This document shows, one piece after another, positions 1-64,000 of a stretch of 64,000 nucleotides of DNA (its first letter is position 1; each line of letters begins with the position of its first letter). The translations under genes were made by a program, and so were the position numbers. The DNA is from Rhodanobacter glycinis (lineage in GTDB: Bacteria > Pseudomonadota > Gammaproteobacteria > Xanthomonadales > Rhodanobacteraceae). Below the pieces are notes generated by a model. It did not search any database and was not told the DNA's origin. It saw only the letters and a list, made by a program, of their open reading frames with translations. The stretch spans positions 1-64,000 of the forward strand of contig NZ_RCZB01000007.1 of the NCBI RefSeq assembly GCF_006438785.1, read 5' to 3'.

Positions 1-1
1 G

Positions 2-268
2 GTCTTTACCAGCCGACACTACACGCGACTGGTACGCAGCTATGGCCTGCGGCAGGAATTCATCACACCACATTGCCCACAGCAGAACGGCATGGTGGAG
101 CGTGTCATCCGCACGTTGAAGGAGCAGTGCGCGCATCGGCATCGCTTCGAAACACAGCAGCACGCGATGCGCGTGATTGGCGACTGGATCCAGTTCTACA
201 ACCACCGGCGCCCCCATCAGGCGCTGGGCATGAAGACCCCCGCCGAGGCTTATGCTTTAGCGGCCTGA
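2..268 (+). CDS. IS3-type transposase (orfB), C-terminal fragment cut by the window edge
   Basis: The reading frame is open from the first bases of the window and ends in TGA at 266-268, giving about 88 residues of an rve integrase core. The last catalytic acid of the DDE triad lies in the motif QQNGMVERVIRTLKEQC. The tail FYNHRRPHQALGMKTP followed by EAYALAA is the usual C-terminus of IS3-family OrfB proteins. The 5' part lies outside the window. Just downstream, about 269-295 (CCTGTGCAGG to CATTACA), may be the right terminal inverted repeat, but the other end is not visible. From 296 to 471 I see no gene. The insertion probably explains why the next gene has lost its N-terminus. Confidence 0.85.
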   Translation, partial: VFTSRHYTRLVRSYGLRQEFITPHCPQQNGMVERVIRTLKEQCAHRHRFETQQHAMRVIGDWIQFYNHRRPHQALGMKTPAEAYALAA

Positions 269-501
269 CCTGTGCAGGAAGTGCTGGGTCATTACACAAA
301 TGGCTTAACTGCGCCAATTGCGCGGGAGTCTTGTCTCAACTTGTTCATTGCCGCTCAGACAAGCCCAGCGTGCGCTCATGGGTGAAACCATGGGCAGAAG
401 ATGGCGCGCGCATTTTGAAGAATTGTCCGATCTGAAGATCGGCAGGGCCAAAAGCCCGGGCCAATGGATGACGGCGGCGGACAGGACGGGAAACGCTCTC
501 C

Positions 502-1608
502 TTGCGCTTTCAACTCGGCAACATCAGCGGACCAGCGTCGCACGTTGAGGCTCCCTTTTTTCATCTACTGCCGAAACCGAAGGCGATGGATGCGAGCGGC
601 AAGATGGTGACGCTTGGTCAGATCACCGACATGCGTACGGGCGAGCAGTGGTCCAACCAAGAAGTCTTCATGCCCAACGGTGCTGAGTGGAGGTTCGACA
701 AGAACGCGCCAGAGCCGAAAGTGTGGATGAACTTCGTCGATGAACTCTTCGCGGATCGAACCGACGATGTGCAGCTGCTTCAGGAATGGATGGGGTACAT
801 GCTCAGCGGCGATACCTGGGCGCAGAAGGGTCTACTGGTTGTCGGCCCGAAGCGCGCTGGTAAGGGTGTCATTGGTGGCGTGCTGCGAAAGCTGCTTGGT
901 AAAAGCATGGTGGCGAGTCCGTCGCTGAAGGCGCTGGGGGACACGTTTGGACTCGAACATATGGTGGACAAGCGGATGTGCCTCATATCCGATGCCCGTC
1001 TTTCAACCCGCCAAGATACTGCCGCCGTAATCGAGATGCTGTTGCGGATCATCGGTTGCGATCAGGTAGACGTCTCGCGAAAAAATAAAACCGCACTGAC
1101 GCTTGAACTCGGGGTACGCGTGATGATGCTGGCTAACTCGATGCCACAACTTGGTGACGATAGCGATGCGATTACTTCACGGTTCTTGATAATTAATCTG
1201 ACTGAATCGTTTTATGGACGTGAGGATACGAAGCTAGCTGCCAAGCTGGAGAGAGAATTGCCCGGCATCGCGTTGTGGTCTATTGAAGGTTACAAGAGGT
1301 TGATAGCACGTGGGAAGTTTCAGGAGCCGCAATCATCGGTCGATGCGCGTTCGGAGTGGTACAACGAGAATAACCCAGTGGCGGAGTTCATTGAAGATCG
1401 CTGCGTTGTTGCGCGTGACCAGTCCGTTGAGAACTCAGTGCTGGGCAATGCCTACAACGAATGGAACGAAGCTCGCCACGCTCCACCTATGAACACCCAA
1501 GTCCTCAGCCGGAAGGTCGCAGCGATGCTTGGGCCGAAAATTACGCGTGTCGCTGGTCATGGTGCGCGGCGGATTGTCGGGCTGGGTCTCAAGAAGATGG
1601 CATTTTGA
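502..1608 (+). CDS. P4-alpha-like/SF3 helicase domain of a phage or satellite primase, N-terminally truncated
   Basis: The 368-residue product has a Walker A motif GPKRAGKG near residues 115-122, a Walker B-like segment RMCLISDAR near 156-164, and an SF3 sensor/arginine region (MLANSMPQLGDDSDAITSRF). This matches the helicase half of DUF5906/D5-like replication proteins of P4-type elements, which load at their own iteron origin. Full family members carry an N-terminal primase domain that is missing here. The frame is open only from 472 after a stop at 469-471, and the first start-like codon is a TTG at 502 with no good ribosome binding site. The gene therefore looks 5'-truncated, probably by the upstream insertion sequence, and may not be expressed. 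The iteron array starts 57 bp after its stop, as expected for a replication module. Confidence 0.8.
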   Translation: MRFQLGNISGPASHVEAPFFHLLPKPKAMDASGKMVTLGQITDMRTGEQWSNQEVFMPNGAEWRFDKNAPEPKVWMNFVDELFADRTDDVQLLQEWMGYMLSGDTWAQKGLLVVGPKRAGKGVIGGVLRKLLGKSMVASPSLKALGDTFGLEHMVDKRMCLISDARLSTRQDTAAVIEMLLRIIGCDQVDVSRKNKTALTLELGVRVMMLANSMPQLGDDSDAITSRFLIINLTESFYGREDTKLAAKLERELPGIALWSIEGYKRLIARGKFQEPQSSVDARSEWYNENNPVAEFIEDRCVVARDQSVENSVLGNAYNEWNEARHAPPMNTQVLSRKVAAMLGPKITRVAGHGARRIVGLGLKKMAF

Positions 1609-1665
1609 TGGACGGGATGTGCGCCATGAGCAACGGGCGATGCCGTGAAATCATCGCCGTGAATT

Positions 1666-1956
1666 GCGTCGCGGAATGCGTCGCTTTTCCTCCGAATTGC
1701 GTCGCGAATTGCGTCGCGGCTGGCGACGCCGCCCCCGGAGCTGGGTAGCGAGCGGCGAGTCTGCCGAGGCGAAATCTCCGAAGCGACGCAATTGGCGACG
1801 GAAAAGCGACGCAATTAGCGACGCAAAAGGCGTTGCCGGAGCTGGGACGCGACGCAAGCGACGCATTTTTTCCTTATTTGCCGAGGACAAAGGAAAAGAG
1901 GAAGAGGGAGAGAGGTATAGGAGAGCGGTATAGCAAAAAAGCGTCGCTTGCGTCGC
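1666..1956. repeat. Iteron array, probable replication origin of the integrated element
   Basis: Twelve exact copies of the 7-bp core GCGTCGC or its complement GCGACGC lie in 291 bp. Forward-form cores start at 1666, 1678, 1699, 1711, 1941 and 1950. Reverse-form cores start at 1723, 1783, 1806, 1818, 1849 and 1858. Pairs are spaced 12 bp (1666/1678, 1699/1711, 1806/1818) or 9 bp (1849/1858, 1941/1950). The 12-bp unit is close to GAATTGCGTCGC. Direct pairs on the left are mirrored by inverted pairs on the right. A relatively AT-rich stretch (ATTTTTTCCTTATTTG, about 1864-1879) and a purine tract lie between the last two groups. This arrangement next to a P4-alpha-like helicase gene fits an origin; that role is inferred. 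No convincing gene lies between 1609 and 2113. Confidence 0.75.
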
Positions 1957-2113
1957 GCCTAACCGCCCGGCAGACCCTTCGCCCTGTGGCGTAAGCGACC
2001 GGAAACAGGCCTAGGCGGGCCGCGCATCGCCGAGGCTAGACGAGGTACAGCACCGATCATCGCGGAAGGCGTCCGCGCCCCGGCAGCGAGCCGCATCGAA
2101 CCGAGAAACGACC

Positions 2114-2434
2114 ATGATTAACAAATGCCCATGCTGCGGTCACCGCTTCGCCGATCCGGATGCCGCGCCCGACCTGGTAGAGGAACTGACAAGCCAGTTC
2201 GCCGCTATATGCGCGCAAAACGATTATGCGATTACCGACGGAAGAGTTTCAGAAGTTGTCGCGGCAGCGCTGCTAGGAATCAGGAAGAAGAAATTAGCAA
2301 TGTTGCGCTCAGTAAATAATGGTCCGCCCTATTTCAACCTGCCAGTAGACGGCTCGCGATATTCGTATGAATTGAAGTCATTGGCAAAATGGAAACATTT
2401 TCAAAAGACGGGTGAAGAATGGGATATGGCATGA
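2114..2434 (+). CDS. Small Cys-motif protein with a possible excisionase/HTH-like C-terminus
   Basis: This 106-residue protein begins MINKCPCCGHRF. The CPCC pair is a possible half zinc ribbon. The C-terminal part (residues about 70-95, NGPPYFNLPVDGSRYSYE followed by LKSLAKW) has the wing-and-helix pattern seen in small MerR/AlpA-like regulators of integrative elements. I do not recognise a named family. It sits between the iteron array and the capsid gene on the same strand, so a role in control of excision, replication or late-gene expression is plausible. Its codon use is less GC-biased than the host genes around csrA. Confidence 0.6.
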   Translation: MINKCPCCGHRFADPDAAPDLVEELTSQFAAICAQNDYAITDGRVSEVVAAALLGIRKKKLAMLRSVNNGPPYFNLPVDGSRYSYELKSLAKWKHFQKTGEEWDMA

Positions 2435-2518
2435 ATGTCCATGCATGGCCATTTTTAAAATCGCAATGGATTACGCTCCGAGTTAATCCACCCCTTCACC
2501 CGACCGGAGCTAACCATT

Positions 2519-3523
2519 ATGCAAATCCCCAATATGAAAGGCCGTGAGTTCATTCGCATCGCCGTCACCAAAGCTTCTGTCGGTGGGGCTCAGGGCGTGG
2601 AAGCATTCACCGCCGCACGCTATGGATCGGATGGCCCGCGTATCGCAAAAGCGGCTATCGCTTCATTGAATTCATCCGAACTACTCGACGAGAGTATCGC
2701 CACCGCCTTCATCAGCACTGTCGTTGACAAGTCAGTGCTCGGCCAACTTCGCGGCGCGCGCCCCACCCCATTCAACACGCGCACACGCAAGCTGTCGTCT
2801 GGGGCGCGCGGCCACTTCGTCGCCGAAGCTGCACCCATCCCTCTGAGCAAGCAGTCAGTAGAAGGTTCCACGCTTCGCCCGCTCAAGGTCTATGCGCTCG
2901 TGGTCAGCACGAAGGAAGCCATCAGCTCACTCGACCCATTGGCAGAAGCAGGCCTTCAATCCGACCTTCAAACCGCTTGCGCCGCCGCGGTCAATATCGC
3001 CCTGCTAAACCCTGCCAACGCGGGCACCGCCAACGTCACTCCTGCTGCCATAACATTTGGCGCTCCTACAGTGGCCGCCACCGGCAACGCCGTCGCCGAC
3101 ATCAAGGTGCTGATCGCGGCCTTCAAGGGTGACATCTCCGCTGCGTACTTCGTCACCGATCCGGATACAGCGACCGCGCTGGCGATGGTACAGACGGCCA
3201 ATGATGCGTTCCTCTTTCCGGAATGTGGCCCGCGCGGAGGTGCGATTCTCGGCATTCCGCTTGTAACCACTATCGACTCGCCGCGCGATTCCAGCGGCGG
3301 TCAGCTCGCGTTGATCGACCCGACCGGCATCGCCTACAACATCGACGATGTACAGATGGACGTGGCAAAGAACGCCACACTTGCTATGTCAGATTCCCCG
3401 ACGTCGCCCGTGGAGCAGGTCAGTCTCTTCCAGACATCATCCGTCGCGTGGAAGGTGCTTATTCGCGCCAACTGGGAGAATCATCGCGCTTCCGGTGTCG
3501 CCGTGCTGACTGGGATCGTCTGA
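2519..3523 (+). CDS. Phage major capsid protein (HK97-type fold)
   Basis: The 334-residue product matches HK97-like major capsid proteins. It has a short N-terminal arm (FTAARYGSDGPRIAKAAIAS), an E-loop-like segment (FVAEAAPIPLSKQSVEGS), a spine helix rich in alanine (LAEAGLQSDLQTACAAAVN), and a C-terminal A-domain region (ILGIPLVTTIDSP). It is short and has no fused protease or long delta domain. A ribosome binding site (CGGAGC) precedes the ATG at 2519. The stop overlaps the next start (TGATG, 3521-3525), implying translational coupling. A capsid gene beside a P4-like replication gene points to a capsid-forming satellite or a prophage remnant. Confidence 0.85.
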   Translation: MQIPNMKGREFIRIAVTKASVGGAQGVEAFTAARYGSDGPRIAKAAIASLNSSELLDESIATAFISTVVDKSVLGQLRGARPTPFNTRTRKLSSGARGHFVAEAAPIPLSKQSVEGSTLRPLKVYALVVSTKEAISSLDPLAEAGLQSDLQTACAAAVNIALLNPANAGTANVTPAAITFGAPTVAATGNAVADIKVLIAAFKGDISAAYFVTDPDTATALAMVQTANDAFLFPECGPRGGAILGIPLVTTIDSPRDSSGGQLALIDPTGIAYNIDDVQMDVAKNATLAMSDSPTSPVEQVSLFQTSSVAWKVLIRANWENHRASGVAVLTGIV

Positions 3524-3840
3524 TGGAAACCTTCGATCAGCTCACAGCCAAGATGACCCCGAAGCAAAAGGCTGCACCAGCGACCTATGGCGACCTGATG
3601 CGGCTTATGCAAACCATGCTCAGCGCCAACAAGTTGCTCAAGCAACGCATCGAGCGGATCGAGGCCCGTGGCGTTAAATACTGTGGCACGTGGCAGCGCT
3701 CTGGCGAGTACGAACGCGGCGACCTCGCCACGCACAAGGGCAGCATGTGGCACGCGGTCACTTCGACCCGCGAAGAACCGGGTGCATCGTCCGCGTGGCA
3801 ACTCGCCGTCAAAGCAGGTCGCGACGGGAGATCGAAATGA
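3523..3840 (+). CDS. Small phage protein with a carbohydrate-binding-like (CBM5/12-type) C-terminal domain
   Basis: This is a 105-residue protein starting at an ATG that overlaps the capsid stop codon. Residues about 15-48 form a helical segment (YGDLMRLMQTMLSANKLLKQ). The second half contains the pattern YCGTWQRSGEYERGDLATHK, then GSMWHAV and W-x-L-x-VKAGRDG. That spacing of aromatic residues and GD is typical of small carbohydrate-binding or decoration domains attached to phage structural proteins. It may decorate the capsid or assist assembly. It ends in an ATGA overlap with the next gene, so three genes are coupled. The function is inferred. Confidence 0.65.
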   Translation: METFDQLTAKMTPKQKAAPATYGDLMRLMQTMLSANKLLKQRIERIEARGVKYCGTWQRSGEYERGDLATHKGSMWHAVTSTREEPGASSAWQLAVKAGRDGRSK

Positions 3841-4088
3841 CCCCTGACAAAGCGCGCATCGCCTATCCCGACACCTGGGCATCTATCCAGCAACAAGTTG
3901 CTGAAGTCCGAGCCGCTGGCGCTGATGTTGTTCAGCTGGACGTGCGGGTCATCGACGTCAATGGCATTCCCACGTTGGAGCTGACCACGATTGCCGACTA
4001 CGCGGTGGAAGACGATGACGCCCCGGCATCCAGCATCCGCTTCCGCGCTGTGCTCGCGGAGCGTCCAGCAGTCCATGTCGTGCATTGA
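3837..4088 (+). CDS. Small phage-associated hypothetical protein
   Basis: An 83-residue acidic protein starting at the ATG at 3837, which overlaps the previous stop (ATGA). The sequence starts MTPDKARIAYPDTWASIQQQ and contains a beta-rich middle part (VVQLDVRVIDVNGIPTLELT). No family is recognised. The tight coupling to the capsid gene suggests a virion or assembly role. Between it and the next gene, 4089-4161 holds a G-run/C-run inverted repeat (GGGG at about 4104, CCCC at about 4117) and an eight-T run near 4152; this could be a weak terminator, but I do not call one. Confidence 0.6.
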   Translation: MTPDKARIAYPDTWASIQQQVAEVRAAGADVVQLDVRVIDVNGIPTLELTTIADYAVEDDDAPASSIRFRAVLAERPAVHVVH

Positions 4089-4161
4089 GGCCACGTCCGA
4101 CCGGGGGGAGTGAACACCCCTCCGGCCCATCCACGGGAATCCGTCCCCGTTCATTTTTTTA

Positions 4162-4557
4162 ATGTGCAATGAAGGTTTTGAAACGAAAAAAATCATGAAG
4201 ACCCCCGCCCCACCCGCAATCAAGTCCACGAAGACCCAGCAGCGACTGCCGCCCAAGTCCCTGTCGGCTGAAGGGGGAGCCATATGGAAGCGTCTGCTGG
4301 CTGACTATGAGATCAATGACGAAGCAGGCCTGCTCCTGCTCCAGACAGGTCTGGAAGCGTATGACCGTTTGAAGCAATGTCAGCAGGCGATCCAGCGCGA
4401 CGGCCCGCAGGTGCTCGACAGATTCGGCTACTTGAAGGCCCATCCGCTTCTGCCCGCAGAGCGCGCCTCACGCACGCAGATGCTGGCCGCCTTCAAGGCG
4501 CTTCATCTCGACATCGAGCCATTACACGCCCAGCCCGGACGCCCGGCAGGGAGTTAG
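4162..4557 (+). CDS. P27-family phage terminase small subunit
   Basis: The 131-residue protein carries the P27 terminase small-subunit pattern: P-x-x-LSAEGGAIWKRLLADYE near residues 31-51, a central helix (LLLLQTGLEAYDRLKQCQQA), and HPLLPAERASRTQMLAAFKA near 94-113. Such subunits recognise DNA for packaging and normally act with a large terminase, which is not present anywhere in this window. An alternative start is the ATG at 4195 (MKTPAPPAI), which would remove 11 residues; neither start has a strong ribosome binding site. Confidence 0.8.
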   Translation: MCNEGFETKKIMKTPAPPAIKSTKTQQRLPPKSLSAEGGAIWKRLLADYEINDEAGLLLLQTGLEAYDRLKQCQQAIQRDGPQVLDRFGYLKAHPLLPAERASRTQMLAAFKALHLDIEPLHAQPGRPAGS

Positions 4558-4562
4558 ACGCA

Positions 4563-5042
4563 ATGCCTACCAATCGCCGCTATCGCACCCGTGTTCGCCA
4601 CCCGCCCATCGACCCAGTTCACTGGGCGATCCTGACCGACGCACCGCCGCCGGCAGACGCCAATCCCTTCCTCGCGATGGATCGCAACTTCGATCCGGTC
4701 ATGCGACCGCTATGGGAAGTCCAAGGCCCAGCGATCCTCATCGACTGGATCGCGGCTCACCCAGGTACGCGCCCGTCTTGTTGGTGGCGCTACCAAGCCC
4801 CGAGCGGCGGGCGCCAGTGCCTCTTCGGCGAAGGCAAGCCGCTTCACGAAGTGCTCAACATCGCGCCGTCCTACGCCTTCGGCATCCCGGACTGGTGTGG
4901 CGATCCGGAAGCCCCGCCGATCTTTGAAACCCAGCATGCGTACCTGAAGCGCCATGGGCTGCTAGAACCGGGCGAGCGCAAGCCGCGCTCCGAACCGCAT
5001 CCTCTTCCGTTGCGCATTGTGCCCGTTACGCTGTGGAAATAA
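4563..5042 (+). CDS. Phage-associated hypothetical protein
   Basis: A 159-residue protein starting at the ATG at 4563, five bases after the small terminase stop. It is rich in Pro, Trp and Arg (IDWIAAHPGTRPSCWWRYQA) with a motif FGIPDWCGDPEAPPIFETQ. I know no function for it. Similar Trp/Pro-rich genes often sit beside terminase genes in Xanthomonadales prophages, but that is context only. It ends 24 bp before the convergent membrane-effector gene, so this is where the phage-like block stops and where a large terminase would be expected. Confidence 0.6.
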   Translation: MPTNRRYRTRVRHPPIDPVHWAILTDAPPPADANPFLAMDRNFDPVMRPLWEVQGPAILIDWIAAHPGTRPSCWWRYQAPSGGRQCLFGEGKPLHEVLNIAPSYAFGIPDWCGDPEAPPIFETQHAYLKRHGLLEPGERKPRSEPHPLPLRIVPVTLWK

Positions 5043-5066
5043 ACATGGGATGCGCGGCGCAAATTG

Positions 5067-5834
5067 CTATTGGAAGCGCAAGGCTGCTTTGATGACATCC
5101 CATTCATTGGAGAGAGATAGATTCATGTCATCAAAAATCTTTGATGACAATGTTATTGCCGCGTTCGCTTTGGCAGTTTCGTATAAAGAGACAGCCTCAA
5201 ATGCCATCGCATGAAATTGATCGACAGGCGGTTGCGACTGAAATAGCTTGTAAACGTCGTCAAACGTTTTCTCGAACCGAACTCTCAGCCATTCGAGTCG
5301 AATCCATCGCGAGACAAGTTGCTCGCTGAACACTGCTTGCGACGCTGCTACAACTACACCGAGGTCGGTTTGCCTACAAAGTACGCAGACCAGCCAGAGT
5401 GAAACGTACAGGATTATCCTTACACGCTCAGCCCTCGCCATTCGCAGAGAAACTGCCTTGCTGAAGTGACTATTCTCTAGTACCTGCGCGGCCATTCGCT
5501 TAATGGGATCGGCGAACTCATTGTTGTAGTAGCCATCCGTTTTCTGATGAATCAGGCTAATGCCCCAAGCACTGCTAAAAAATTCCTGAAGGCGCTTGTC
5601 TTGCGCGCGCGGCGTAAGGTACAGACGAGAAACTAGACCCATGACGAACAGTGATAGCGCTGACACGCCAAAAGCAATCAGCACCGCCGACGAAATAGCT
5701 GGGAAATTTGCCTGATTAACAAGAAGGCAGACAATGGAAAGGAAGGCTCCAAGATAAAAGAGGAAATCCGAAACCTTGTCGCCCAATTCTACAGCCTTGA
5801 AATACTCTTTTCGAATAGGATCAGAGCGTGACAT
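5067..5834 (-). CDS. Predicted membrane (pore-forming) effector of a CBASS-like system, S-4TM/SLATT-like
   Basis: This 255-residue protein has two hydrophobic helices at about residues 22-43 and 47-70, and two more at about 138-157 and 159-176. The segment between and the C-terminal tail are charged. That layout fits the SMODS-associated 4TM or SLATT-type effectors, which are thought to open pores in the inner membrane when the partner CD-NTase makes a nucleotide signal. Its start (ATG at 5834) lies five bases after the CD-NTase stop, so the two genes form an operon. The low-GC codon use contrasts with the host. The exact effector family is uncertain; the call depends on the transmembrane pattern and the neighbour. 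Confidence 0.65.
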   Translation of the reverse strand: MSRSDPIRKEYFKAVELGDKVSDFLFYLGAFLSIVCLLVNQANFPAISSAVLIAFGVSALSLFVMGLVSRLYLTPRAQDKRLQEFFSSAWGISLIHQKTDGYYNNEFADPIKRMAAQVLENSHFSKAVSLRMARAERVRIILYVSLWLVCVLCRQTDLGVVVAASQAVFSEQLVSRWIRLEWLRVRFEKTFDDVYKLFQSQPPVDQFHAMAFEAVSLYETAKANAAITLSSKIFDDMNLSLSNEWDVIKAALRFQ

Positions 5835-5839
5835 TTGTC

Positions 5840-6703
5840 TTACCCATGGGCTGGAAATTCATTCCCAAATATTTGCCGCCAGATTTCGATGGCGCCCTTG
5901 TCATCGTGATTATCTCCATATGTCTTGTGCCAAGCATTCCTACTTTTTTCAATTGCCGTATCGAAGCGCTTTAGCACTTCCTGCCTGTCAGACCAAGAAA
6001 GGTAGTCATCGGCGAGACCGGTTCCGTACCAGATGTAGTTCTCAAGCTGTGTTCGGGCTTTGCTGAAGAACTGGAAGATCTGCCAAGGCATATCGCTTAG
6101 ATCGGCATCAAAAACGTTGATCGCCAACACTTCAATATGGTAACTCTGAAGATAGCCACTGTGGATACGATTCCAGTGCTTGATCATCTTGATGATCCTC
6201 CTGAAATTGGGGCCACACGTCGACGCTTTTGATTCGATAATTGCGGCATGTTCTTTCGGTTTGGACTCGATCCATTTGTCAGTGTTCGAGTCGGGTACGT
6301 TGTAATGCGTTACGTTTCCATTCCCATCTACCACCCTGGCAACAGGAACAACGTCCACATTCGGCCAAGTCGTATAGCTAAGAGTGACAGCTTGCCCATT
6401 GCGGCGAACTCCTGTCCGCCACTCCGACAATGCGTCGCGGACGCTTTGAAGGACTTGGGTTGGGGTTTTGTCTTTGATGTGTCTGTCGTAATGCAGCGCC
6501 ACAATCACATCTAGATCGGCATGCTGCCGCAGAGCTGTGTACTTAGGTATCGATCCGGCGCTAAACGCTTCGACAATTCCTAATGACTTGCTGAGTTTCG
6601 AGACGATGTCGTCTCTGCGACCATTGGCTGTGCTGCGATGGTCGCCGCCGAGGTTGATTTTGTCGTGGAACTGGTCGAAGGAAACGGCAACTGTATATGG
6701 CAT
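5840..6703 (-). CDS. CD-NTase (SMODS nucleotidyltransferase) of a CBASS-like antiphage system
   Basis: The 287-residue protein has the polymerase-beta-like active site of CGAS/DncV-like enzymes: a G-S motif at residues 50-51 (FSAGSIPKYTALRQ), paired aspartates at about 63 and 65 (ADLDVIVAL) and a third at about 117 (NVDVVPV). The family makes cyclic di- or oligonucleotide signals on phage infection. I chose the ATG at 6703 because GGAG lies six bases upstream; a TTG at 6715 would add four residues. It is the first gene of a two-gene operon with the membrane effector. No Cap2/Cap3 or HORMA/TRIP13 genes are present, so it would be a minimal type I layout. Confidence 0.82.
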   Translation of the reverse strand: MPYTVAVSFDQFHDKINLGGDHRSTANGRRDDIVSKLSKSLGIVEAFSAGSIPKYTALRQHADLDVIVALHYDRHIKDKTPTQVLQSVRDALSEWRTGVRRNGQAVTLSYTTWPNVDVVPVARVVDGNGNVTHYNVPDSNTDKWIESKPKEHAAIIESKASTCGPNFRRIIKMIKHWNRIHSGYLQSYHIEVLAINVFDADLSDMPWQIFQFFSKARTQLENYIWYGTGLADDYLSWSDRQEVLKRFDTAIEKSRNAWHKTYGDNHDDKGAIEIWRQIFGNEFPAHG

Positions 6704-7114
6704 GCAATGCTCCAACTAACGGCAGCGCCCGATGCGCCTAGTGCGACGAGCGAACTTTGTGTCAGCGGATTTCGCGTGGTCCGCGCTCACGTAACTGAAC
6801 GGACGCGTGGCACAGACGATGCCAGTCTGATTGACTTTCATTGTCGCCCCCAGTTGCATTCCATGCTCATGACTCGTCCTGTGAATAGCCCCTGATCGCA
6901 GGGTACATGCCAGTAGCGGCCGAAAACCACCCCTTACACCATGCCTGCACGTGCAGGCACGTGTCGCATGGATGAACCGGCACTACCTACCGACCCGCCT
7001 TCCGCGCGAGGCGGAAATCGCCGCGCGAATAGCGCTCGCCCACCGTCCGTAGCAGTCCGTCCGTAAGCGGATTGGCTAGTAGGGACTAAGGTAGGGGCTT
7101 CGAGCGATGAGCAA
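6704..7114. other. Intergenic region between the CD-NTase gene and tRNA-Ser
   Basis: About 410 bp hold no convincing gene. The promoter of the CD-NTase operon should lie in the first 150 bases, but I cannot fix its boxes. The one clear structure is the palindrome at 6942-6959. The right boundary of the integrated element is expected in this stretch or at the tRNA itself. Confidence 0.5.
6942..6959. repeat. Perfect 18-bp palindrome
   Basis: TGCCTGCACGTGCAGGCA reads the same on both strands with no loop. It could bind a dimeric regulator, act as a recombination site, or be the stem of a transcript end. It lies between the defence operon and tRNA-Ser, near the expected edge of the element. Confidence 0.6.
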
Positions 7115-7142
7115 CAAAAAAGCCCCTAGAATCAGGGGCTTA
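7115..7142 (-). terminator. Rho-independent terminator of tRNA-Ser
   Basis: On the minus strand an 8-bp stem (AAGCCCCT with AGGGGCTT, 7120-7127 and 7134-7141) with a 6-base loop is followed by a run of six T (7115-7120). It ends transcription about 11 bp after the tRNA 3' end. Confidence 0.8.
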
Positions 7143-7152
7143 ATTGCGTATC

Positions 7153-7245
7153 TGGCGGAGAGAGAGGGATTCGAACCCTCGATAAGGCTTTTGACCCTAT
7201 ACTCCCTTAGCAGGGGAGCCCCTTCGGCCACTCGGGCATCTCTCC
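7153..7245 (-). tRNA. tRNA-Ser (anticodon GCT)
   Basis: The minus strand begins GGAGAGATGCCCGAGTGG and ends with the T-arm GGTTCGAATCC, acceptor strand TCTCTCC, discriminator G and an encoded CCA (7153-7155). The anticodon loop CTGCTAA gives GCT, reading AGC/AGU. The long variable arm (TAGGGTCAAAAGCCTTA) is typical of class II serine tRNAs. Its place next to csrA matches the serV position in other gammaproteobacteria. The mobile region lies on its 3' side, the usual geometry for tRNA-targeting integrases. Confidence 0.97.
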
Positions 7246-7319
7246 GGGTTTTTCCCGCATCACTGCGGAGCCGGCAAGGATACTGACCGGCGAGGTCGAG
7301 GTAAAGGCTTAATTCATCA

Positions 7320-7526
7320 TCAGTGTTCGGCGGACTCGTCAGGCGGCACGCTGCCCGTCTCGTGCTCGCCCTTGATCCGCTGGTAGATTTCTTCGCGATG
7401 GACGGCGACAGTCTTCGGTGCATTGATGCCGATGCGCACCTGATTGCCTTTCACACCGAGAACGGTGACGGTCACCTCGTCGCCGATCATCAGGGTTTCA
7501 CCGACCCTGCGGGTCAGAATCAACAT
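7320..7526 (-). CDS. csrA: CsrA carbon storage regulator
   Basis: The 68-residue product starts [20 protein letters not shown] and contains the core [17 protein letters not shown], then [10 protein letters not shown]. It is an RNA-binding homodimer that recognises GGA motifs in mRNA leaders and controls carbon flux, motility and biofilm genes. The acidic extension after residue 60 is usual for the group. The gene follows alaS on the same strand. The 250-bp gap before alaS carries three copies of GACGCTCAG (minus-strand reading), described in the findings. Confidence 0.97.
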
Positions 7527-7797
7527 GATTGCTACTCTCCATAAAGCTGTTGGTCACAGGCCTGCAGCATGACGGTGCCTCACCCCTGAGCGTCCGTCCG
7601 TCCGCAGTTCGACGATTGATCCGTCGAAGGCCCTACCGCCTTCCCGGCTCACAGCCAAAACACTCCTGAGCGTCCTGACTGGCGACACCGCCGTACAGGC
7701 AATGTCGACACGCGGTCGATACTAACTGAGCGTCATTGTCGGGCGCAATGTGTTCGAATCGTGACAAATGGCATGTTCAGGTTGGTATTTTTTCGGA

Positions 7798-10425
7798 TCA
7801 CTGCGTGGCAACCCATGCCGGCAGCGCAGCCAGGATCGCCGGGAGCTGGGGTGAGTCCGATCCGCCGCCCTGGGCCATGTCCGAACGACCGCCACCCTTG
7901 CCGTCGATCTGCGCGGCGACATGCGCGACCACGCTGCCGGCCTTGATCCGACCCAGCGCCTTGCCGTGCACGCCGGCGATCAACGAAACGTGGCCATCGG
8001 CCGCTCCGGCCAGCACGATCACGCAATCGCCGAGCTGCTGTTTGAGCTGATCCACGCTGTCACGCAACGACTTGGCATCAAGCCCCTCCAGTCGCGCGGC
8101 AACCACCTTGATGCCATCGATATCCGTCGCGGAACCGGCTAGGTCGGCAGTGGCAGAACCCGCTGCCTTGCTGCGCAGCGAATCCAGTTCGCGCTCGAGT
8201 TTTTTCTGGCGATCAAACAGCTGACGCAGCTTTTCCACCGCATCGTCGCCGCTGCTGGAAAGCAGCTGCGACAGCTCGCCCAGACGACGCTCCTCATCGG
8301 CCACGTACGCCAGCGCACCATCACCGGTGACCGCCTCGATGCGACGCACGCCGGAGGCGACACCCGCCTCGCTGACGATCTTGAACAGGCCAATGTCTCC
8401 GGTACGGTCGACATGCGTACCGCCGCACAGCTCGGAGGAGAAATCGCCCATCTTCAGCACGCGCACTTCATCACCGTATTTCTCGCCAAATAACGCCATT
8501 GCACCGAAACCGATCGCGTCGTCGTAGGCCATGTTGCGCACCTCGGCTGCTGCATTGCGACGCACTTCGGCATTCACCATGGCCTCGACCTTCTTCAGCT
8601 CGTCGGCACCCATCGGCTTGAAGTGCGAGAAGTCGAAACGCAGCCGTTGCGGCGCGACCAGCGAACCTTTCTGCGTAACGTGGTCACCCAACACCTTGCG
8701 CAATGCCGCATGCAGCAGATGGGTGGCCGAATGATTGAGCACGATGGCCTGCCTTCGCTTGGCATCCACGCGTGCCTCGACCACATCGCCGGTACGCAAG
8801 GGCTCACCACCAACCCAGCGACCGGCATGACCGAAGAACACGCCACCCATCTTCAACGTATCGCCGACTTCGAAGCGACCAGCGGCGGCGACTAACTCGC
8901 CGGTGTCACCCACCTGCCCGCCCGACTCGGCGTAGAACGGTGTGTGATCGAGGATCAGCAAACCCTGCTCGCCCTCAACAAGCTGATCGACTTGCTTGCC
9001 GCCACGTACGATGCCAAGCACCATGCTGCCTTCACTGTGCAGCACTTCATAACCGAGAAACACCGTGGGTTTGAGCTGGCTGGCCAGCTCGGCCGGCATC
9101 TGTCCTTTTGCCTCGAAACGACCGGCAGCACGTGCACGCTCGCGCTGTTCGTTCATCGACTTCTCGAAACCGTCCATGTCGACTTCCAGCCCTCGCTCGC
9201 GAGCGATGTCCGCGGTGAGATCGACCGGGAAGCCATAGGTGTCGTACAGACGGAACGCATCGATGCCGGGAATGATTTTTCCGGACTTGCCTGCCACTTC
9301 GTCGAACAGCCGCATGCCGTGCTCCAGCGTCTCGCCAAAGCGCTGTTCCTCGATGCGCAACGCGTCCTCGACGAACGACTGCTTCGCTGTCAGCTCGGGA
9401 TAGGCCGCGCCCATTTCCTCGACCAGTGGCCGCACCATCTTCCAGAAGAAATCGCCACGCACACCAAGCATCCAGCCATGCCGCAGGGCGCGACGGATGA
9501 TCCGACGCAGCACGTAGCCGCGCCCCTCGTTGGATGGCAGCACGCCATCGACGATCAGGAAGGAACAGGCGCGGATGTGGTCGGCGATCACGCGCAGCGA
9601 CTTGTTGGACAGGTCGGTGGTATGAGTGAGTTCGCCGGCAACGCGAATCAGGTGCGCGAACAGGTCGATCTCGTAATTGGAGTGCACGTGCTGCAGCACG
9701 GCGGCGAGCCGTTCCAGGCCCATGCCGGTGTCTACGCACGGTGCCGGCAGCGAACTCAGCGTGCCATCGGGCGCACGGTCGAACTGCATGAACACCAGGT
9801 TCCAGATCTCGATGTAGCGATCGCCGTCCTCATCCGGCGAACCAGGCGGTCCACCGGCGATGTCGGCGCCATGATCGAAGAAAATCTCGGTGCAGGGGCC
9901 GCATGGACCGGTGTCGGCCATCTGCCAGAAATTGTCGGACGCATACGGCGCACCCTTGTTGTCGCCGATGCGCACGATGCGTTCGGCCGGCACGCCGACC
10001 TGCTTGTTCCAGATGTCGAAGGCTTCGTCGTCGGTGTGGTAGACGGTGACCCACAACTTGTCCGCTGGCAGCTTGAATACGCCGGTCAGCAGTTCCCACG
10101 CGTAGATGATCGCATCGCGCTTGAAATAGTCGCCGAACGACCAGTTGCCGAGCATCTCGAAGAACGTGTGATGGCGTGCGGTGTAACCCACCGCATCCAG
10201 GTCGTTGTGCTTGCCGCCGGCACGCAGGCAGCGCTGCACGTCCGCTGCCCGGACGAATCCAGGTTTTTCGCTGCCGAGAAACACGTTCTTGAACTGCACC
10301 ATGCCCGAGTTGGTGAACAACAGGGTCGGATCGCTGGATGGCACCAGCGAGCTGGACGGCACGATGGTGTGGCCCTTGGAGCGGAAGTAATCGAGGAAGG
10401 TCGAACGGATTTCGGAGGTTTTCAT
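7798..10425 (-). CDS. alaS: Alanyl-tRNA synthetase
   Basis: The 875-residue enzyme charges tRNA-Ala. The class II core begins [19 protein letters not shown] and includes [13 protein letters not shown]. The editing domain has the metal-binding [11 protein letters not shown] and the C-x-x-x-H pattern [15 protein letters not shown]. The C-terminal C-Ala domain includes [14 protein letters not shown]. The ATG at 10425 (MKTSEI) is the conserved start; the frame is open 16 codons upstream, but that part is not conserved sequence. It sits between recX and csrA as in most gammaproteobacteria. Confidence 0.97.
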
Positions 10426-10508
10426 GCGTATCGTGATGGCTGGCGTTAGAAGACCACACCGCGTCCCGGCCACTCGGTCAGTCCCTTCATCATCCCCGGA
10501 TGAGGGAC

Positions 10509-11009
10509 TCAGGAAACATCGTCGTCAGCTTCGTCCACATCGGCGTGGGTAACATTCCGTACTGTGGCGGCGGCAAAGCCGCGGCGCAAGAGGAATTGCG
10601 CCCGGCGGGCACGTTCGGCGGGGTCTGCCGTGCCCGCGCCGCCATAACGACGACGCAACTGGGCGGCAGCGGAGGCGCCCCAGTCGACGTCGGCCGCGTC
10701 CAGCAGTTCGCGGATACGCGCGTCGGACAAACCGTGGGTTTTCAGCTCCATCCGTAGCCGCATCGGGCCATAGCCCTGCGCGATCCGGCTGCGCAGCAGC
10801 TCCTCGCCGAAGCGGTCGTCGTCCTGATAGTGCTGTTCGCCGAGGCGATCGATCGCGGCGCTGGTTTCCTCGCCCTCGTAACCACCCTGGCGCAGTTTGG
10901 TTTTCAGTTCACGGCGCGAGTGTTCGCGGCGTGCCAGCAGCCCAAGCGCCTTGTCGTAAGCGCTGCGCTTCGGCTTCGCTGAATCGTCCTTGCCGGGTGG
11001 TCGTTTCAT
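10509..11009 (-). CDS. recX: RecX, regulator of RecA
   Basis: The 166-residue protein has the three-helix repeat architecture of Rec[21 protein letters not shown] at the start, then a second module ([18 protein letters not shown]) and [20 protein letters not shown]. It modulates RecA filament growth. It lies directly downstream of recA (71 bp gap) and upstream of alaS on the same strand. The start [10 protein letters not shown] is the best fit; two ATGs lie further upstream (11015 and the 11048 frame start). Confidence 0.9.
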
Positions 11010-11080
11010 GAACATGCAAACGGACATGGCCCGGGCAAGCCGGGCCATGTTTTCCGCAATGGATCGCTACAGGTCACCGC

Positions 11081-12118
<1,038 letters not shown>

Positions 12119-12255
12119 CGTCTTGAATTCCGGTTGGTCTGTGAATGGGGAGCATGATGCCCGGAGCGGGTCTCACGGGCTGCGATCAGGGGAGATCGGC
12201 TGCGGCAAGCTCAGTATCCCACACCGGTCAAGCCGACCTGAGCGTCCGCACCGCA

Positions 12256-12765
12256 TCATTCCGTCAGCGTTTTGCGCAAACCGATGAGCGCGGCGGCCAC
12301 AGTCTGCCGCCGCACCGCTTCGCGGTCGCCCGGAAAATGGAACAGCTGCGCATGGCCGTAGCCGCCGCGACGCTTCCAGCCGATCCATACCGTGCCGACC
12401 GGCTTGTCCGGTGTGCCGCCCGATGGCCCGGCAATCCCGGTCACCGCCACCGCCACGCCGGCCCCGAAGCGCGCCAGTGCGCCGGAAACCATCTCCAGCA
12501 CGGTTTCCTCGCTGACCGCGCCAGTATGCTCCAGCGTGCGCGGATTGACCCCAAGCAACGCTTCCTTGGCCTCGTAGCTGTAAGTCACCACGCCGGCATC
12601 GAACCAGGCTGAACTGCCCGGCAGATCGGTCAGCGTCTTGGCGATCCAGCCACCGCTGCATGACTCCGCCGTCACCAGCATCAACCGGCACCGCTGCACC
12701 TCGCTTGCCACATCACTGGCCAGCGCCAGCAACTCGGCATCGGTAGGAACAGATGACAACTCCAT
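12256..12765 (-). CDS. pncC: CinA C-terminal domain protein, NMN amidohydrolase (PncC)
   Basis: This 169-residue stand-alone CinA-C domain has the motifs TAESCSGGWIAKTLTDLPGS (near 28-47) and VTGIAGPSGGTPDKPVGTVW. The family deamidates nicotinamide mononucleotide in pyridine nucleotide salvage. It lies between recA and mutS, the standard place, and is transcribed toward recA. It starts at 12765, divergent from mutS at 12855; both promoters must share the 89-bp gap. Confidence 0.93.
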   Translation of the reverse strand: MELSSVPTDAELLALASDVASEVQRCRLMLVTAESCSGGWIAKTLTDLPGSSAWFDAGVVTYSYEAKEALLGVNPRTLEHTGAVSEETVLEMVSGALARFGAGVAVAVTGIAGPSGGTPDKPVGTVWIGWKRRGGYGHAQLFHFPGDREAVRRQTVAAALIGLRKTLTE

Positions 12766-12854
12766 GCGAAACTCCCGGACTTGAGTGAACGTTGCGCCAC
12801 GCGCAGAGGCACCGTTCTACCTGTTCCGCGCGACCACGCCAAGACTTGCATTGC

Positions 12855-15431
12855 ATGAGCCAAGACGACCTCACCAAACATACCCCCTTCATGCGCCAGT
12901 ACTTGTCGGCCAAGGCCGAGCATCCGGATGTGTTGCTGTTCTTCCGCATGGGCGATTTCTACGAACTGTTCTACGACGACGCACGCAAGGCGGCACGACT
13001 GCTCGACATCACGCTGACCCAGCGCGGGCAATCGGCCGGAGCGCCGATTCCGATGGCCGGCGTGCCATATCACGCGGCGGAAAACTATCTGGCGCGACTG
13101 GTGCGGCTCGGTGAATCGGTGGCGATCTGCGAACAGATCGGCGACCCGGCGCTGGCCAAGGGCATCGTCGAGCGCAAGGTGGTGCGCATCGTCACACCGG
13201 GCACGGTAACCGACGCCGCGCTGCTGGAGGAACGTCGGGACAATCTTCTGCTGGCGATCGCGGCCGGCGCGACTGGCGCCTATGGTCTGGCCTGGGTCGA
13301 TCTGTCCAGTGGCCGCTTCCTGCTCAGCGAAGTGCCCAACGCCGAAGCGTTGGCTGCCGAACTGGCCCGCCTGCAGCCCGCCGAAACGCTGATCGATGAA
13401 AATGTGGTCTGGCCAAAGCTGGTCAGCAGCCTGCCCGGCCTGCGCAAGCGTCCGCCATGGCATTACGATGGCGACGCGGCGAAACGCGAACTCAATCGTT
13501 TTTTCGGCACCCGCGATCTCGGCGGCTTCGGCGTCGACGGCATGAACCTGGCGATCGCCGCGGCCGGCTGCCTGCTCGGCTACGTCGAGGAAACCCAGAA
13601 AAGCGCGCTGCCACATCTCACCGGCATGGCGGTGGAAAGCGCCAGCGAGACGATCGCGCTGGATGCCGCGACACGGCGCAATCTGGAACTGGACACGCAC
13701 CCCAGCGGTCGTACCGAGCATACCCTGCTCGGCGTGCTCGACGAAACGGTGACACCGATGGGCGCGCGCCTGTTGCGCCGCTGGCTGAATCGGCCATTGC
13801 GCTCGCGCGAACTGCTGCGCCAACGCCATCAGGCGATCGGCACGCTGACTGACAGTCGGCGCTACGAATCACTGCGCGAACAGCTGCGCGGCATCGGCGA
13901 CCTGGAACGCATCCTCGCCCGCATGGCGCTGCGTTCGGCGCGGCCGCGCGACCTGTCCACCCTGCGCGATGGTCTCGCCGCCGCGCCGACGTTGCGCGAG
14001 CAGATCGCATCGCTGGACAGTCCGCTGCTGCACACCCTGGTCGAGCGCATCGGCGACCACGCGGAGGCCGCTGCGCTGCTCGCCCGCGCCATCGTGATGC
14101 AGCCGCCGGTACTGCAGCGCGATGGGGGCGTAGTCGCGGATGGCTACGACACTGAACTCGATGAACTGCGTCGCCTGTCCACCCACGCCGACCAGTACCT
14201 GGTCGAACTGGAGGAGCGCGAGAAGGCTGCCAGCGGCATCAACGCGCTGAAAGTCGGCTACAACCGTGTGCATGGTTACTACATCGAGATCAGCAAGGGG
14301 CAATCCGACAAGGCACCTACGCATTACACACGCCGGCAGACCACCAAGAATGCCGAGCGTTACATCACCGAAGAACTGAAGGCATTCGAGGACAAGGTGC
14401 TGTCGGCGAAGGAACGCTCGCTGATGCGCGAACGCGCACTGTACGAGGCACTGCTCGATACGCTCACCGAAAAACTGGAACCGCTGAAAGCAGCCGCCGC
14501 CGCGATGGCCGAACTCGACGTACTCGCCACGCTGGCCGAACGCGCCGAGGCGCTGGACTGGAGCGCGCCGGAGCTCACCGACGAACCCGGCATCGCGATC
14601 GAGCGCGGCCGTCACCCGGTGGTCGAGAAGGTGCGCGACGAACCGTTCGAACCGAACGATCTCAAGCTCGACGACGCGCGCCGCATGCTGGTGATCACGG
14701 GCCCGAACATGGGTGGCAAATCGACGTATATGCGGCAGAACGCACTGATCGTGCTGCTCGCGCATATCGGCAGCTACGTACCGGCGAGTCGTGCCGTGAT
14801 CGGCCCGATCGATCGTGTATTCACCCGCATCGGTGCCGGTGATGACCTCTCGCGCGGCCAGTCCACCTTCATGGTGGAGATGAGCGAGACGGCGAACATC
14901 CTGCACAACGCGACCGAACACAGCCTGGTGCTGATGGACGAGGTCGGCCGCGGCACCAGCACCTACGACGGCCTGTCGCTGGCCCGCGCAGCCGCCGTGC
15001 ATCTGGCGCGCAACAGCCGCGCTTATACCTTGTTCGCCACGCATTACTTCGAGTTGACCGAACTCGCCAGCGAGTTCCCGTCAATCGCAAACGTGCATCT
15101 CGACGCGGTCGAATACGGCGAGCAACTGGTCTTCATGCATGCGGTGAAAGATGGCCCGGCCAACCGCAGTTTCGGTTTGCAGGTCGCCGCCCTGGCTGGA
15201 CTGCCGAAATCGGTGATCGCCGATGCGAAGCGCACGCTGGCCGAACTCGAGCGAGGCATGCACCAGCACGCCTCGACCGACAAAACCGTGACCGCGAGTT
15301 CGCCGCAGTTGGGCCTGTTCGCCGCGTCGGCGCCGTCTGCCGTGGAACGGGCCCTGGACGCGGTCGATCCGGATGCATTGACACCGCGTGAGGCGCTCGA
15401 AGCACTGTATCGGTTGAAGTCGCTGGCCTGA
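12855..15431 (+). CDS. mutS: DNA mismatch repair protein MutS
   Basis: The 858-residue protein starts [17 protein letters not shown]. Near residue 35 is the mismatch-wedge motif MGDFYELF with the Phe-X-Glu that stacks on the mispair. The C-terminal ABC ATPase has Walker [10 protein letters not shown], the signature region ([17 protein letters not shown]) and Walker [13 protein letters not shown]. The ATG at 12855 was chosen over an upstream TTG at 12792 because it begins the conserved N-terminus. The intergenic space after it, 15432-15483, is short. Confidence 0.97.
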
Positions 15432-15483
15432 ACACACGATAGCCATGGACTATCGGCTGCATCAGAAACATCAAATTTCATTG

Positions 15484-16000
15484 ATGACTGAAGGCGCGTA
15501 GGACCAAAACAGCCTCACTGCCGGCCCGCGCGGCCCATTGCTGGTGCAGGACCATCAACTGTTCGAGAAGCACGCGCACTTCAACCGCGAACGGATTCCC
15601 GAGCGTGTCGTGCATGCCAAGGCCTCGGCTGCATTCGGCACGTTGACGATCACCCACGACATCACCCGCTACACCCGCGCCAAGGTATTCAAGCCGGGGA
15701 CGCAGACGCCGATGCTGGCGCGTTTTTCCACCGTCGCGGGCGAACGCGGCGCGGCCGATGCCGAGCGCGACGTGCGCGGCTTCGCGCTGAAGTTCTATAC
15801 CGGGGAAGGCAACTGGGATCTGGTCCGAAACAACACGCCAGTGTTCTTCATCCGCGACCCGTATAAGTTCCCCGACTTCATCCACACCCAGAAGCGCGAC
15901 CCGCGTACCAATATGCGCAACGCGACGGCGATGTGGGACTACTGGTCGCTGTCGCCCGAATCGCTGCATCAGGTCACCACGCTGATGAGCGATCGAGGCA
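15484..16000 (+). pseudogene. Catalase (KatA/KatB type), disrupted by an in-frame stop and 3' deletion
   Basis: Reading from ATG 15484 gives five residues, then an amber codon (15499-15501). The same frame then runs through the classic clade-3 monofunctional catalase N-terminus: [40 protein letters not shown] (His active site region), [20 protein letters not shown] and [15 protein letters not shown]. Homology stops at about 16000 (LMSDRGI), and the remaining roughly 300 residues, including the heme-ligand tyrosine, are gone. The frame then runs into unrelated sequence that overlaps the 3' end of the convergent receiver gene. It cannot make an active catalase. Confidence 0.88.
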
Positions 16001-16052
16001 TCGATGCGGGCCACACCGAAGGATGCTCCTGCGTGGCTCGCACAACGGATAC

Positions 16053-16694
16053 TCAGTACACGCCGTGCGCCATCTGCAGCCCGGGGCGCGGCCGCGGCGA
16101 CGGCACGATCGCATGCGGCTCATCCGCATAAGGCATCGCGATATCCGGGATCGCGGCCAAGGCTTCCTCGGACAATTCGGACAGCGGCAGGCTCACCGGC
16201 TCTGACGGCTTTCGTGCAGCCAGCCGCCCCGACTGCACCAGTTGCCCGATGCGCTTGCACACCTCGTCGCGGCCGAACGGCTTCTTCATGAAATCGTCGG
16301 CACCGAAGCGCTGCACGTAGAACTGCTCGGTGGCCTGCTGGTTGCCGCTGATCATCATGATCGGGATATGTCGGGTCAGGGGATCGTGGCGTAATGCACG
16401 CAGCACGGCGAAGCCGTTCATTCCGGGCAGCACGATGTCGAGGAAGATCAGGGCGGGCTGTTCGTCGCGCGCCAGCTGGATGGCGCTGTCGCCATCGTTC
16501 GCCCTGGACACGGCGTAGCCTTCGTGGCCGAGCATCTTGCCCAGTACCGCGCAGATAGTGGGTGAATCGTCGACTACCAGCATGCGTGCGCCGAGAGTGG
16601 CCTGAACGTGCGGCACTGAGCCCTGTTCGCCGTCCGTGTTGCCGAGCAGGCGTTTGATGAAACCGATGCCGGTCATCCGTGCAAATCCGTCCAT
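16053..16694 (-). CDS. PilH-like response regulator receiver protein (paralogue 1)
   Basis: The 213-residue protein has one CheY-like receiver domain: acidic pair in VVDDSPT, phosphoacceptor Asp in [13 protein letters not shown], and the conserved Thr/Ser-Lys switch (MMISGN...KKPFGRDEV). No output domain is present. The N-terminus (GFIKRLLG) and a C-terminal tail containing AAIPDIAMP are shared with the paralogue at 17250-17843. The ATG at 16694 has AGGGGA five bases upstream; a GTG at 16721 is less likely. The closest known relatives act in twitching or chemotaxis signalling, but no pil genes are nearby. Confidence 0.8.
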
Positions 16695-16786
16695 GCAAAT
16701 CCCCTGGTTGAGGAAATGCACCAGCGCATTCCCCTGAGTGGCTTGGATGTTCCCGCAGATCGGGGGGCCAATCTGCGATGCACTGC

Positions 16787-17185
16787 TCAGCGCGCGTCCT
16801 TCAACCGCCGCAGATCGCGGCGGGCATGCTTGTCCGGGCGCTTCAGCGGGCCGCTGGCGCCGACCAGTTGACGCTGCTCATGTGCCGCCTCGCGCAACCC
16901 GCGACTAGCCGCTGTCTCGCGATACAACGTCTGCGCCACCGTGGCCGGTCCGCGCTTGTCGGACAGGCCCGTTACCTCGACCTCAAGTCGCTCAAGCCCG
17001 CGCGTGATCAACAACATGTCGCCGACATGCAGTGCCTTCGCCGGTTTGCAGCCAGCCCCATTGACGTCGATCTTGCCGCCGTCGATGGCCTGCTTGGCCA
17101 GGCTGCGCGTCTTGAAAAACCGGGCAGCCCACAACCATTGGTCGGCACGCAGGTCGAGTACGGATTGAACGGACGGCTTGCTCAT
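16787..17185 (-). CDS. hslR: Hsp15, ribosome-associated heat shock protein with an S4 domain
   Basis: The 132-residue protein starts with an S4 RNA-binding domain (LDQWLWAARFF-type segment near residues 15-25, then KTRSLAKQAIDGGKIDVNG) and a basic C-terminal tail (LKRPDKHARRDLRRLKDAR). It binds stalled 50S subunits carrying nascent chains and helps recycle them. It lies between two paralogous receiver genes, all on the minus strand, with gaps of 92 and 64 bp. Confidence 0.9.
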   Translation of the reverse strand: MSKPSVQSVLDLRADQWLWAARFFKTRSLAKQAIDGGKIDVNGAGCKPAKALHVGDMLLITRGLERLEVEVTGLSDKRGPATVAQTLYRETAASRGLREAAHEQRQLVGASGPLKRPDKHARRDLRRLKDAR

Positions 17186-17249
17186 CCCGGTGATTATCGT
17201 GCCATCGCGGAAGCGATCGTACCTATCAGGCGCGGCGCCGCTGGAAAGC

Positions 17250-17843
17250 TCAGGAGCGATCCGCGGGCGGCACGATCAGGTCGTGCGGATCGGGCATGGC
17301 GATGTCCGGAATCGCTGCGTGCTCGGCGTCGGTTTGCTCCGGCGCCGCCGGCAACGCATCCTCGGGGGCGCGTTCGCGCACCACCAGGCGGCCGGTTTTG
17401 GTCAGGTGCTGGATGCGTGCAAACACCTCGCCGCGGCCGAACGGCTTCTTCATGAAATCGTCGGCACCGAAGCGCTGCACGTAGAACTGCTCGGTGGCCT
17501 GCAGGTTGCCGCTGATCATCACGATCGGAATGTCGCGGGTCAGCGGATCGCGGCGCAGCGCACGCAGCACCGCAAAGCCGTTCATGCCTGGCAGAACGAT
17601 ATCGAGAAAGATCAGATCCGGGCCGTTTGCGCGGGCCAGCTCGATGGCGGTTTCACCATCCGGTGCCTTGAGCACCACATGACCGTCCTGGTTCAGCATC
17701 TTGCCGAGCACGGCGCGGATGGTCGCCGAATCGTCGACCACCAGCACGCGCGCGCCCTTGGGCACACCACTGCGCGGTATCTGGCGGCGCTCACCCGGAT
17801 GCGCGCTCCCGAATATCCGCTTGAATACGTCAAGGCCGGCCAT
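17250..17843 (-). CDS. PilH-like response regulator receiver protein (paralogue 2)
   Basis: The 197-residue protein starts MAGLDVFKRIFG and has a receiver domain with VVDDSATIRAVLGKMLNQDG, phosphoacceptor in [20 protein letters not shown] and KKPFGRGEVFARI. It shares most of its receiver domain with the protein at 16053-16694, including the long stretch [20 protein letters not shown]. The tail again carries AAIPDIAMP followed by an acidic/hydrophobic end. The pair looks like a local duplication with hslR between the copies. No output domain is present. Confidence 0.82.
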   Translation of the reverse strand: MAGLDVFKRIFGSAHPGERRQIPRSGVPKGARVLVVDDSATIRAVLGKMLNQDGHVVLKAPDGETAIELARANGPDLIFLDIVLPGMNGFAVLRALRRDPLTRDIPIVMISGNLQATEQFYVQRFGADDFMKKPFGRGEVFARIQHLTKTGRLVVRERAPEDALPAAPEQTDAEHAAIPDIAMPDPHDLIVPPADRS

Positions 17844-17919
17844 GGCATGAGCCCCCGCTCATATGATTGCGGCTAGTCTCGCGGCAGCACGGGCCCGGTG
17901 CAAGCCATGCGGCGCCGGC

Positions 17920-18822
17920 TTACCCTCCTAGCAGCAGATTGCCCAGCGGTATCGTGATCAGCGACAGCACGATGCCGGCGCTCAGCACGGTGTTCGCCAG
18001 GGTCGGCTCCAGCTCGTACTCGTCGGCCAGGATCGCCGCCGACACCATCGGCGCCATCGCCGCCTGCAGCACGCCAACCGTAAGCACCAGTCCGCCCACG
18101 CCAGTGGCCACGCCAAGCACCCAGCACAGCAGCGGCGCCAGCAGCAGCTTCCAGCCCAGCCCCCAGCCGGCCGCGCCCAGTTGCCGATGGCCCGGATGGA
18201 ACTTGAACTGCAGGCCGACCGAGAACAGCGCCAGCGGCGTCAGCGTGGTACCGATCGGCGCGAATACACCGTTCAACAGTTCCGGCCAGCCACCGAGCAG
18301 CCCCACGACGATGCCCACCACCAGCGCGATGAAAGCCGGAAACGTGACAATGCGCCGGGCGATCAGTCGCGGCTGCGGCGTGCGCCCGGAATAGATCGAA
18401 GCCACCACGATGCCGGCCGAGGCCAGCACCGGGAACGCGCCGATCTGGTCGGCCACTACGGCCAACGCCAACCCCGGCTTGCCGTGCAACGCCTCGATCA
18501 GCGGATAACCCATGTAGGCGGTATTGCCCAGGCCGCAGACCAGAATCAGCGCGCCGGTACGCTGCCGCGACCAGCCCAGCCGCGGTCCAAGCAGACCAAA
18601 CAACAGCCACGCGCCGCCGAACGTCAGCCACATCGCCGCCACCGGAAACCACAGCTGTGGATCGAACTTCACCTTCGGGATCAGTTCCAGCACCAGCGCT
18701 GGCAGCGCGACATTCAGCACCCACCAGTTGATGCCCTGCACGATGCCCGCCGGCGGCTTCGCGAACCGTGCCACCAGCGTGCCCAGGATCAGGCAGACAA
18801 ACAGCAGCAACATTGCACTCAT
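17920..18822 (-). CDS. AEC-family (auxin efflux carrier-like) permease
   Basis: The 300-residue protein has about ten hydrophobic helices, beginning MSAMLLLFVCLILGTLVARF and ending LSLITIPLGNLLLGG. Conserved features include NTAYMGYPLIEALHG in the first half and the second-half pair APIGTTLTPLALFSVGLQF. AEC permeases export or exchange small carboxylates and related solutes. The substrate cannot be told from the sequence. The start at 18822 begins the first transmembrane helix; 11 more codons upstream are open. It is divergent from the kinase gene at 18948. Confidence 0.85.
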   Translation of the reverse strand: MSAMLLLFVCLILGTLVARFAKPPAGIVQGINWWVLNVALPALVLELIPKVKFDPQLWFPVAAMWLTFGGAWLLFGLLGPRLGWSRQRTGALILVCGLGNTAYMGYPLIEALHGKPGLALAVVADQIGAFPVLASAGIVVASIYSGRTPQPRLIARRIVTFPAFIALVVGIVVGLLGGWPELLNGVFAPIGTTLTPLALFSVGLQFKFHPGHRQLGAAGWGLGWKLLLAPLLCWVLGVATGVGGLVLTVGVLQAAMAPMVSAAILADEYELEPTLANTVLSAGIVLSLITIPLGNLLLGG

Positions 18823-18947
18823 CGGGCGCCGGCACACTTGGGGGGAATGGCCCATTAAACGCGATGCCGCCCGCGTCCGAAAGCGGGCACCGCATCCTTA
18901 TCGGTGATAATCCGGCGCTTGCCGCCAGCGAAGGACACCGTCTGTCC

Positions 18948-20084
18948 ATGAACGACCCCACCCATCTTGCGCACGGACTGGCTGGCGACAACACGCCGCC
19001 GGACTGGCCGCCGTTGACTGCGCTTGAGGTCGATACGCTGCTGCGCGGCTATCCCGCGCTCGACACCGCGACACGCCTCGACTGGCACAGCCCGCGCCCG
19101 CTGTCGGCGGCCTGCCTGGTCGAGACGGGCCACGCGACCGTCTTCATCAAGCGCCATCAACACAGCGTGCGTTCGGCTGCCACGCTCACCGAGGAGCACC
19201 GCCTGATCGCGCACCTGCGCGGCAACGGCATGCCAATACCGGCCGTACTGAGCGACGCGCACGGACAAACCGCCGTTGCACTCGGCGACTGGACCTACGA
19301 GGTGCACGAACGCGCCGCCGGCATCGATCTGTACCGCGAGGCGATCTCATGGTCGCCGTTGCCCAACCGCGAGCACGCGCGCAGCGCCGGCCGCATGCTG
19401 GCTGCCTTGCACGACGCGGCTGAGGGTTACCACGCACCCCAGCGCGACACCCATATTCTGGTCGCGCGCAGCGAGCTGATCTGTTCACCCGATCCGATCG
19501 CTGCACTGCAGACGCAACTGCCCGCGCGACCCGGTCTGGCTGATTATCTGCAAGGCCGCGACTGGCCGACCGACCTCGCCGCAGTGCTTGCGCCGTGGCA
19601 CACCGCCATGCAACCGCGACTGGCGCTGCAGCGCCGGCTATGGACGCACGGCGACTGGCACGTCTCCAACCTGTGCTGGAGCGACGACAGCGCAAACGCC
19701 CACATCAGCGCGGTGCTCGACTTCGGCCTCGCCGCTGCCAACTTCGCGCTGTTCGACCTCGCCACCGCGATCGAGCGCAATGCGATTGCCTGGCTGGCAC
19801 TGGACACCGGCATCGACGCCGCACACCTCGACATCGCCCGCGCACTGATCGAAGGCTATCGCCAGCAGCGGCCACTGGATGCCACCGACATCCATCTGCT
19901 GGCGGATCTGTTGCCGCTGGTGCATGTGGACTTCGCGCTGTCCGAGGTCGAGTATTTCCACGCCATCACGCATTCGCGCGCCAATGCGGATGTCGCCTAT
20001 GACACCTTTCTGCGCGGGCACGCCGCGTGGTTCGGCACATCACCGGGGCGCGCACTGCTGCAGGCCATCCACGACTGCGCGTAG
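18948..20084 (+). CDS. Phosphotransferase of the APH/choline kinase fold
   Basis: The 378-residue protein has a kinase-like N lobe (ATVFIKRHQHSVRSA), the catalytic loop HGDWHVSNLCW with catalytic Asp and metal-binding Asn, and the DFG-like VLDFGLAAANFALFDLATAI. These mark APH-type kinases, which phosphorylate hydroxyl groups of small molecules such as homoserine, choline, thiamine or aminoglycosides. It lies just upstream of the TPP-riboswitch operon on the same strand, which makes a thiamine kinase role possible, but it is not under the riboswitch and the substrate is unproven. The ATG at 18948 is the start of conserved sequence. Confidence 0.8.
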   Translation: MNDPTHLAHGLAGDNTPPDWPPLTALEVDTLLRGYPALDTATRLDWHSPRPLSAACLVETGHATVFIKRHQHSVRSAATLTEEHRLIAHLRGNGMPIPAVLSDAHGQTAVALGDWTYEVHERAAGIDLYREAISWSPLPNREHARSAGRMLAALHDAAEGYHAPQRDTHILVARSELICSPDPIAALQTQLPARPGLADYLQGRDWPTDLAAVLAPWHTAMQPRLALQRRLWTHGDWHVSNLCWSDDSANAHISAVLDFGLAAANFALFDLATAIERNAIAWLALDTGIDAAHLDIARALIEGYRQQRPLDATDIHLLADLLPLVHVDFALSEVEYFHAITHSRANADVAYDTFLRGHAAWFGTSPGRALLQAIHDCA

Positions 20085-20137
20085 CCGTACCTCAGCAGTT
20101 CGCGCTGAGCGCAGCCGCAAAGCGGCGCACGCGGTGA

Positions 20138-20155
20138 GCGACCAGGGATGGTCGC
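20138..20155. repeat. Hairpin of an interspersed-repeat type between genes
   Basis: GCGACC and GGTCGC pair around an AGGGAT loop, followed by CTTGAGGAGCGAGGAAGTCG. The AGGGAT-type loop recurs in two hairpins of the cluster at 59118-59454, suggesting a family of extragenic palindromes. It may also contribute to ending transcription of the kinase gene. Confidence 0.5.
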
Positions 20156-20245
20156 GGCCTTGAGGAGCGAGGAAGTCGAAGTGCCCAGGGCAAACGGCCG
20201 TGAATCTGCACGCTGCGCCAATCCGTGGTTCAATACGCGTTCTTG

Positions 20246-20323
20246 AAGCGGGGGTGCCCGGCGTTTGCCGGGCTGAGAGAGTCCCTTGGAACCTGATCCG
20301 GTTAGCACCGGCGTAGGGAGCTT
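20246..20323 (+). promoter_or_regulatory. TPP (thi-box) riboswitch
   Basis: The conserved blocks are all present in order: GGGGGTGCCC, a variable stem (CGGCGTTTGCCGG), GGCTGAGAGAGTCCC, TTGGAACCTGATCCGGTTAG and CACCGGCGTAGGGAGC. Flanking AAGC and GCTT form the closing stem. Thiamine pyrophosphate binding normally shuts down the downstream genes. The receptor start codon lies 64 bases after the element, which leaves room for an expression platform controlling translation or termination. This is the evidence that the following receptor and permease carry thiamine. Confidence 0.96.
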
Positions 20324-20387
20324 GCTGATCCGACACGTCCGTCTGGACGTCCGGATCGCCGTCGCTTCGTCCGTACCACACAAGACG

Positions 20388-22577
20388 ATGACGACGATGA
20401 CTCTCCCCCGCACCCCGCTGATCCTTGCCCTCATGTCGGTCATGGCGCTTGCCCATGCCAGCGACGACACCACCACCGAACCGCAGGCCACGCCACTGGC
20501 CCCCGTGCACGTCAAGGCCGACAGCCAGCGTGGCTACCATGCCGACAACTCGCAAATGGACACCTTCGGCAGTTTCGGCAACGCACCGCTGCAGGACACG
20601 CCGGCCGCGATCACGGTGATCACCCGCGACCAGATCGACGATCGCCAGCCGCGCACGCTCAGCGAACTGGCCCGCAGCGATGCCGCGCTCGGCGACAGCT
20701 ACGCGCCGGTCGGCTACTACCAGGACATCGCCATCCGCGGTTATGCGCTGGACCCGGCCACCGGCTTCCGGCTCAACGAGATGAGCCTGGTCGGCGAGCA
20801 ACTGCAGCCGCTGGAAGACAAGCAGCGCGTGGAAATCCTCAAGGGCCTTGGTGGGCTCGAAGCGGGCGTGGTGGCGCCGGGCGGATTGATCAACTACGTC
20901 AGCAAGCGTCCGACCGATGTGCACAGCGCCACCGTCGGTACCGACTCGCACGGCTCGCGTTACCTGGCGATGGATGTGGGCGGCTGGCTGACGCCGACCT
21001 TCGGCGTGCGCGTGAACGCGGCACACGAGGACATGCACTCCTACGTGCAGCATGCCGATGGCCGTCGCACGTTCTTCTCGCTGGCCGCCGACTGGAAGAT
21101 CAGCTCCCACGCCACCCTGCAACTGGACACCGATTACCAGACCAGCGGACAGCGCTCGGTCTCCGGCTACCAGCTGCTCGGCGGCAACATGATTCCGGCG
21201 CATCCCAGCCGCACCCGCATGCTCGGCTTCGAACCGTGGCAGCGGCCGGTGGGCATCGACGCGAGCAACAGCACGCTGCGCTTCGACTATCGCTTCAGCG
21301 ACAACTGGAGCACGCAACTGTCGGCCGGGCACAGTCATGTCGTGATCGATGACAACGTGGCCTTCGCCTACGGCTGCTTCTACTCGCCGGACTGCGCCAG
21401 CGGTGCCACGCCGGGCTGGTTCTTCGCGCCGAACGGCGACTACGACGTCTACGACTACCGCAGCCCTGACGACACCCGCGTCAACGACGAGGCCCGCGCG
21501 GTGCTGAAGGGCTCGTTCGACACCGGCACGCTCAGTCACGAACTCAGCCTTGGCACCAGCGCGTTTCGCCGCACCATCGACCGACGTCCCTACGTCTACG
21601 ACTACGTCGGCACCGCCAATATCGGCGAGGTCGATCCGCCCTACTTCGCACCGTCACCGAACCAGCCCGGAGCGTCGGCACGCCGGCTGACCAGCTGGCA
21701 GCATTCGGTGTTCGCGCTGGACCGTGTGCATCTGGGGGCCCAATGGCAGGTACTGGCCGGCGGCCGCTTCGTGCGCCTGCATGAGCGCTCCTATGACGAC
21801 GTCGGCGTGCCCGAACGCGATACCCGCCTGAGCAAACTGCTGCCGCAGGCCGCCGTGCTGTGGCAGCCGACCACGCAACTAACCACCTATGTCAGCTACA
21901 GCGAGAGCCTGTCGCTGGGCAACGAAGCGCCGTACTGGACCTCCAACGGCAGCACCACACTGGCGCCGCTGCTGTCGCGCCAGACCGAAGCCGGCGTGAA
22001 GTACGCATGGAGCGATGCACTGAGCCTGCAGGGCGCGCTGTATCGCATCCGCCAGCCGTACCAGTTCGCGCAGCCGGACAACTCCGCCGCAGGTTTCACC
22101 TTTGTCCAGCGCGGCAGCGAAGTGCACGACGGGCTCGAACTCAACGCCGCCGGAAGACTCACCGGCAACCTGCGCCTCACCGCCAGCCTCAACCTGATCC
22201 AGGCCCGCGCGCAGGACACCGGCACGCCGGGCTGCGAAGGCCATCAGGTCGTCAATGTGCCGCGCCTGCGCACGGCGTTGTACCTGGATTACCGCCTGCC
22301 GTTCGCGCCCGATCTGAGCCTGCTCGGCGGCTGGCGCTACGCCAGCAGCAACGTCGCCACGCCGAACGGCCTCACCCGAGTGCCGGCCTACCACGTGTTC
22401 GACGCCGGCCTGCGCTACACCACGCAGTGGCGCGAGCACGCACTGACCTTGCGCCTGAATGTCGACAACCTGTTCAACCATTTCTACTGGCGCGACACCG
22501 GCAGCTCCGGCGGCGACAGCTACCTGTTCCCGGGCTCGCCGCGGTTGGCACGCCTGTCGCTGACGTACACGTTCTGA
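20388..22577 (+). CDS. TonB-dependent outer membrane receptor, predicted thiamine transporter
   Basis: The 729-residue precursor has a signal peptide (LPRTPLILALMSVMALAHAS), a plug domain with TPAAITVITRDQIDD and LEDKQRVEILKGLGGLEAG, and a 22-strand barrel ending in LARLSLTYTF, with the C-terminal Phe needed for BAM assembly. By sequence alone it resembles ferric-siderophore receptors. The TPP riboswitch directly upstream and the PnuC-type permease one base downstream instead point to thiamine or a precursor as substrate. The start at 20388 (or 20397) is placed at the signal peptide. Confidence 0.88.
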   Translation: MTTMTLPRTPLILALMSVMALAHASDDTTTEPQATPLAPVHVKADSQRGYHADNSQMDTFGSFGNAPLQDTPAAITVITRDQIDDRQPRTLSELARSDAALGDSYAPVGYYQDIAIRGYALDPATGFRLNEMSLVGEQLQPLEDKQRVEILKGLGGLEAGVVAPGGLINYVSKRPTDVHSATVGTDSHGSRYLAMDVGGWLTPTFGVRVNAAHEDMHSYVQHADGRRTFFSLAADWKISSHATLQLDTDYQTSGQRSVSGYQLLGGNMIPAHPSRTRMLGFEPWQRPVGIDASNSTLRFDYRFSDNWSTQLSAGHSHVVIDDNVAFAYGCFYSPDCASGATPGWFFAPNGDYDVYDYRSPDDTRVNDEARAVLKGSFDTGTLSHELSLGTSAFRRTIDRRPYVYDYVGTANIGEVDPPYFAPSPNQPGASARRLTSWQHSVFALDRVHLGAQWQVLAGGRFVRLHERSYDDVGVPERDTRLSKLLPQAAVLWQPTTQLTTYVSYSESLSLGNEAPYWTSNGSTTLAPLLSRQTEAGVKYAWSDALSLQGALYRIRQPYQFAQPDNSAAGFTFVQRGSEVHDGLELNAAGRLTGNLRLTASLNLIQARAQDTGTPGCEGHQVVNVPRLRTALYLDYRLPFAPDLSLLGGWRYASSNVATPNGLTRVPAYHVFDAGLRYTTQWREHALTLRLNVDNLFNHFYWRDTGSSGGDSYLFPGSPRLARLSLTYTF

Positions 22578-22578
22578 C

Positions 22579-23160
22579 ATGACCCTGGTCGAACTCGTCG
22601 GTGCGGTGCTCAGCGCCTGGGGCGTCTGGCTCACTGCCAGACGCCGGCCGTGGTGCTGGCCGGTGGGCCTGGTGTCGGTGCTGGTCTACACGTGGGTATT
22701 CGTCGACGCCAAGCTCTACTCCGACGCGTTGCTGCAACTGGCGTTCGCCGCGCTGATCATTTATGGCTGGTATCGCTGGCTGCAGCACATGGGCGCGGAC
22801 GGCCGTGTGCAAGTGGCGCCGCTGCCACCGCAACGGGCGCTCCTGCATCTCGCCATCGGCAGCCTTGGCGCGCTCGCGCTGGGCGCGTTCATGCACCACC
22901 ACACCGACGCCGCGTTGCCCTGGCTGGATGCCGCGCTCACCGCGTTCAGTCTGGTGGCGCAGTGGTGGCAGGCCAAGCGGCATGCTGCCGCGTGGTGGCT
23001 GTGGATCGTGGTGGACGTGATCTACGTGGGCGAATACGTCTACAAGCACCTGTTGATCACCTCGGTGCTGTATGCCGGTTTCGTGGGGCTGGCGATCATC
23101 GGCCTGCGCGCGTGGCAGCATGCAGATGAGGGCGCAACGCAGCCTGGAAACTGCCCCTGA
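22579..23160 (+). CDS. pnuT: PnuC/PnuT-family transporter, predicted thiamine permease
   Basis: The 193-residue protein has seven predicted helices. It carries the family pattern of tryptophans: PWCWPVGLVSVLVYTWVF in the first half and AAWWLWIVVDVIYVGEYVYK in the second. PnuC proteins carry nicotinamide riboside and PnuT proteins carry thiamine; uptake is by facilitated diffusion with trapping by phosphorylation. The TPP riboswitch upstream of the operon favours PnuT. The start codon is separated from the receptor stop by one base. No thiamine pyrophosphokinase gene follows. Confidence 0.88.
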   Translation: MTLVELVGAVLSAWGVWLTARRRPWCWPVGLVSVLVYTWVFVDAKLYSDALLQLAFAALIIYGWYRWLQHMGADGRVQVAPLPPQRALLHLAIGSLGALALGAFMHHHTDAALPWLDAALTAFSLVAQWWQAKRHAAAWWLWIVVDVIYVGEYVYKHLLITSVLYAGFVGLAIIGLRAWQHADEGATQPGNCP

Positions 23161-23313
23161 TCATCGGCTTGCCCCGACGGCGGCACGGGCGGGATATCTC
23201 GACGTCGAGGTAACCGCCGGCGGCGGCCACGACAGGCCGGCGACAGGTCATGGGGAAATCCCAACTGAACCCGCTTTCAGATCAACATTCTTATTACACC
23301 GCGTCGGTGCAAA

Positions 23314-23931
23314 ATGACCGTCACGATGAAAACTTCGATGACAGGCAAGCATCTCTTGTGCGTCGCCGCCCTGCTGCTGGCTGCGGCCGGGGCTGCCGGC
23401 GCGCAGAACATCTACAAATGCACGCAGGCCGGGCAAGTCGCCTACACCGATCACCCCTGCCCGGGTGGCAATGGCGAATTGCTGCACCAGGCCGATGACA
23501 CCGAAGTCATCGACCGCTATCTGCGCCTGGGCCAGGACGCGCTGGCGAAGCGTTATGCGGAGTCCCGCCACCTCGAAGCGCTCTATCAGCAGCGCGTCGA
23601 CGCCCATCAGCAGGCGATGGAGGAAAGGGCCCAGCGCCAAACCGACGAAGCGTACGTCGCGGAACAGCGCCAGCGCGAAGCGCAGCATCAGGCGCTGACC
23701 GACAAGGCGGCGGAGCGCGACCGGCTGCAGGCCGAGAACGATGCGCTACGCCAGCAGAACGATCAGTACCAGGATCAGCTGAGCCAGCCGGTCTACAACC
23801 CACCGCCTGCCTACTGGGGCGCACCGTACCCGGGTCGCCATGACGATCATGGCCATCACCGCCCGCCGCCTTCCAGGGAGCCCGTCTTCCATCCGTGCAA
23901 GCAGCTTGCCGGTGGCCGTACCCAGTGCTGA
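23314..23931 (+). CDS. Secreted DUF4124-domain protein with a coiled coil
   Basis: The 205-residue precursor has a signal peptide (LLCVAALLLAAAGAAGA), then the DUF4124 pattern IYKCTQAGQVAYTDHPCPGG, whose two cysteines may form a disulfide. Residues about 75-150 form a Gln/Glu/Arg-rich coiled coil (ERDRLQAENDALRQQNDQYQ). The end is rich in Pro, His and Tyr. The family is common and uncharacterised in Xanthomonadales. The second ATG at 23326 is also possible. Confidence 0.8.
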   Translation: MTVTMKTSMTGKHLLCVAALLLAAAGAAGAQNIYKCTQAGQVAYTDHPCPGGNGELLHQADDTEVIDRYLRLGQDALAKRYAESRHLEALYQQRVDAHQQAMEERAQRQTDEAYVAEQRQREAQHQALTDKAAERDRLQAENDALRQQNDQYQDQLSQPVYNPPPAYWGAPYPGRHDDHGHHRPPPSREPVFHPCKQLAGGRTQC

Positions 23932-24013
23932 AACCCTTGCGCGATGCCTTTGGCCATGTTACGAAGAGCATCGCGCACCAAGCCTGCCCCGGACTCGATC
24001 CGGGGGTGCGCGC

Positions 24014-25594
24014 CTACTTTTCCGGGGTGAAGTGCAGATCCTGGTAGTCCCAGCTGAAATCGGCGGCCGGTGAGATCGCCTGCATCGTCATCTGGTCGAT
24101 GCTGCCGTCGGGATGCAACGCGAAGGTGACGTAGGCATCCTCCATGCCCGGCGTCGCCCAGTGCGTGCGGAAGGTGTCGTACTGCACGTGTTCCAGCTTG
24201 CCGTGCATGCCCGGCGAACGATCGAAGCTGAGGCTGAGTGCGCCCTTGTCCTGGCTGATCGTGGCGGTGCCGTACCACGGATCGCGATAGACCCCCGCGT
24301 AGCCCGACAGCGGCAGCGACGGGCCGCTTTCCGGATGGAATGCGGCCTTGCTTGCCTGCAGCGCCTGCAAGGCCTGCTCGTTGCCCTGGTCGAATATCTT
24401 TTTGTAGTTTGCGATCCAGTCGGGCGACGACAGGCCCAGTGCAGCATCCAGCAGATGGTCGCGCATCGCGAACAACGTGCCGACGTCTTCCGAGTTGACC
24501 AGCACCGCGAACGCAGCGTGCCGATCCGGAATGATCACCACCACCGAGATTCCGCCCAGCACGCCTCCGGTATGGGTGATGATCTTGTGGCCGCGATAGT
24601 CGCGCACCATCAGGCCCAGCGCGTAGGCCTCGAACTGGGGCTGGCCCAGCGCCAGCGGCTCCGGCCCCGCACTGAGCGGGATCAGGGTCTGCGGCGTCCA
24701 CATGGCCTGCGAAGCGGCCTCGCTGAACAGGCGTTTGCCGTCGCCCAGCGCGCCATGCTTCAACTGCGCCTGCAGCCAGCGGCCCATGTCCGTTGCGCTG
24801 GACAGCAGCGAGCCAGCCGGCGCGATCACGTCGCCGGTCATCACCGTGGTCAGCACCGACTGCGGACCGGCACCACGCACCGGCCCGGACATTTTCGCGT
24901 GCAGCGAGGCCTGGTTCGCCACGCGCGCGTCGATGCTCACCCGGGTGTCGTGCATGCCCAGCACGTCTAGAACGTGCTGCTGCACGAAGTCTTCCCAGCG
25001 CTGGCCGGACACCGCCTCGATCAGCTCGCCGGCGGCGCTGTACAACACGTTGTCGTAGGCGAGGCCGCTGCGGAACGTCGTGGCCGGTTTCAGATAGCGC
25101 AGCGCGTGCACCAGCTCGGCACGCGAACGGTTGGTGGCGGGAAACCACAGCAGGTCGCCCGCGCCCAGGCCCAGCCCGCTGCGATGGACCAGCAAGTCGG
25201 TGACGGTCATTTCCTGCGACGCGTAGGCGTCGTACATGCGGAATCCCGGCAGCCGGTCGGCCACCCGGTCGTCCCACTTCAGCTTGCCCTGGTCGACCAG
25301 GATCGCCAGCGCCGCCGCAGTGAACGCCTTGGTGTTGGAGCCGATCGGGAAGATCGTGTGCGCGTCCACCGGCGCGGCGGAACCGAGCTTGCGCACGCCC
25401 CAGGCATGCGTGGTGGTCTTGTCGCCCTCGACGATCACCACTGCCATGCCGGGCGTGTCGAAGGTCTTCATCGCCCGCGTGGCATAGGCGTCCAGATCCT
25501 GCGACGCCGCGGCCGCACTGGTGAAAGCCAGCGCGGCCGCCAGCCAGGCCAGGCAGAGTCGCGGGAACGGGTAATGCGGGATCTGCCGGATCAT
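24014..25594 (-). CDS. Secreted serine hydrolase of the class C beta-lactamase/D-peptidase family
   Basis: The 526-residue precursor begins MIRQIPHYPFPRLCLAWLAA with a signal peptide ending near AAAAS. The active site has S-x-x-K as SNTK (IGSNTKAFTA), Y-x-N as YDN (YDNVLYSAAGEL) and a third motif HTG (ITHTGG). A C-terminal beta-barrel domain (about residues 410-526, DUF3471-like) follows. Such enzymes are D-aminopeptidases, carboxypeptidases or esterases. It is the last gene of the six-gene peptide operon, 67 bp after the RpiR gene. The ATG at 25594 follows a CGAGGC(GGC)AGC region and starts the signal peptide; the longer frame upstream is not coding-like. Confidence 0.82.
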   Translation of the reverse strand: MIRQIPHYPFPRLCLAWLAAALAFTSAAAASQDLDAYATRAMKTFDTPGMAVVIVEGDKTTTHAWGVRKLGSAAPVDAHTIFPIGSNTKAFTAAALAILVDQGKLKWDDRVADRLPGFRMYDAYASQEMTVTDLLVHRSGLGLGAGDLLWFPATNRSRAELVHALRYLKPATTFRSGLAYDNVLYSAAGELIEAVSGQRWEDFVQQHVLDVLGMHDTRVSIDARVANQASLHAKMSGPVRGAGPQSVLTTVMTGDVIAPAGSLLSSATDMGRWLQAQLKHGALGDGKRLFSEAASQAMWTPQTLIPLSAGPEPLALGQPQFEAYALGLMVRDYRGHKIITHTGGVLGGISVVVIIPDRHAAFAVLVNSEDVGTLFAMRDHLLDAALGLSSPDWIANYKKIFDQGNEQALQALQASKAAFHPESGPSLPLSGYAGVYRDPWYGTATISQDKGALSLSFDRSPGMHGKLEHVQYDTFRTHWATPGMEDAYVTFALHPDGSIDQMTMQAISPAADFSWDYQDLHFTPEK

Positions 25595-25661
25595 GCTGCC
25601 GCCTCGCTCGATGATGTCGCCAGCTGGGCTGGCCGATGGCGTCGACGCCACCGCACAGCCG

Positions 25662-26585
25662 TCAATCCCGCTTTGCGGTCGCCTTCGTGCCGCCCCGGCC
25701 AGCGCTTTTCTTCGCCTTGTCCGGTTTGCCCTTGCCACCGCCGGGCAGCGATGGGCCGTCGTAGCCGACGAATTTTTGCCGCAACTCGGTGATGTCGCCG
25801 ATGCGCCCGAGCACATCGCCCATCTCGCGGATCACTGCGTTGATCAGCAGGCTGAACAGGCTGGTGAGCGTGCCGAAGCTGTGCCACGCGCGGCCCGTCT
25901 GCATGGGGATCATCAGCACGTGCCGGGTCAGCTGACGCGCCCAGTAGCATTGGGTGTCGGTGATGATCAACAGCGGAATGCCGCGCTCTACCACCTCCTC
26001 GGCCAGCAGGCGGAAATGGCGTGAATAGCGGCGTATGTCGATCAGCACCACGCAGCTTTTTTCAGTCGAATCCAGCAGCATGCCGGTATAGGAACCGTCG
26101 CCTCCCGACTCAAACGAAACCCGCGGCCGGACATGCTGCAGCGAGGCAGCGAAGCCCAGCCCGAGGAAGGATCCGTGCTGGAAGCTGGCCACCGAAACGC
26201 GATCGGCCGATACCAGCATCTTCACGATGGACGCCCATTCCTCGGTCCGCGCCAATGCGTAGACGTCGTTCAGACTGCGGATCTCCGCCTGCAGGCTCTC
26301 GTTGACGTAATCGGTATCGGCGGACGGTTCGGGAACCCTGTACAGCTGCATCCACGGCGCGTCGCCGCGCAGTTCCTCCTTCAGGTCGCCGACGCCGGCA
26401 TAGCCGAGGCTGCGCAGGAAGCGTCCCACCGTCATCGCGCTCACGCCCACGCGCTTGCCCAGCGATGCCGCCGTCTCGAACGGGATGCCGCTGATGTTGT
26501 GCAGCAGGTAGCTGGCGATCTTCTGCTCCGACGTGGTGAACGTCTCCCATCGGCTTTTCAGTTTTTTCTGCAGGTCTTTCGTCAT
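25662..26585 (-). CDS. MurR/RpiR-family transcriptional regulator
   Basis: The 307-residue protein has an N-terminal HTH_6 domain (TSEQKIASYLLHNISGIPFE, then SAMTVGRFLRSLGYAGVGDL) and a C-terminal SIS sugar-isomerase-like sensor domain around residues 120-260 (VSVASFQHGSFLGLGFAASL). The tail is unusual: about 30 residues very rich in Lys and Gly. RpiR proteins usually sense sugar phosphates, and MurR senses N-acetylmuramic acid 6-phosphate. Its place inside a peptide-scavenging operon suggests control of that operon, perhaps through the palindrome at 33485-33502. It starts 10 bp after the POT gene stop. Confidence 0.88.
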   Translation of the reverse strand: MTKDLQKKLKSRWETFTTSEQKIASYLLHNISGIPFETAASLGKRVGVSAMTVGRFLRSLGYAGVGDLKEELRGDAPWMQLYRVPEPSADTDYVNESLQAEIRSLNDVYALARTEEWASIVKMLVSADRVSVASFQHGSFLGLGFAASLQHVRPRVSFESGGDGSYTGMLLDSTEKSCVVLIDIRRYSRHFRLLAEEVVERGIPLLIITDTQCYWARQLTRHVLMIPMQTGRAWHSFGTLTSLFSLLINAVIREMGDVLGRIGDITELRQKFVGYDGPSLPGGGKGKPDKAKKSAGRGGTKATAKRD

Positions 26586-26595
26586 CGCCGTCCGC

Positions 26596-27918
26596 TCATC
26601 TGGCGAGCGCCATGGCGGCGCCCGCTATTCCATGACTTTCCACGTCGCCCAGGCGACGACCCAGCATATACAGGAGCGTCGCCGCCACACCGGCGACTGC
26701 ACCGATCAGGGTGAAGAACCAGGCGTGGCTGAGCTGGCTCCACAAGGTACCCAGTGCACCGGCCAGCAGGTTGCCGAAGAAGCCGGCAAAGAACCAGGTG
26801 GCGATGCTGGTGGCGCGGAACCCTTCCGGCGCCATGCGGCCGAACAGGCCCAGACCCACCGGCAGGATATAAAGCTCGCCGGTGGTCATCAACACGAACC
26901 AGCCGACCAGCCAGATCCAGCTCGCACGCGTGCCATGCGCGTCGCACCAGGCCGCGACCAGCGCGAGCATCAGATAGGACGCACCCACGATGGCCGCACC
27001 GAAGGCCATCTTGCCCAGCCACGGCGTTTCCACGCCGCGTTTCGCCAGCCGCGCCCAACGTGCCACCAGCAACGGCGTGAAGGCGAACACGATCAGCGAG
27101 TCCAGTGCCTGAAACCAGGTCATCGGAATCGTCCAGCCGGCCGCCACCTCGCGGTCCACGCCGCTGTCGGCCCATAGCGCGATGGTGTTGCCGACCTGCT
27201 CGTAGGCACCGCGGAACACCACCACGATCGCAGCGATGCCGATCAGCAGCGCGAAGCGGTCGCGCGCGGCGCGATCGAGCGGTGGTCGGGCCACGCGCGC
27301 CGCGCCGCCGCGTGCCGGTTCGGGCGGCAGATAACGGGCGCCGGCCAGATAAATCACCAGCGAAATCAGCATGCCGAAGCCGGCCGCGGCAAAACCCCAG
27401 TGCCAGCCGTACGTTTCGCCCAGCGTGCCGCACACCAGCGGAGCCAGGAACGCGCCGAGATTCACGCCGACGTAGTAGATGTTGTAGGCGCTCTTGCTGC
27501 GCGGATCGCCATCGCGGTAAAGCCCCTCGATCTGGCTGGCCAGGCTGGGCAGGAACAAGCCGTTGCCCAGTGCGATCGTGGCCAGCGCAGGGTAGAACAG
27601 CGGCTCGGAGGCCATCATGAAATGGCCCAGCGCCATCGTCGCGCCGCCGATCATCACCGCGTTGCGCTTGCCCAGCCAGCGGTCGGCCACCATGCCGCCG
27701 AACACCGGCGTGAAATACACGAAGGCCGCATAGGCACCATAGATCAGCGACGAATATTCCTGGCCCATGTCCAGGTGCTTGGTCATGTAGTAGACCAGCA
27801 GCGCACGCATGCCGAAGAAGGAGAACATCTCCCACATTTCGGTAAGGAACAGGATAGTCAGGCCGCGCGGATGGCCAAACCAGTTTTTATCGCGTGCTGG
27901 AATCATGGCATCGGACAT
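26596..27918 (-). CDS. POT/PTR2-family proton-coupled oligopeptide transporter
   Basis: The 440-residue protein starts MSDAMIPARDKNWFGHPRGL. It has the POT signature in helix 1, E-x-x-E-x-F as EMWEMFSFFGMRALLVYYM, then FGGMVADRWLGKRNAVMIGG and GNGLFLPSLASQIEGLY. About 12 or more helices are predicted. POT symporters import di- and tripeptides with protons across the inner membrane. It is preceded by the dipeptide epimerase gene (37 bp gap) and followed by the RpiR gene. The first ATG of the conserved sequence is at 27918. Confidence 0.92.
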   Translation of the reverse strand: MSDAMIPARDKNWFGHPRGLTILFLTEMWEMFSFFGMRALLVYYMTKHLDMGQEYSSLIYGAYAAFVYFTPVFGGMVADRWLGKRNAVMIGGATMALGHFMMASEPLFYPALATIALGNGLFLPSLASQIEGLYRDGDPRSKSAYNIYYVGVNLGAFLAPLVCGTLGETYGWHWGFAAAGFGMLISLVIYLAGARYLPPEPARGGAARVARPPLDRAARDRFALLIGIAAIVVVFRGAYEQVGNTIALWADSGVDREVAAGWTIPMTWFQALDSLIVFAFTPLLVARWARLAKRGVETPWLGKMAFGAAIVGASYLMLALVAAWCDAHGTRASWIWLVGWFVLMTTGELYILPVGLGLFGRMAPEGFRATSIATWFFAGFFGNLLAGALGTLWSQLSHAWFFTLIGAVAGVAATLLYMLGRRLGDVESHGIAGAAMALAR

Positions 27919-27955
27919 GTGCGCGACCTTGCTCCCCGTGCAATTGCCAGCACCA

Positions 27956-28978
27956 CTAGGCGGCGGCAGCCAGCGGACCACCCCACACCGCATCGTCGCA
28001 CCAGATCAGGCCATCCCGATAGGTCGCCGACGGCGCGGGGTCGACGCGCAGGAACACCGGCCCGTCCAGATCCACCACTTTGCACGACTGCCCCAGCACG
28101 AAGGCCGGCGCCATCGCCAGCGACGAGCCGGACATGTTGCCGACCATCAACTCGAAGCCGAGCTTGCGCGCCTGTTCGGCCATTGCCAGCGCCTCGGTCA
28201 GGCCGCCGCACTTGTCCAGCTTGATGTTGATCATGCCGACGCGGCCGACCAGCGCTGGCAGGTCGTGGTGATCCTGCACGCTCTCGTCGGCGGCGATCAT
28301 GATCGGGCTGTCCAGTCCGTCGAGCCACGCTTCGCTGCCGATCGGGAACGGCTGCTCCACCACCGCGACCCGCGCATCCACCAACGCCGGCAGCAGGCGC
28401 GCGAACGACTCGCGGGTGAAACCCTGGTTGGCATCGACCATGATCCACGCGCCAGGGCACGCCGCGCGCACCGCACGCACGCGATCCGCGTTGAACTCGT
28501 CATTGGTGAGCTTGAGCTTGAGCGCGCGCGCGCCGGGAAAGCCGCGTGCCACCTCGACCATCGTCGCCGGCTCGTCGGCGCTGAGGGTGAAGGTGGTCAG
28601 CAACGGTCGCGGCGCGTCCTGCCCGGCCAGCATCCACACCGGCCGGCCGCTGCGCTTGGCTTCCAGATCCCACAACGCACAGTCGATCGCGTTGCGCGCG
28701 CCGCCGGCGGGCAGCAACTCCAACAGCTGCTGACGTGTCACGCCGGCTTCGATGCGTTCACGCAGCGCCTCGACCTGCGCCAGCATCGATACCGGCGTGT
28801 CGTCGCGGTAGTAGACGCCCAGCGCCTCGCCGCGGCCGACCCGGCCGCCCTCGTGCAGGCTGACCACCAGCGCCTCGAATACATCGAAGGTGTAGCCGGT
28901 GATATGGAACGGCACCTTCAACGCCCACTTCTCGAGCCGCGTGTGCAACTGCAGCCGCGCGTGTCCCTCGGTACTCAT
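27956..28978 (-). CDS. Dipeptide epimerase (L-Ala-D/L-Glu epimerase-like, enolase superfamily)
   Basis: The 340-residue enzyme has the enolase-superfamily barrel: catalytic K-x-K in ALKLKLTND, metal ligands in IMVDANQGF, VEQPF and AADES, and the second catalytic Lys in INIKLDKCGG. Near the end is VVDLDGP, the D-x-D motif that binds the amino end of dipeptide substrates. These enzymes convert murein-derived L-Ala-D-Glu to L-Ala-L-Glu for catabolism. A strong ribosome binding site (GGAGAG) precedes the ATG. It sits between a TonB receptor/hydrolase pair and a peptide symporter. Confidence 0.92.
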   Translation of the reverse strand: MSTEGHARLQLHTRLEKWALKVPFHITGYTFDVFEALVVSLHEGGRVGRGEALGVYYRDDTPVSMLAQVEALRERIEAGVTRQQLLELLPAGGARNAIDCALWDLEAKRSGRPVWMLAGQDAPRPLLTTFTLSADEPATMVEVARGFPGARALKLKLTNDEFNADRVRAVRAACPGAWIMVDANQGFTRESFARLLPALVDARVAVVEQPFPIGSEAWLDGLDSPIMIAADESVQDHHDLPALVGRVGMINIKLDKCGGLTEALAMAEQARKLGFELMVGNMSGSSLAMAPAFVLGQSCKVVDLDGPVFLRVDPAPSATYRDGLIWCDDAVWGGPLAAAA

Positions 28979-29025
28979 GATCTCTCCTGGTTTGTTCATG
29001 TCGATACGCACGGCGGCATTGCCCG

Positions 29026-31050
29026 TCAGAACCTCACGTTGAAACTGATCATCCCGAACGCCACGATGAACCAGGCCAGGTAGATCGCCGCCAGCGCCAG
29101 CAGGGTTTCGCCCGCAAGTACCCAGCGGCCGCGACGCGGCGCCATCCATGCCCGCACCGCGTGGATCACCACCGCGATCGCACCCAGCAACGCCAACACA
29201 CCGATCACGTAGAGCAGGTAGATCCACGGCGTCGCCGCGCCCTGCAGCAGGAAGTTCTCGTTGATCGAGATGGCCGCGATCAGTCCCAGCCAGCCGACCA
29301 CGACGGCAGCCAGCGCCGCCACTCCCAGGTGCGAAAGCAGCCGCGAACGACGCTGGCCTGGCGCCAGTTCGAGTGGGCGGCGGTAATGCTTGCGCACGCG
29401 CCCGCCGATGAACCACAGCAACAAGGTCACCAGCATGATCAGCGTCGACACCGCGACCAGCGGACCGGCCAGACCCATGCTGCGGGACGCAGGCACGCGC
29501 TGGAACACGAACACCGGCGCCTCGGCATCGGTGGCCCAGTAGCGGATGTTGCCCTGCGCGTCGGCCACGAAATCCAGCGTGGCCTTGCCGTTCACTTCGC
29601 GATAATGCAGCGGCCCGGTTTCGCGCCAGTGCAGCGGCTTGCCTGCGTAGTCGGTCCAGGCGGAAATGGTGAGCACACCGTCGGCGTCGGGCACCACACT
29701 GATCTGGCTGAGCATGTAGAACATGCGCAGCGCACTTTCGTTGCGGCGGCTTGATTCGTACCAGCCGGAGACGCGCGCGGCATCGGCTTTCGCCGTGGAG
29801 GCAGTCGCTTCCGATGATGGCTCGTGCGGAAAATAACGATCGAGGAACGCGCGGAAGATCGCCTTGCGGACCACATGCGCGCCGCCCTCGTTGCCGGCGC
29901 TGTTCATCGACATGAAGATGCCGACGTTCGCATCCAGCAGCAGGTGCAGGTCGCTGTGGAACACCACGGTGTCGCCGCCGTGGCCGATGATGCGCTGGCC
30001 GTTGCTGTCTTCCTGGTAGAAGCCGAGATCGAATCCGGGCAGGCCAGGTGCCGCGGTGTACTGCTGGCTGTGCATCAGGTCGGCGGTATGCTGCTGCAGG
30101 ATGCGCGTGTCGCCGAAGCGGCCTCCCTGCAGCTGGGCAATCATGAAGTTCGCCATGTCCGTGGCAGTGCTGCTCAGCGAACCGGCCGGTGCCGGATCGA
30201 CCAGCTCGAACGACTGGGGCTTGGCATCCGACGCGCTCTTGTAGCCTTTCGCCATCAGCGGTGCCAGCGCGGCCGGCAACGGCTGTGCGAAGCTCGAATG
30301 GTGCATGCCAAGCGGCTCGAAGATATGGTGCTGGATGTAATCTTCAAAGCGCTCGCCCGACACGCGCTGCACGATGTAGCCCGCCAGGCCGCAGCCATAG
30401 TTGGAATACGCGACGATCTCGCCCGGCGCAAAGATCCGCGCCGGGACATGCGACTTCAGGTATTTCTCCAGATCGACCTCTTCGGGTGTCGCCGGCAACA
30501 GGCCTCGGGCGGTGTCCTCGAAACCGGGCGTGTGCGTCATCAGGTTGCGCAAGGTGATCGGCTTGCCGTCGCGCGGCGGTATCTTGAAATCGAGGTACGT
30601 GTTGATGTCGCGATCCAGGTCGAGCTTGCCCTGCTCCACCTGCTGCATCACCGCGGTCCAGGTGAACAGCTTGGAGGTCGAGCCGGGCCGGAACATCGTG
30701 CTGTCCGGCGACACCGGCGTGCGCTGCTTCAAGTCGGCATAGCCATAGCCGCGGGTGAACAGCAGCTTGCCGTCCTTGACCACGCTGATCACACCGCCGG
30801 CAACGTCACCGCGCTGGAGTGCGAACGGCACCATGCCGTCGAAGAAAACCGACAGGTCGTCCGCAGTCAGCTCGTGCCGCACGTCCTGCGGCGTGGCTCC
30901 CGTCGGGGCGGCGCTGGTCGGCGCGGGCGACATCGGCAGCGCCGCCGAGCTGGCTGACGCGGGGTTGGCTACCTGTGGCACCTGCGCCATCGCGATGCCG
31001 GCGACGCAGGTGATGACGAACGCCGCGATGGATTTCGCATATCGGTTCAT
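29026..31050 (-). CDS. Periplasmic serine hydrolase (beta-lactamase fold) with C-terminal membrane helices
   Basis: The 674-residue precursor starts MNRYAKSIAAFVITCVAGIA with a signal peptide. The catalytic domain has STSK (RPGSTSKLFTW), a Y-x-N motif (YSNYGCGLAGY) and HGG (IGHGGDTV). After about residue 490 come a hydrophobic helix (GPLVAVSTLIMLVTLLLWFI) and two or three more, ending in a membrane-embedded tail (YLAWFIVAFGMISFNVRF). The catalytic domain should face the periplasm. It is the second gene of the operon, 37 bp after the receptor, and probably trims peptides before inner membrane uptake. Confidence 0.85.
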   Translation of the reverse strand: MNRYAKSIAAFVITCVAGIAMAQVPQVANPASASSAALPMSPAPTSAAPTGATPQDVRHELTADDLSVFFDGMVPFALQRGDVAGGVISVVKDGKLLFTRGYGYADLKQRTPVSPDSTMFRPGSTSKLFTWTAVMQQVEQGKLDLDRDINTYLDFKIPPRDGKPITLRNLMTHTPGFEDTARGLLPATPEEVDLEKYLKSHVPARIFAPGEIVAYSNYGCGLAGYIVQRVSGERFEDYIQHHIFEPLGMHHSSFAQPLPAALAPLMAKGYKSASDAKPQSFELVDPAPAGSLSSTATDMANFMIAQLQGGRFGDTRILQQHTADLMHSQQYTAAPGLPGFDLGFYQEDSNGQRIIGHGGDTVVFHSDLHLLLDANVGIFMSMNSAGNEGGAHVVRKAIFRAFLDRYFPHEPSSEATASTAKADAARVSGWYESSRRNESALRMFYMLSQISVVPDADGVLTISAWTDYAGKPLHWRETGPLHYREVNGKATLDFVADAQGNIRYWATDAEAPVFVFQRVPASRSMGLAGPLVAVSTLIMLVTLLLWFIGGRVRKHYRRPLELAPGQRRSRLLSHLGVAALAAVVVGWLGLIAAISINENFLLQGAATPWIYLLYVIGVLALLGAIAVVIHAVRAWMAPRRGRWVLAGETLLALAAIYLAWFIVAFGMISFNVRF

Positions 31051-31087
31051 GGACGCACTCCGGCAAAAGCTCGTTGGAAGGACATGC

Positions 31088-33412
31088 TCAGAAATCCACG
31101 CTCGCCGAAATGCCGACAGTGCGTGGTGGCACATAGGCGGCGCTGAACGGGTTGGCGTTGGGGTCGATGGTTTGCGGAGCGATCGCGGTGATGCCGCGTT
31201 CGTCGGTGAGGTTCTTGACGTAGGCCTTGATCGTCCAGTTGGCGTAGTTGACACCGGCGCGCAGATCGATGCCGTCGTAGCTGGGAACCTCCTTGCGCGA
31301 CCCGGGTACCGCGCGGAAATCGGACGCGCGCGAACCGATGAAACGGTAGCTGGCGCCGACGAAACCCGACCATCCCGACGCCAGCGGGAAGTCGTAGTCC
31401 ACGCCCAGACTCGCATTCCACTTCGGCACGTACGGCAGGCGATCGCCCTTGTAGCCGAACAACCCCGCCTGCGTATCCGCGGCCAGTTTGGGGTCGGTCC
31501 AGCTGGCATTGGCCGACAGCATCAGGCCGCGCACCGGCGCGAATTGCCATGCCGCTTCGAGACCCTGGCTCTTCGCCTTGCCGCCATTGCCGAGGAAGCC
31601 GAAGCCACCGGCGTTGACCGTCAGCTGGATCTGGCTCCAGTCGATATAGAACGCCGCCACGTCGAAGGTCATGCGCCGCTCGAGCACGGTCGATTTGAAG
31701 CCCAGCTCGTAGCTCACCAGCTTGTCGGGACCGAACGTCAGCGGCGCGCCCAGGCCCGGCGGCACGCCGACGTTCGGGCCACCGGGACGGAATCCCGAGG
31801 CGACGCGCACGTACGCCATCATGTCGTCGCTGAACTTGTAGCTGGGATTGAACAGGTAAGTGACCGGGCTGTCCGAGCCACGGGTGGTGAACTGGCTCGG
31901 CCCGACCAGGATGCCGTCGCCGGTCTGCGTGTACGACGCGCGGTCGCTGCTGTAGCGCGCGCCTACCAGCACGCTCAGTTGCGAGGTGGCATGCCAGGTC
32001 ACGTCGCCATAGACAGCCCACTCGGTGAAGATCGCCGGCCCCACGTATATGTCCCCCAGCTGCGGCAACGCGATCGGCGCGCCGGTGGTCGCATCAAAGC
32101 TCGCTATGTGCTGAAAATTGTTGCTGTGCTCACGCGTGTAGAACACGCCGGCGCGCCATTCCAGGGCCTGCGTTTCCGGCGACTGCAGCCGCAGTTCCTG
32201 GGTGAACTTGCCCAGCGTGATCTGGTTGACCAGCGAATAGCCGCCGTTGGACAGGCCAAAGGCCGGATTCAGGATCGGCCCGTAGGGCGCGGTCAGGTCA
32301 GCATTCGAATTCATCGCCTGCGTGCTGTAGGTGCTCGACGAAATCAGCCTGGCCCAGCCGAGGTCCGCATTCAGCGATGCGTCGTACAACCGGTATTGCA
32401 GCTTGAACAAACCGGTGCTGGCCGCGCGGCTCTGTTGCAGGTCGCCGTGAAGCGGTTGCAGCGTGTCGCGGTCCACGTCGACGCCGACGTTCGCCAGGCC
32501 ATCGCTGCCGAGGTTCTGCGCCAGCGCGGACAGCCGAAGCGACACGCGATCGGTCGGTGTCCACAGCAACTGCGCGCGTGCGCCGCTGACCTTGGCCCCG
32601 TTGACCTCGGATTTGCCGGTAACGCTATTGTCGATGTAGCCCGGATCATTGCGATTGTATGCATTGGCGCGCAGACCGAGTTTGCCCTCCACCAGTGGCA
32701 GGTTGACCATCGCCCGCTCATCGAATCCGCTGCCGCCGCGGGACACGCTGCTGTAGCCGGCACCGACGCGGGCGGAGGCTATTGAGGTGTCCGGCGGCGT
32801 GGTGACGAACTTGATCAATCCGCCCAGCGTGTTCGAACCGTACAGCGTGCCCTGCGGGCCGCGCAGCACTTCGATGCGCTGCAGGTCGTCGGGATCGATG
32901 TCCGGCGTCAACACGCCGCCGGCGGCATACACCGTGCTCGATCCATACGGCGCATCGTCGATATAAGTGCCCACCGTGGAATTGGCCTGCCCGCTGCCGG
33001 AGGTGATGCCGCGCAGCACCAGCTGGGTCCAGCCCTGGCCATTCGAAATGACGTTGAGGCCGGGCACGCGCGTGGCGTAGTCGGCGAAGTTGACCGCGCT
33101 CTCGCGTTCGAGCTGCTGGCCCTGCAGCGCCGACACCGCCATCGGCACGTCCTGCAGACGCTCGTTGCGCTTGTTCGCGGTGACGATGACGGTACCGAGG
33201 TCGGTCGGCGCCGTGCTGCTGGAAGCAGGCCGAGCCTGCTGGTCGGTCGCGACGGCCACACCAGCGTCCGACCCGCCACTGGCGACTCCCGCCGCGAAGT
33301 CCGTAGCAACCGGACTCAGCGGTTGTGCCGCGACACCAAACGACCCCAACAAGGCCGCGGCAATGGCGATGCAGATGCCGCGACGACCGTGCTGCAGATG
33401 GCGAAACTCCAT
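31088..33412 (-). CDS. TonB-dependent receptor, first gene of the peptide-scavenging operon
   Basis: The 774-residue precursor has a signal peptide (ICIAIAAALLGSFGVAAQPL), a TonB-box-like segment (LGTVIVTANKRNERLQDVPM), a plug with IEVLRGPQGTLYGSNTLGG, and a barrel ending VGISASVDF. It should import a scarce solute across the outer membrane using proton-motive energy. Its operon partners (dipeptide epimerase, POT symporter, serine hydrolases) suggest peptides; by sequence alone, iron complexes would be the default guess. The promoter upstream is well defined (33457-33485). Confidence 0.9.
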   Translation of the reverse strand: MEFRHLQHGRRGICIAIAAALLGSFGVAAQPLSPVATDFAAGVASGGSDAGVAVATDQQARPASSSTAPTDLGTVIVTANKRNERLQDVPMAVSALQGQQLERESAVNFADYATRVPGLNVISNGQGWTQLVLRGITSGSGQANSTVGTYIDDAPYGSSTVYAAGGVLTPDIDPDDLQRIEVLRGPQGTLYGSNTLGGLIKFVTTPPDTSIASARVGAGYSSVSRGGSGFDERAMVNLPLVEGKLGLRANAYNRNDPGYIDNSVTGKSEVNGAKVSGARAQLLWTPTDRVSLRLSALAQNLGSDGLANVGVDVDRDTLQPLHGDLQQSRAASTGLFKLQYRLYDASLNADLGWARLISSSTYSTQAMNSNADLTAPYGPILNPAFGLSNGGYSLVNQITLGKFTQELRLQSPETQALEWRAGVFYTREHSNNFQHIASFDATTGAPIALPQLGDIYVGPAIFTEWAVYGDVTWHATSQLSVLVGARYSSDRASYTQTGDGILVGPSQFTTRGSDSPVTYLFNPSYKFSDDMMAYVRVASGFRPGGPNVGVPPGLGAPLTFGPDKLVSYELGFKSTVLERRMTFDVAAFYIDWSQIQLTVNAGGFGFLGNGGKAKSQGLEAAWQFAPVRGLMLSANASWTDPKLAADTQAGLFGYKGDRLPYVPKWNASLGVDYDFPLASGWSGFVGASYRFIGSRASDFRAVPGSRKEVPSYDGIDLRAGVNYANWTIKAYVKNLTDERGITAIAPQTIDPNANPFSAAYVPPRTVGISASVDF

Positions 33413-33456
33413 GACGTTCTCCCCCGAGATAGTCGCGTGGACAGCCCACCGCTGCA

Positions 33457-33485
33457 GTGTTATCTGATTAACATTACTGTGTCAA
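33457..33485 (-). promoter_or_regulatory. Sigma-70 promoter of the peptide-scavenging operon
   Basis: On the minus strand a TTGACA (-35, at 33480-33485) is followed by exactly 17 bases and TAACAC (-10, at 33457-33462). The receptor start codon at 33412 is about 45 bases further. This is the best consensus promoter I see in the window. Confidence 0.75.
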
Positions 33486-33502
33486 TGATATTTCACTATC
33501 AT
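33485..33502. promoter_or_regulatory. Candidate operator palindrome overlapping the -35 edge
   Basis: ATGATA-TTTCAC-TATCAT is an 18-bp inverted repeat with 6-bp perfect arms, abutting the -35 box of the operon. A dimeric regulator bound here would affect polymerase access. The RpiR protein encoded in the same operon is the natural candidate. Confidence 0.6.
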
Positions 33503-33785
33503 AATCGATCCGCCACGCATCCAACACCGGCGAGCGCCAAAGCTGCAGAACAACGCCGGCCATCGGGTGTTCCGCATCTGCGAATACCGTGCGGGTACCT
33601 GCGCGGGCGCTGCCGTGGCTGCCTGCATGGCAGCGGCGAAGGTTTGCCGATATCGCGCCCGGAACATCCATGAGACGCTCGCGGCACCGGTTCGTGCCAC
33701 ATGCCAACGCGACGGGGGCCGGCCTGTCGATGCCAGAAGGCCGGTGTCGACTTCGACCTTGGCGTGCTCGACTGGGGTCACCTCG

Positions 33786-33947
33786 ATGCCGCATGGCGGT
33801 TCGTTGCCGATCGGACACCCGTTCGCCACCGGCGCGCCGATCCTGAGCCAGGCCGCGAAGGAACCGACGCCGCGGCCATCGGCCACGCATGGCGTCGGGT
33901 CACTCTGCGTCGACGGTGGCCAGGGTACTGTGGCACTGTTGCAACGC
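33786..33947 (+). pseudogene. Thiolase (acetyl-CoA acetyltransferase) C-terminal remnant
   Basis: One frame reads MPHGGSLPIGHPFATGAPIL, then GSLCVDGGQGTVALLQR. This matches the thiolase C-terminus, where N-x-H-GG-x-x-x-x-GHP-x-x-x-TGAR and the C-x-GGG-x-G active-site cysteine motif occur. One residue of the GHPFAATGAR motif is missing and Arg is replaced by Pro. No upstream thiolase sequence can be followed between 33503 and 33785, and the expected stop is absent. It is a decayed 3' fragment of about 54 codons. The rest of 33503-33976 holds no gene I can support. Confidence 0.65.
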
Positions 33948-33976
33948 GTCTGGTGTCTGCCTGAAGGAGCCTGCCC

Positions 33977-35248
33977 ATGCCGCCCCGCAACTTCGAATTT
34001 TCGAGTCCGGCCGGTTACCCGCTCGCCGGTCGGCTCGAGCTTCCCGACGCGCCCGTGCGCGGCTGGGCGCTGATGGCGCACTGCTTTACCTGCGGCAAGG
34101 ACAACCTGGCCGCAGTCAGGATTGGCCGTGCGTTGGCCCGCGCCGGCATCGGCATGCTGCGTTTCGATTTCGCCGGCCTCGGCGCCAGCGGCGGTGACTT
34201 TGCCGACAGTACTTTTGCCGCCAATGTTCGCGACCTGGTCGCCGCCCATCACGCAATGAGCGATGCCGGCATGCCGCCATCGCTGCTGGTCGGTCACAGC
34301 CTGGGTGGTGCGGCAGCGCTGGCCGCAGCCGCCGACATGCCGAACGTTCGCGCGGTGACGACGATCGCCGCCCCGTTCGACTTGAGCCACGTGCTCGCGC
34401 TGTTCGATCCTGCATCGCTCGCCACCATCGAGCAGCAGGGCGAAGCGGAAGTCCGGCTGGCCGGTCGGCCGTTCCGCGTGAGCAAGGCCTTCATCGACGG
34501 GCTGCGCGAACACGACCAGGCCAGCCGCATCGCAACGCTGGGTCGGCCGCTGCTGATCCTGCACGCGCCGCGCGACGAGATCGTCGACATCGACAACGCC
34601 AGCCGCATCTTCATGGCCGCGGGCTATCCCAAGAGTCTGGTGTCGCTTGACGACGCGGATCACCTGCTGTCACGGCAGTCCGATGTGGACTATGCGGCGG
34701 CGATGATCATCAGCTGGTCCTCGCGTTACCTGCAGCCGGTTCCGGAAACCCGTGCGCAGGGACAGGAAGGCGACGTGGTGGCCGAGGAGACCGGTGCGGG
34801 GCGTTTCCAACTGGCGATCCATGCCGGCGGCATCCGCTTTCTTGCCGACGAACCGGTCAGTGCTGGCGGCCTTGGCAGCGGCCCGACGCCTTACGATCTC
34901 GTCTCCGCGGGCCTGGCCGCCTGCACCACGATGACTCTGCGCATGTATGCCGAGTACAAGGGCCTGCCCGTCGGCCGCATCCGCACCGCCGTGGGTCACA
35001 TGCGGCAGAAGGGGGTGGAAGTTCCCGACCTGTTCACCCGCACCATCGCCATCGAAGGGCCGCTGGACGATGCGCAACGCGAGCGCCTGCTGCAGATCGC
35101 CGACCGCTGCCCGGTCGATCTCACCCTGCTCTCGGGCTCACGCGTCGAAACGACGTTCGGCGAGCCGCCCGCAGCGGCCGAACCGGTCGAGGCCCACGCC
35201 GCGTCGATGGAGCGGCTCGTCACTGCGGATGATTCGTCACCGGTCTAG
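33977..35248 (+). CDS. Fusion of an alpha/beta hydrolase and an OsmC-like peroxidase domain
   Basis: The 423-residue protein has an N-terminal alpha/beta hydrolase (residues about 1-260) with nucleophile elbow GHSLGGAAALAAA and a His near DDADHLLS. It is followed by an OsmC/Ohr-type domain (about 275-400) with the two redox cysteines in SAGLAACTTMTLRMYA and DRCPVDLTLLSGS. OsmC proteins reduce organic hydroperoxides. Proteins with this exact two-domain order are known in many proteobacteria, and the hydrolase substrate is not established. A ribosome binding site (AAGGAG) precedes the ATG. Confidence 0.9.
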   Translation: MPPRNFEFSSPAGYPLAGRLELPDAPVRGWALMAHCFTCGKDNLAAVRIGRALARAGIGMLRFDFAGLGASGGDFADSTFAANVRDLVAAHHAMSDAGMPPSLLVGHSLGGAAALAAAADMPNVRAVTTIAAPFDLSHVLALFDPASLATIEQQGEAEVRLAGRPFRVSKAFIDGLREHDQASRIATLGRPLLILHAPRDEIVDIDNASRIFMAAGYPKSLVSLDDADHLLSRQSDVDYAAAMIISWSSRYLQPVPETRAQGQEGDVVAEETGAGRFQLAIHAGGIRFLADEPVSAGGLGSGPTPYDLVSAGLAACTTMTLRMYAEYKGLPVGRIRTAVGHMRQKGVEVPDLFTRTIAIEGPLDDAQRERLLQIADRCPVDLTLLSGSRVETTFGEPPAAAEPVEAHAASMERLVTADDSSPV

Positions 35249-35425
35249 GAATCTGGACGGTCGGCAGAAATCCAGGCAGCGGCTTCGCGCCGCTGGCCAG
35301 CCGGACCAGGCAGGCAGTCCCATGACCTGGCATGGGTTCGAGTCATGAGGCTTCTGGCGGAATGACATTCCATCAGGAACAGAGTAAATCCCGGCGGCAT
35401 AGCCGCGATCCATTGGCTGCGTGCC

Positions 35426-37624
35426 ATGAACCTTCGCCCTGAAGAAACCGAAGACACCCCGGCGACAGTCGAGTCATTGCGACTTGAACTGGAGGCGTGT
35501 CGGCGCGAACTCGACGAAAGCCATAAACGTCTTGAGCAACTGAGCGGCCTGTTCGCTCACCTGTCGGATGCCATGGCCGTCAACGAACTTGATGGAAGCT
35601 CGTTTCGAGCGATTCCTGAAACCATTGTCAAAGGAGATCCGCTGCCATCGCTGCTTGACGCCTTGCGCCGGTTGACCGAGGAAAATAATCGCCTGCGCGA
35701 GGACTTTCGCGACCTGTTCGAGGAAGCCCCGATCCCTTGCATGTTCGAGGGCGTCGACACCCATTTCATCCAGGCCAACAAGGCTGCCCTGAAATTGCTG
35801 GGGATCAAGCCGGAAGAAGTCGCGGAAACATTCGGCCATTCACTCGTGGCTGATACCCCGGAAAACCAGCGTCGCCTGCGCGAGGCGTTCGAATTGGTCG
35901 AAAGCGGAAAAGAAGCCGGCGGTGTCGAGATCGAGCTGCGCCGCAAGGACAATGGCCATCCGGTCTGGGTCCAGTGGTGGTCCAGGCCCGCGCCGAACGG
36001 CGAGTACACGCGCACGATGATGGTGGACATCACCGAGCGCGTGCTCATGGAGCAGACCAAGGCCGCGCTCGAGTTCGCGCTGGAGTCCGGACAGGTCGGC
36101 GATTGGGAGCTGGACCTGATCCATGACACGTCGCGACGGTCACTGCGCCACGATCGCTGTTTCGGCTACGACACTCCCATCCCGGATTCGGAATGGGGCA
36201 TCGCGACCTTCGTCCACCACGTACACCCCGATGATCGCACTCGCGTCGAAGGAAGCCTGCTTTCGGCGGCCAGGGAATTTCGCGACTGGACCTCTGAATT
36301 TCGGGTCGTATGGCCGGATGGAAGTACGCACTGGATCGCCGCCTCCGGAAGCATCTACCGCACGAAAGAAGGCAAGGCCGCCCAGATGCTCGGCATCGTC
36401 ATGGATGTCACGGAACGCAAGCGGGCAGAAGAGGCGCTTGGCGCCTCCGAGCGACTGGCACGCGGCCAGGTGGAGGAGCTCACGCGCGCCCTGGACATGC
36501 TGGCGACGAAATCTGCGCCGGATCGATTGATGGAGCACATTTCATGCACCATCACCGAACAACTCGACGCGCACAGCATCAGCGTCTGGCGGCGTGACAT
36601 GGCGAGCGGGCTGATCGGCTTTGAATTCGCCTACGAGGGCGGCCAGATCCTGACAAAAGCCGAGCCCCGATTTGCGGGAATGGGGCTGTGGCTTCCCATG
36701 GGAGATCAATGGCCGTGGCCTGAGGTGTTTCGCACGGGCAAGCCCAGCCTGATCAGCGACATTCGAACCGTCCCGCCCTTTGCACTGAGAGACCGCCTGG
36801 TAGCGCTTGGCATCATCTCCGTGCTGCTGGTTCCCATGTGGGTTGCCGGCAACCTCGAAGGTGCCATTGGCATCCGCTTCGCCCGTGAACGTTCGTTCCG
36901 TCCGGAGGAAATCGAGCTGGCGCAGGCGCTTGCCAATCAGGCGATGCTCGCGCTACAGCTCACTCGCCTTTCGGCGCAAAGCCGCGAATCCGCCGTGATC
37001 GACGAGCGCAACCGGATGGCGCGGGAGATCCATGACACGCTCGCGCAGGGATTCACGGGAGTGATCGTGCAGTTGGAGGCCGCTGAAGATGCAAAGCTTC
37101 ACGGATTGACTGATGAAGCTGATGACCATCTCGATCGCGCCCGAAACCTTGCCCGTGAAAGCTTGAGCGAGGCGAGGCGCTCGGTCCAGGCGCTGCGTCC
37201 CCGAGCCCTCGAAAAGGAAACGTTGCACGAAGCGCTGAACACGTTGCTCGCCAGGACAACCGCCGCGACGAGTACGCGGTCCGAATTCATCCTGCAGGGC
37301 ACGCCCAGGCAACTGCCTCCGGAATGGGATGAGAATATCCTGCGCATCACCCAGGAAGCCCTGACCAACACCCTCCGGCACGCACAGGCCAGTCATTTCA
37401 AGGCGCTGATCAGCTTTGGTCCGGACGAAGTCCTGCTTGAACTGAGCGATACCGGACACGGCTTCAATCCCGCAGACGGACACGCCGGATTCGGCTTGCT
37501 GGGAATCAGCGAGCGCGTCGACCGAATGGGTGGCCAACTCAAAATCCGCAGTACACGCGGAAGCGGCACGACCCTGCTTATCGTGCTGCATCCGCGGGAA
37601 CTTCCAGGACCCGTGACATCATGA
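35426..37624 (+). CDS. Hybrid-input sensor histidine kinase: PAS-PAS-GAF-HisKA_3-HATPase
   Basis: The 732-residue cytoplasmic kinase starts with a coiled coil (residues about 15-50), then a PAS domain (DLFEEAPIPCMFEGVDTHFI), a second PAS/PAC (around 205-335, ending MDVTERKRAEEAL), and a GAF domain (about 350-510). The NarX/LiaS-type dimerisation domain has the phosphoacceptor His in ERNRMAREIHDTLAQGFTG. The ATPase domain contains ILRITQEALTNTLRHA and DTGHGF plus GFGLLGISERV. There are no membrane helices, so the signal is intracellular. Its stop overlaps the start of the response regulator (ATGA), showing coupling. Confidence 0.92.
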   Translation: MNLRPEETEDTPATVESLRLELEACRRELDESHKRLEQLSGLFAHLSDAMAVNELDGSSFRAIPETIVKGDPLPSLLDALRRLTEENNRLREDFRDLFEEAPIPCMFEGVDTHFIQANKAALKLLGIKPEEVAETFGHSLVADTPENQRRLREAFELVESGKEAGGVEIELRRKDNGHPVWVQWWSRPAPNGEYTRTMMVDITERVLMEQTKAALEFALESGQVGDWELDLIHDTSRRSLRHDRCFGYDTPIPDSEWGIATFVHHVHPDDRTRVEGSLLSAAREFRDWTSEFRVVWPDGSTHWIAASGSIYRTKEGKAAQMLGIVMDVTERKRAEEALGASERLARGQVEELTRALDMLATKSAPDRLMEHISCTITEQLDAHSISVWRRDMASGLIGFEFAYEGGQILTKAEPRFAGMGLWLPMGDQWPWPEVFRTGKPSLISDIRTVPPFALRDRLVALGIISVLLVPMWVAGNLEGAIGIRFARERSFRPEEIELAQALANQAMLALQLTRLSAQSRESAVIDERNRMAREIHDTLAQGFTGVIVQLEAAEDAKLHGLTDEADDHLDRARNLARESLSEARRSVQALRPRALEKETLHEALNTLLARTTAATSTRSEFILQGTPRQLPPEWDENILRITQEALTNTLRHAQASHFKALISFGPDEVLLELSDTGHGFNPADGHAGFGLLGISERVDRMGGQLKIRSTRGSGTTLLIVLHPRELPGPVTS

Positions 37625-38280
37625 CCGACATGACCAAAACGCAACGGAACGATGCGTCGAAGTGCCCTATCCGCGTGGCGCTGGCCGACGACCATGTCAC
37701 CGTGCGCGAGGGACTGGCAGCAATCATCGGCCGGCAGCCCGACATGACCGTCGTGGGAGAGGCGGCCACTGGCCGCGAGGCAGTCGACCTTTGGCGCAAG
37801 CATCGCCCCGACGTAATGTTGCTCGACCTCAGGATGCCGGTACTGGATGGCGTCCTGGCGATGGCCGAGATACGCCGGATCGACGCATCAGCGCGCATCA
37901 TCGTGCTGACCACCTTTGATACTGATAGCGATATCTCGCGTGCCATCGGGGCCGGCGCAAGAGGCTACCTGCTGAAGGATGCGCAACGGGATGAGCTTCT
38001 CGAATGCATTCGCAAGGTGCATGCCGGAGAAACCTGCATCCCACCAGGGCTTGTGGCAAAACTGGCCGCTGGCATGAGTAGCGAAACACTGACCGGGCGA
38101 GAACTCGCCGTCCTGAAACTGTTGGCGCACGGCAAGAGCAACAAGGAAATCGGCGCAGCGCTCTACATCACCGAAACGACCGTAAAGTCCCACCTGCGCA
38201 GCGTGTTCGCCAAGCTCAATGTCCTCAACCGCACCGAGGCCATCTCTGTCGCCTGTCGGCGTGGTCTCGTGCAGCTCTAG
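37621..38280 (+). CDS. NarL/FixJ-family response regulator
   Basis: The 219-residue protein has a receiver domain (ADDHVTVREGLAAIIG, phosphoacceptor in VMLLDLRMPVLDG, VLTTFDTDSDI and LKDAQRDELLECI) and a LuxR-type HTH (TGRELAVLKLLAHGKSNKEI, then TVKSHLRSVFAKLNVLNRTE). It pairs with the upstream kinase by a 4-bp overlap. Target genes are unknown; the alpha/beta hydrolase, isochorismatase-like and cupin genes downstream are candidates. Confidence 0.93.
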   Translation: MTDMTKTQRNDASKCPIRVALADDHVTVREGLAAIIGRQPDMTVVGEAATGREAVDLWRKHRPDVMLLDLRMPVLDGVLAMAEIRRIDASARIIVLTTFDTDSDISRAIGAGARGYLLKDAQRDELLECIRKVHAGETCIPPGLVAKLAAGMSSETLTGRELAVLKLLAHGKSNKEIGAALYITETTVKSHLRSVFAKLNVLNRTEAISVACRRGLVQL

Positions 38281-38623
38281 CCCCCACGCCCTCGATGTTT
38301 CGGCGCTGCATTCGCGCAACGCCTTTCCGACATTTTCAGCATGCTGCCGACGGCAGGCGCGCCCCTCGTCCGAAAGGATCAGGCCGGCATCATTCTTTGG
38401 CGGGTCGAAAAATCCGGCCGCCTGATCGATGGCCGGCGCCAGCGCGGCGCGCGCATGCTTTCCCCTTCGATTCAAAGTTCGGCAATCCATGCGCGTCGTG
38501 GCCAGGACGATTGTCGACGTTGCCCGGTGGCCGGATCCACTGGGTCGAGAACGCCCGCCACGGGTCGACCATCAAACGATTTGCCACTCCACTTCCGCAC
38601 GCGACATTGCTTGGAGGCACCTC
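38281..38623. other. Intergenic region after the two-component genes
   Basis: About 340 bp with no gene I can support. It should hold the promoter of the hydrolase gene at 38624, whose ribosome binding site (GGAGG) is at 38613-38617. I see no clear terminator or operator. Confidence 0.5.
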
Positions 38624-39628
38624 ATGAAACACCCGACGAAAAGCTGCAAGGAACTGCTGGTATCCCTCGTGCTGCTTCTTGGCATGCTGGCCCCTGTGCA
38701 TGCAGCACAAAATCCGGCCAGCGCCCAGGCAGGACGGTCTACGCCGTCGAATGGCGCGAGCATCGGAAGTCACGACTCGGTCGTCAATGGCGTGAAGCTT
38801 CACTACATGAAGGCCGGAAAAGGCCCGGCGATCATCCTGCTCCACGGCTACGCGGAAACCAGCCACATGTGGCTTCCCCTCATTCCTCTCCTCGCAAAAA
38901 ACCACACTGTCATTGCGCCTGACCTGCGAGGAGCCGGCGATTCCGGCAAGCCGGAAACGGGCTACGAAAAGAAAGCCATGGCGAACGATATCCACGCGCT
39001 CGCGCGCTCCCTGGGGATCTCGCATGCGCAGGTCGTTGGCCACGATATCGGCTTGATGGTTGCCTATGCCTACGCTGCCCAGTATCCGACGGAAACCGAC
39101 CGTGTCGTATTGATGGACGCCTTCCTGCCAGGTGTTGGCGACTGGACGCACGTCTGGCTGCTGCATGATCTCTGGCATTTCCATTTCTACGGCGAGACGC
39201 CGCTCAAACTGGTGGACGGCCGCGAACGGATCTACTTCGATCACTTCTGGAATGATTTTGCCGCCGACCGAAACCATTCGATTTCCGAAGCGGACCGGGC
39301 GTTCTATACCAAGGCCTATTCACAACCCGGCGGGATGCGTGCCGGCTTCGAATATTTCAAGGCGTTTCCGCAGGACGCCAAAGACTTCGAGGAACTCTCG
39401 AAAACCAAGCTGACCATGCCCATGCTTGTCCTCAGTGGCGAAAAAGCGGGCGGAACATTTCTTGTTGATCAGGCCCGTCTGGTAGCGACCCAGGTCAGCG
39501 GCGTCATCATCAAGGGCTCCGGCCACTGGTTGCTCGAAGAGGCACCGACGCAAGTCATTCCGCTCCTCGTGGATTTCCTGAATCAACGTCCGCTGACGCT
39601 CGGCGATTCGGCAACTGCGAATCGCTGA
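38624..39628 (+). CDS. Exported alpha/beta hydrolase of the epoxide hydrolase/dehalogenase type
   Basis: The 334-residue precursor has a signal peptide (ELLVSLVLLLGMLAPVHAAQ). The hydrolase core has the oxyanion motif LLHGYAETSHMW, the nucleophile elbow VGHDIG with Asp instead of Ser, and the catalytic His in GSGHWLLEEAP. An Asp nucleophile marks epoxide hydrolases and haloalkane or haloacetate dehalogenases. The GGAGG site seven bases upstream fixes the start. It is followed at 57 bp by an isochorismatase-like gene. Confidence 0.88.
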   Translation: MKHPTKSCKELLVSLVLLLGMLAPVHAAQNPASAQAGRSTPSNGASIGSHDSVVNGVKLHYMKAGKGPAIILLHGYAETSHMWLPLIPLLAKNHTVIAPDLRGAGDSGKPETGYEKKAMANDIHALARSLGISHAQVVGHDIGLMVAYAYAAQYPTETDRVVLMDAFLPGVGDWTHVWLLHDLWHFHFYGETPLKLVDGRERIYFDHFWNDFAADRNHSISEADRAFYTKAYSQPGGMRAGFEYFKAFPQDAKDFEELSKTKLTMPMLVLSGEKAGGTFLVDQARLVATQVSGVIIKGSGHWLLEEAPTQVIPLLVDFLNQRPLTLGDSATANR

Positions 39629-39684
39629 TCCAGCCAGCGCCCGCTTTTCCCGGAAGCACCTCATCCGCAACCAAGGAGAACGAC

Positions 39685-40338
39685 ATGGCAAGTCAATCCC
39701 GGCGCAATCCACAGAGCGATCCTCTGCTGACACCCGAAAACTGTTTACTCGTGCTCATCGACTACCAGGCCCCACAGTTGAATACGCTGCGCTCGATGGA
39801 CAGCCTGCAGCTTGTCGCCAATACCGTGGCACTTGCCGAGACAGCAAGGTTGTTCGACCTGCCGCGGATACTCTCGACGGTCGGCGTCGAGAGTGGTGTG
39901 AATCCGGATACATGGCCATCCATCAAGGACGCCATGAAGGGCGCGCTCAATTTTGATCGAACCAGCATCAACGCCTGGGAGGATGCCGACTTCGTCAGCG
40001 CCGTCAAGGCAACCGGGCGGAGAAAGATCATCATGGGCGCGCTGTGGACCGAGGTATGCCTGGCATTCCCGGCGCTGGATGCGCTGCGCGATGGCTTCGA
40101 GGTACTCGTGCCGGTCGATGTCGTCGGAGGTACTTCCGTCGAAGCCCATCAAGCGGGGCTGGATCGCGCCATCCAGTCAGGTGCGCAGCCGGTCAGCTGG
40201 ATCAGCGTGCTGTGCGAACTCCAGCGCGACTGGAACCGTGGGAATACGGCCGCCGGCATGCTCGGAATCGGCAGCCGACATGGCGGCCCATGGTCCAGCG
40301 AAATTGCGCTCAAGCAGTTTGCCGCGCCCGGACATTAG
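39685..40338 (+). CDS. Isochorismatase-like hydrolase (YcaC-type cysteine hydrolase)
   Basis: The 217-residue protein has the cysteine hydrolase triad pattern: Asp in CLLVLIDYQAPQL, Lys region in the central part (VKATGRRKIIMGALWT) and the nucleophile Cys in WTEVCLAFPALDALRDGF. The segment VPVDVVGGTSVEAHQAGLDR is typical of the YcaC subgroup. The substrate is unknown. AAGGAG precedes the ATG. It lies between two exported proteins in a same-strand set. Confidence 0.88.
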   Translation: MASQSRRNPQSDPLLTPENCLLVLIDYQAPQLNTLRSMDSLQLVANTVALAETARLFDLPRILSTVGVESGVNPDTWPSIKDAMKGALNFDRTSINAWEDADFVSAVKATGRRKIIMGALWTEVCLAFPALDALRDGFEVLVPVDVVGGTSVEAHQAGLDRAIQSGAQPVSWISVLCELQRDWNRGNTAAGMLGIGSRHGGPWSSEIALKQFAAPGH

Positions 40339-40521
40339 GACCTGCTCCACTCCTGCCTTGCCGCATGCGATTTTCCGGATGCCCGACTACAGGACGTTGT
40401 GGCCGGGCATCCCGGGAATGCCACTGCCCCACAAGCACGGTCGTTGCTGCATATGAAGTGCAACGTCTTTGTCCGACGAGGCACTCATCCTGGTCACCGA
40501 GGATACAAAGAGGAACTGCTC

Positions 40522-41022
40522 ATGACCCATCGAAAGAATCTGTTTGTCATTGCGATGGCCTTGTTGATTGCCTCGCTTCACGTGGAGGCACAAACGAGAC
40601 CATCGCAGCAACGCCTGAGTCCGTCCGAAATCGAGGCACAAACGCGCTCCGGTGCGGGAGCCGGAAGCTCTGGCGTATCGGGCATACAGACCTTGACGCT
40701 GCACGGCGACCCGACAAAGCCAGGCGTGTACATGATCCGGCTGACGGTTCCGGCCAACACAAAAATCATGCCTCACGATCATCCCGACGATCGCGTGGCC
40801 ACGGTCGTCTCCGGCACATGGCATTTCGCCTACGGAGACCGGTTTGACGAAAAGTCGCTGAAAGCATTACCGCCAGGAAGCTTCTATACCGAGCCCCCGC
40901 GGCAATCACATTTTGCCCGGACAGGTGACAGCGCCGTCGTTGTCGACATTTCCGGGTACGGGCCGACGGGCACGCATTACGAACGCCAGACGGACGATCC
41001 CTCGCTCAAAAAGCCGCATTGA
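40522..41022 (+). CDS. Exported cupin-domain protein
   Basis: The 166-residue precursor has a signal peptide (NLFVIAMALLIASLHVEAQT). The single cupin motif 1 is IMPHDHPDDRVATVVSG, with His residues positioned as metal ligands, and motif 2 is PPRQSHFARTGDS. Such proteins bind a metal and small ligands; activity is unknown. It starts at 40522 with AGAGGA upstream. Confidence 0.82.
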   Translation: MTHRKNLFVIAMALLIASLHVEAQTRPSQQRLSPSEIEAQTRSGAGAGSSGVSGIQTLTLHGDPTKPGVYMIRLTVPANTKIMPHDHPDDRVATVVSGTWHFAYGDRFDEKSLKALPPGSFYTEPPRQSHFARTGDSAVVVDISGYGPTGTHYERQTDDPSLKKPH

Positions 41023-41319
41023 AGCGGCGCAGTGGCGCCTGGATTGCCTGCCTTCAAACTGGGGACCTGAAGGTGAATCGGGAAACCGGTATCGGCAATC
41101 AGAGGGTGTCCATTCGCCCCGTGGAAACCCGGTCAAAGTACGATTTCGGCCATCCACGGCGGCCTTCCATGCCCCGCCCATGATCGAGGCGAACGGCCTG
41201 ACGAGGTCCGCGCAACGGTCAACATCCGCACCGCCCCGACAATGGACTGGGATTTGGGTCGCAGCTAAGGTGGTCATTCGCAGCTGCCGAGTGCGCACTC
41301 TGCGACGGACGGAAACCTC

Positions 41320-42445
41320 ATGATCGACGCAGACGCAATCATTGTCGGCGCGGGTCCTGCGGGCCTTGCCTGCGCGGCGAGCATGCGCCTGCGCGGCCTC
41401 GACGTGACCATGCTGGAAAAGGCCGGCGCGGTCGCTTCGGTGTGGCGCCGCCACTATGACCGATTGCATCTGCACACCGACCGGGGCCACTCCGGCCTGC
41501 CCGGCCTGCCGATGCCACGCAGCTACCCGGTATCCGTCGCGTGCCCAGGTCGTGGCTTACCTGGAAAGCTACGCGGCGCACTTCGACCTTCGACCGATCT
41601 TCGACAGCGCGGTACGAACCGTCCGCCGTGACGGCTCGACCTGGCGCGTGGAGACAAAGCAGGGACAGTTCACGGCGCCCGTCGTGGTGATCGCGACCGG
41701 ATGGGCCGACTTTCCCCATCGCCCTGGCTGGCCCGGATCGGACGGCTATCGAGGTGTCGTCGTTCACAGCAGCGAATATCGCAATCCGGCTGCCTATGCA
41801 GGCAAGCGCGTGCTCGTCGTCGGATTCGGCAATTCAGGCGGGGAAATTGCGCTCGACCTGGCAGAAGCCGGTGTCGACGTGAGTCTCTCCGTACGTGGCC
41901 CGGTGCAGATTCTGCCGCGCGAACTGCTGGGCCTGCCGATCCTGACCTGGGCGATCGCCCAGGCGCGTCTGCCCGCGCGCGTTGCCGATTTCATCAATGC
42001 ACCCGCCATCCGGCTGGCCGTCGGTTCGCTGCGGAAGCTCGGCTTGAAGGCAGCCAGCAAGGGGCCGCGTCGGATGATCGAGGAGGATCGGCGCATACCG
42101 CTGCTCGACGTGGGCACCCTGGCCAGGATCAGGGATGGCTCGATCAAGCTGCGTGGCGACATCGCGCGGTTCACCGACGAGGGCGTGGCCTTCGTCGATT
42201 CACCGGCAGAGCGGTTCGACGGCCTCGTTCTGGCGACCGGCTTCCGCCCCGACCTGCGCCAGCTGCTGCCGGGTGTCCGCGGTGTATTCGACAATCACGG
42301 CATGCCTCTGGTGACCGGCCGGACCACCTCGGAACCCGGCCTGTTTTTCTGCGGCCTCATCGCGTCGCCCACGGGCCAGTTGCGCGAAATCGGCATCGAA
42401 GCCCGGCGCATTGCGCAAATAGTTGCGCCAAGCCTGCCACGCTGA
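41320..42445 (+). pseudogene. Flavin-containing monooxygenase/NAD(P)-FAD oxidoreductase, frameshifted
   Basis: Frame 1 from ATG 41320 gives the FAD-binding Rossmann motif IIVGAGPAGLACAASMR and W-R-x-x-Y-D-R-L-x-L-H-T. Homology then continues in another frame from about 41528 (RYPSRAQVVAYLESYAAHFD) through the NADP motif VLVVGFGNSGGEIALDLAEA and LVLATGF to the stop at 42445. The switch happens in or next to the CCC run at 41526-41528 and corresponds to one extra base or two missing bases. It is either a real inactivating mutation or a sequencing error. The intact protein would be about 375 residues. The 297 bp before it (41023-41319) hold nothing I can support. Confidence 0.85.
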
Positions 42446-42828
42446 AAAGGGCCTCCACGGATCCCGGCCATCGCGAGCCTGATGGGCATCTGTGCCCCGG
42501 AAGAACCCGTCCGGGGTGGTCGGCGCGGGCGATCGCGACCAGGGAGCAAGAAGACGATCAGACGGCATTGTGACGCCAACCAGCCTGGCTTGAAGCTCCT
42601 TGCACGATGTCGCGCAGCCTCCGATAAATTATTGCTGCGTTAGCTAATTGTGAAGAATATGTTGACGAGGCACCTTGCCACTCCTAGGCTGGCCAGTGCG
42701 TAAGAAATCGCGAATACATTCGCCACGGAAAGGGTTCAGGGAGGGACTTGTTCACTTTTACGTGATTTCTTGCGTGCGCTGCAATGGCAGCCATCCGGTT
42801 CCAAACCAATTTTCAGGAGGGGTAATAC
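42446..42828. other. Intergenic region upstream of the Oar-like receptor
   Basis: About 380 bp without a gene. The part near 42620-42660 is AT-rich (AAATTATTGCTGCGTTAGC). A possible promoter is TTGACG at 42662 with a 17-base spacer to TAGGCT, a weak match. A very strong ribosome binding site (AGGAGGGG) sits before the start at 42829. Confidence 0.5.
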
Positions 42829-45822
42829 ATGAATTTTACCGATCGATATCGACGTACCTTGTGGCAGCCAACCGCACTGGCGCTGGCCCTGAGCATGGGC
42901 CTGAGTGGCGTGGCCATGGCTCAATCCAATGCGTCGGGTGTCATCTTCGGCAATGCAGGGGATGCAGCGGGTGCCACGATCCATGTGGAAAACGTGAACA
43001 CCGGCCAGAGCCGCGACATCACCGTCGATAACGCCGGCCGCTACCGCGCGACCTCGTTGCCGGTGGGTACCTATACGGTCACCTTGAAGCGTGAGGGCCA
43101 GGTCATCGGCAGCCGCGACAATGTGCAGGTCCGGGTGGGTTCGGGTACCGATGTGTCTTTCGACAGCAGCGCCAGTGAAGCCGGCGCCAAGACGCTCGGC
43201 GGCGTGACCGTGGTGGGCTCGGCACTGCCAGCCATCGACGTGTCCTCGGTCGACTCGCGCACCACATTGACGGCCGAGCAGTTGCAGAAGCTGCCGCTGG
43301 CACGTGACGTGACCGCGGCGGCGTTGCTCGCTCCGGGTACCGTCGCCGGCGACGCCCGCTACGGCAACGTGGCTTCCTTCGGCGGCGCCTCGGCATCGGA
43401 AAACCAGTACTACATCAATGGTTACGCGGTAACCAACGCACTCACCGGTATCGGCTTCACCAGCCTGCCGTATGACGCCATCGATCAGCAGCAGATCTAT
43501 ACCGGCGGCTACGGCGCCGAGTATGGCCGCTCCACTGGTGGCGTGATCAACGTGGTCACCAAGCGCGGCGACAACAATTGGAAGGGCGGCGTCGGCCTGC
43601 ATGTCATTCCGTCGTCACTGCGGGCGACCCCGAAGAATATCCGCCGCACCGACGGCCAGCTGTTCCAGGATCGCTCGGAGAACACCAGCTCGGCGACGCA
43701 GTACACCGGTTACCTTAGCGGCCCGGTGATCAAGGACAAGCTGTTCGTGTACGCCGCAGGCGACTTCACCCGGACCACCGGCAACAACATCAGCTCGATC
43801 CTGGCGCCGCAGTTCACCACCGAGGTGTCCAAGGCCAAGAAATGGCTGGCCAAGGTGGACTGGAACATTACCGACAACCACATCGTGGAATTCACCGGCC
43901 TGTCCGACCAGACCCGGACCGATCGCACGGTATACAAGTACTCCTACGCCAATGAGGCGCGCGGCAATCTGATCGGCGGCGACAAGCTGGAGAACGCCGC
44001 ATCGCTGGCCGGCTCCGCACCGGGCGGCGACGTCTACATCGGCAAGTACACCGGCTACATCACTGACAACCTCACGGTCAACGCGCTGTACGGCACCAGC
44101 AACTCCGACCACAAGCGCACGCTGGCCTATGCCGGCAGCCCGAATTGCCCGTGGATCACCGACTCGCGCACGAAAATCACCAGCCCGATCATCGGTTGCG
44201 GCCTGGTCAATGGCACGGTGCTTGGACCGGGCGCGAAGGACAAGACCCACGGCTGGCGTTTCGATGTCGAGTACCAGCTCGGATCGCATGACCTGCGCGC
44301 CGGCCTGGACAACCAGACGCTTGAATCCAGCGCGGGCAACCAGTACGAAGGCGGCTACCGCTGGCGCTACCAGAACGTCCGCAACGTTTCCGGCCGCCCG
44401 GACATCTTCCCGGACGTGCCACCGGGCACGCCGTACTTCGTCGAGCAGCGCATCTTCATCACCGGCGCCTCGGTCAAGGTGGAACAGGAAGCGCAGTTCA
44501 TCGAAGACCACTGGCAGATCAACGATCGCTGGATGGGCTACCTCGGCTTGCGCAACGAGCAGTTCAAGAACATCAACGGTGCCGGCGACGTTTACGTCAA
44601 GCAGCGCCACCAGCTGGCTCCGCGTCTGGGCGCGACCTGGGACGTGTTCGGCGATTCCAGCTTCAAAGTCTACGCCAACGCCGGTCGTTACCATCTGGCC
44701 ATTCCGTCCAACGTGGCCATTCGCGGCGCGTCCGCCTCGCTGTATTCCAGCCAGTATTTCACCTACAACGGTGTCGGTCCCAACGGCGAGCCGCTCAATC
44801 TGGTTCCCGCCGGCAGCAAGATCTACCTCAACGGTGAAGACGGCACGGATCTCAACCCGAAGACCGTCGCGGCCCAGGGCATCAAGGCGTATTACCAGGA
44901 CGAATACATCCTCGGCTTCGACAAGGCCCTCAACAGCGACTGGAGCTTCGGTGCCAAGGCCACCATGCGCAAGCTGAAAAGCTCGATCGACGATTTCTGC
45001 GATTCGCGTCCGTTCGAGAAATACGCTGCCCGCAACAACATCGACATCACCAACGCCAGCATCCCCGGCTGCTACCTGTTCAACCCTGGCGTGCCGAACA
45101 CGTTCATGGTGGATGTCGACGGCCAGGGCACGCTGGTTCCGTTCAAGCTCACCATGGAAGACTTCACCACGCCGGCCGGCGTGAAGTTCCCGCCGTTGAA
45201 GCGCAAGTACTACTCGATGGAGCTGTACCTGGAGCATCACTTCGATGAGCGCTGGTTTGCCCGGCTGGATTACACCTTCTCGCGCAGCTACGGCAACTCC
45301 GAAGGCCAGTTGAAGTCGGACATCGGCCAGCTCGACCCGTCGGTGACGCAGGACTGGGACGCACCGGAAATCATGCAGTACGCCAACGGCCCGTTGCCGA
45401 ACGACCGTACCCATCAGTTGAAGGCCTATGGCTTCTTCCAGGTCAACAAGGAATGGCTGGTCGGTGCGAACGTGGCGATTGCCTCGGGACGTCCGAAGAA
45501 CTGCATCGGCTTCGACCCGGTCGACGCCATCCAGTACGGTGCGTCGTACTTCGAGTGCAACAACCAGCCGGCGCCGCGCGGTTCGCGTGGTCGCCTGCCG
45601 TGGACGCTCAAGCTGGATCTGAACGCGCAGTACCGCCCGTTGTGGGCTGGCCCGGGCCAGAACCTGGCCTTCTCGGCCACGGTGTTCAACCTGTTCAACA
45701 GCCAGAAAACCACGTCGCAGGTCGATGGTGGCGAGGACCCCGCGAACGATTACCAGCGTCCGTTGTCGTTCCAGACCCCACGTTACCTGCAGCTCGGCGT
45801 CAGCTACGACTTCTCGATGTAA
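42829..45822 (+). CDS. Oar-like TonB-dependent receptor
   Basis: The 997-residue precursor has a signal peptide (ALALALSMGLSGVAMAQSNA), then a beta-sandwich of the carboxypeptidase regulatory type (residues about 35-105, GRYRATSLPVGTYTVTLKRE). The plug includes YYINGYAVTNALTGIGF and YGRSTGGVINVVTKRGDNNW, and the barrel ends LQLGVSYDFSM. Oar-type receptors are large, have this N-terminal sandwich, and are tied to peptide or protein uptake and secretion in several bacteria. A strong ribosome binding site and a terminator downstream mark it as a single-gene unit. Confidence 0.92.
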   Translation: MNFTDRYRRTLWQPTALALALSMGLSGVAMAQSNASGVIFGNAGDAAGATIHVENVNTGQSRDITVDNAGRYRATSLPVGTYTVTLKREGQVIGSRDNVQVRVGSGTDVSFDSSASEAGAKTLGGVTVVGSALPAIDVSSVDSRTTLTAEQLQKLPLARDVTAAALLAPGTVAGDARYGNVASFGGASASENQYYINGYAVTNALTGIGFTSLPYDAIDQQQIYTGGYGAEYGRSTGGVINVVTKRGDNNWKGGVGLHVIPSSLRATPKNIRRTDGQLFQDRSENTSSATQYTGYLSGPVIKDKLFVYAAGDFTRTTGNNISSILAPQFTTEVSKAKKWLAKVDWNITDNHIVEFTGLSDQTRTDRTVYKYSYANEARGNLIGGDKLENAASLAGSAPGGDVYIGKYTGYITDNLTVNALYGTSNSDHKRTLAYAGSPNCPWITDSRTKITSPIIGCGLVNGTVLGPGAKDKTHGWRFDVEYQLGSHDLRAGLDNQTLESSAGNQYEGGYRWRYQNVRNVSGRPDIFPDVPPGTPYFVEQRIFITGASVKVEQEAQFIEDHWQINDRWMGYLGLRNEQFKNINGAGDVYVKQRHQLAPRLGATWDVFGDSSFKVYANAGRYHLAIPSNVAIRGASASLYSSQYFTYNGVGPNGEPLNLVPAGSKIYLNGEDGTDLNPKTVAAQGIKAYYQDEYILGFDKALNSDWSFGAKATMRKLKSSIDDFCDSRPFEKYAARNNIDITNASIPGCYLFNPGVPNTFMVDVDGQGTLVPFKLTMEDFTTPAGVKFPPLKRKYYSMELYLEHHFDERWFARLDYTFSRSYGNSEGQLKSDIGQLDPSVTQDWDAPEIMQYANGPLPNDRTHQLKAYGFFQVNKEWLVGANVAIASGRPKNCIGFDPVDAIQYGASYFECNNQPAPRGSRGRLPWTLKLDLNAQYRPLWAGPGQNLAFSATVFNLFNSQKTTSQVDGGEDPANDYQRPLSFQTPRYLQLGVSYDFSM

Positions 45823-45860
45823 CACCGGATGCGCCGGGCAACCGGCGCCATTCGCCCTAC

Positions 45861-45891
45861 AAGACCGCCGGATCTCCGGCGGTCTTTTTTC
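45861..45891 (+). terminator. Rho-independent terminator after the Oar-like receptor
   Basis: AAGACCGCCGG and CCGGCGGTCTT form an 11-bp stem around a short loop (ATCT), followed by a T run (TTTTTT). It lies 39 bp after the receptor stop. Confidence 0.88.
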
Positions 45892-46086
45892 ATGCGCGCC
45901 GCCGGCAATCCATCCAGAACCCGAGGCCTGCATCCGATGCCATGATCATGCCGCCCCGACACTCTCGTCATGACCCGCCTGCGCTACCAGCAAAAGCGAT
46001 AACCTCTGCACGGGGAAGACGCACGGCAACCCGGCGCCCGCGTTGCTGACGGCCTTCGATGAAGACACCGCCGAGAGGGGAAGCAC

Positions 46087-47007
46087 ATGCACCAGCGCAC
46101 AACATTCTTTTTGCTCGCGGCCGGCGTGATGGCCTGCCTCGCGGGCACGCCAGGCAACGCGCAGGCACGGCCGGCGACGGACTCCAGCCACCTGGTGGCG
46201 ACGCCGAAACACGCCGACCGCGCGTCCATGGAAACCATGCAGATACCCAGCCACGGCGCACTGATGAACGCGCTGGTCTACGTGGCCGCCGGCGCGGGCC
46301 CGCACCCGGCGGCGATCCTGCTGCACGGCTTTCCGGGCAACGAACGTAACCTCGACCTGGCGCAGGACATGCGCCGCGCCGGCTGGGATGTTCTCTACTT
46401 CAACTACCGCGGCTCATGGGGCACGCCGGGCGACTTCTCGTTCTCGCACGGCATCGAGGACACTGCCGCAGCGCTGGCCTACCTGCGCCAACCGGATGTG
46501 GCCAGGAAGCTGCGGCTGGACCCGACCCGCATCGTGCTGATCGGGCACAGCATGGGCGGCTTCATGACCGTCCAGGGCGCCGCGGCCGATCCCGCCATCA
46601 AGGCCTTCGCCACCATCTCGGCCGCCGACATGGGCGGCACGATGCAGCAGATGCTGGCCGAGGGACAGAAGCCGGACGCCTTGCACAAGATGAGCGCCGG
46701 CCTTGCCAACGAAGGCATGGCTCCGCTGAGCGGGTGCACGCCGGACGGGCTGGCCCGCGAGCTCGCCGAGCACACGGCGACATGGACGTTCAGCTCGAAG
46801 GTCGGCGCGCTGAAAAACCGCAACGCGCTCATCGTCACCTCGGACGACGGCCTGGCGAAGGCGGGCGAATCGTTCGCCGCCAACCTGCGCAACGCCGGCG
46901 ACACCCACGTGACGACCGTGCACCTGCCCACCGACCATGCCTATTCCGACCAACGCATCGAGCTGTCGCATGCGGTGCTGCAATGGTTGGCGGCACTGCC
47001 AAAATAA
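46087..47007 (+). CDS. Exported alpha/beta hydrolase
   Basis: The 306-residue precursor has a signal peptide (TTFFLLAAGVMACLAGTPGN). The hydrolase core shows LLHGFPGNERN for the oxyanion hole, the nucleophile elbow GHSMGGFMTVQGAA with Ser, and a late His (LPTDHAYSDQR). The dienelactone hydrolase/peptidase-like arrangement does not identify a substrate. Downstream, at 47161, is a secreted protein on the same strand. Confidence 0.85.
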   Translation: MHQRTTFFLLAAGVMACLAGTPGNAQARPATDSSHLVATPKHADRASMETMQIPSHGALMNALVYVAAGAGPHPAAILLHGFPGNERNLDLAQDMRRAGWDVLYFNYRGSWGTPGDFSFSHGIEDTAAALAYLRQPDVARKLRLDPTRIVLIGHSMGGFMTVQGAAADPAIKAFATISAADMGGTMQQMLAEGQKPDALHKMSAGLANEGMAPLSGCTPDGLARELAEHTATWTFSSKVGALKNRNALIVTSDDGLAKAGESFAANLRNAGDTHVTTVHLPTDHAYSDQRIELSHAVLQWLAALPK

Positions 47008-47160
47008 CGTCCGAAGCCGCACTGAAGATCGTGCCGCAGCCTGTCGTCACGTCATCCTGATTGACTGGTCGTGCGTTTGGGAGAACAGTGGGCGTACAGG
47101 GGTATGCCTGCTGGCAGGCAACTTCCCTAGTAGCACTGATTCGTGATCCACGGAGGATTT

Positions 47161-47712
47161 ATGAAACGGCTTTCCATGATGTTCGCAGGCGTGCTGGCTG
47201 TGGGTGCAAGCGCCGCGATGGCGTCCAGCGGCTCACTCAACGAATTCAAACCCAAAGTCATGCCGGTACTGGTGCATGTGGATGCCAGCGGCAAAGTCAC
47301 CGAAGTGTCGCCGTCCGCCGAGCTATCGCCGAAGGTCAACCGGCTGCTGCGGCAAAGCCTGGACGAAATGATCAGCAAGCCCGCCACCGCGCATGGGCGG
47401 CCGATCAGCAGCCAGTTCATCATCAATCTCGCCGTGCAGGCTTCGCCCCGTCCGGAAGGCGATTACCTCGCCCGGTTTGTCTACGTGTCGAGTTCGCCGG
47501 TTCCGAGCGGGTCGTGGTATTGGGTGCACATCGACGGCCATCGGCTGGCTCTGGCGAACAGGAACGACTTTGGCCGCCAGCCACGTTTCCATTTCGACAA
47601 TCAACGCGGATATCGGGCGGAGAATTTCTCCAACTATTCGCGCACGCCGAGCCCGCCCATTCAAAACACCGCTCGTAGCGCACCCAGCCCCGCGCCGAAA
47701 CCCGGCCATTGA
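47161..47712 (+). CDS. Secreted hypothetical protein
   Basis: The 183-residue precursor has a signal peptide (MMFAGVLAVGASAAMASSGS). The middle part (VMPVLVHVDASGKVTEVSPS, then RLLRQSLDEMISKPA) resembles the C-terminal domain of TonB-like or energy-transducer relatives, but I am not sure. The tail is rich in Pro and Ser. The ATG at 47161 has GGAGG upstream and is preferred over a GTG at 47143. Confidence 0.7.
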   Translation: MKRLSMMFAGVLAVGASAAMASSGSLNEFKPKVMPVLVHVDASGKVTEVSPSAELSPKVNRLLRQSLDEMISKPATAHGRPISSQFIINLAVQASPRPEGDYLARFVYVSSSPVPSGSWYWVHIDGHRLALANRNDFGRQPRFHFDNQRGYRAENFSNYSRTPSPPIQNTARSAPSPAPKPGH

Positions 47713-47776
47713 ACGAAAGTCGCGGCAGCGGGGTGAAGTGAACCCGTTTCCGGAAACCGGACGATCGAGTCGAGAG

Positions 47777-47800
47777 AAGCCCGCCATGACAGGCGGGCTT
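47777..47800. terminator. Bidirectional terminator-like hairpin
   Basis: AAGCCCGCC and GGCGGGCTT pair over a 6-base loop between the convergent genes ending at 47712 and 47838. The T/A flanks are short but fit both strands. Confidence 0.7.
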
Positions 47801-47837
47801 CTTGCTTTCAGTACCGCACCGGACATCGAGTTGGACG

Positions 47838-48935
47838 TCATTCCAGCTCTTGGATGCGTTCCTTCAGTTTGTGCTGCCAGACCGGATCCGCCTCGGCCGT
47901 AAGGAGATCCTTGAGGATGGCGAGCTGCGCGACGTCGAGCGCGTTCTTCGCGGATGTCTTTACGTCCGGAACCACGCCCACGCCTTCCCAGTCGGTATGA
48001 GTGACCGGATTGATGGGCCGACCGGATGGGACGAACATCATGAAGTGCGCGTCCAGTCGATGCGGGCCGCCCGCATGCGCACCGCCGCCGGTGGTCTCGC
48101 CGATCAAGGTCGCGCGCTTGTTGTTCTTCAGCGCATAGGCGAAGTCCTCGCAACCGGAGAACGTGTCGCCGCTGGTCAACAGGTAGAGCTTGCGCGCCTC
48201 GCCGTACTTCGTACCTGCCACGCTCGCCTGGGTCCAGCGCTGTTCGGTGCGGTTCTCGTCGCGCCAATAGACATCGTTGAGGTGGGTGGGCTTGTCGTAC
48301 AGATAGCTGGCGAACAGCATCACGCCTTCCGGGTCACCGCCGTGGCAGTGACGCAGGTCGATGATCAACGCCTTGGTGTCGCTCATCATGGTCATGGTGG
48401 CGGCGATGCGCGTGGCGATCTGGTCCTTGCGGCCGAACTGATGCATGTCGACATAGCCGATGTCGGTGGGCAGCCGGTCGACATTGTTGAAGCCGAAGTT
48501 GAAGCGCTTCGATTCGGACAGCTCCGCGGCCTCGTCCACCGGCGATTCGGCCGGGTCGGCCTTCAGTGGTATCGCGTCTTCGAAATAGCGCACTTCCAGG
48601 TGCTTGTCGTGACTGTCACGCTGCAGCGCGTCGGTAAGCGTGTCCGCGAATTTTTCGGCGCTGACCAGCGAATCGAAATCACCATGCTGCAATTGTGCGC
48701 GCAGGTTCTTTCCCATCACTGCGGCCTTGTCCGGAAAGACATAGGCGCGATCGAGACTGGCGACGATGCCGTCGACCACTTCGGCGCGGATCGCCTTGTC
48801 CACGGTCATGTCTTTCTGCGGTGGCCCGGATTGCGCGTGTCCGGGCATGCCGAACAGCGCAAGCCCTGCCCCGCACAACACCCCCGCGCCGGCCAGCGCG
48901 GCGATGCGCGTCTTCGTTTTCCTCTGCATGGTCAT
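47838..48935 (-). CDS. S41-family (tail-specific protease-like) peptidase, exported
   Basis: The 365-residue precursor starts at the ATG preceded by GAGGA (48935) and has a signal peptide (IAALAGAGVLCGAGLALFGM). The N-terminal three-helix domain is of the IRBP/Tricorn type; no PDZ domain is seen. The catalytic Ser is in TSGDTFSGCEDFAYAL and the general base Lys follows in KNNKRATLIGETTGGG. These peptidases cleave peptides at hydrophobic C-termini. A longer start at 48959 is possible. The gene ends convergently with the secreted protein at 47712. Confidence 0.88.
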   Translation of the reverse strand: MTMQRKTKTRIAALAGAGVLCGAGLALFGMPGHAQSGPPQKDMTVDKAIRAEVVDGIVASLDRAYVFPDKAAVMGKNLRAQLQHGDFDSLVSAEKFADTLTDALQRDSHDKHLEVRYFEDAIPLKADPAESPVDEAAELSESKRFNFGFNNVDRLPTDIGYVDMHQFGRKDQIATRIAATMTMMSDTKALIIDLRHCHGGDPEGVMLFASYLYDKPTHLNDVYWRDENRTEQRWTQASVAGTKYGEARKLYLLTSGDTFSGCEDFAYALKNNKRATLIGETTGGGAHAGGPHRLDAHFMMFVPSGRPINPVTHTDWEGVGVVPDVKTSAKNALDVAQLAILKDLLTAEADPVWQHKLKERIQELE

Positions 48936-49014
48936 CTCTGCATTCCTCGTTGGGTTCATCGGTAGCCGACGAGCCCAGCGTCACAAGGAAATGTGGAGAC
49001 ATTGTGGGGATGCC

Positions 49015-49680
49015 CTACAGCTCGAACCGGTAGCCGAGCCCGTAGACGGAATGGATGGCCTCGGCATCGGGTATCACCGCGGCGAGTTTCCGGCGCAGGT
49101 TCTTGATGTGGCTATCGATCGCGCGGTCCGTGACATCCAGGTTGTCGCGACTGGCCAGATCCAACAGCTGCGCCCGCGAAAAGATCGTGCCCGGCCGCTT
49201 CACCATCGCGGCGAGCAGGCTGTATTCGGTCGGCGTGAGGTCCAGCAGTTGTGCGCGGATGCGCACGCTGCGCGCGGCCTCGTCGATCTTGACCAGCTGC
49301 GCGTTGTCGTCAGGCTTGCGTGCACGACGCAGGATCGCCTTGATGCGCGCGACCAGCTCGCGCGGGCTGAATGGCTTGCACAGATAGTCGTCGGCACCGC
49401 TTTCCAGGCCCAGCAACCGGTCGATTTCCTGCACCCGCGCGGTGACCATGATGATCGGCACCTCGGAAAATTCCCGCACCGCCTTGCACAGCGCCAGGCC
49501 ATCGAGGCTCGGCAGCATGATGTCCAGCACGATCAGGTCGGGCACGTTGCGCTGCACGCTGGCGAGCGCTTCGCGACCATCAGCGATCACCTTCGCCGTG
49601 TAGCCCGCGGCAATCACGTAGTCGGCCATCACCGAGGACAGGTCGCTTTCGTCTTCGACGATCAGGATGCTTGCGCTCAT
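49015..49680 (-). CDS. OmpR-family response regulator (BaeR/CpxR-like)
   Basis: The 221-residue protein has a receiver domain (ILIVEDESDLSSVMADYVIA, phosphoacceptor in LIVLDIMLPSLDG, VTARVQEIDRLLGLESGADD) and a winged helix DNA-binding domain (LDLTPTEYSLLAAMVKRPGT, ending in SVYGLGYRFEL). It is the partner of the kinase at 49677, with a 4-bp overlap. The gene order (kinase first) is less common than regulator first. Confidence 0.93.
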   Translation of the reverse strand: MSASILIVEDESDLSSVMADYVIAAGYTAKVIADGREALASVQRNVPDLIVLDIMLPSLDGLALCKAVREFSEVPIIMVTARVQEIDRLLGLESGADDYLCKPFSPRELVARIKAILRRARKPDDNAQLVKIDEAARSVRIRAQLLDLTPTEYSLLAAMVKRPGTIFSRAQLLDLASRDNLDVTDRAIDSHIKNLRRKLAAVIPDAEAIHSVYGLGYRFEL

Positions 49681-51083
49681 CTGAAGCTTTCCAGCGGCAG
49701 CACGAGGATGACGCGCAGGCCGCCCAGCGGCGACTCGGCGAACACCAGCCCGCCGTCGTGCGCCTCGATAATGTGCCGGCTCAGCGCCAGTCCCAGCCCC
49801 GCACCACCGAGTTGCCGGTTGCGAGAGGATTCGACACGGAAGAAGCGCTCGCCCAGGCGATCGAGCAGATCCGCGGGCACCGCCGGTGTCGAGTCGTCGA
49901 TCGCGATGTGCAACTCGTCGCCGACCACCGCACCGCTGACCATGATGCGGCCGCCGGCATCGGTGTAACGCACGCTGTTCTCCAGCAGGTTGTTGACGAC
50001 CTGACGCAGCCGTTCCACGTCGCCATGCACCATCGTGCGCGGTGGCACGGTGCCGATCGAAGCGGCCAATCCCGCGACGCGGAATTTCTCGGCGAAGCCG
50101 GCGAACACGTCCTGCACCAGTAGCCATGCATCCGTCGACGCCTTGTCGTACTGCCGTTGACCCAGGTCCGCGCGCGCCAGCTCGTACAGTTCGTCGACCA
50201 GTTTGGTCAGCGACTGCACCTGCCGCAGCATCAGCGCGATGGTGTCGGGTGTAGCAGTGCGGATGCCGTCCTGCAGCGCCTCCATCTGCACGCGCAACAC
50301 GGACAGCGGCGTGCGCAATTCATGCGAGGTATCGGCCACCCACTGCTGGCGCCAGTGCTCGGTGTCCTGCAGCCGCGCCGCGACCTGATTGAAGGTGTCG
50401 GCCAGCTCGCCCAGTTCGTCGCTGCGCCGTATCGACAGCCGCGTAGCGAACTGCCCCTGCCCCAGCCGGCGCGCGCCGTCGACCAGCTGTTTCACTGGCC
50501 GGCGAAAATGCGCCGCCAGCAAACCGGCCGCCAACACGCTCAGCAGCACGCCGATCGCGGCGAGGATCGCCAGGTTTCTCTGCTGCTCGATCAGAAACGC
50601 AATCGCCAGCTCGTCGTCGGGATTTTGCGACTTGGCGACGACGAGATAACCGACGGCCTTGCCATCGACGACGATGGGCCGCTGGATCCGGTCGATCGAC
50701 GCCACTACCACCATCATCCGGTTCGCGATCGCGCCAGCTAGGTAATGCTCGTTGTCGTCGAGCAGGCCGATGCGATAAGCCACGCTCGGCGACAGCGGCG
50801 TGGCGCCTGACTTCTGATCGGCCTGCACGCGCGCCAGTTCATCGCGCAGCCAGCGCTTCCGTTGCTCGGGCGACGCCGGCAGAAACGACCAGTCGTGGTG
50901 CTGCCGATACTGCGTGGACAGCGCGCCGACCAGATCGTCAAGGCGATCCATCTCGCTGTTGGCGGCGGGCTGCGCAGGATGGTCGGACAGCTTCCAGCGC
51001 ACCAGCTCCACGCCGATCGCCGCCACCGCCATGATCGACAGCAGCACCGCGAAGAACAGGCGTTTGCCGATGGAAACTCTCAA
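49677..51083 (-). CDS. Membrane sensor histidine kinase (BaeS-like)
   Basis: The 468-residue kinase has transmembrane helices at residues about 8-28 and 180-200 with a periplasmic domain between. A HAMP domain follows (RRPVKQLVDGARRLGQGQFA), then the H-box WVADTSHELRTPLSVLRVQM, N-box LRQVVNNLLENSVRYTDAG and G-box GGAGLGLALSRHI. It is the BaeS type, which senses envelope stress and controls efflux genes. No efflux pump lies nearby, so targets are elsewhere. Confidence 0.93.
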   Translation of the reverse strand: MRVSIGKRLFFAVLLSIMAVAAIGVELVRWKLSDHPAQPAANSEMDRLDDLVGALSTQYRQHHDWSFLPASPEQRKRWLRDELARVQADQKSGATPLSPSVAYRIGLLDDNEHYLAGAIANRMMVVVASIDRIQRPIVVDGKAVGYLVVAKSQNPDDELAIAFLIEQQRNLAILAAIGVLLSVLAAGLLAAHFRRPVKQLVDGARRLGQGQFATRLSIRRSDELGELADTFNQVAARLQDTEHWRQQWVADTSHELRTPLSVLRVQMEALQDGIRTATPDTIALMLRQVQSLTKLVDELYELARADLGQRQYDKASTDAWLLVQDVFAGFAEKFRVAGLAASIGTVPPRTMVHGDVERLRQVVNNLLENSVRYTDAGGRIMVSGAVVGDELHIAIDDSTPAVPADLLDRLGERFFRVESSRNRQLGGAGLGLALSRHIIEAHDGGLVFAESPLGGLRVILVLPLESFR

Positions 51084-51275
51084 GTGCGTTATCCCGCGAT
51101 GCCAGTCGGCGCAAGCTAGTGGAGATCAGGGGTGGTGGCAAGGTGGAGCGCGCGGCTTCACGGGCCTGTCTGGCATCGGCGCCTTCCCGCGCAGGGGAGA
51201 TGAATCTGGCAACCTCTCTTTGGTTTCGGGATAGGGTCAGACTGCAAGCGGCATCCAGCCGCAACCGGAGGGCTT

Positions 51276-52169
51276 ATGCGACAGACAACGGTATATGCAG
51301 TGGGCGTATTCGCCATCGGCTTGCTCGCCGCTTGCAGCGCCCACGCACAGACCACCGTGAAAATCTGGCCGGGCGCGGCGCCCGGTTCCGAGCATGAAAC
51401 CCAGCAAGAGCAGGTGGTGCATGGCACCCCCGTCGGTACCGTCGTCCTCGACGTGACCACGCCGACGTTGACGGCCTACTTACCGGAACCGGCCAAGGCC
51501 ACGGGCACCGGCGTGATCATCGCGCCGGGCGGATACTGCGTTGCGCTGACCATCAGCCTGGAAGGCGAAGACGTGGCTCGCTGGCTGCAGCAACGAGGCA
51601 TTGCCGCCTTCGTGCTCAAGTACCGCCTCAAGGAAAAGAAACAGCAGGGCATCCCGAAAAATCCGGACATGGACGCCGCCTGCAAAAACGGGATCGCCGA
51701 TGCGATCCAGGCCATCAAGCTGGTTCGACAACACGCGACGCAATGGAACATCTCGCCGACGAGGGTCGGCATCCTCGGCTTTTCAGCCGGCGGCATGGTT
51801 GCCAGCGGCGCCCTGCTCCAGCCGGACGCGGCGGCACGTCCGGACTTCGCTGCGCTGATCTACGGCGCCCCGTTCGGCGTGATGCCAATCATCCCGCCCA
51901 GACTGCCGCCCGTCTTCATGGCCTGGGCGCAGGACGACGACGTGGCCCGCGCGCCCGTAGTGAAGTTCTACGACACCTTGATGGCCGCGGGCCAGAAACC
52001 TGAGGTCCATATCTACAGCGGCGGCGGCCATGGCTTCGGCATGCGCAGGCAAGGCACCAGCAGCGACCACTGGATCGATGACTTCGATGCGTGGCTGGCA
52101 GCGCAAGGGTGGACGAAGCAGCCCGCGCGCAAGACGAAGCTTGGCGACCGAGCCACCGGCAGCTCTTGA
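51276..52169 (+). CDS. Exported alpha/beta hydrolase of the acetyl-xylan-esterase/BD-FAE type
   Basis: The 297-residue precursor has a signal peptide (AVGVFAIGLLAACSAHAQTT) that includes a Cys near the cleavage site; a lipobox is not clear. The core shows VIIAPGGYCVALTI for the oxyanion region, the nucleophile elbow GFSAGGMVASG with Ser, and the catalytic His in SGGGHGFGM. This arrangement is typical of BD-FAE/xylan esterase-like enzymes that deacetylate polysaccharides. GGAGGG precedes the ATG. Confidence 0.86.
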   Translation: MRQTTVYAVGVFAIGLLAACSAHAQTTVKIWPGAAPGSEHETQQEQVVHGTPVGTVVLDVTTPTLTAYLPEPAKATGTGVIIAPGGYCVALTISLEGEDVARWLQQRGIAAFVLKYRLKEKKQQGIPKNPDMDAACKNGIADAIQAIKLVRQHATQWNISPTRVGILGFSAGGMVASGALLQPDAAARPDFAALIYGAPFGVMPIIPPRLPPVFMAWAQDDDVARAPVVKFYDTLMAAGQKPEVHIYSGGGHGFGMRRQGTSSDHWIDDFDAWLAAQGWTKQPARKTKLGDRATGSS

Positions 52170-52177
52170 GGCGAGCG

Positions 52178-53323
52178 CTACTTCCCCGGGAACTCCACCA
52201 CGGCGCTGGGTGCGGGCATGTCTTGGCGTCGGCCGTGCGCGGCGTGCGCAGGCAACGCACGCCATGGCCTGCCCGCGTCGAAATCGTCCAGGTTCGGATA
52301 GTCGCCGAGTACGTCATAGCCGGCGATGACAAACGGCAGCCCTTCGCCAGCCAGCGGCGCGGCACCGTCGCTGACGTGGAAATGCAGGTGCGGGCCGGTG
52401 GAGTCGCCGCTGAAACCGAGCGCGCCGATCACCTGGCCGCGCTGCACATGCTCACCGGCATGCACCCGGACGCTGCCGGGGCGCAGATGCTCGTAATGCG
52501 CGTAGCGGCCCTGGCCGAGATCGAGCGAGACGAAGTTGCCGCTGCCCTCGCCCAGCGGATGCCGGGGGTTCTTCAACGTGGGGCTCTCGGGGTAGTCGTT
52601 GCGCGTGGCGATCACCCTGGCATCGGCTACCGCCAGCACGTCCGCGCCATAGCCGAGCCAGTTCGTCACCGCCTGTTCGTCACCGCGCACATGACGTCCG
52701 CTCGCGTCCAGCCGGAACCAGTCGATCGCGAAACGCGCGGGGATCCGCGCCCGGCCGTCCAGCGCAAACATCACCCGACGATGGCCGCGCGGTACCGACG
52801 CGTCATAGATCGCGAGCCACGGTCCGCCGCGCAGCGGCGGCGCAAGCACCACCGGCGCACGCTGGTCGACCGCCACCACGCCACCGGCCACATCGCCCGG
52901 TTCGCGCCCGTGCGCCGTGGTGGTCTCGTACGTCAGCCGGTGGATCAGCTGGCGCGGCACGCGGGTACCGGCGGGCAGCGTCACCTCCACGTAGATCACC
53001 GCCTGCACGCCGGCAGGCATGCCGTGCGTATCCGGCGACTGGTCGGTGCCGGCGATCGCCATGCGCGCCAGCAGCGTGGGGCCGGCCCACGACGCCAGCG
53101 GTTTTTCCGGGGCATCCGCGTCAAGCACTTCCAGCTTCGTGGGCACCATGCCGACGCCGGCATAGTTCGTCGCGTGCAGTTCGTACACCAGCTGCCGCTG
53201 GCCGCCGATCGTCACCGCCGTCGGCGCCTGCGGCACCTGCAGGTCGAACGATTGATGCAAGGTGGCCGACGCGACCGGCATCGACAGGCACGCGAGCAGC
53301 ATCAGCAGAAGAAGTCGGATCAT
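52178..53323 (-). CDS. Exported M23-family (LytM-like) metallopeptidase
   Basis: The 381-residue precursor has a signal peptide (LLLLMLLACLSMPVASATLH). The C-terminal LytM domain has GSGNFVSLDLGQGRYAHYEH with the first zinc ligands, then HLRPGSVRVHAGEHVQRGQV and GPHLHFHVSDG with the second HxH. Such enzymes cut peptidoglycan cross-links or are inactive activators; the metal ligands look intact. The N-terminal part (residues 25-230) is an unassigned beta-rich region. The start at 53323 begins the signal peptide. Confidence 0.88.
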   Translation of the reverse strand: MIRLLLLMLLACLSMPVASATLHQSFDLQVPQAPTAVTIGGQRQLVYELHATNYAGVGMVPTKLEVLDADAPEKPLASWAGPTLLARMAIAGTDQSPDTHGMPAGVQAVIYVEVTLPAGTRVPRQLIHRLTYETTTAHGREPGDVAGGVVAVDQRAPVVLAPPLRGGPWLAIYDASVPRGHRRVMFALDGRARIPARFAIDWFRLDASGRHVRGDEQAVTNWLGYGADVLAVADARVIATRNDYPESPTLKNPRHPLGEGSGNFVSLDLGQGRYAHYEHLRPGSVRVHAGEHVQRGQVIGALGFSGDSTGPHLHFHVSDGAAPLAGEGLPFVIAGYDVLGDYPNLDDFDAGRPWRALPAHAAHGRRQDMPAPSAVVEFPGK

Positions 53324-53456
53324 GGTTGCCACTCTGTGGGGGGATATACAGCGATGCACGCTTCGGCACCGGCGGCGAGGCGCTCGACTATCGCGCGAAA
53401 ACGCTGCCGGCATATCTGCCAGTAGTCATCTCGTGCTCGGCGCCGGAACGGGCTCG

Positions 53457-53978
53457 TCACGCCTGCCCCGCCCGGCTGCGGGCGCGGGCGTGCCGGCCAT
53501 GCCGGACGAGGCGATAGAGCCGGCAGGCGGCAACCACACCAAGCACTAGTTGCAGGACTCCGGTGGTCTCGAAAAACCCGTCGCCGGGAAGCTCGTACAT
53601 CGGCGGCGGAAACAGCCGCGCCAGCAGCGGCGCCGAGGCACCGCCGAAATACAGCGCGTTCTTCAGCGCATGGTTGTAGCCGCCCTCGAACAAGCCGATC
53701 CCCGCCACCGGCAGCAGCAAGTCGAGCAGGCAGAACACCGCCCACGCGGCCGTGTGCGCCACGCCGGCGGGGCGACGACGCAGCACATGCACCGCACCCC
53801 AGAGCAGCAGCGCCGTTACGCCCGCCACGATGACGACATGCAGCCGCCAGGGCGTGTCGTAGGCATACGCGCCGTAGGCGTGATGCACGGCGGTCAGCAG
53901 CAGGATCGCCAGTGCCGCATGCAGCGCGCGCGACAGCAGGATGCGGGAGGGTTCCATGCCATCGCTATGCATCGGCAT
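53457..53978 (-). CDS. Small integral membrane protein
   Basis: The 173-residue protein has four hydrophobic segments (ALHAALAILLLTAVHHAYGA, LHVVIVAGVTALLLWGAVHV, HTAAWAVFCLLDLLLPVAGI and TTGVLQLVLGVVAACRLYRL). No family is recognised. Its ATG overlaps the 3' end of the peroxiredoxin-like gene, so the two are probably translated together. A shorter start at 53957 (MEPSRILLS) also fits. Confidence 0.7.
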   Translation of the reverse strand: MPMHSDGMEPSRILLSRALHAALAILLLTAVHHAYGAYAYDTPWRLHVVIVAGVTALLLWGAVHVLRRRPAGVAHTAAWAVFCLLDLLLPVAGIGLFEGGYNHALKNALYFGGASAPLLARLFPPPMYELPGDGFFETTGVLQLVLGVVAACRLYRLVRHGRHARARSRAGQA

Positions 53979-54603
53979 GCCCTGCTTCCGGCTGTGCCGC
54001 GCCGGTGCGATGGTTCGCCCGCGCTACCGATGCTTCCCGATCCGTGGCTCGGGCGTGTTCGAGAATCTCGTCGACCGACCAGTGGTCGTCCGCGTGCGCG
54101 CCGTACTTGCACGCCAGCACCTCGCCCGCGCCGCCGATCAGGAAATCCGCCGGCAGCCCCAGCGCCGGCTCGCCCGCTTCGCGGCCGGCGCCGAACGTGG
54201 CCAGGCCGCGGGCGATGGCGGCCCACGCGCGCGGGTCGAGCACCGAGCGCAGCGACGCCTTCACGCCGAACTCGCGGTACAGCTGCTGCTGCGAATCGGC
54301 CACCACGGCAAACGGCAGGGCAAGATCGTGGCGCAGCAAGACCTCGCTCGACGAGTGGAACACCGCCACCTCCAGAATGCCGGCTTTCACCAGCTCGTCG
54401 TGCCGTTGTGCGATCGAGCGCAAGTGCAGCTTGCAGACCGGGCAGCCCGCGAATCGCCGGAACTGCAGGTGCACGACATGGCGCGGATCAGGAACGTGGA
54501 TGAGTTGATCACGCGTCGTGACCAGCTCGCGCGGTGGCAGGCGGTCGCCGGCGCGGAGCCGCGCGGCGCCGCCGGACGCGCGGCGTGCAAGCAGATTCAA
54601 CAT
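53965..54603 (-). CDS. Peroxiredoxin-like (AhpC/TSA-superfamily) protein
   Basis: The 212-residue protein has a thioredoxin-fold core with F-x-G-C-P-x-C (RRFAGCPVCKLHLRS) as redox site, a segment VFHSSSEVLLRHDLALPFAV and FLIGGAGEVLACKYGAHADD. The Cys-Pro-x-Cys pair matches peroxiredoxin-like FAD-independent reductases rather than classic AhpC. It is divergent from a TetR gene and coupled to the membrane protein downstream, so the TetR may control the pair. Confidence 0.82.
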   Translation of the reverse strand: MLNLLARRASGGAARLRAGDRLPPRELVTTRDQLIHVPDPRHVVHLQFRRFAGCPVCKLHLRSIAQRHDELVKAGILEVAVFHSSSEVLLRHDLALPFAVVADSQQQLYREFGVKASLRSVLDPRAWAAIARGLATFGAGREAGEPALGLPADFLIGGAGEVLACKYGAHADDHWSVDEILEHARATDREASVARANHRTGAAQPEAGHADA

Positions 54604-54720
54604 GGACGATGGCCTCGGCTGTGGCACATGATGTTCGTTATCGGAAAGATGTTCCGCGGCGGGCATGATGTCCGCGGCCGGCCGGTCGGGCCAGCACAGG
54701 CGGGACCGCGTTGTTTCATA

Positions 54721-54747
54721 CCGGACATCGCACGGCGGATTGTCCGG
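54721..54747. promoter_or_regulatory. Candidate TetR operator in the divergent promoter region
   Basis: CCGGACA and TGTCCGG form perfect 7-bp inverted arms separated by 13 bases, 17 bases before the TetR start codon. Spacing and location fit autorepression plus control of the divergent gene pair. Confidence 0.55.
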
Positions 54748-54763
54748 AAACCGGAGGCGGGCC

Positions 54764-55354
54764 ATGGCCGCACACGAAGACCGCAGGATCCAGCGCACGC
54801 GGCAACTGCTGCGCGGATCTCTGCTGGCGCTGGTCAGGGAAAAAGGATTCGAGGCCGTGTCGGTGCAGGAGATCGCCGACCGCGCCAACGTCGGCCGCAG
54901 CACGTTCTACGCGCACTACAGCGACAAGGAGGAACTGCTTCTGCACGGCTTCGACGAGCTGCGCACCCTGCTGCGGCAACGCCAGCGCGAGGCGCGTTCC
55001 CGGCCGGGCGAACGCAGTGCGCAGCTGTTCGGCTTCAGCCGCGAGCTGTTCGAGCATGTCGGCCACCACCGCGACGTATTCCACGCCATGGTCGGCAAGC
55101 GCAGCGGCGCGGCCGTGCAGCAGCGCCTCCAGAACCTCGTGATCGACCTCGTGCGCGACGACGTGAAACTCGCCCTGCCACCCTCCCGCGCCAAGGCCAC
55201 CCAGCGCGAGCCGCTGGTGCGCTTCATCGCCGGCGCGCTGTTCGGCCTGCTCGCCTGGTGGCTGGACGAACAGCCGAACCTGTCGCCGGACGACATGGAC
55301 CGCAGCTTCCGGCAACTCGCCGCGCCGGCGCTGGACGCGGCAGCGCCCATGTAA
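54764..55354 (+). CDS. TetR/AcrR-family transcriptional regulator
   Basis: The 196-residue protein has the TetR HTH at residues about 10-55 (RIQRTRQLLRGSLLALVREK, then VSVQEIADRANVGRSTFYAH and YSDKEELL). The helical ligand domain follows, with AWWLDEQPNLSPDDMDR near the end. It is divergently transcribed from the peroxiredoxin-like gene, the classic arrangement for local control. CGGAGGCGG precedes the ATG. Confidence 0.9.
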   Translation: MAAHEDRRIQRTRQLLRGSLLALVREKGFEAVSVQEIADRANVGRSTFYAHYSDKEELLLHGFDELRTLLRQRQREARSRPGERSAQLFGFSRELFEHVGHHRDVFHAMVGKRSGAAVQQRLQNLVIDLVRDDVKLALPPSRAKATQREPLVRFIAGALFGLLAWWLDEQPNLSPDDMDRSFRQLAAPALDAAAPM

Positions 55355-55476
55355 ACCAGTCCGGGTGCACGGCTTCGCAAGCTGCCTGCGGAGATGCACG
55401 CTCGCCGTGTTCTGTTTTTCCCGAGAATCCCTCACTCAAAGGCACGCGATCCGTAGCCGACCGCCGGGCCTCCTGC

Positions 55477-55823
55477 CGCAACCCCGCGAGCCTCACCCGC
55501 AAGGCTTCTGGTGTTGCGCGCAAAGTGCAAAGGCACCCCCGCAAGCTTCCAACTTCCGGCCACGAGGGTGTCGGGCCCGGCAGGCCAAACCTCCAAACGT
55601 CGAACGCAAACCTTTTCGCGTCGCGCGCGACACTCCAGGCATCGTGCGCAAGGCTTTGAACGTCGCGCGCAAGGTTCAAAGGCCTGAAACGTCGAGGTTC
55701 GCAGCCCCGCCCGCAAGGCTCACCACCTTGCACGCCATGCCGACCACCTTCGCCCGCAAGGCTTTCACCGTTGCGCGCAAGGGTTCGGGCTTTGCGCTTC
55801 GGAGTTTCAGGCTTGCGCGCAAG
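55477..55823. repeat. Degenerate tandem array with a strict 21-bp period and a CGCAAG core
   Basis: The hexamer CGCAAG or a close variant recurs at 55477, 55498, 55519, 55540, 55605, 55626, 55647, 55668, 55712, 55755, 55776 and 55818. Most neighbours differ by exactly 21 bases; larger steps (43, 44, 65) are near multiples with one or two extra bases. One plus-strand frame gives heptads such as VARKALN, VARKVQR, FARKAFT, VARKGSG and LARKLQT, but small insertions shift the frame twice, so no single protein reads through. Open frames on both strands here follow from the repeat. The rest of 55355-55927 holds no gene I support. Confidence 0.75.
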
Positions 55824-55927
55824 CTCCAGACTGTTGCCAACAGATCCTCAGGCGTCGCCGGTCGGTATCCCCATGCGGACGTTTGCAGTACGGTGGCTGC
55901 GCCAAGGAGTGCTCAGGGGGGAGTGAT

Positions 55928-56899
55928 ATGGCGAAACGCAAGCAAGGCGGCATCGAGCAGATCGCCTCGATGCCATGGCAGGCGGGTGTCCTGCTCGGAC
56001 TGATCGGCTATCTCGCCCTCCGCTACGGCATTGGTTGGTACTTCGGCGCCCACAGCGATCCACTTTCGGCAGGTATCGCGAATGGTGCTCGCGGCGGCAT
56101 GCTGGCGCCGCTCGCAGGGATATGGCTCGTGGGTTGCTGGATCGGCGCGCTCGCCTCATTCGCCAACCGGGGCAAGCGCCGCCGGCTCCTCGATTCGCAG
56201 ACCGGCATCGAAAGCCTGCGCGCCATGCGCTGGAGCGAATTCGAACTGCTGGCCGGCGAAGCGTTTCGTCGCCAAGGCTACGCCGTCGAAGAAACCGGCC
56301 TCGGTGGCGCCGACGGCGGCATCGATCTGATCTTGCGCAAGAGCGGCCAGATCACCTTGGTGCAGTGCAAGCAATGGCAGAACCGACAAGTCGGCGTCAA
56401 AGTCGTGCGCGAAATGTACGGCCTGCTCGTGCACCACAAATCTGCCGCCGTAAAGATTGTCGCTCTCGGCGACTACACCGGCGACGCCCATCGCTTCGCG
56501 CAAGGCAAGCCCATCGAACTGATCCATGGCGGTGAGCTGATCGCCACCGTGCGTTCGCTGCAAACCACCAAGGCCCGCTCCAAAGGCCCGATGGACACGC
56601 CACTGGCTCTCATCGGAAGCATGGTCGCAAGCCTGTTTCTGATTGCAGGGCTCTCGTCCTCCACAGCGAGCATGTCGCGGACAGGATCGGGTGCTGCATC
56701 CCCTGTCGCTTTCCAGCCCACACTCACACCGCAACCACTACCGATCCCGCATCGCTCCACAGCACCGACGCCACGCGCCCAGCCAGTGATCTATGCGAGC
56801 AATTCGCAGAGCGACGCAGAGTTTCGCGAGTGGAAGAAGAGAAACGCCGAGTCGATGAAGATTCTGGAGAAGAGGGTGAAGGAGATGCCGCTACGTTGA
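55928..56899 (+). CDS. Membrane-anchored Mrr-type restriction endonuclease
   Basis: The 323-residue protein has two N-terminal helices (residues about 18-35 and 55-78), a cytoplasmic Mrr_cat domain (about 95-205), then a third helix (LALIGSMVASLFLIAGLSSS) and a Pro/Ser-rich region with a charged C-terminus. The nuclease core is complete: E in FELLAGEAFRRQGY, D in GGADGGIDLILRK and Q-x-K in LVQCKQWQNRQVG. Mrr-type domains cut foreign or methylated DNA. Membrane-attached forms are common near defence genes. GGGGGAG precedes the ATG at 55928. An HNH nuclease gene follows at 95 bp. Confidence 0.88.
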   Translation: MAKRKQGGIEQIASMPWQAGVLLGLIGYLALRYGIGWYFGAHSDPLSAGIANGARGGMLAPLAGIWLVGCWIGALASFANRGKRRRLLDSQTGIESLRAMRWSEFELLAGEAFRRQGYAVEETGLGGADGGIDLILRKSGQITLVQCKQWQNRQVGVKVVREMYGLLVHHKSAAVKIVALGDYTGDAHRFAQGKPIELIHGGELIATVRSLQTTKARSKGPMDTPLALIGSMVASLFLIAGLSSSTASMSRTGSGAASPVAFQPTLTPQPLPIPHRSTAPTPRAQPVIYASNSQSDAEFREWKKRNAESMKILEKRVKEMPLR

Positions 56900-56993
56900 T
56901 ATTCCTTCGTACGGCGATATTCGGAAACGGATATGTCTAGAGCCCCTCCCCAAACCCCGGTTTCCATCGTTAACCAGCATTTCATAGGGCAAC

Positions 56994-57878
56994 ATGACCA
57001 ACGCGATATTCACCGCTTCGGAAAGCTCGGCATACGACGATCGCATCGAAGTGCGCTACCACTTCCCTCGCACCTACCTGCGACAGGTCGAGCAGACGAT
57101 CGGCGACTGGATCGTCTACTACGAGCCACGCCGGACAACCGGTCCGAACAGTGCCACCGGTCGGCAGGCGTATTTCGCATTAGCTCAAGTCACCAACGTC
57201 ACACAGGACTCGGAGCGAGCAGATCACCACTACGCCCACCTACAGAACTTCCTGGAGTTCGACCAAGCCGTACCTTTCCGCGAAGGGCCGGCGTACCACG
57301 AATCCCGCCTGAAAAAAGAAGATGGTTCAGCCAACAAGGGCGCGTTCGGTCGTTCGGTTCGACTGATACCGGCCGACGAGTTCGCCAGCATCGTGCAGAT
57401 AGGCCTGTCTGCCGCACCCGAACCTTGGGAGCTGGCTGACCGAGTGGCCGAACCCGTACCCGAATACGTCGTTCACCCTCTAGTCGAACAGGTCGGCCTA
57501 CGGAAATTCCGCGATGTCGCCTTCCGGCGACACGTCCGAAGTGCCTACGCCAACACCTGCGCCGTCACCGGCCTGCGCTTGATCAACGGCGGCGGCCGCC
57601 CCGAGGTGCAGGCCGCGCATATCCGCTCGGTGGAAGCTGATGGCCCGGACACCGTTCGCAACGGCATCGCTCTTACCGGCACGGCTCATTGGCTGTTCGA
57701 CCGCGGCCTGCTCAGCTTCGCCGATGACTACACTATCTTGCTGTCTCCGCATGGCGTGCCCGATGGACTCGACAAGCTGATCTTGCCGGAGCGAAAGCTA
57801 CAAATACCGACCAACCCCGACCTGCGGCCTCACGCAACTTATCTCGCGTGGCACCGCGATCATTGCTTCAAGCACTAG
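56994..57878 (+). CDS. HNH endonuclease with an N-terminal PUA/EVE-like region
   Basis: The 294-residue protein has a C-terminal HNH_2 domain (about residues 185-250): CAVTGLRLINGGGRPEVQAA starts it, followed by H-I-R, RNGIALTGTAHWLFD and LLSFADD. The N-terminal 150 residues (YDDRIEVRYHFPRTYLRQVE, then GDWIVYYEPRR and YFALAQVTNV) look like a PUA-superfamily fold, which in other nucleases reads modified bases; that is inference. The pairing with the Mrr-like gene suggests restriction of modified or foreign DNA. No methyltransferase gene is present nearby. Confidence 0.8.
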   Translation: MTNAIFTASESSAYDDRIEVRYHFPRTYLRQVEQTIGDWIVYYEPRRTTGPNSATGRQAYFALAQVTNVTQDSERADHHYAHLQNFLEFDQAVPFREGPAYHESRLKKEDGSANKGAFGRSVRLIPADEFASIVQIGLSAAPEPWELADRVAEPVPEYVVHPLVEQVGLRKFRDVAFRRHVRSAYANTCAVTGLRLINGGGRPEVQAAHIRSVEADGPDTVRNGIALTGTAHWLFDRGLLSFADDYTILLSPHGVPDGLDKLILPERKLQIPTNPDLRPHATYLAWHRDHCFKH

Positions 57879-58122
57879 CTCCAAATTTTTCCGCCAGAAA
57901 GTCCACTGTGCTCCTTGTTTTCGACCACGGCAATTTTCCCGCCCGCGTCCCGGTGTGGCAGCGGCGCTACAAGAAAAATTCGAAGAATTTGCTACTGCTT
58001 TGGCAGGAACATGCGTAGACCCAAGCTATAGATACTCGAGGAAAACGGAGATTTCGAAGATGGACCATGGTTCGATGTCTAGAGACATTTCTCCTGTAGA
58101 AATCCATCGGAACTGACATTTA

Positions 58123-59013
58123 ATGTTGATCTACAAATATCTAGCGACTGATCGGCCCCAGGCACTCGATAACGCCACGCTCCGTGCGACACAAGCCGAC
58201 GCATTAAACGACCCTTTTGAACTCAAACCATTTTTCCGAACCATTTTTGAAATGAGCGATCTCACGAGCATCCTTGCCGAACAGGCTTCAGAGGAAAATT
58301 TGCTCGATAGGGTTTACGAGCAGTTACCTGAAAACATTCGTGCTCGGTTGTCAAAAGAGAACGTAGGCGTCCTCATGGCGCAGGACGAGATCCGACAGGG
58401 CATGGAAAAAACGCGCCGGGATTTTCGCACGGCGGTCTCTCACGAACTTCCAGCCCTATCGTCACGCGCGCGAGAAATCCTCCACGAGCAGCTGGGTTCC
58501 AAAATAGGCATCATCAGTTTCACGGACGACCCGACAAACCCACTTATGTGGTCGCATTACGCATCAGAACACCGCGGCTACGCCATCGAATTTGATGGCA
58601 CACACCCGTTCTTCGATCGGCGTCGGTCAAAAGAGGATGAGTTTTTCCATCTTCGACCCGTTCGATATATGAACAACTTGAGCGCACATGAGAAACTGGC
58701 TGATCTGGATGGCACCTCGGTGCTTTGCGCCAAGCAAAGCGCTTGGGCATATGAGCGCGAGCACCGTTTGCTGGTGCCAGTAGATCCGTCCACTCAAACA
58801 GACGTTACTAACCCGATTCACCTCATTCACTTTCCCCGCGAATGTGTTCGAAGCGTCATTCTTGGGGGACGGTCAACGGTAGTGCTGGAAAGCGAGTTAG
58901 GCACGATCCTGCAGCGCTACTCAGCATACGCCGACGTCAAACTGCGACGCGCGACCGCGGACTTTGCCAGTGGCTCAATCGTGATAAGTGATGTGAAAGC
59001 AACCAACATCTAG
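58123..59013 (+). CDS. DUF2971-domain protein
   Basis: The 296-residue protein starts MLIYKYLATDRPQALDNATL, the usual N-terminus of DUF2971 proteins. It has the conserved core IISFTDDPTNPLMWSHYASE, GYAIEFDG and later QSAWAYEREHRLLVPVD. DUF2971 has no settled function; it is frequent in genomic islands and defence-rich regions. Codon use is lower in GC than in the flanking core genes, suggesting transfer. The 244-bp gap before it holds no clear gene. It ends just before a hairpin-rich region. Confidence 0.85.
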   Translation: MLIYKYLATDRPQALDNATLRATQADALNDPFELKPFFRTIFEMSDLTSILAEQASEENLLDRVYEQLPENIRARLSKENVGVLMAQDEIRQGMEKTRRDFRTAVSHELPALSSRAREILHEQLGSKIGIISFTDDPTNPLMWSHYASEHRGYAIEFDGTHPFFDRRRSKEDEFFHLRPVRYMNNLSAHEKLADLDGTSVLCAKQSAWAYEREHRLLVPVDPSTQTDVTNPIHLIHFPRECVRSVILGGRSTVVLESELGTILQRYSAYADVKLRRATADFASGSIVISDVKATNI

Positions 59014-59117
59014 TAAGTGTCGAAATCGCCGTCCATCCTGATGAGCCGTTCGGGTGGGGTCGAGTATCTGGGTTCGAGCTACTTCCGGCGACCAACCACT
59101 CGGCCTAAGTCCCACAT

Positions 59118-59454
59118 CGCCCGCGTAGCGGGCGTACCGAGTGCGGGCCAGGATGGCCCGCTGCTCTACCCGGGGCCCCTGCGCGGCGGTGAGCTGGGGA
59201 CGACAGGCCGCGTAGCGGGAATCGGCAGGAGGCCGATTCCTTTTCGCCAGCACAGGGATGTGCTGTCGAAAAGCCCGGCCCCAGCTCACGGACTTGCCGG
59301 GCATGGATGCCCGGCAAGCGCCAAGCGGGGTGGCCTTCTCTTTTGGTTACTTTTCTCTTGGCCACGCAAGAGAAAAGTGACTCGGGCTCCGTAGGAGCAC
59401 GAAAGCTCTGCGCTAAAGGCCAACCACAGAAGCGATTCCGGCCTTCGCCGGAAT
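59118..59454. repeat. Cluster of seven consecutive hairpin-forming palindromes
   Basis: Stems found in order are: CGCCCGC/GCGGGCG (59118-59134), GCGGGCC/GGCCCGC (59143-59161), GGAATCGGC/GCCGATTCC (59218-59240), CTTTTCG with CAGCACA pairing across to 59273 (59240-59273, one mismatch), CTTGCCGGGCAT/ATGCCCGGCAAG (59293-59318), ACTTTTCTCTTG/CAAGAGAAAAGT (59349-59378) and ATTCCGGC/GCCGGAAT (59435-59454). All fall in a gene-free region of about 540 bp (59014-59553). They resemble extragenic repeats of the Xanthomonadales type. A transcribed structured RNA is possible but unproven. Confidence 0.75.
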
Positions 59455-59498
59455 GACGAGGGATAGGGAGTGGAGTGGCAAGTGGTAGTGGATGGCGA

Positions 59499-59530
59499 CA
59501 AAAAAAGGCCGCCAAGTCGGCGGCCTTCTC
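59499..59530 (-). terminator. Rho-independent terminator of htpG
   Basis: On the minus strand AAGGCCGCCG pairs with CGGCGGCCTT around a short loop, followed by a run of seven T (plus-strand AAAAAAA at about 59499-59506). It lies 24 bp after the htpG stop. Confidence 0.85.
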
Positions 59531-59553
59531 GTCTCAGCAAGGCGCCCCGCGCC

Positions 59554-61422
59554 TCACCCCAACAACACCCGATTCAACCTCTGCACAAACGCCGACGGAT
59601 CCGGCAACTGCGCCCCAGCGGCAATCTCCGCCTGCTCCAGCAGCAACGTGGCCAGATCCTTCGCCTTCGCCTCATCCGTTTCCGCCTCGACGCGCTTCAG
59701 CAACGCATGCTGCGGATTGATCTCCAGCGTGGGCTTGTTCTCCGGCATGTCGTGGCCGGCTTCGCGCAGCAGGCGGGCCAGGTGCGGCGCCATCTCGTAA
59801 TCGGCCAGCGCCAGGCAAGACGGCGAATCGGTGAGGCGGGCGGAGACGCGCACGTCGCCGACGCGGTCGCCGAGCAGGTCCTTGAGTTTCTTGACCAGCG
59901 GCTCGGCCTCCTTCGCGGATTCCTCCTGCTTCTTCTTGTCGGCCTCGTCCAGCGGCAGTTCGCCCTTGGCGACGTTCTGCAGTTTCTTGCCGCTGTATTC
60001 GCTCAGGGAGCCGAGCATCCACTCGTCGATGCGGTCGGACATCAGCAGCACTTCGGTGCCCTTGGCCTTGAACGCTTCCAGCTGCGGGCTGCCGATGGCG
60101 GCGGCGTGGCTGTCGGCGGTGATGAACCAGATGGTGTCCTGGCCCACCGGCATGCGACCGATGTAGTCGTCGAACGAGACGGTCTGCGCGCTGCCCTCGC
60201 CTTTGGTGGAGGCGAAGCGCAGCAGCTTGGCGATGCGCTCGCGGTTGTTGGCGTCCTCGCTGATGCCTTCCTTGAGCGTGTTGCCGAACGCCTTGTAGAA
60301 GGTGGCGAATTTCTCCGGCTCGTCTTTCGCCAGCTTCTCGATCAGGTCGAGCACGCGCTTGACGCAGGCGGACTTGATGCGCTCGAGCTGGCGGTTCTGC
60401 TGCAGGATCTCGCGGCTGACGTTGAGCGGCAGGTCGTCGGCGTCGACCACACCGCGCACGAAGCGCAGGTAGTTCGGCAGCAGCTCTTCGGCGGCGTCCA
60501 TGATGAAGACGCGCTTGATGTAGAGCTTCAGCCCCTTGCGCTCGTCGCGGCCGCCCATCATCAGGTCGAACGGCGGTTGCGACGGGATGTACAGCAAGGT
60601 GGTGAAGCTCTGGCTGCCCTCGACGCGGTTGTGCGTCCACGCCAGCGCGTCGTTGAAGTCGTGGCCGAGCGACTTGTAGAAGCTCTGGTAATCGTCGTCG
60701 CTGATCTCGGACTTCGGCTTGGTCCACAGCGCCGAGGCGGCGTTGATGGTTTCGAATTCGTCGGTCGGCTTGCCATCCTTCTCCACCGGCATGCGGATCG
60801 GGAAGGCGACGTGGTCGGAGTACTTGGTGATCAGCGACCGTAGCTGCCAGCGCTTGAGGAACTCATCCTCGTCGGCCTTCAGGTGCAGGATGACGGACGT
60901 GCCGCGCTCGGCCTGCTCGACCTGTTCCAGCGAATACTCGCCCTTGCCGTCGCTCTCCCACTTCACGCCGTCGCTCGCCGGCGCATCGGCGCGGCGGGTG
61001 ATCACGGTGACCTTGTCGGCCACCACGAAGGCGGAATAGAAGCCCACGCCGAATTGGCCGATCAGCCGCGCGTCGGCCTTCTGCTCGCCCGACATCGCTT
61101 CGAGGAAACGCTTGGTGCCGGAGCTGGCGATGGTGCCAATGTTGGCCACCACCTCGTCGCGGTTCATGCCGACGCCGTTGTCGCGGATGGTGACGGTGCG
61201 CGCGTCCGGATCCCAGCTCACGTCGATGTGCAGCTCGCTGTCGCCGGCGGAAAGTTCCGGCTTGGCGATCGACTCGAAGCGCAGCTTGTCGCAGGCGTCG
61301 GACGCGTTGGAGATCAACTCGCGCAGGAAGATCTCCTTGTGCGAGTACAGCGAATGCGTGACCAGGTGCAGCACCTGGGCGACTTCGGCTTCGAATTTGC
61401 GGGTTTCGGCGGGTGCGTTCAT
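59554..61422 (-). CDS. htpG: Chaperone HtpG (Hsp90 family)
   Basis: The 622-residue protein starts MNAPAETRKFEAEVAQVLHL. The GHKL ATPase motifs are ELISNASDACDKLRFE, DNGVGMNRDEVV and GQFGVGFYSAFVVADKV. The middle domain includes the conserved RGVVDADDLPLNVSREILQQ. Length is usual for the bacterial form, which lacks the charged linker and C-terminal MEEVD of eukaryotes. It is a heat-inducible chaperone in the cytoplasm. A strong terminator follows. Confidence 0.97.
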   Translation of the reverse strand: MNAPAETRKFEAEVAQVLHLVTHSLYSHKEIFLRELISNASDACDKLRFESIAKPELSAGDSELHIDVSWDPDARTVTIRDNGVGMNRDEVVANIGTIASSGTKRFLEAMSGEQKADARLIGQFGVGFYSAFVVADKVTVITRRADAPASDGVKWESDGKGEYSLEQVEQAERGTSVILHLKADEDEFLKRWQLRSLITKYSDHVAFPIRMPVEKDGKPTDEFETINAASALWTKPKSEISDDDYQSFYKSLGHDFNDALAWTHNRVEGSQSFTTLLYIPSQPPFDLMMGGRDERKGLKLYIKRVFIMDAAEELLPNYLRFVRGVVDADDLPLNVSREILQQNRQLERIKSACVKRVLDLIEKLAKDEPEKFATFYKAFGNTLKEGISEDANNRERIAKLLRFASTKGEGSAQTVSFDDYIGRMPVGQDTIWFITADSHAAAIGSPQLEAFKAKGTEVLLMSDRIDEWMLGSLSEYSGKKLQNVAKGELPLDEADKKKQEESAKEAEPLVKKLKDLLGDRVGDVRVSARLTDSPSCLALADYEMAPHLARLLREAGHDMPENKPTLEINPQHALLKRVEAETDEAKAKDLATLLLEQAEIAAGAQLPDPSAFVQRLNRVLLG

Positions 61423-61520
61423 GCGTGGATGTTCCGTTGTTGCGTGGATGTTGAATGGTTTGACTCGTCATGCCGGCGCAGGCCGGCGTGACGGATCTGA
61501 AGTTTACGGCCCGACGGTAT

Positions 61521-62414
61521 TTACGCGGCGCTCTGCAGCGCGGCGATGCGCTCGTCCAGCGGCGGATGGCTCATGAACAATCTCTTGAGGCCGTCCGTCA
61601 GCGGGCCGGAAATGCCGAACGCGGCGATCGTCTGCGGCAGTGTGCTCTCGCCGTGATTACCTTTCAGTCGTTGCAGCGCGGAGATCATTGCTCCGCGACC
61701 GGCGAATTGCGCGCCGGCCGCGTCGGCGCGGAACTCGCGCCAGCGCGAGAAGGCCGCCACGATGATCGAGGCGAACAAGCCGAACACCAGCTGCAGCACC
61801 ATCACCACCACGAAGTAGCCGATGCCGCTGCCTCCGCGGTTGTCGTCGCGGCCGCCCGCCATCCAGCTGTCGACCAGCCGGCCGACGATGCGCGCGGCCA
61901 GGATCACCAGCGTGTTCAGCACGCCCTGGATCAGCGTCAGCGTGACCATGTCGCCGTTGGCGACGTGGCCGATCTCGTGGCCGAGCACGGCGGTGACCTG
62001 CTCGCGATCCATCTGCTGCAGCAGGCCGGAGCTGACCGCCACAAGCGAGCTGTTTTTGGTCATGCCGGTGGCGAAGGCGTTCATCTCCGGCGCGTCGTAG
62101 ATCGCCACCTCGGGCATGCCGATGCCGGCGTTCTGCGCGTGGCGACGGACGGTGTCGACCAGCCAGCGCTCGCTCTCGTTCTGCGGCTGCTCGATCACCC
62201 GCGCGCCGGTGGACCACTTGGCGATCATCTTGGACATCGCCAGCGAAATGAAGGCGCCGCCCATGCCGAACACGGCGGCGTAGGCCAGCAGGCCGGTCAT
62301 GCCGCCATAGCCGCGGGCGGCCGCCATCTGGTCGATGCCGAACAGGTGGCAGACGATGCTCAGCAGGAGCAGGACGGCGAGGTTGGTACCGATGAACAAT
62401 GCAATGCGACGCAT
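61521..62414 (-). CDS. htpX: Protease HtpX (M48 membrane metalloprotease)
   Basis: The 297-residue protein has two N-terminal membrane helices (ALFIGTNLAVLLLLSIVCHL and the segment ending GMGGAFISLAMSKM), the zinc motif HEIGH in TAVLGHEIGHVANGDMVTLT, and two more helices afterwards. HtpX degrades misfolded inner membrane proteins and is normally induced by envelope or heat stress. It lies upstream of htpG on the same strand (98 bp gap), so the two stress genes may share control. Confidence 0.96.
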   Translation of the reverse strand: MRRIALFIGTNLAVLLLLSIVCHLFGIDQMAAARGYGGMTGLLAYAAVFGMGGAFISLAMSKMIAKWSTGARVIEQPQNESERWLVDTVRRHAQNAGIGMPEVAIYDAPEMNAFATGMTKNSSLVAVSSGLLQQMDREQVTAVLGHEIGHVANGDMVTLTLIQGVLNTLVILAARIVGRLVDSWMAGGRDDNRGGSGIGYFVVVMVLQLVFGLFASIIVAAFSRWREFRADAAGAQFAGRGAMISALQRLKGNHGESTLPQTIAAFGISGPLTDGLKRLFMSHPPLDERIAALQSAA

Positions 62415-62549
62415 GGCTGTCTCTCTGGGTGGCAGTCATGAAGGGAGTGTGGCGTGAGCTGAAAATTCGGGGCGGCACCGCCCGCTTTCAAGGGCGCGGG
62501 CCGCCATCGCTGCGCATCCGGCCATGCGCACCTCCCCTAGAATGAGCCC

Positions 62550-63416
62550 ATGACGTACCGCGGTCGCTTCGCCCCCTCGCCCACCGGGCACCTGCATTTC
62601 GGCTCGCTGGTTGCCGCGGTGGGCAGCTGGCTGTGCGCGCGGCAGGCGGGCGGCCAATGGTTGTTGCGCGTGGAAGACATCGACCCGCCGCGCGAAGTGT
62701 CCGGCAGCGCGGCCAGCATCCTCGCCGCGCTGCCGGCATTCGGCCTGGTGGCGGATGCGCCGGCGTTGTTCCAGTCGCAGCGTATCCAGGCCTATGACGC
62801 GGCGTTCGAGCAGCTGCGCGCCGCGAACCTGATCTTTCCGTGCTGGTGCAGCCGCAGCGACCTGGCCGGAGCGAACGGCATCCACCGCGACGGTCATTGC
62901 ATCGCACCGCCGCACCCGGTCTACCCGCCGGCATGGCGATTGCGCACGCCGGATATCGAGATCACGTTCGACGATGCCTTGCAGGGTCCGCAGCGGCAGA
63001 GCCTGCGCAAGCTAGGCGGCGACTTCGTGATACGCCGGGTCGAGGGTTTCTACTCGTACCAGCTGGCCTGTGTGGTGGACGACGCGTTCCAGGGCATTAC
63101 CGAGGTGGTGCGCGGGCGCGACCTGCTCGATTCCACCGCGCGGCAGATCTGGCTGCAGCGCTGCCTTGGCCTGCCGACACCGGGTTATCGCCACTTGCCG
63201 CTGGCGCTGGATGCCCACGGGCGCAAGCTGTCCAAATCCGACCAGGCGTTTCCGGTGGACCCACACGCCCCGCTGCCGGCATTGCGACATGCGCTGGCGT
63301 TTCTGCAGCTGCCGGCGGCCCCGGCCGCGTGCCGCGTGGACGAGTTGCTGGCCCACGCGCTGGCGAATTTCGACCCCACCGTTTTGCCGCACTGCAGCGG
63401 TCACTCTGTCCGCTGA
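62550..63416 (+). CDS. gluQ: Glutamyl-Q tRNA(Asp) synthetase
   Basis: The 288-residue protein is a GluRS catalytic core without an anticodon-binding domain. It has the HIGH-like motif APSPTGHLHFGSLVAAVGSW, zinc-ligand cysteines (CWCSRSDLAG, C in DGHCIAPP) and the KMSKS-like GRKLSKSDQAF. It attaches glutamate to the queuosine of tRNA-Asp. Length and the missing anticodon domain separate it from gltX. In many gammaproteobacteria it is next to dksA; here it stands alone, divergent from htpX. Confidence 0.94.
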   Translation: MTYRGRFAPSPTGHLHFGSLVAAVGSWLCARQAGGQWLLRVEDIDPPREVSGSAASILAALPAFGLVADAPALFQSQRIQAYDAAFEQLRAANLIFPCWCSRSDLAGANGIHRDGHCIAPPHPVYPPAWRLRTPDIEITFDDALQGPQRQSLRKLGGDFVIRRVEGFYSYQLACVVDDAFQGITEVVRGRDLLDSTARQIWLQRCLGLPTPGYRHLPLALDAHGRKLSKSDQAFPVDPHAPLPALRHALAFLQLPAAPAACRVDELLAHALANFDPTVLPHCSGHSVR

Positions 63417-63528
63417 AACGTTATAAATGGGCGTACGCGCCGGTTCCGCATGGCAATGATTGCAACACTGGCTTGCCATGATCCGCTGCGACAGCCTTCC
63501 GCTTCACCTCCACAGGAGACACAAGGAC

Positions 63529-64000
63529 ATGACACAGCGCACGGCATTGGTCACGGGCGGCACCGGTGGCATCGGCAGCGCGATCGTTCGCTACCTCGCC
63601 GGACAGGGACATCGGGTGGCCACCAATTATCGCGACCCGGACAAGGCCGAAGCCTGGCGCAAGGCGATGGCGGCGGATGGCATCGAGGTGTGCATGGTGC
63701 AGGGCGACGTCTGCGACCCGACTGCCAGCGAAGCGATGATCCGCGCGATCGAGGAGAAGTGCGGGCCGATCGACATCCTGGTCAACAACGCCGGCATCAC
63801 CCGCGACACCACCTTCCACAAGATGACCTACCAGCAGTGGACGGAGGTGATCAACACCAACTTGAACGCCTGCTTCAACGTCACCCGCCCGGTGATCGAG
63901 GGCATGCGCGCGCGCAAGTGGGGGCGCATCGTGCAGATCAGTTCGATCAACGGCCAGAAAGGCCAGTACGGCCAGGCCAACTACGCCGCGGCGAAGGCCG
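63529..64000 (+). CDS. phbB: Acetoacetyl-CoA reductase (PhbB), 5' part cut by the window edge
   Basis: The first 157 residues are present and in frame to the window end. The NADP-binding motif TGGTGGIGSAIVRYL is near residue 10, NNAG in LVNNAGITRDTTFHKM, the catalytic Ser in QISSINGQKGQ, and YGQANYAAAK holds the Tyr and Lys of the SDR active site. PhbB reduces acetoacetyl-CoA to (R)-3-hydroxybutyryl-CoA for polyhydroxybutyrate. Close relatives such as FabG are shorter at the N-terminus; the INGQKGQ(Y/F)GQ(A/T)NY pattern favours PhbB. CAGGAG precedes the ATG at 63529. Confidence 0.88.
   Translation, partial: MTQRTALVTGGTGGIGSAIVRYLAGQGHRVATNYRDPDKAEAWRKAMAADGIEVCMVQGDVCDPTASEAMIRAIEEKCGPIDILVNNAGITRDTTFHKMTYQQWTEVINTNLNACFNVTRPVIEGMRARKWGRIVQISSINGQKGQYGQANYAAAKA

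Follow-up and report, generated by a model that had tools for sequence, protein, structure and literature searches.

Why should a dozen copies of one heptamer be packed into 291 bp directly downstream of a helicase gene? The locus is found in Rhodanobacter glycinis; the window, i.e., the whole stretch of DNA analysed here, comprises 64,000 nucleotides. A sequence-only reading had placed a probable element origin next to a P4-like helicase gene. The proposal is supported by the helicase itself, which exceeds the NCBIfam cut-off for TIGR01613 ("phage/plasmid primase, P4 family") and the Pfam cut-off for DUF5906, and by arrays at the same place in relatives. The evidence discussed below makes us fairly confident that a phage satellite of the PICI type has its replication origin in this array.

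The array and the element that carries it

The segment from 1666 to 1956 holds 12 exact GCGTCGC cores on either strand. They start at 1666, 1678, 1699, 1711, 1941 and 1950 on the plus strand and at 1723, 1783, 1806, 1818, 1849 and 1858 on the minus strand, the spacings being 12, 21, 12, 12, 60, 23, 12, 31, 9, 83 and 9 bp. A degenerate 13th copy, CCGTCGC on the minus strand at 1795, divides the spacing of 23 bp into 12 and 11. The array begins 58 bp 3' of the truncated helicase gene. The number of cores and their 12- and 9-bp spacings stand as originally described. Its two-sided character has to be qualified: Direct and inverted pairs do exist, but they do not form a simple mirror of left and right, the real order being ++++ ------ ++. 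The AT-rich stretch, too, had been misplaced. It does not separate a left from a right half, but extends from about 1865 to 1940, between the inverted 9-bp pairs 1849/1858 and 1941/1950, and has 41% G+C versus 63.5% for the window.

A G+C-rich core could be clustered by chance or belong to a repeat dispersed over the chromosome, and the genome (17 contigs, 4.28 Mb) does contain 79 copies of the 9-mer TTGCGTCGC. This is, however, less than the 110 copies of the backward-read control, and no second dense TTGCGTCGC cluster was seen among the genome places listed; the scattering over the chromosome that had been feared is absent. When the window was shuffled 200 times (first-order Markov), no 291-bp stretch had more than 4 cores, and 4 was also the maximum in 5000 shuffles of 1601-2060; the 12 cores exceed this by far. 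Homologous arrays, moreover, exist in relatives. A pair pattern with up to 2 mismatches matches in 81 of 233 family genomes, mostly at single scattered places, and its backward control likewise matches in many of them. In view of genome count, shuffles and the family-wide pattern search, chance or dispersal was rejected; its probability is negligible. A search of 1-8000 for structured RNA (Rfam) matched the tRNA only.

Table. Genes and array elements at the left end of the window, with strand and basis of assignment
Feature	Position	Strand	Basis
IS transposase, C-terminal end (integrase core)	2-268	+	Pfam rve_3 2e-22, rve_2
5'-truncated DUF5906/P4-family (D5-type SF3) helicase, presumed former initiator	502-1608	+	
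Iteron array, 12 exact and 1 degenerate GCGTCGC, presumed origin	1666-1956	.	core scan and relatives
Additional direct pair 12 bp apart, no counterpart in most relatives	1666-1684	+	array alignment
+ + - block at 12, 12 bp (relatives: 11-12, 11)	1699-1729	.	spacing comparison
Inverted block of 4 sites (12, 11, 12 bp; second one degenerate), spacing shared by L027, L026, L028	1783-1824	-	
Inverted pair 9 bp apart, left flank of AT/purine-rich stretch	1849-1864	-	
Presumed melting region, rich in A+T and purines (41% G+C)	1865-1940	.	aligns with relatives' stretch
Direct pair 9 bp apart, right flank of AT-rich stretch	1941-1956	+	
Small ORF with CxxC start, conserved in satellite group	2114-2434	+	39% to relatives; no family match
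HK97-type major capsid protein	2519-3523	+	Pfam Phage_capsid 6.1e-13; 49-52% to relatives' copies
Small capsid-block ORF; C-terminal half resembles only portal and tail-fibre module	3523-3840	+	PHROGs
Small ORF, capsid block, conserved place	3837-4088	+	no family match; equivalent ORFs in relatives
Small terminase subunit TerS (P27/Terminase_4 type)	4195-4557	+	phrog_83 4.2e-8
Conserved satellite ORF	4563-5042	+	50-56% to relatives (longer ORF 4377-5042); no family match
Cargo: CBASS-type 4TM effector	5067-5834	-	PADLOC 1.4e-105; 76% to L027 copy
Cargo: CBASS-type oligonucleotide cyclase (SMODS)	5840-6715	-	PADLOC 6.6e-103, Pfam SMODS; 83% to L027
tRNA-Ser (GCT), presumed right attachment site	7153-7245	-	same tRNA carries att repeat in L027, L028

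The window is the start of its contig, which begins inside an IS transposase; the IS apparently ends near 297, as read in the sequence. The helicase frame is open only from 472. Its ATPase and C-terminal domains are kept, and most of the N-terminal domain is missing. Among the genes that follow the array, the ORF at 3523-3840 matches a portal family over its last 54 positions only, plus tail-fibre families, and TerS remains just below the Pfam cut-off, which its counterpart in the relative L027 exceeds. Coliphage proteins that bear the name prohead protease, or are annotated as a capsid fused to it, share about 30% identity with the capsid protein (2519-3523); the latter is much shorter than these, the prohead protease part being absent. 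Prophage-like capsid copies, 33-34% identical, are found in two congeners. The CBASS cyclase and 4TM pair next to the tRNA recurs in the L027 element, while other relatives have different genes there.

An L027-type integrase is absent from the window's genome assembly, and the att core occurs in its genome in one copy only. For these reasons the idea that the left half resides elsewhere in the genome was rejected, and the window is considered to hold the right-hand part of the element. The gene lpxH, which adjoins the left att site in L028's genome, is on another contig here (C1:17115-17840), and the ORFs of C1:1-17000 look like host genes, as judged by reading them. The contig begins in an IS transposase, the helicase is cut beside the IS, and lpxH lies on another contig; this suggests an IS-linked rearrangement at the tRNA-Ser site. 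Loss of the left part linked to the IS is the simplest reading, the junction being hidden by the contig end. Integrase and regulators are accordingly known from the relatives only. Since the N-terminal part of the helicase is lost beside the IS end and the integrase is missing, the window copy can probably no longer replicate autonomously and has probably lost its mobility, too.

Near relatives: one frame, two words

The helicase is found in five of 233 genomes of the family, the window's own included, and in three of its 26 genera. At class level, one of 369 genomes matched, which again was the window's own, and a single-protein search of genome contigs revealed no relative. Near relatives with an array at the same place are four genomes (L025, L026, L027, L028) and a metagenome contig (L125). 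The four genomic ones are compact elements at tRNA genes, namely tRNA-Pro, tRNA-Ser (TGA) and twice tRNA-Ser (GCT), and are equipped with att repeats (37, 14, 17 and 23 bp); in L027 and L028 the repeat is at tRNA-Ser (GCT). Their order is integrase, small genes, helicase, array, small ORF, capsid, small ORFs, TerS, an uncharacterised ORF and cargo. L125 shows the same block from the helicase to the uncharacterised ORF. The intact helicase ORFs comprise 509-580 aa.

Family matches in L027 (Pfam/NCBIfam) are confined to integrase, HTH protein, DUF5906, capsid (NCBIfam) and TerS. The integrase has its Pfam match in L027; those of L028 and L026 are 84% and 81% identical to it, and L025 has a different one. 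The small gene upstream of rep in L027 (HTH_17 1.9e-9, excise 3.9e-9) is excisionase/AlpA-like and has near-identical counterparts in L026 and L028; L025, too, has a small gene at this place. The gene is not found in the window copy, which lacks its left part. Among the loci compared, capsid and TerS of this group are restricted to the near group, with 7 matches each including duplicate records, apart from one distant capsid match in L192.

In all five relatives the helicase stop is followed by the array at a distance of about 20 bp or less. If one-base variants of the unit are counted, the spacings are 12, 21, 12, 12, 60, 12, 11, 12, 31, 9, 83, 9 in the window; 11, 11, 73, 12, 11, 12, 32, 9, 80, 9, 10 in L027; 12, 11, 73, 12, 11, 12, 33, 9, 80, 9 in L026; 11, 12, 11, 73, 12, 11, 12, 33, 9, 80, 9 in L028; 12, 11, 73, 12, 11, 44, 9, 81, 9 in L025; and 11, 11, 47, 37, 12, 11, 43, 9, 79, 9, 39 in L125. 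Site by site they are nearly identical: Compare 12, 11, 12, 31, 9, 83, 9 in the window with 12, 11, 12, 32, 9, 80, 9 in L027.

The unit itself is another one. In the window, GCGTCGC occurs 12 times and TCGTCGG never. In the relatives it is TCGTCGG that occurs, 8-10 times, and GCGTCGC is absent save for a single copy in L125 that lies outside its main block. The inner CGTCG is common to both units. GCGTCGG appears in the last pair, with two copies in L026 and one in L028. The 12-bp unit, once proposed as a signature of such elements, does not serve as one: The five near relatives use TCGTCGG and share with the window only position and spacing of the sites, and the search for GAATTGCGTCGC beside other DUF5906 genes yielded nothing. 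The worry that the array might not be conserved in homologues has not come true for its geometry, which is kept, but has come true for its unit. Compared with the literature examined, a wholesale change of the unit at kept geometry within one group is new; its functional meaning is a matter of interpretation. One array frame combined with two words makes the near group a natural experiment on how initiator and origin specificity change together.

Window and L027 helicases are 61% identical in the ATPase region and 29% in the winged helix, and 54 of 131 N-terminal positions can be aligned, with 24% identity. The sole PDB match of the helicase profile up to E 0.01 is the SaPI5 primase-helicase (7OLA/7OM0, 4.8e-17). 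An AlphaFold model of the L027 helicase (pLDDT 90, 65 sequences) matches this enzyme with Z 30.3 over residues 35-506 at 17% identity. Its C-terminus is a winged helix with helices 447-460 and 468-478 and two strands. The latter helix starts with SNKLSEAL in L027, has NKL or NKV in the five relatives and reads TQVLSRKV in the window. The available text of PMC7581432 describes that the C-terminal domains of SaPI Rep and Cch2 recognise origin repeats downstream of the gene. By analogy, helix 468-478 may be the reader of the iterons. Given the ATPase domain, iterons and helicase C-termini co-vary with a partial correlation of 0.14 (p 0.0045, 39 arrays). Without the near group the value drops to 0.05 (p 0.20, 34 arrays) and is not significant, which is why co-variation of iteron and winged helix is not claimed.

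Arrays downstream of helicase genes at large

The wider survey started from the best 80 genomic and the best 80 viral loci obtained with an alignment query, which stem from Planctomycetota, Actinomycetota, Alphaproteobacteria and other groups. To these 160 loci eight were added by hand, four of which (L012, L033, L034, L035) have no 3' array. Of the 168 candidates, 21 were dropped as near-duplicates and 4 because their 3' side was short, which left 143 distinct loci. An array was called if at least 5 copies of one 7-mer occurred within a stretch of 450 bp around the stop codon of the helicase gene. This was the case in 51 of the 143 loci or, without the eight, in 47 of 135 (28/77 genomic and 19/58 viral, from the best 80 each); by this 7-mer measure, 92 of the 143 are devoid of an array. 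The controls refer to an earlier set of 128 loci with 44 positives, which omitted 16 of the 80 viral loci and included four that had been added knowing their arrays (window, L028, L026, L036). They yielded 1/122 for the 5' side of the helicase, 70/4419 for random segments, 9/749 for the 3' side of other long ORFs, and 5/460 for those among the latter in which no long ORF occupies the next 200 bp or more. Among four order-level relatives, L036 has an array; L033, L034 and L035 have none.

In the viral contig L012, the helicase of which is a 32% relative, a GCGCAACA cluster (7763-8062) is on the 5' and not on the 3' side. Another viral contig, L128, has up to 18 copies of CGAACCTC (6286-6675) about 2.8 kb upstream of the helicase.

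Repeat units vary widely among the surveyed loci. Of the 153 spacings between neighbouring same-strand copies in 35 non-redundant arrays, 100 measure 9-12 bp and none 13-18. Inverted 7-12 bp pairs around a gap of 70-115 bp are seen in 13 of the 35 (permutation mean 4.1, maximum 12 in 2000). The gap has a lower G+C content than the locus in 12 of the 16 arrays listed, but not in the other four. Planctomycete gaps in L072, L075, L080 and L104 are G+C-rich alternating CG/CA runs instead of AT-rich stretches. A spacing of 9-10 bp beside one of 41-46 bp occurs in 10 of 35 arrays; random placement reaches a mean of 2.3 and never this number in 300 trials. The order of the two is not supported, as permuting each array's own spacings gives a mean of 8.3 (p 0.22). 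Support is confined to the spacings themselves: Adjacent spacings of 41-46 bp were counted 16 times, those of 35-40 bp 4 times and those of 47-52 bp 5 times.

A broad survey of such 3' origins was not recognised in our literature search. The spread of the helicase-plus-3'-array layout across phyla is new with respect to the literature examined, its functional significance again being a matter of interpretation. With 51 of 143 loci positive, the layout offers an easy means of locating the origins of satellites and kindred elements where genomes are unannotated.

One may try to join these observations in a single scheme, which we offer as a tentative one that is somewhat more likely to need revision than to survive as it stands. 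Satellites, PICIs and P4 would share a spacing grammar: same-strand iterons one helical turn apart (9-12 bp) 3' of self-loading helicases of the D5/P4 type, inverted 9-12 bp pairs that flank a melting stretch of 70-115 bp, and often a further block some 43 bp away. The word written in this grammar would be freely replaceable, and the window, with GCGTCGC against the TCGTCGG of every near relative, would present its complete replacement along with a turnover of the helicase's recognition helix. If so, related satellites would be isolated from each other's initiators.

Probable origin, rival explanations and known systems

The case for a PICI-type origin is built on the array directly 3' of the helicase with near-identical spacing in the window and five relatives, on the compact build of the four genomic relatives at tRNA genes with att repeats, on the 51/143 loci with 3' arrays versus low control rates, and on the SaPI5-like fold (Z 30) with a C-terminal winged helix. 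It is further backed by EcCICFT073, which has the same order and a two-sided array, and whose rep-ori drives a plasmid. The 92 array-less loci, the three order-level relatives that have no array, the 5' cluster of L012, gaps that are not always AT-rich and the non-significant co-variation outside the near group have to be counted against it, as has the missing left part of the element. As to mechanism, the self-loading D5-type helicase would bind the iterons via its C-terminal winged helix. Helicase rings might then form on the inverted 9-bp pairs at either side of ~1865-1940 and melt this AT/purine-rich stretch, and bidirectional copying would start once a helper phage lifts repression. A string of repeats has thus become a candidate origin with a named unit, an initiator domain and an expected melting region.

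Other functions of such a site have to be weighed. Satellites need a packaging signal, and the array lies upstream of the capsid gene and TerS; it might therefore be a packaging or terminase-recognition site that came to lie between helicase and capsid genes by chance. TerS and capsid of this group are, however, confined to the near group (with the one distant capsid), while arrays lie 3' of the helicase in 51/143 loci, and P4 crr and the EcCICFT073 origin occupy the same place. We consider a packaging site very unlikely. Operators and partition-type sites, too, typically have dense repeats in direct and inverted orientation; they would be bound by a regulator or a ParB-like protein instead of the helicase. 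Yet the scan of window proteins brought no recognisable partition gene to light, the position of the array tracks the helicase gene across phyla, and a mere permutation of sites does not account for the inverted pairs that flank the gap of 70-115 bp (13/35 arrays against a mean of 4.1). A site of this kind is just as improbable as the packaging site. The replication origin remains our preferred explanation.

The spacings and layout of P4 crr/ori and of EcCICFT073 mark the window array as a known kind of origin. P4 resembles it in that crr (4291-4590) immediately adjoins the 3' end of alpha (4636-6969, minus strand), in the spacings (9, 43, 18, 14 in crr; 10, 11, 22, 43, 10 in ori) and in an alpha-type initiator with a P4-family helicase domain, the profile matching alpha with 90.6 bits. 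Unlike the window, P4 has two separate repeat regions; its alpha comprises 777 aa as opposed to 509-580 aa in the intact relatives, and the latter also lack the primase domain that is fused to the helicase in P4-like satellites (the SaPI5 match begins at 333). The P4 late genes psu, sid, delta and epsilon were not recognised among the proteins of the window, which is devoid of the left part. In cfPICI, i.e., capsid-forming PICIs, the satellite has its own capsid and terminase genes, as is the case here. A complete cfPICI head module also comprises portal and large terminase; between the window's helicase and tRNA only capsid and TerS were recognised, but divergent genes could escape recognition. 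The archaeal plasmid pRN1 has its origin, too, downstream of a primase-helicase replication gene (PMC4234260, available text), yet with a stem-loop instead of iterons. In SaPIs, an iteron origin lies directly downstream of rep (PMC7581432, available text), as in our array. The SaPI5 primase-helicase shares helicase fold and C-terminal winged helix (Z 30), but the fused primase is missing here, the match covering SaPI5 residues 333-765 only, at 17% identity.

EcCICFT073, a PICI of E. coli CFT073, has integrase, small HTH gene, rep, an array directly 3' of rep and capsid. Its two-sided GGTAGA repeats are spaced 9, 46, 22, 11, 9, 31, 11, 22, 46, 9, and its Rep was found by the helicase family profile (86 bits). 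It differs in repeat unit, host and insertion site; in the aligned part the identity of its Rep amounts to only about 21-22%, and BLAST gave no match between its capsid protein and the window's. According to the available text of PMC6092414, the EcCICFT073 rep-ori was shown to drive a plasmid, and the origin of a PICI follows rep immediately on its 3' side and comprises an AT-rich region with one iteron set at either end. Two iteron sets around an AT-rich region 3' of rep are what we find here. An integrase with a specific attachment site is present in the four genomic relatives and not in the window copy, and the excisionase/AlpA-like regulator upstream of rep is present in L027, L026 and L028, again not in the window copy. 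The nearest published layout is the PICI rep-ori rather than P4.
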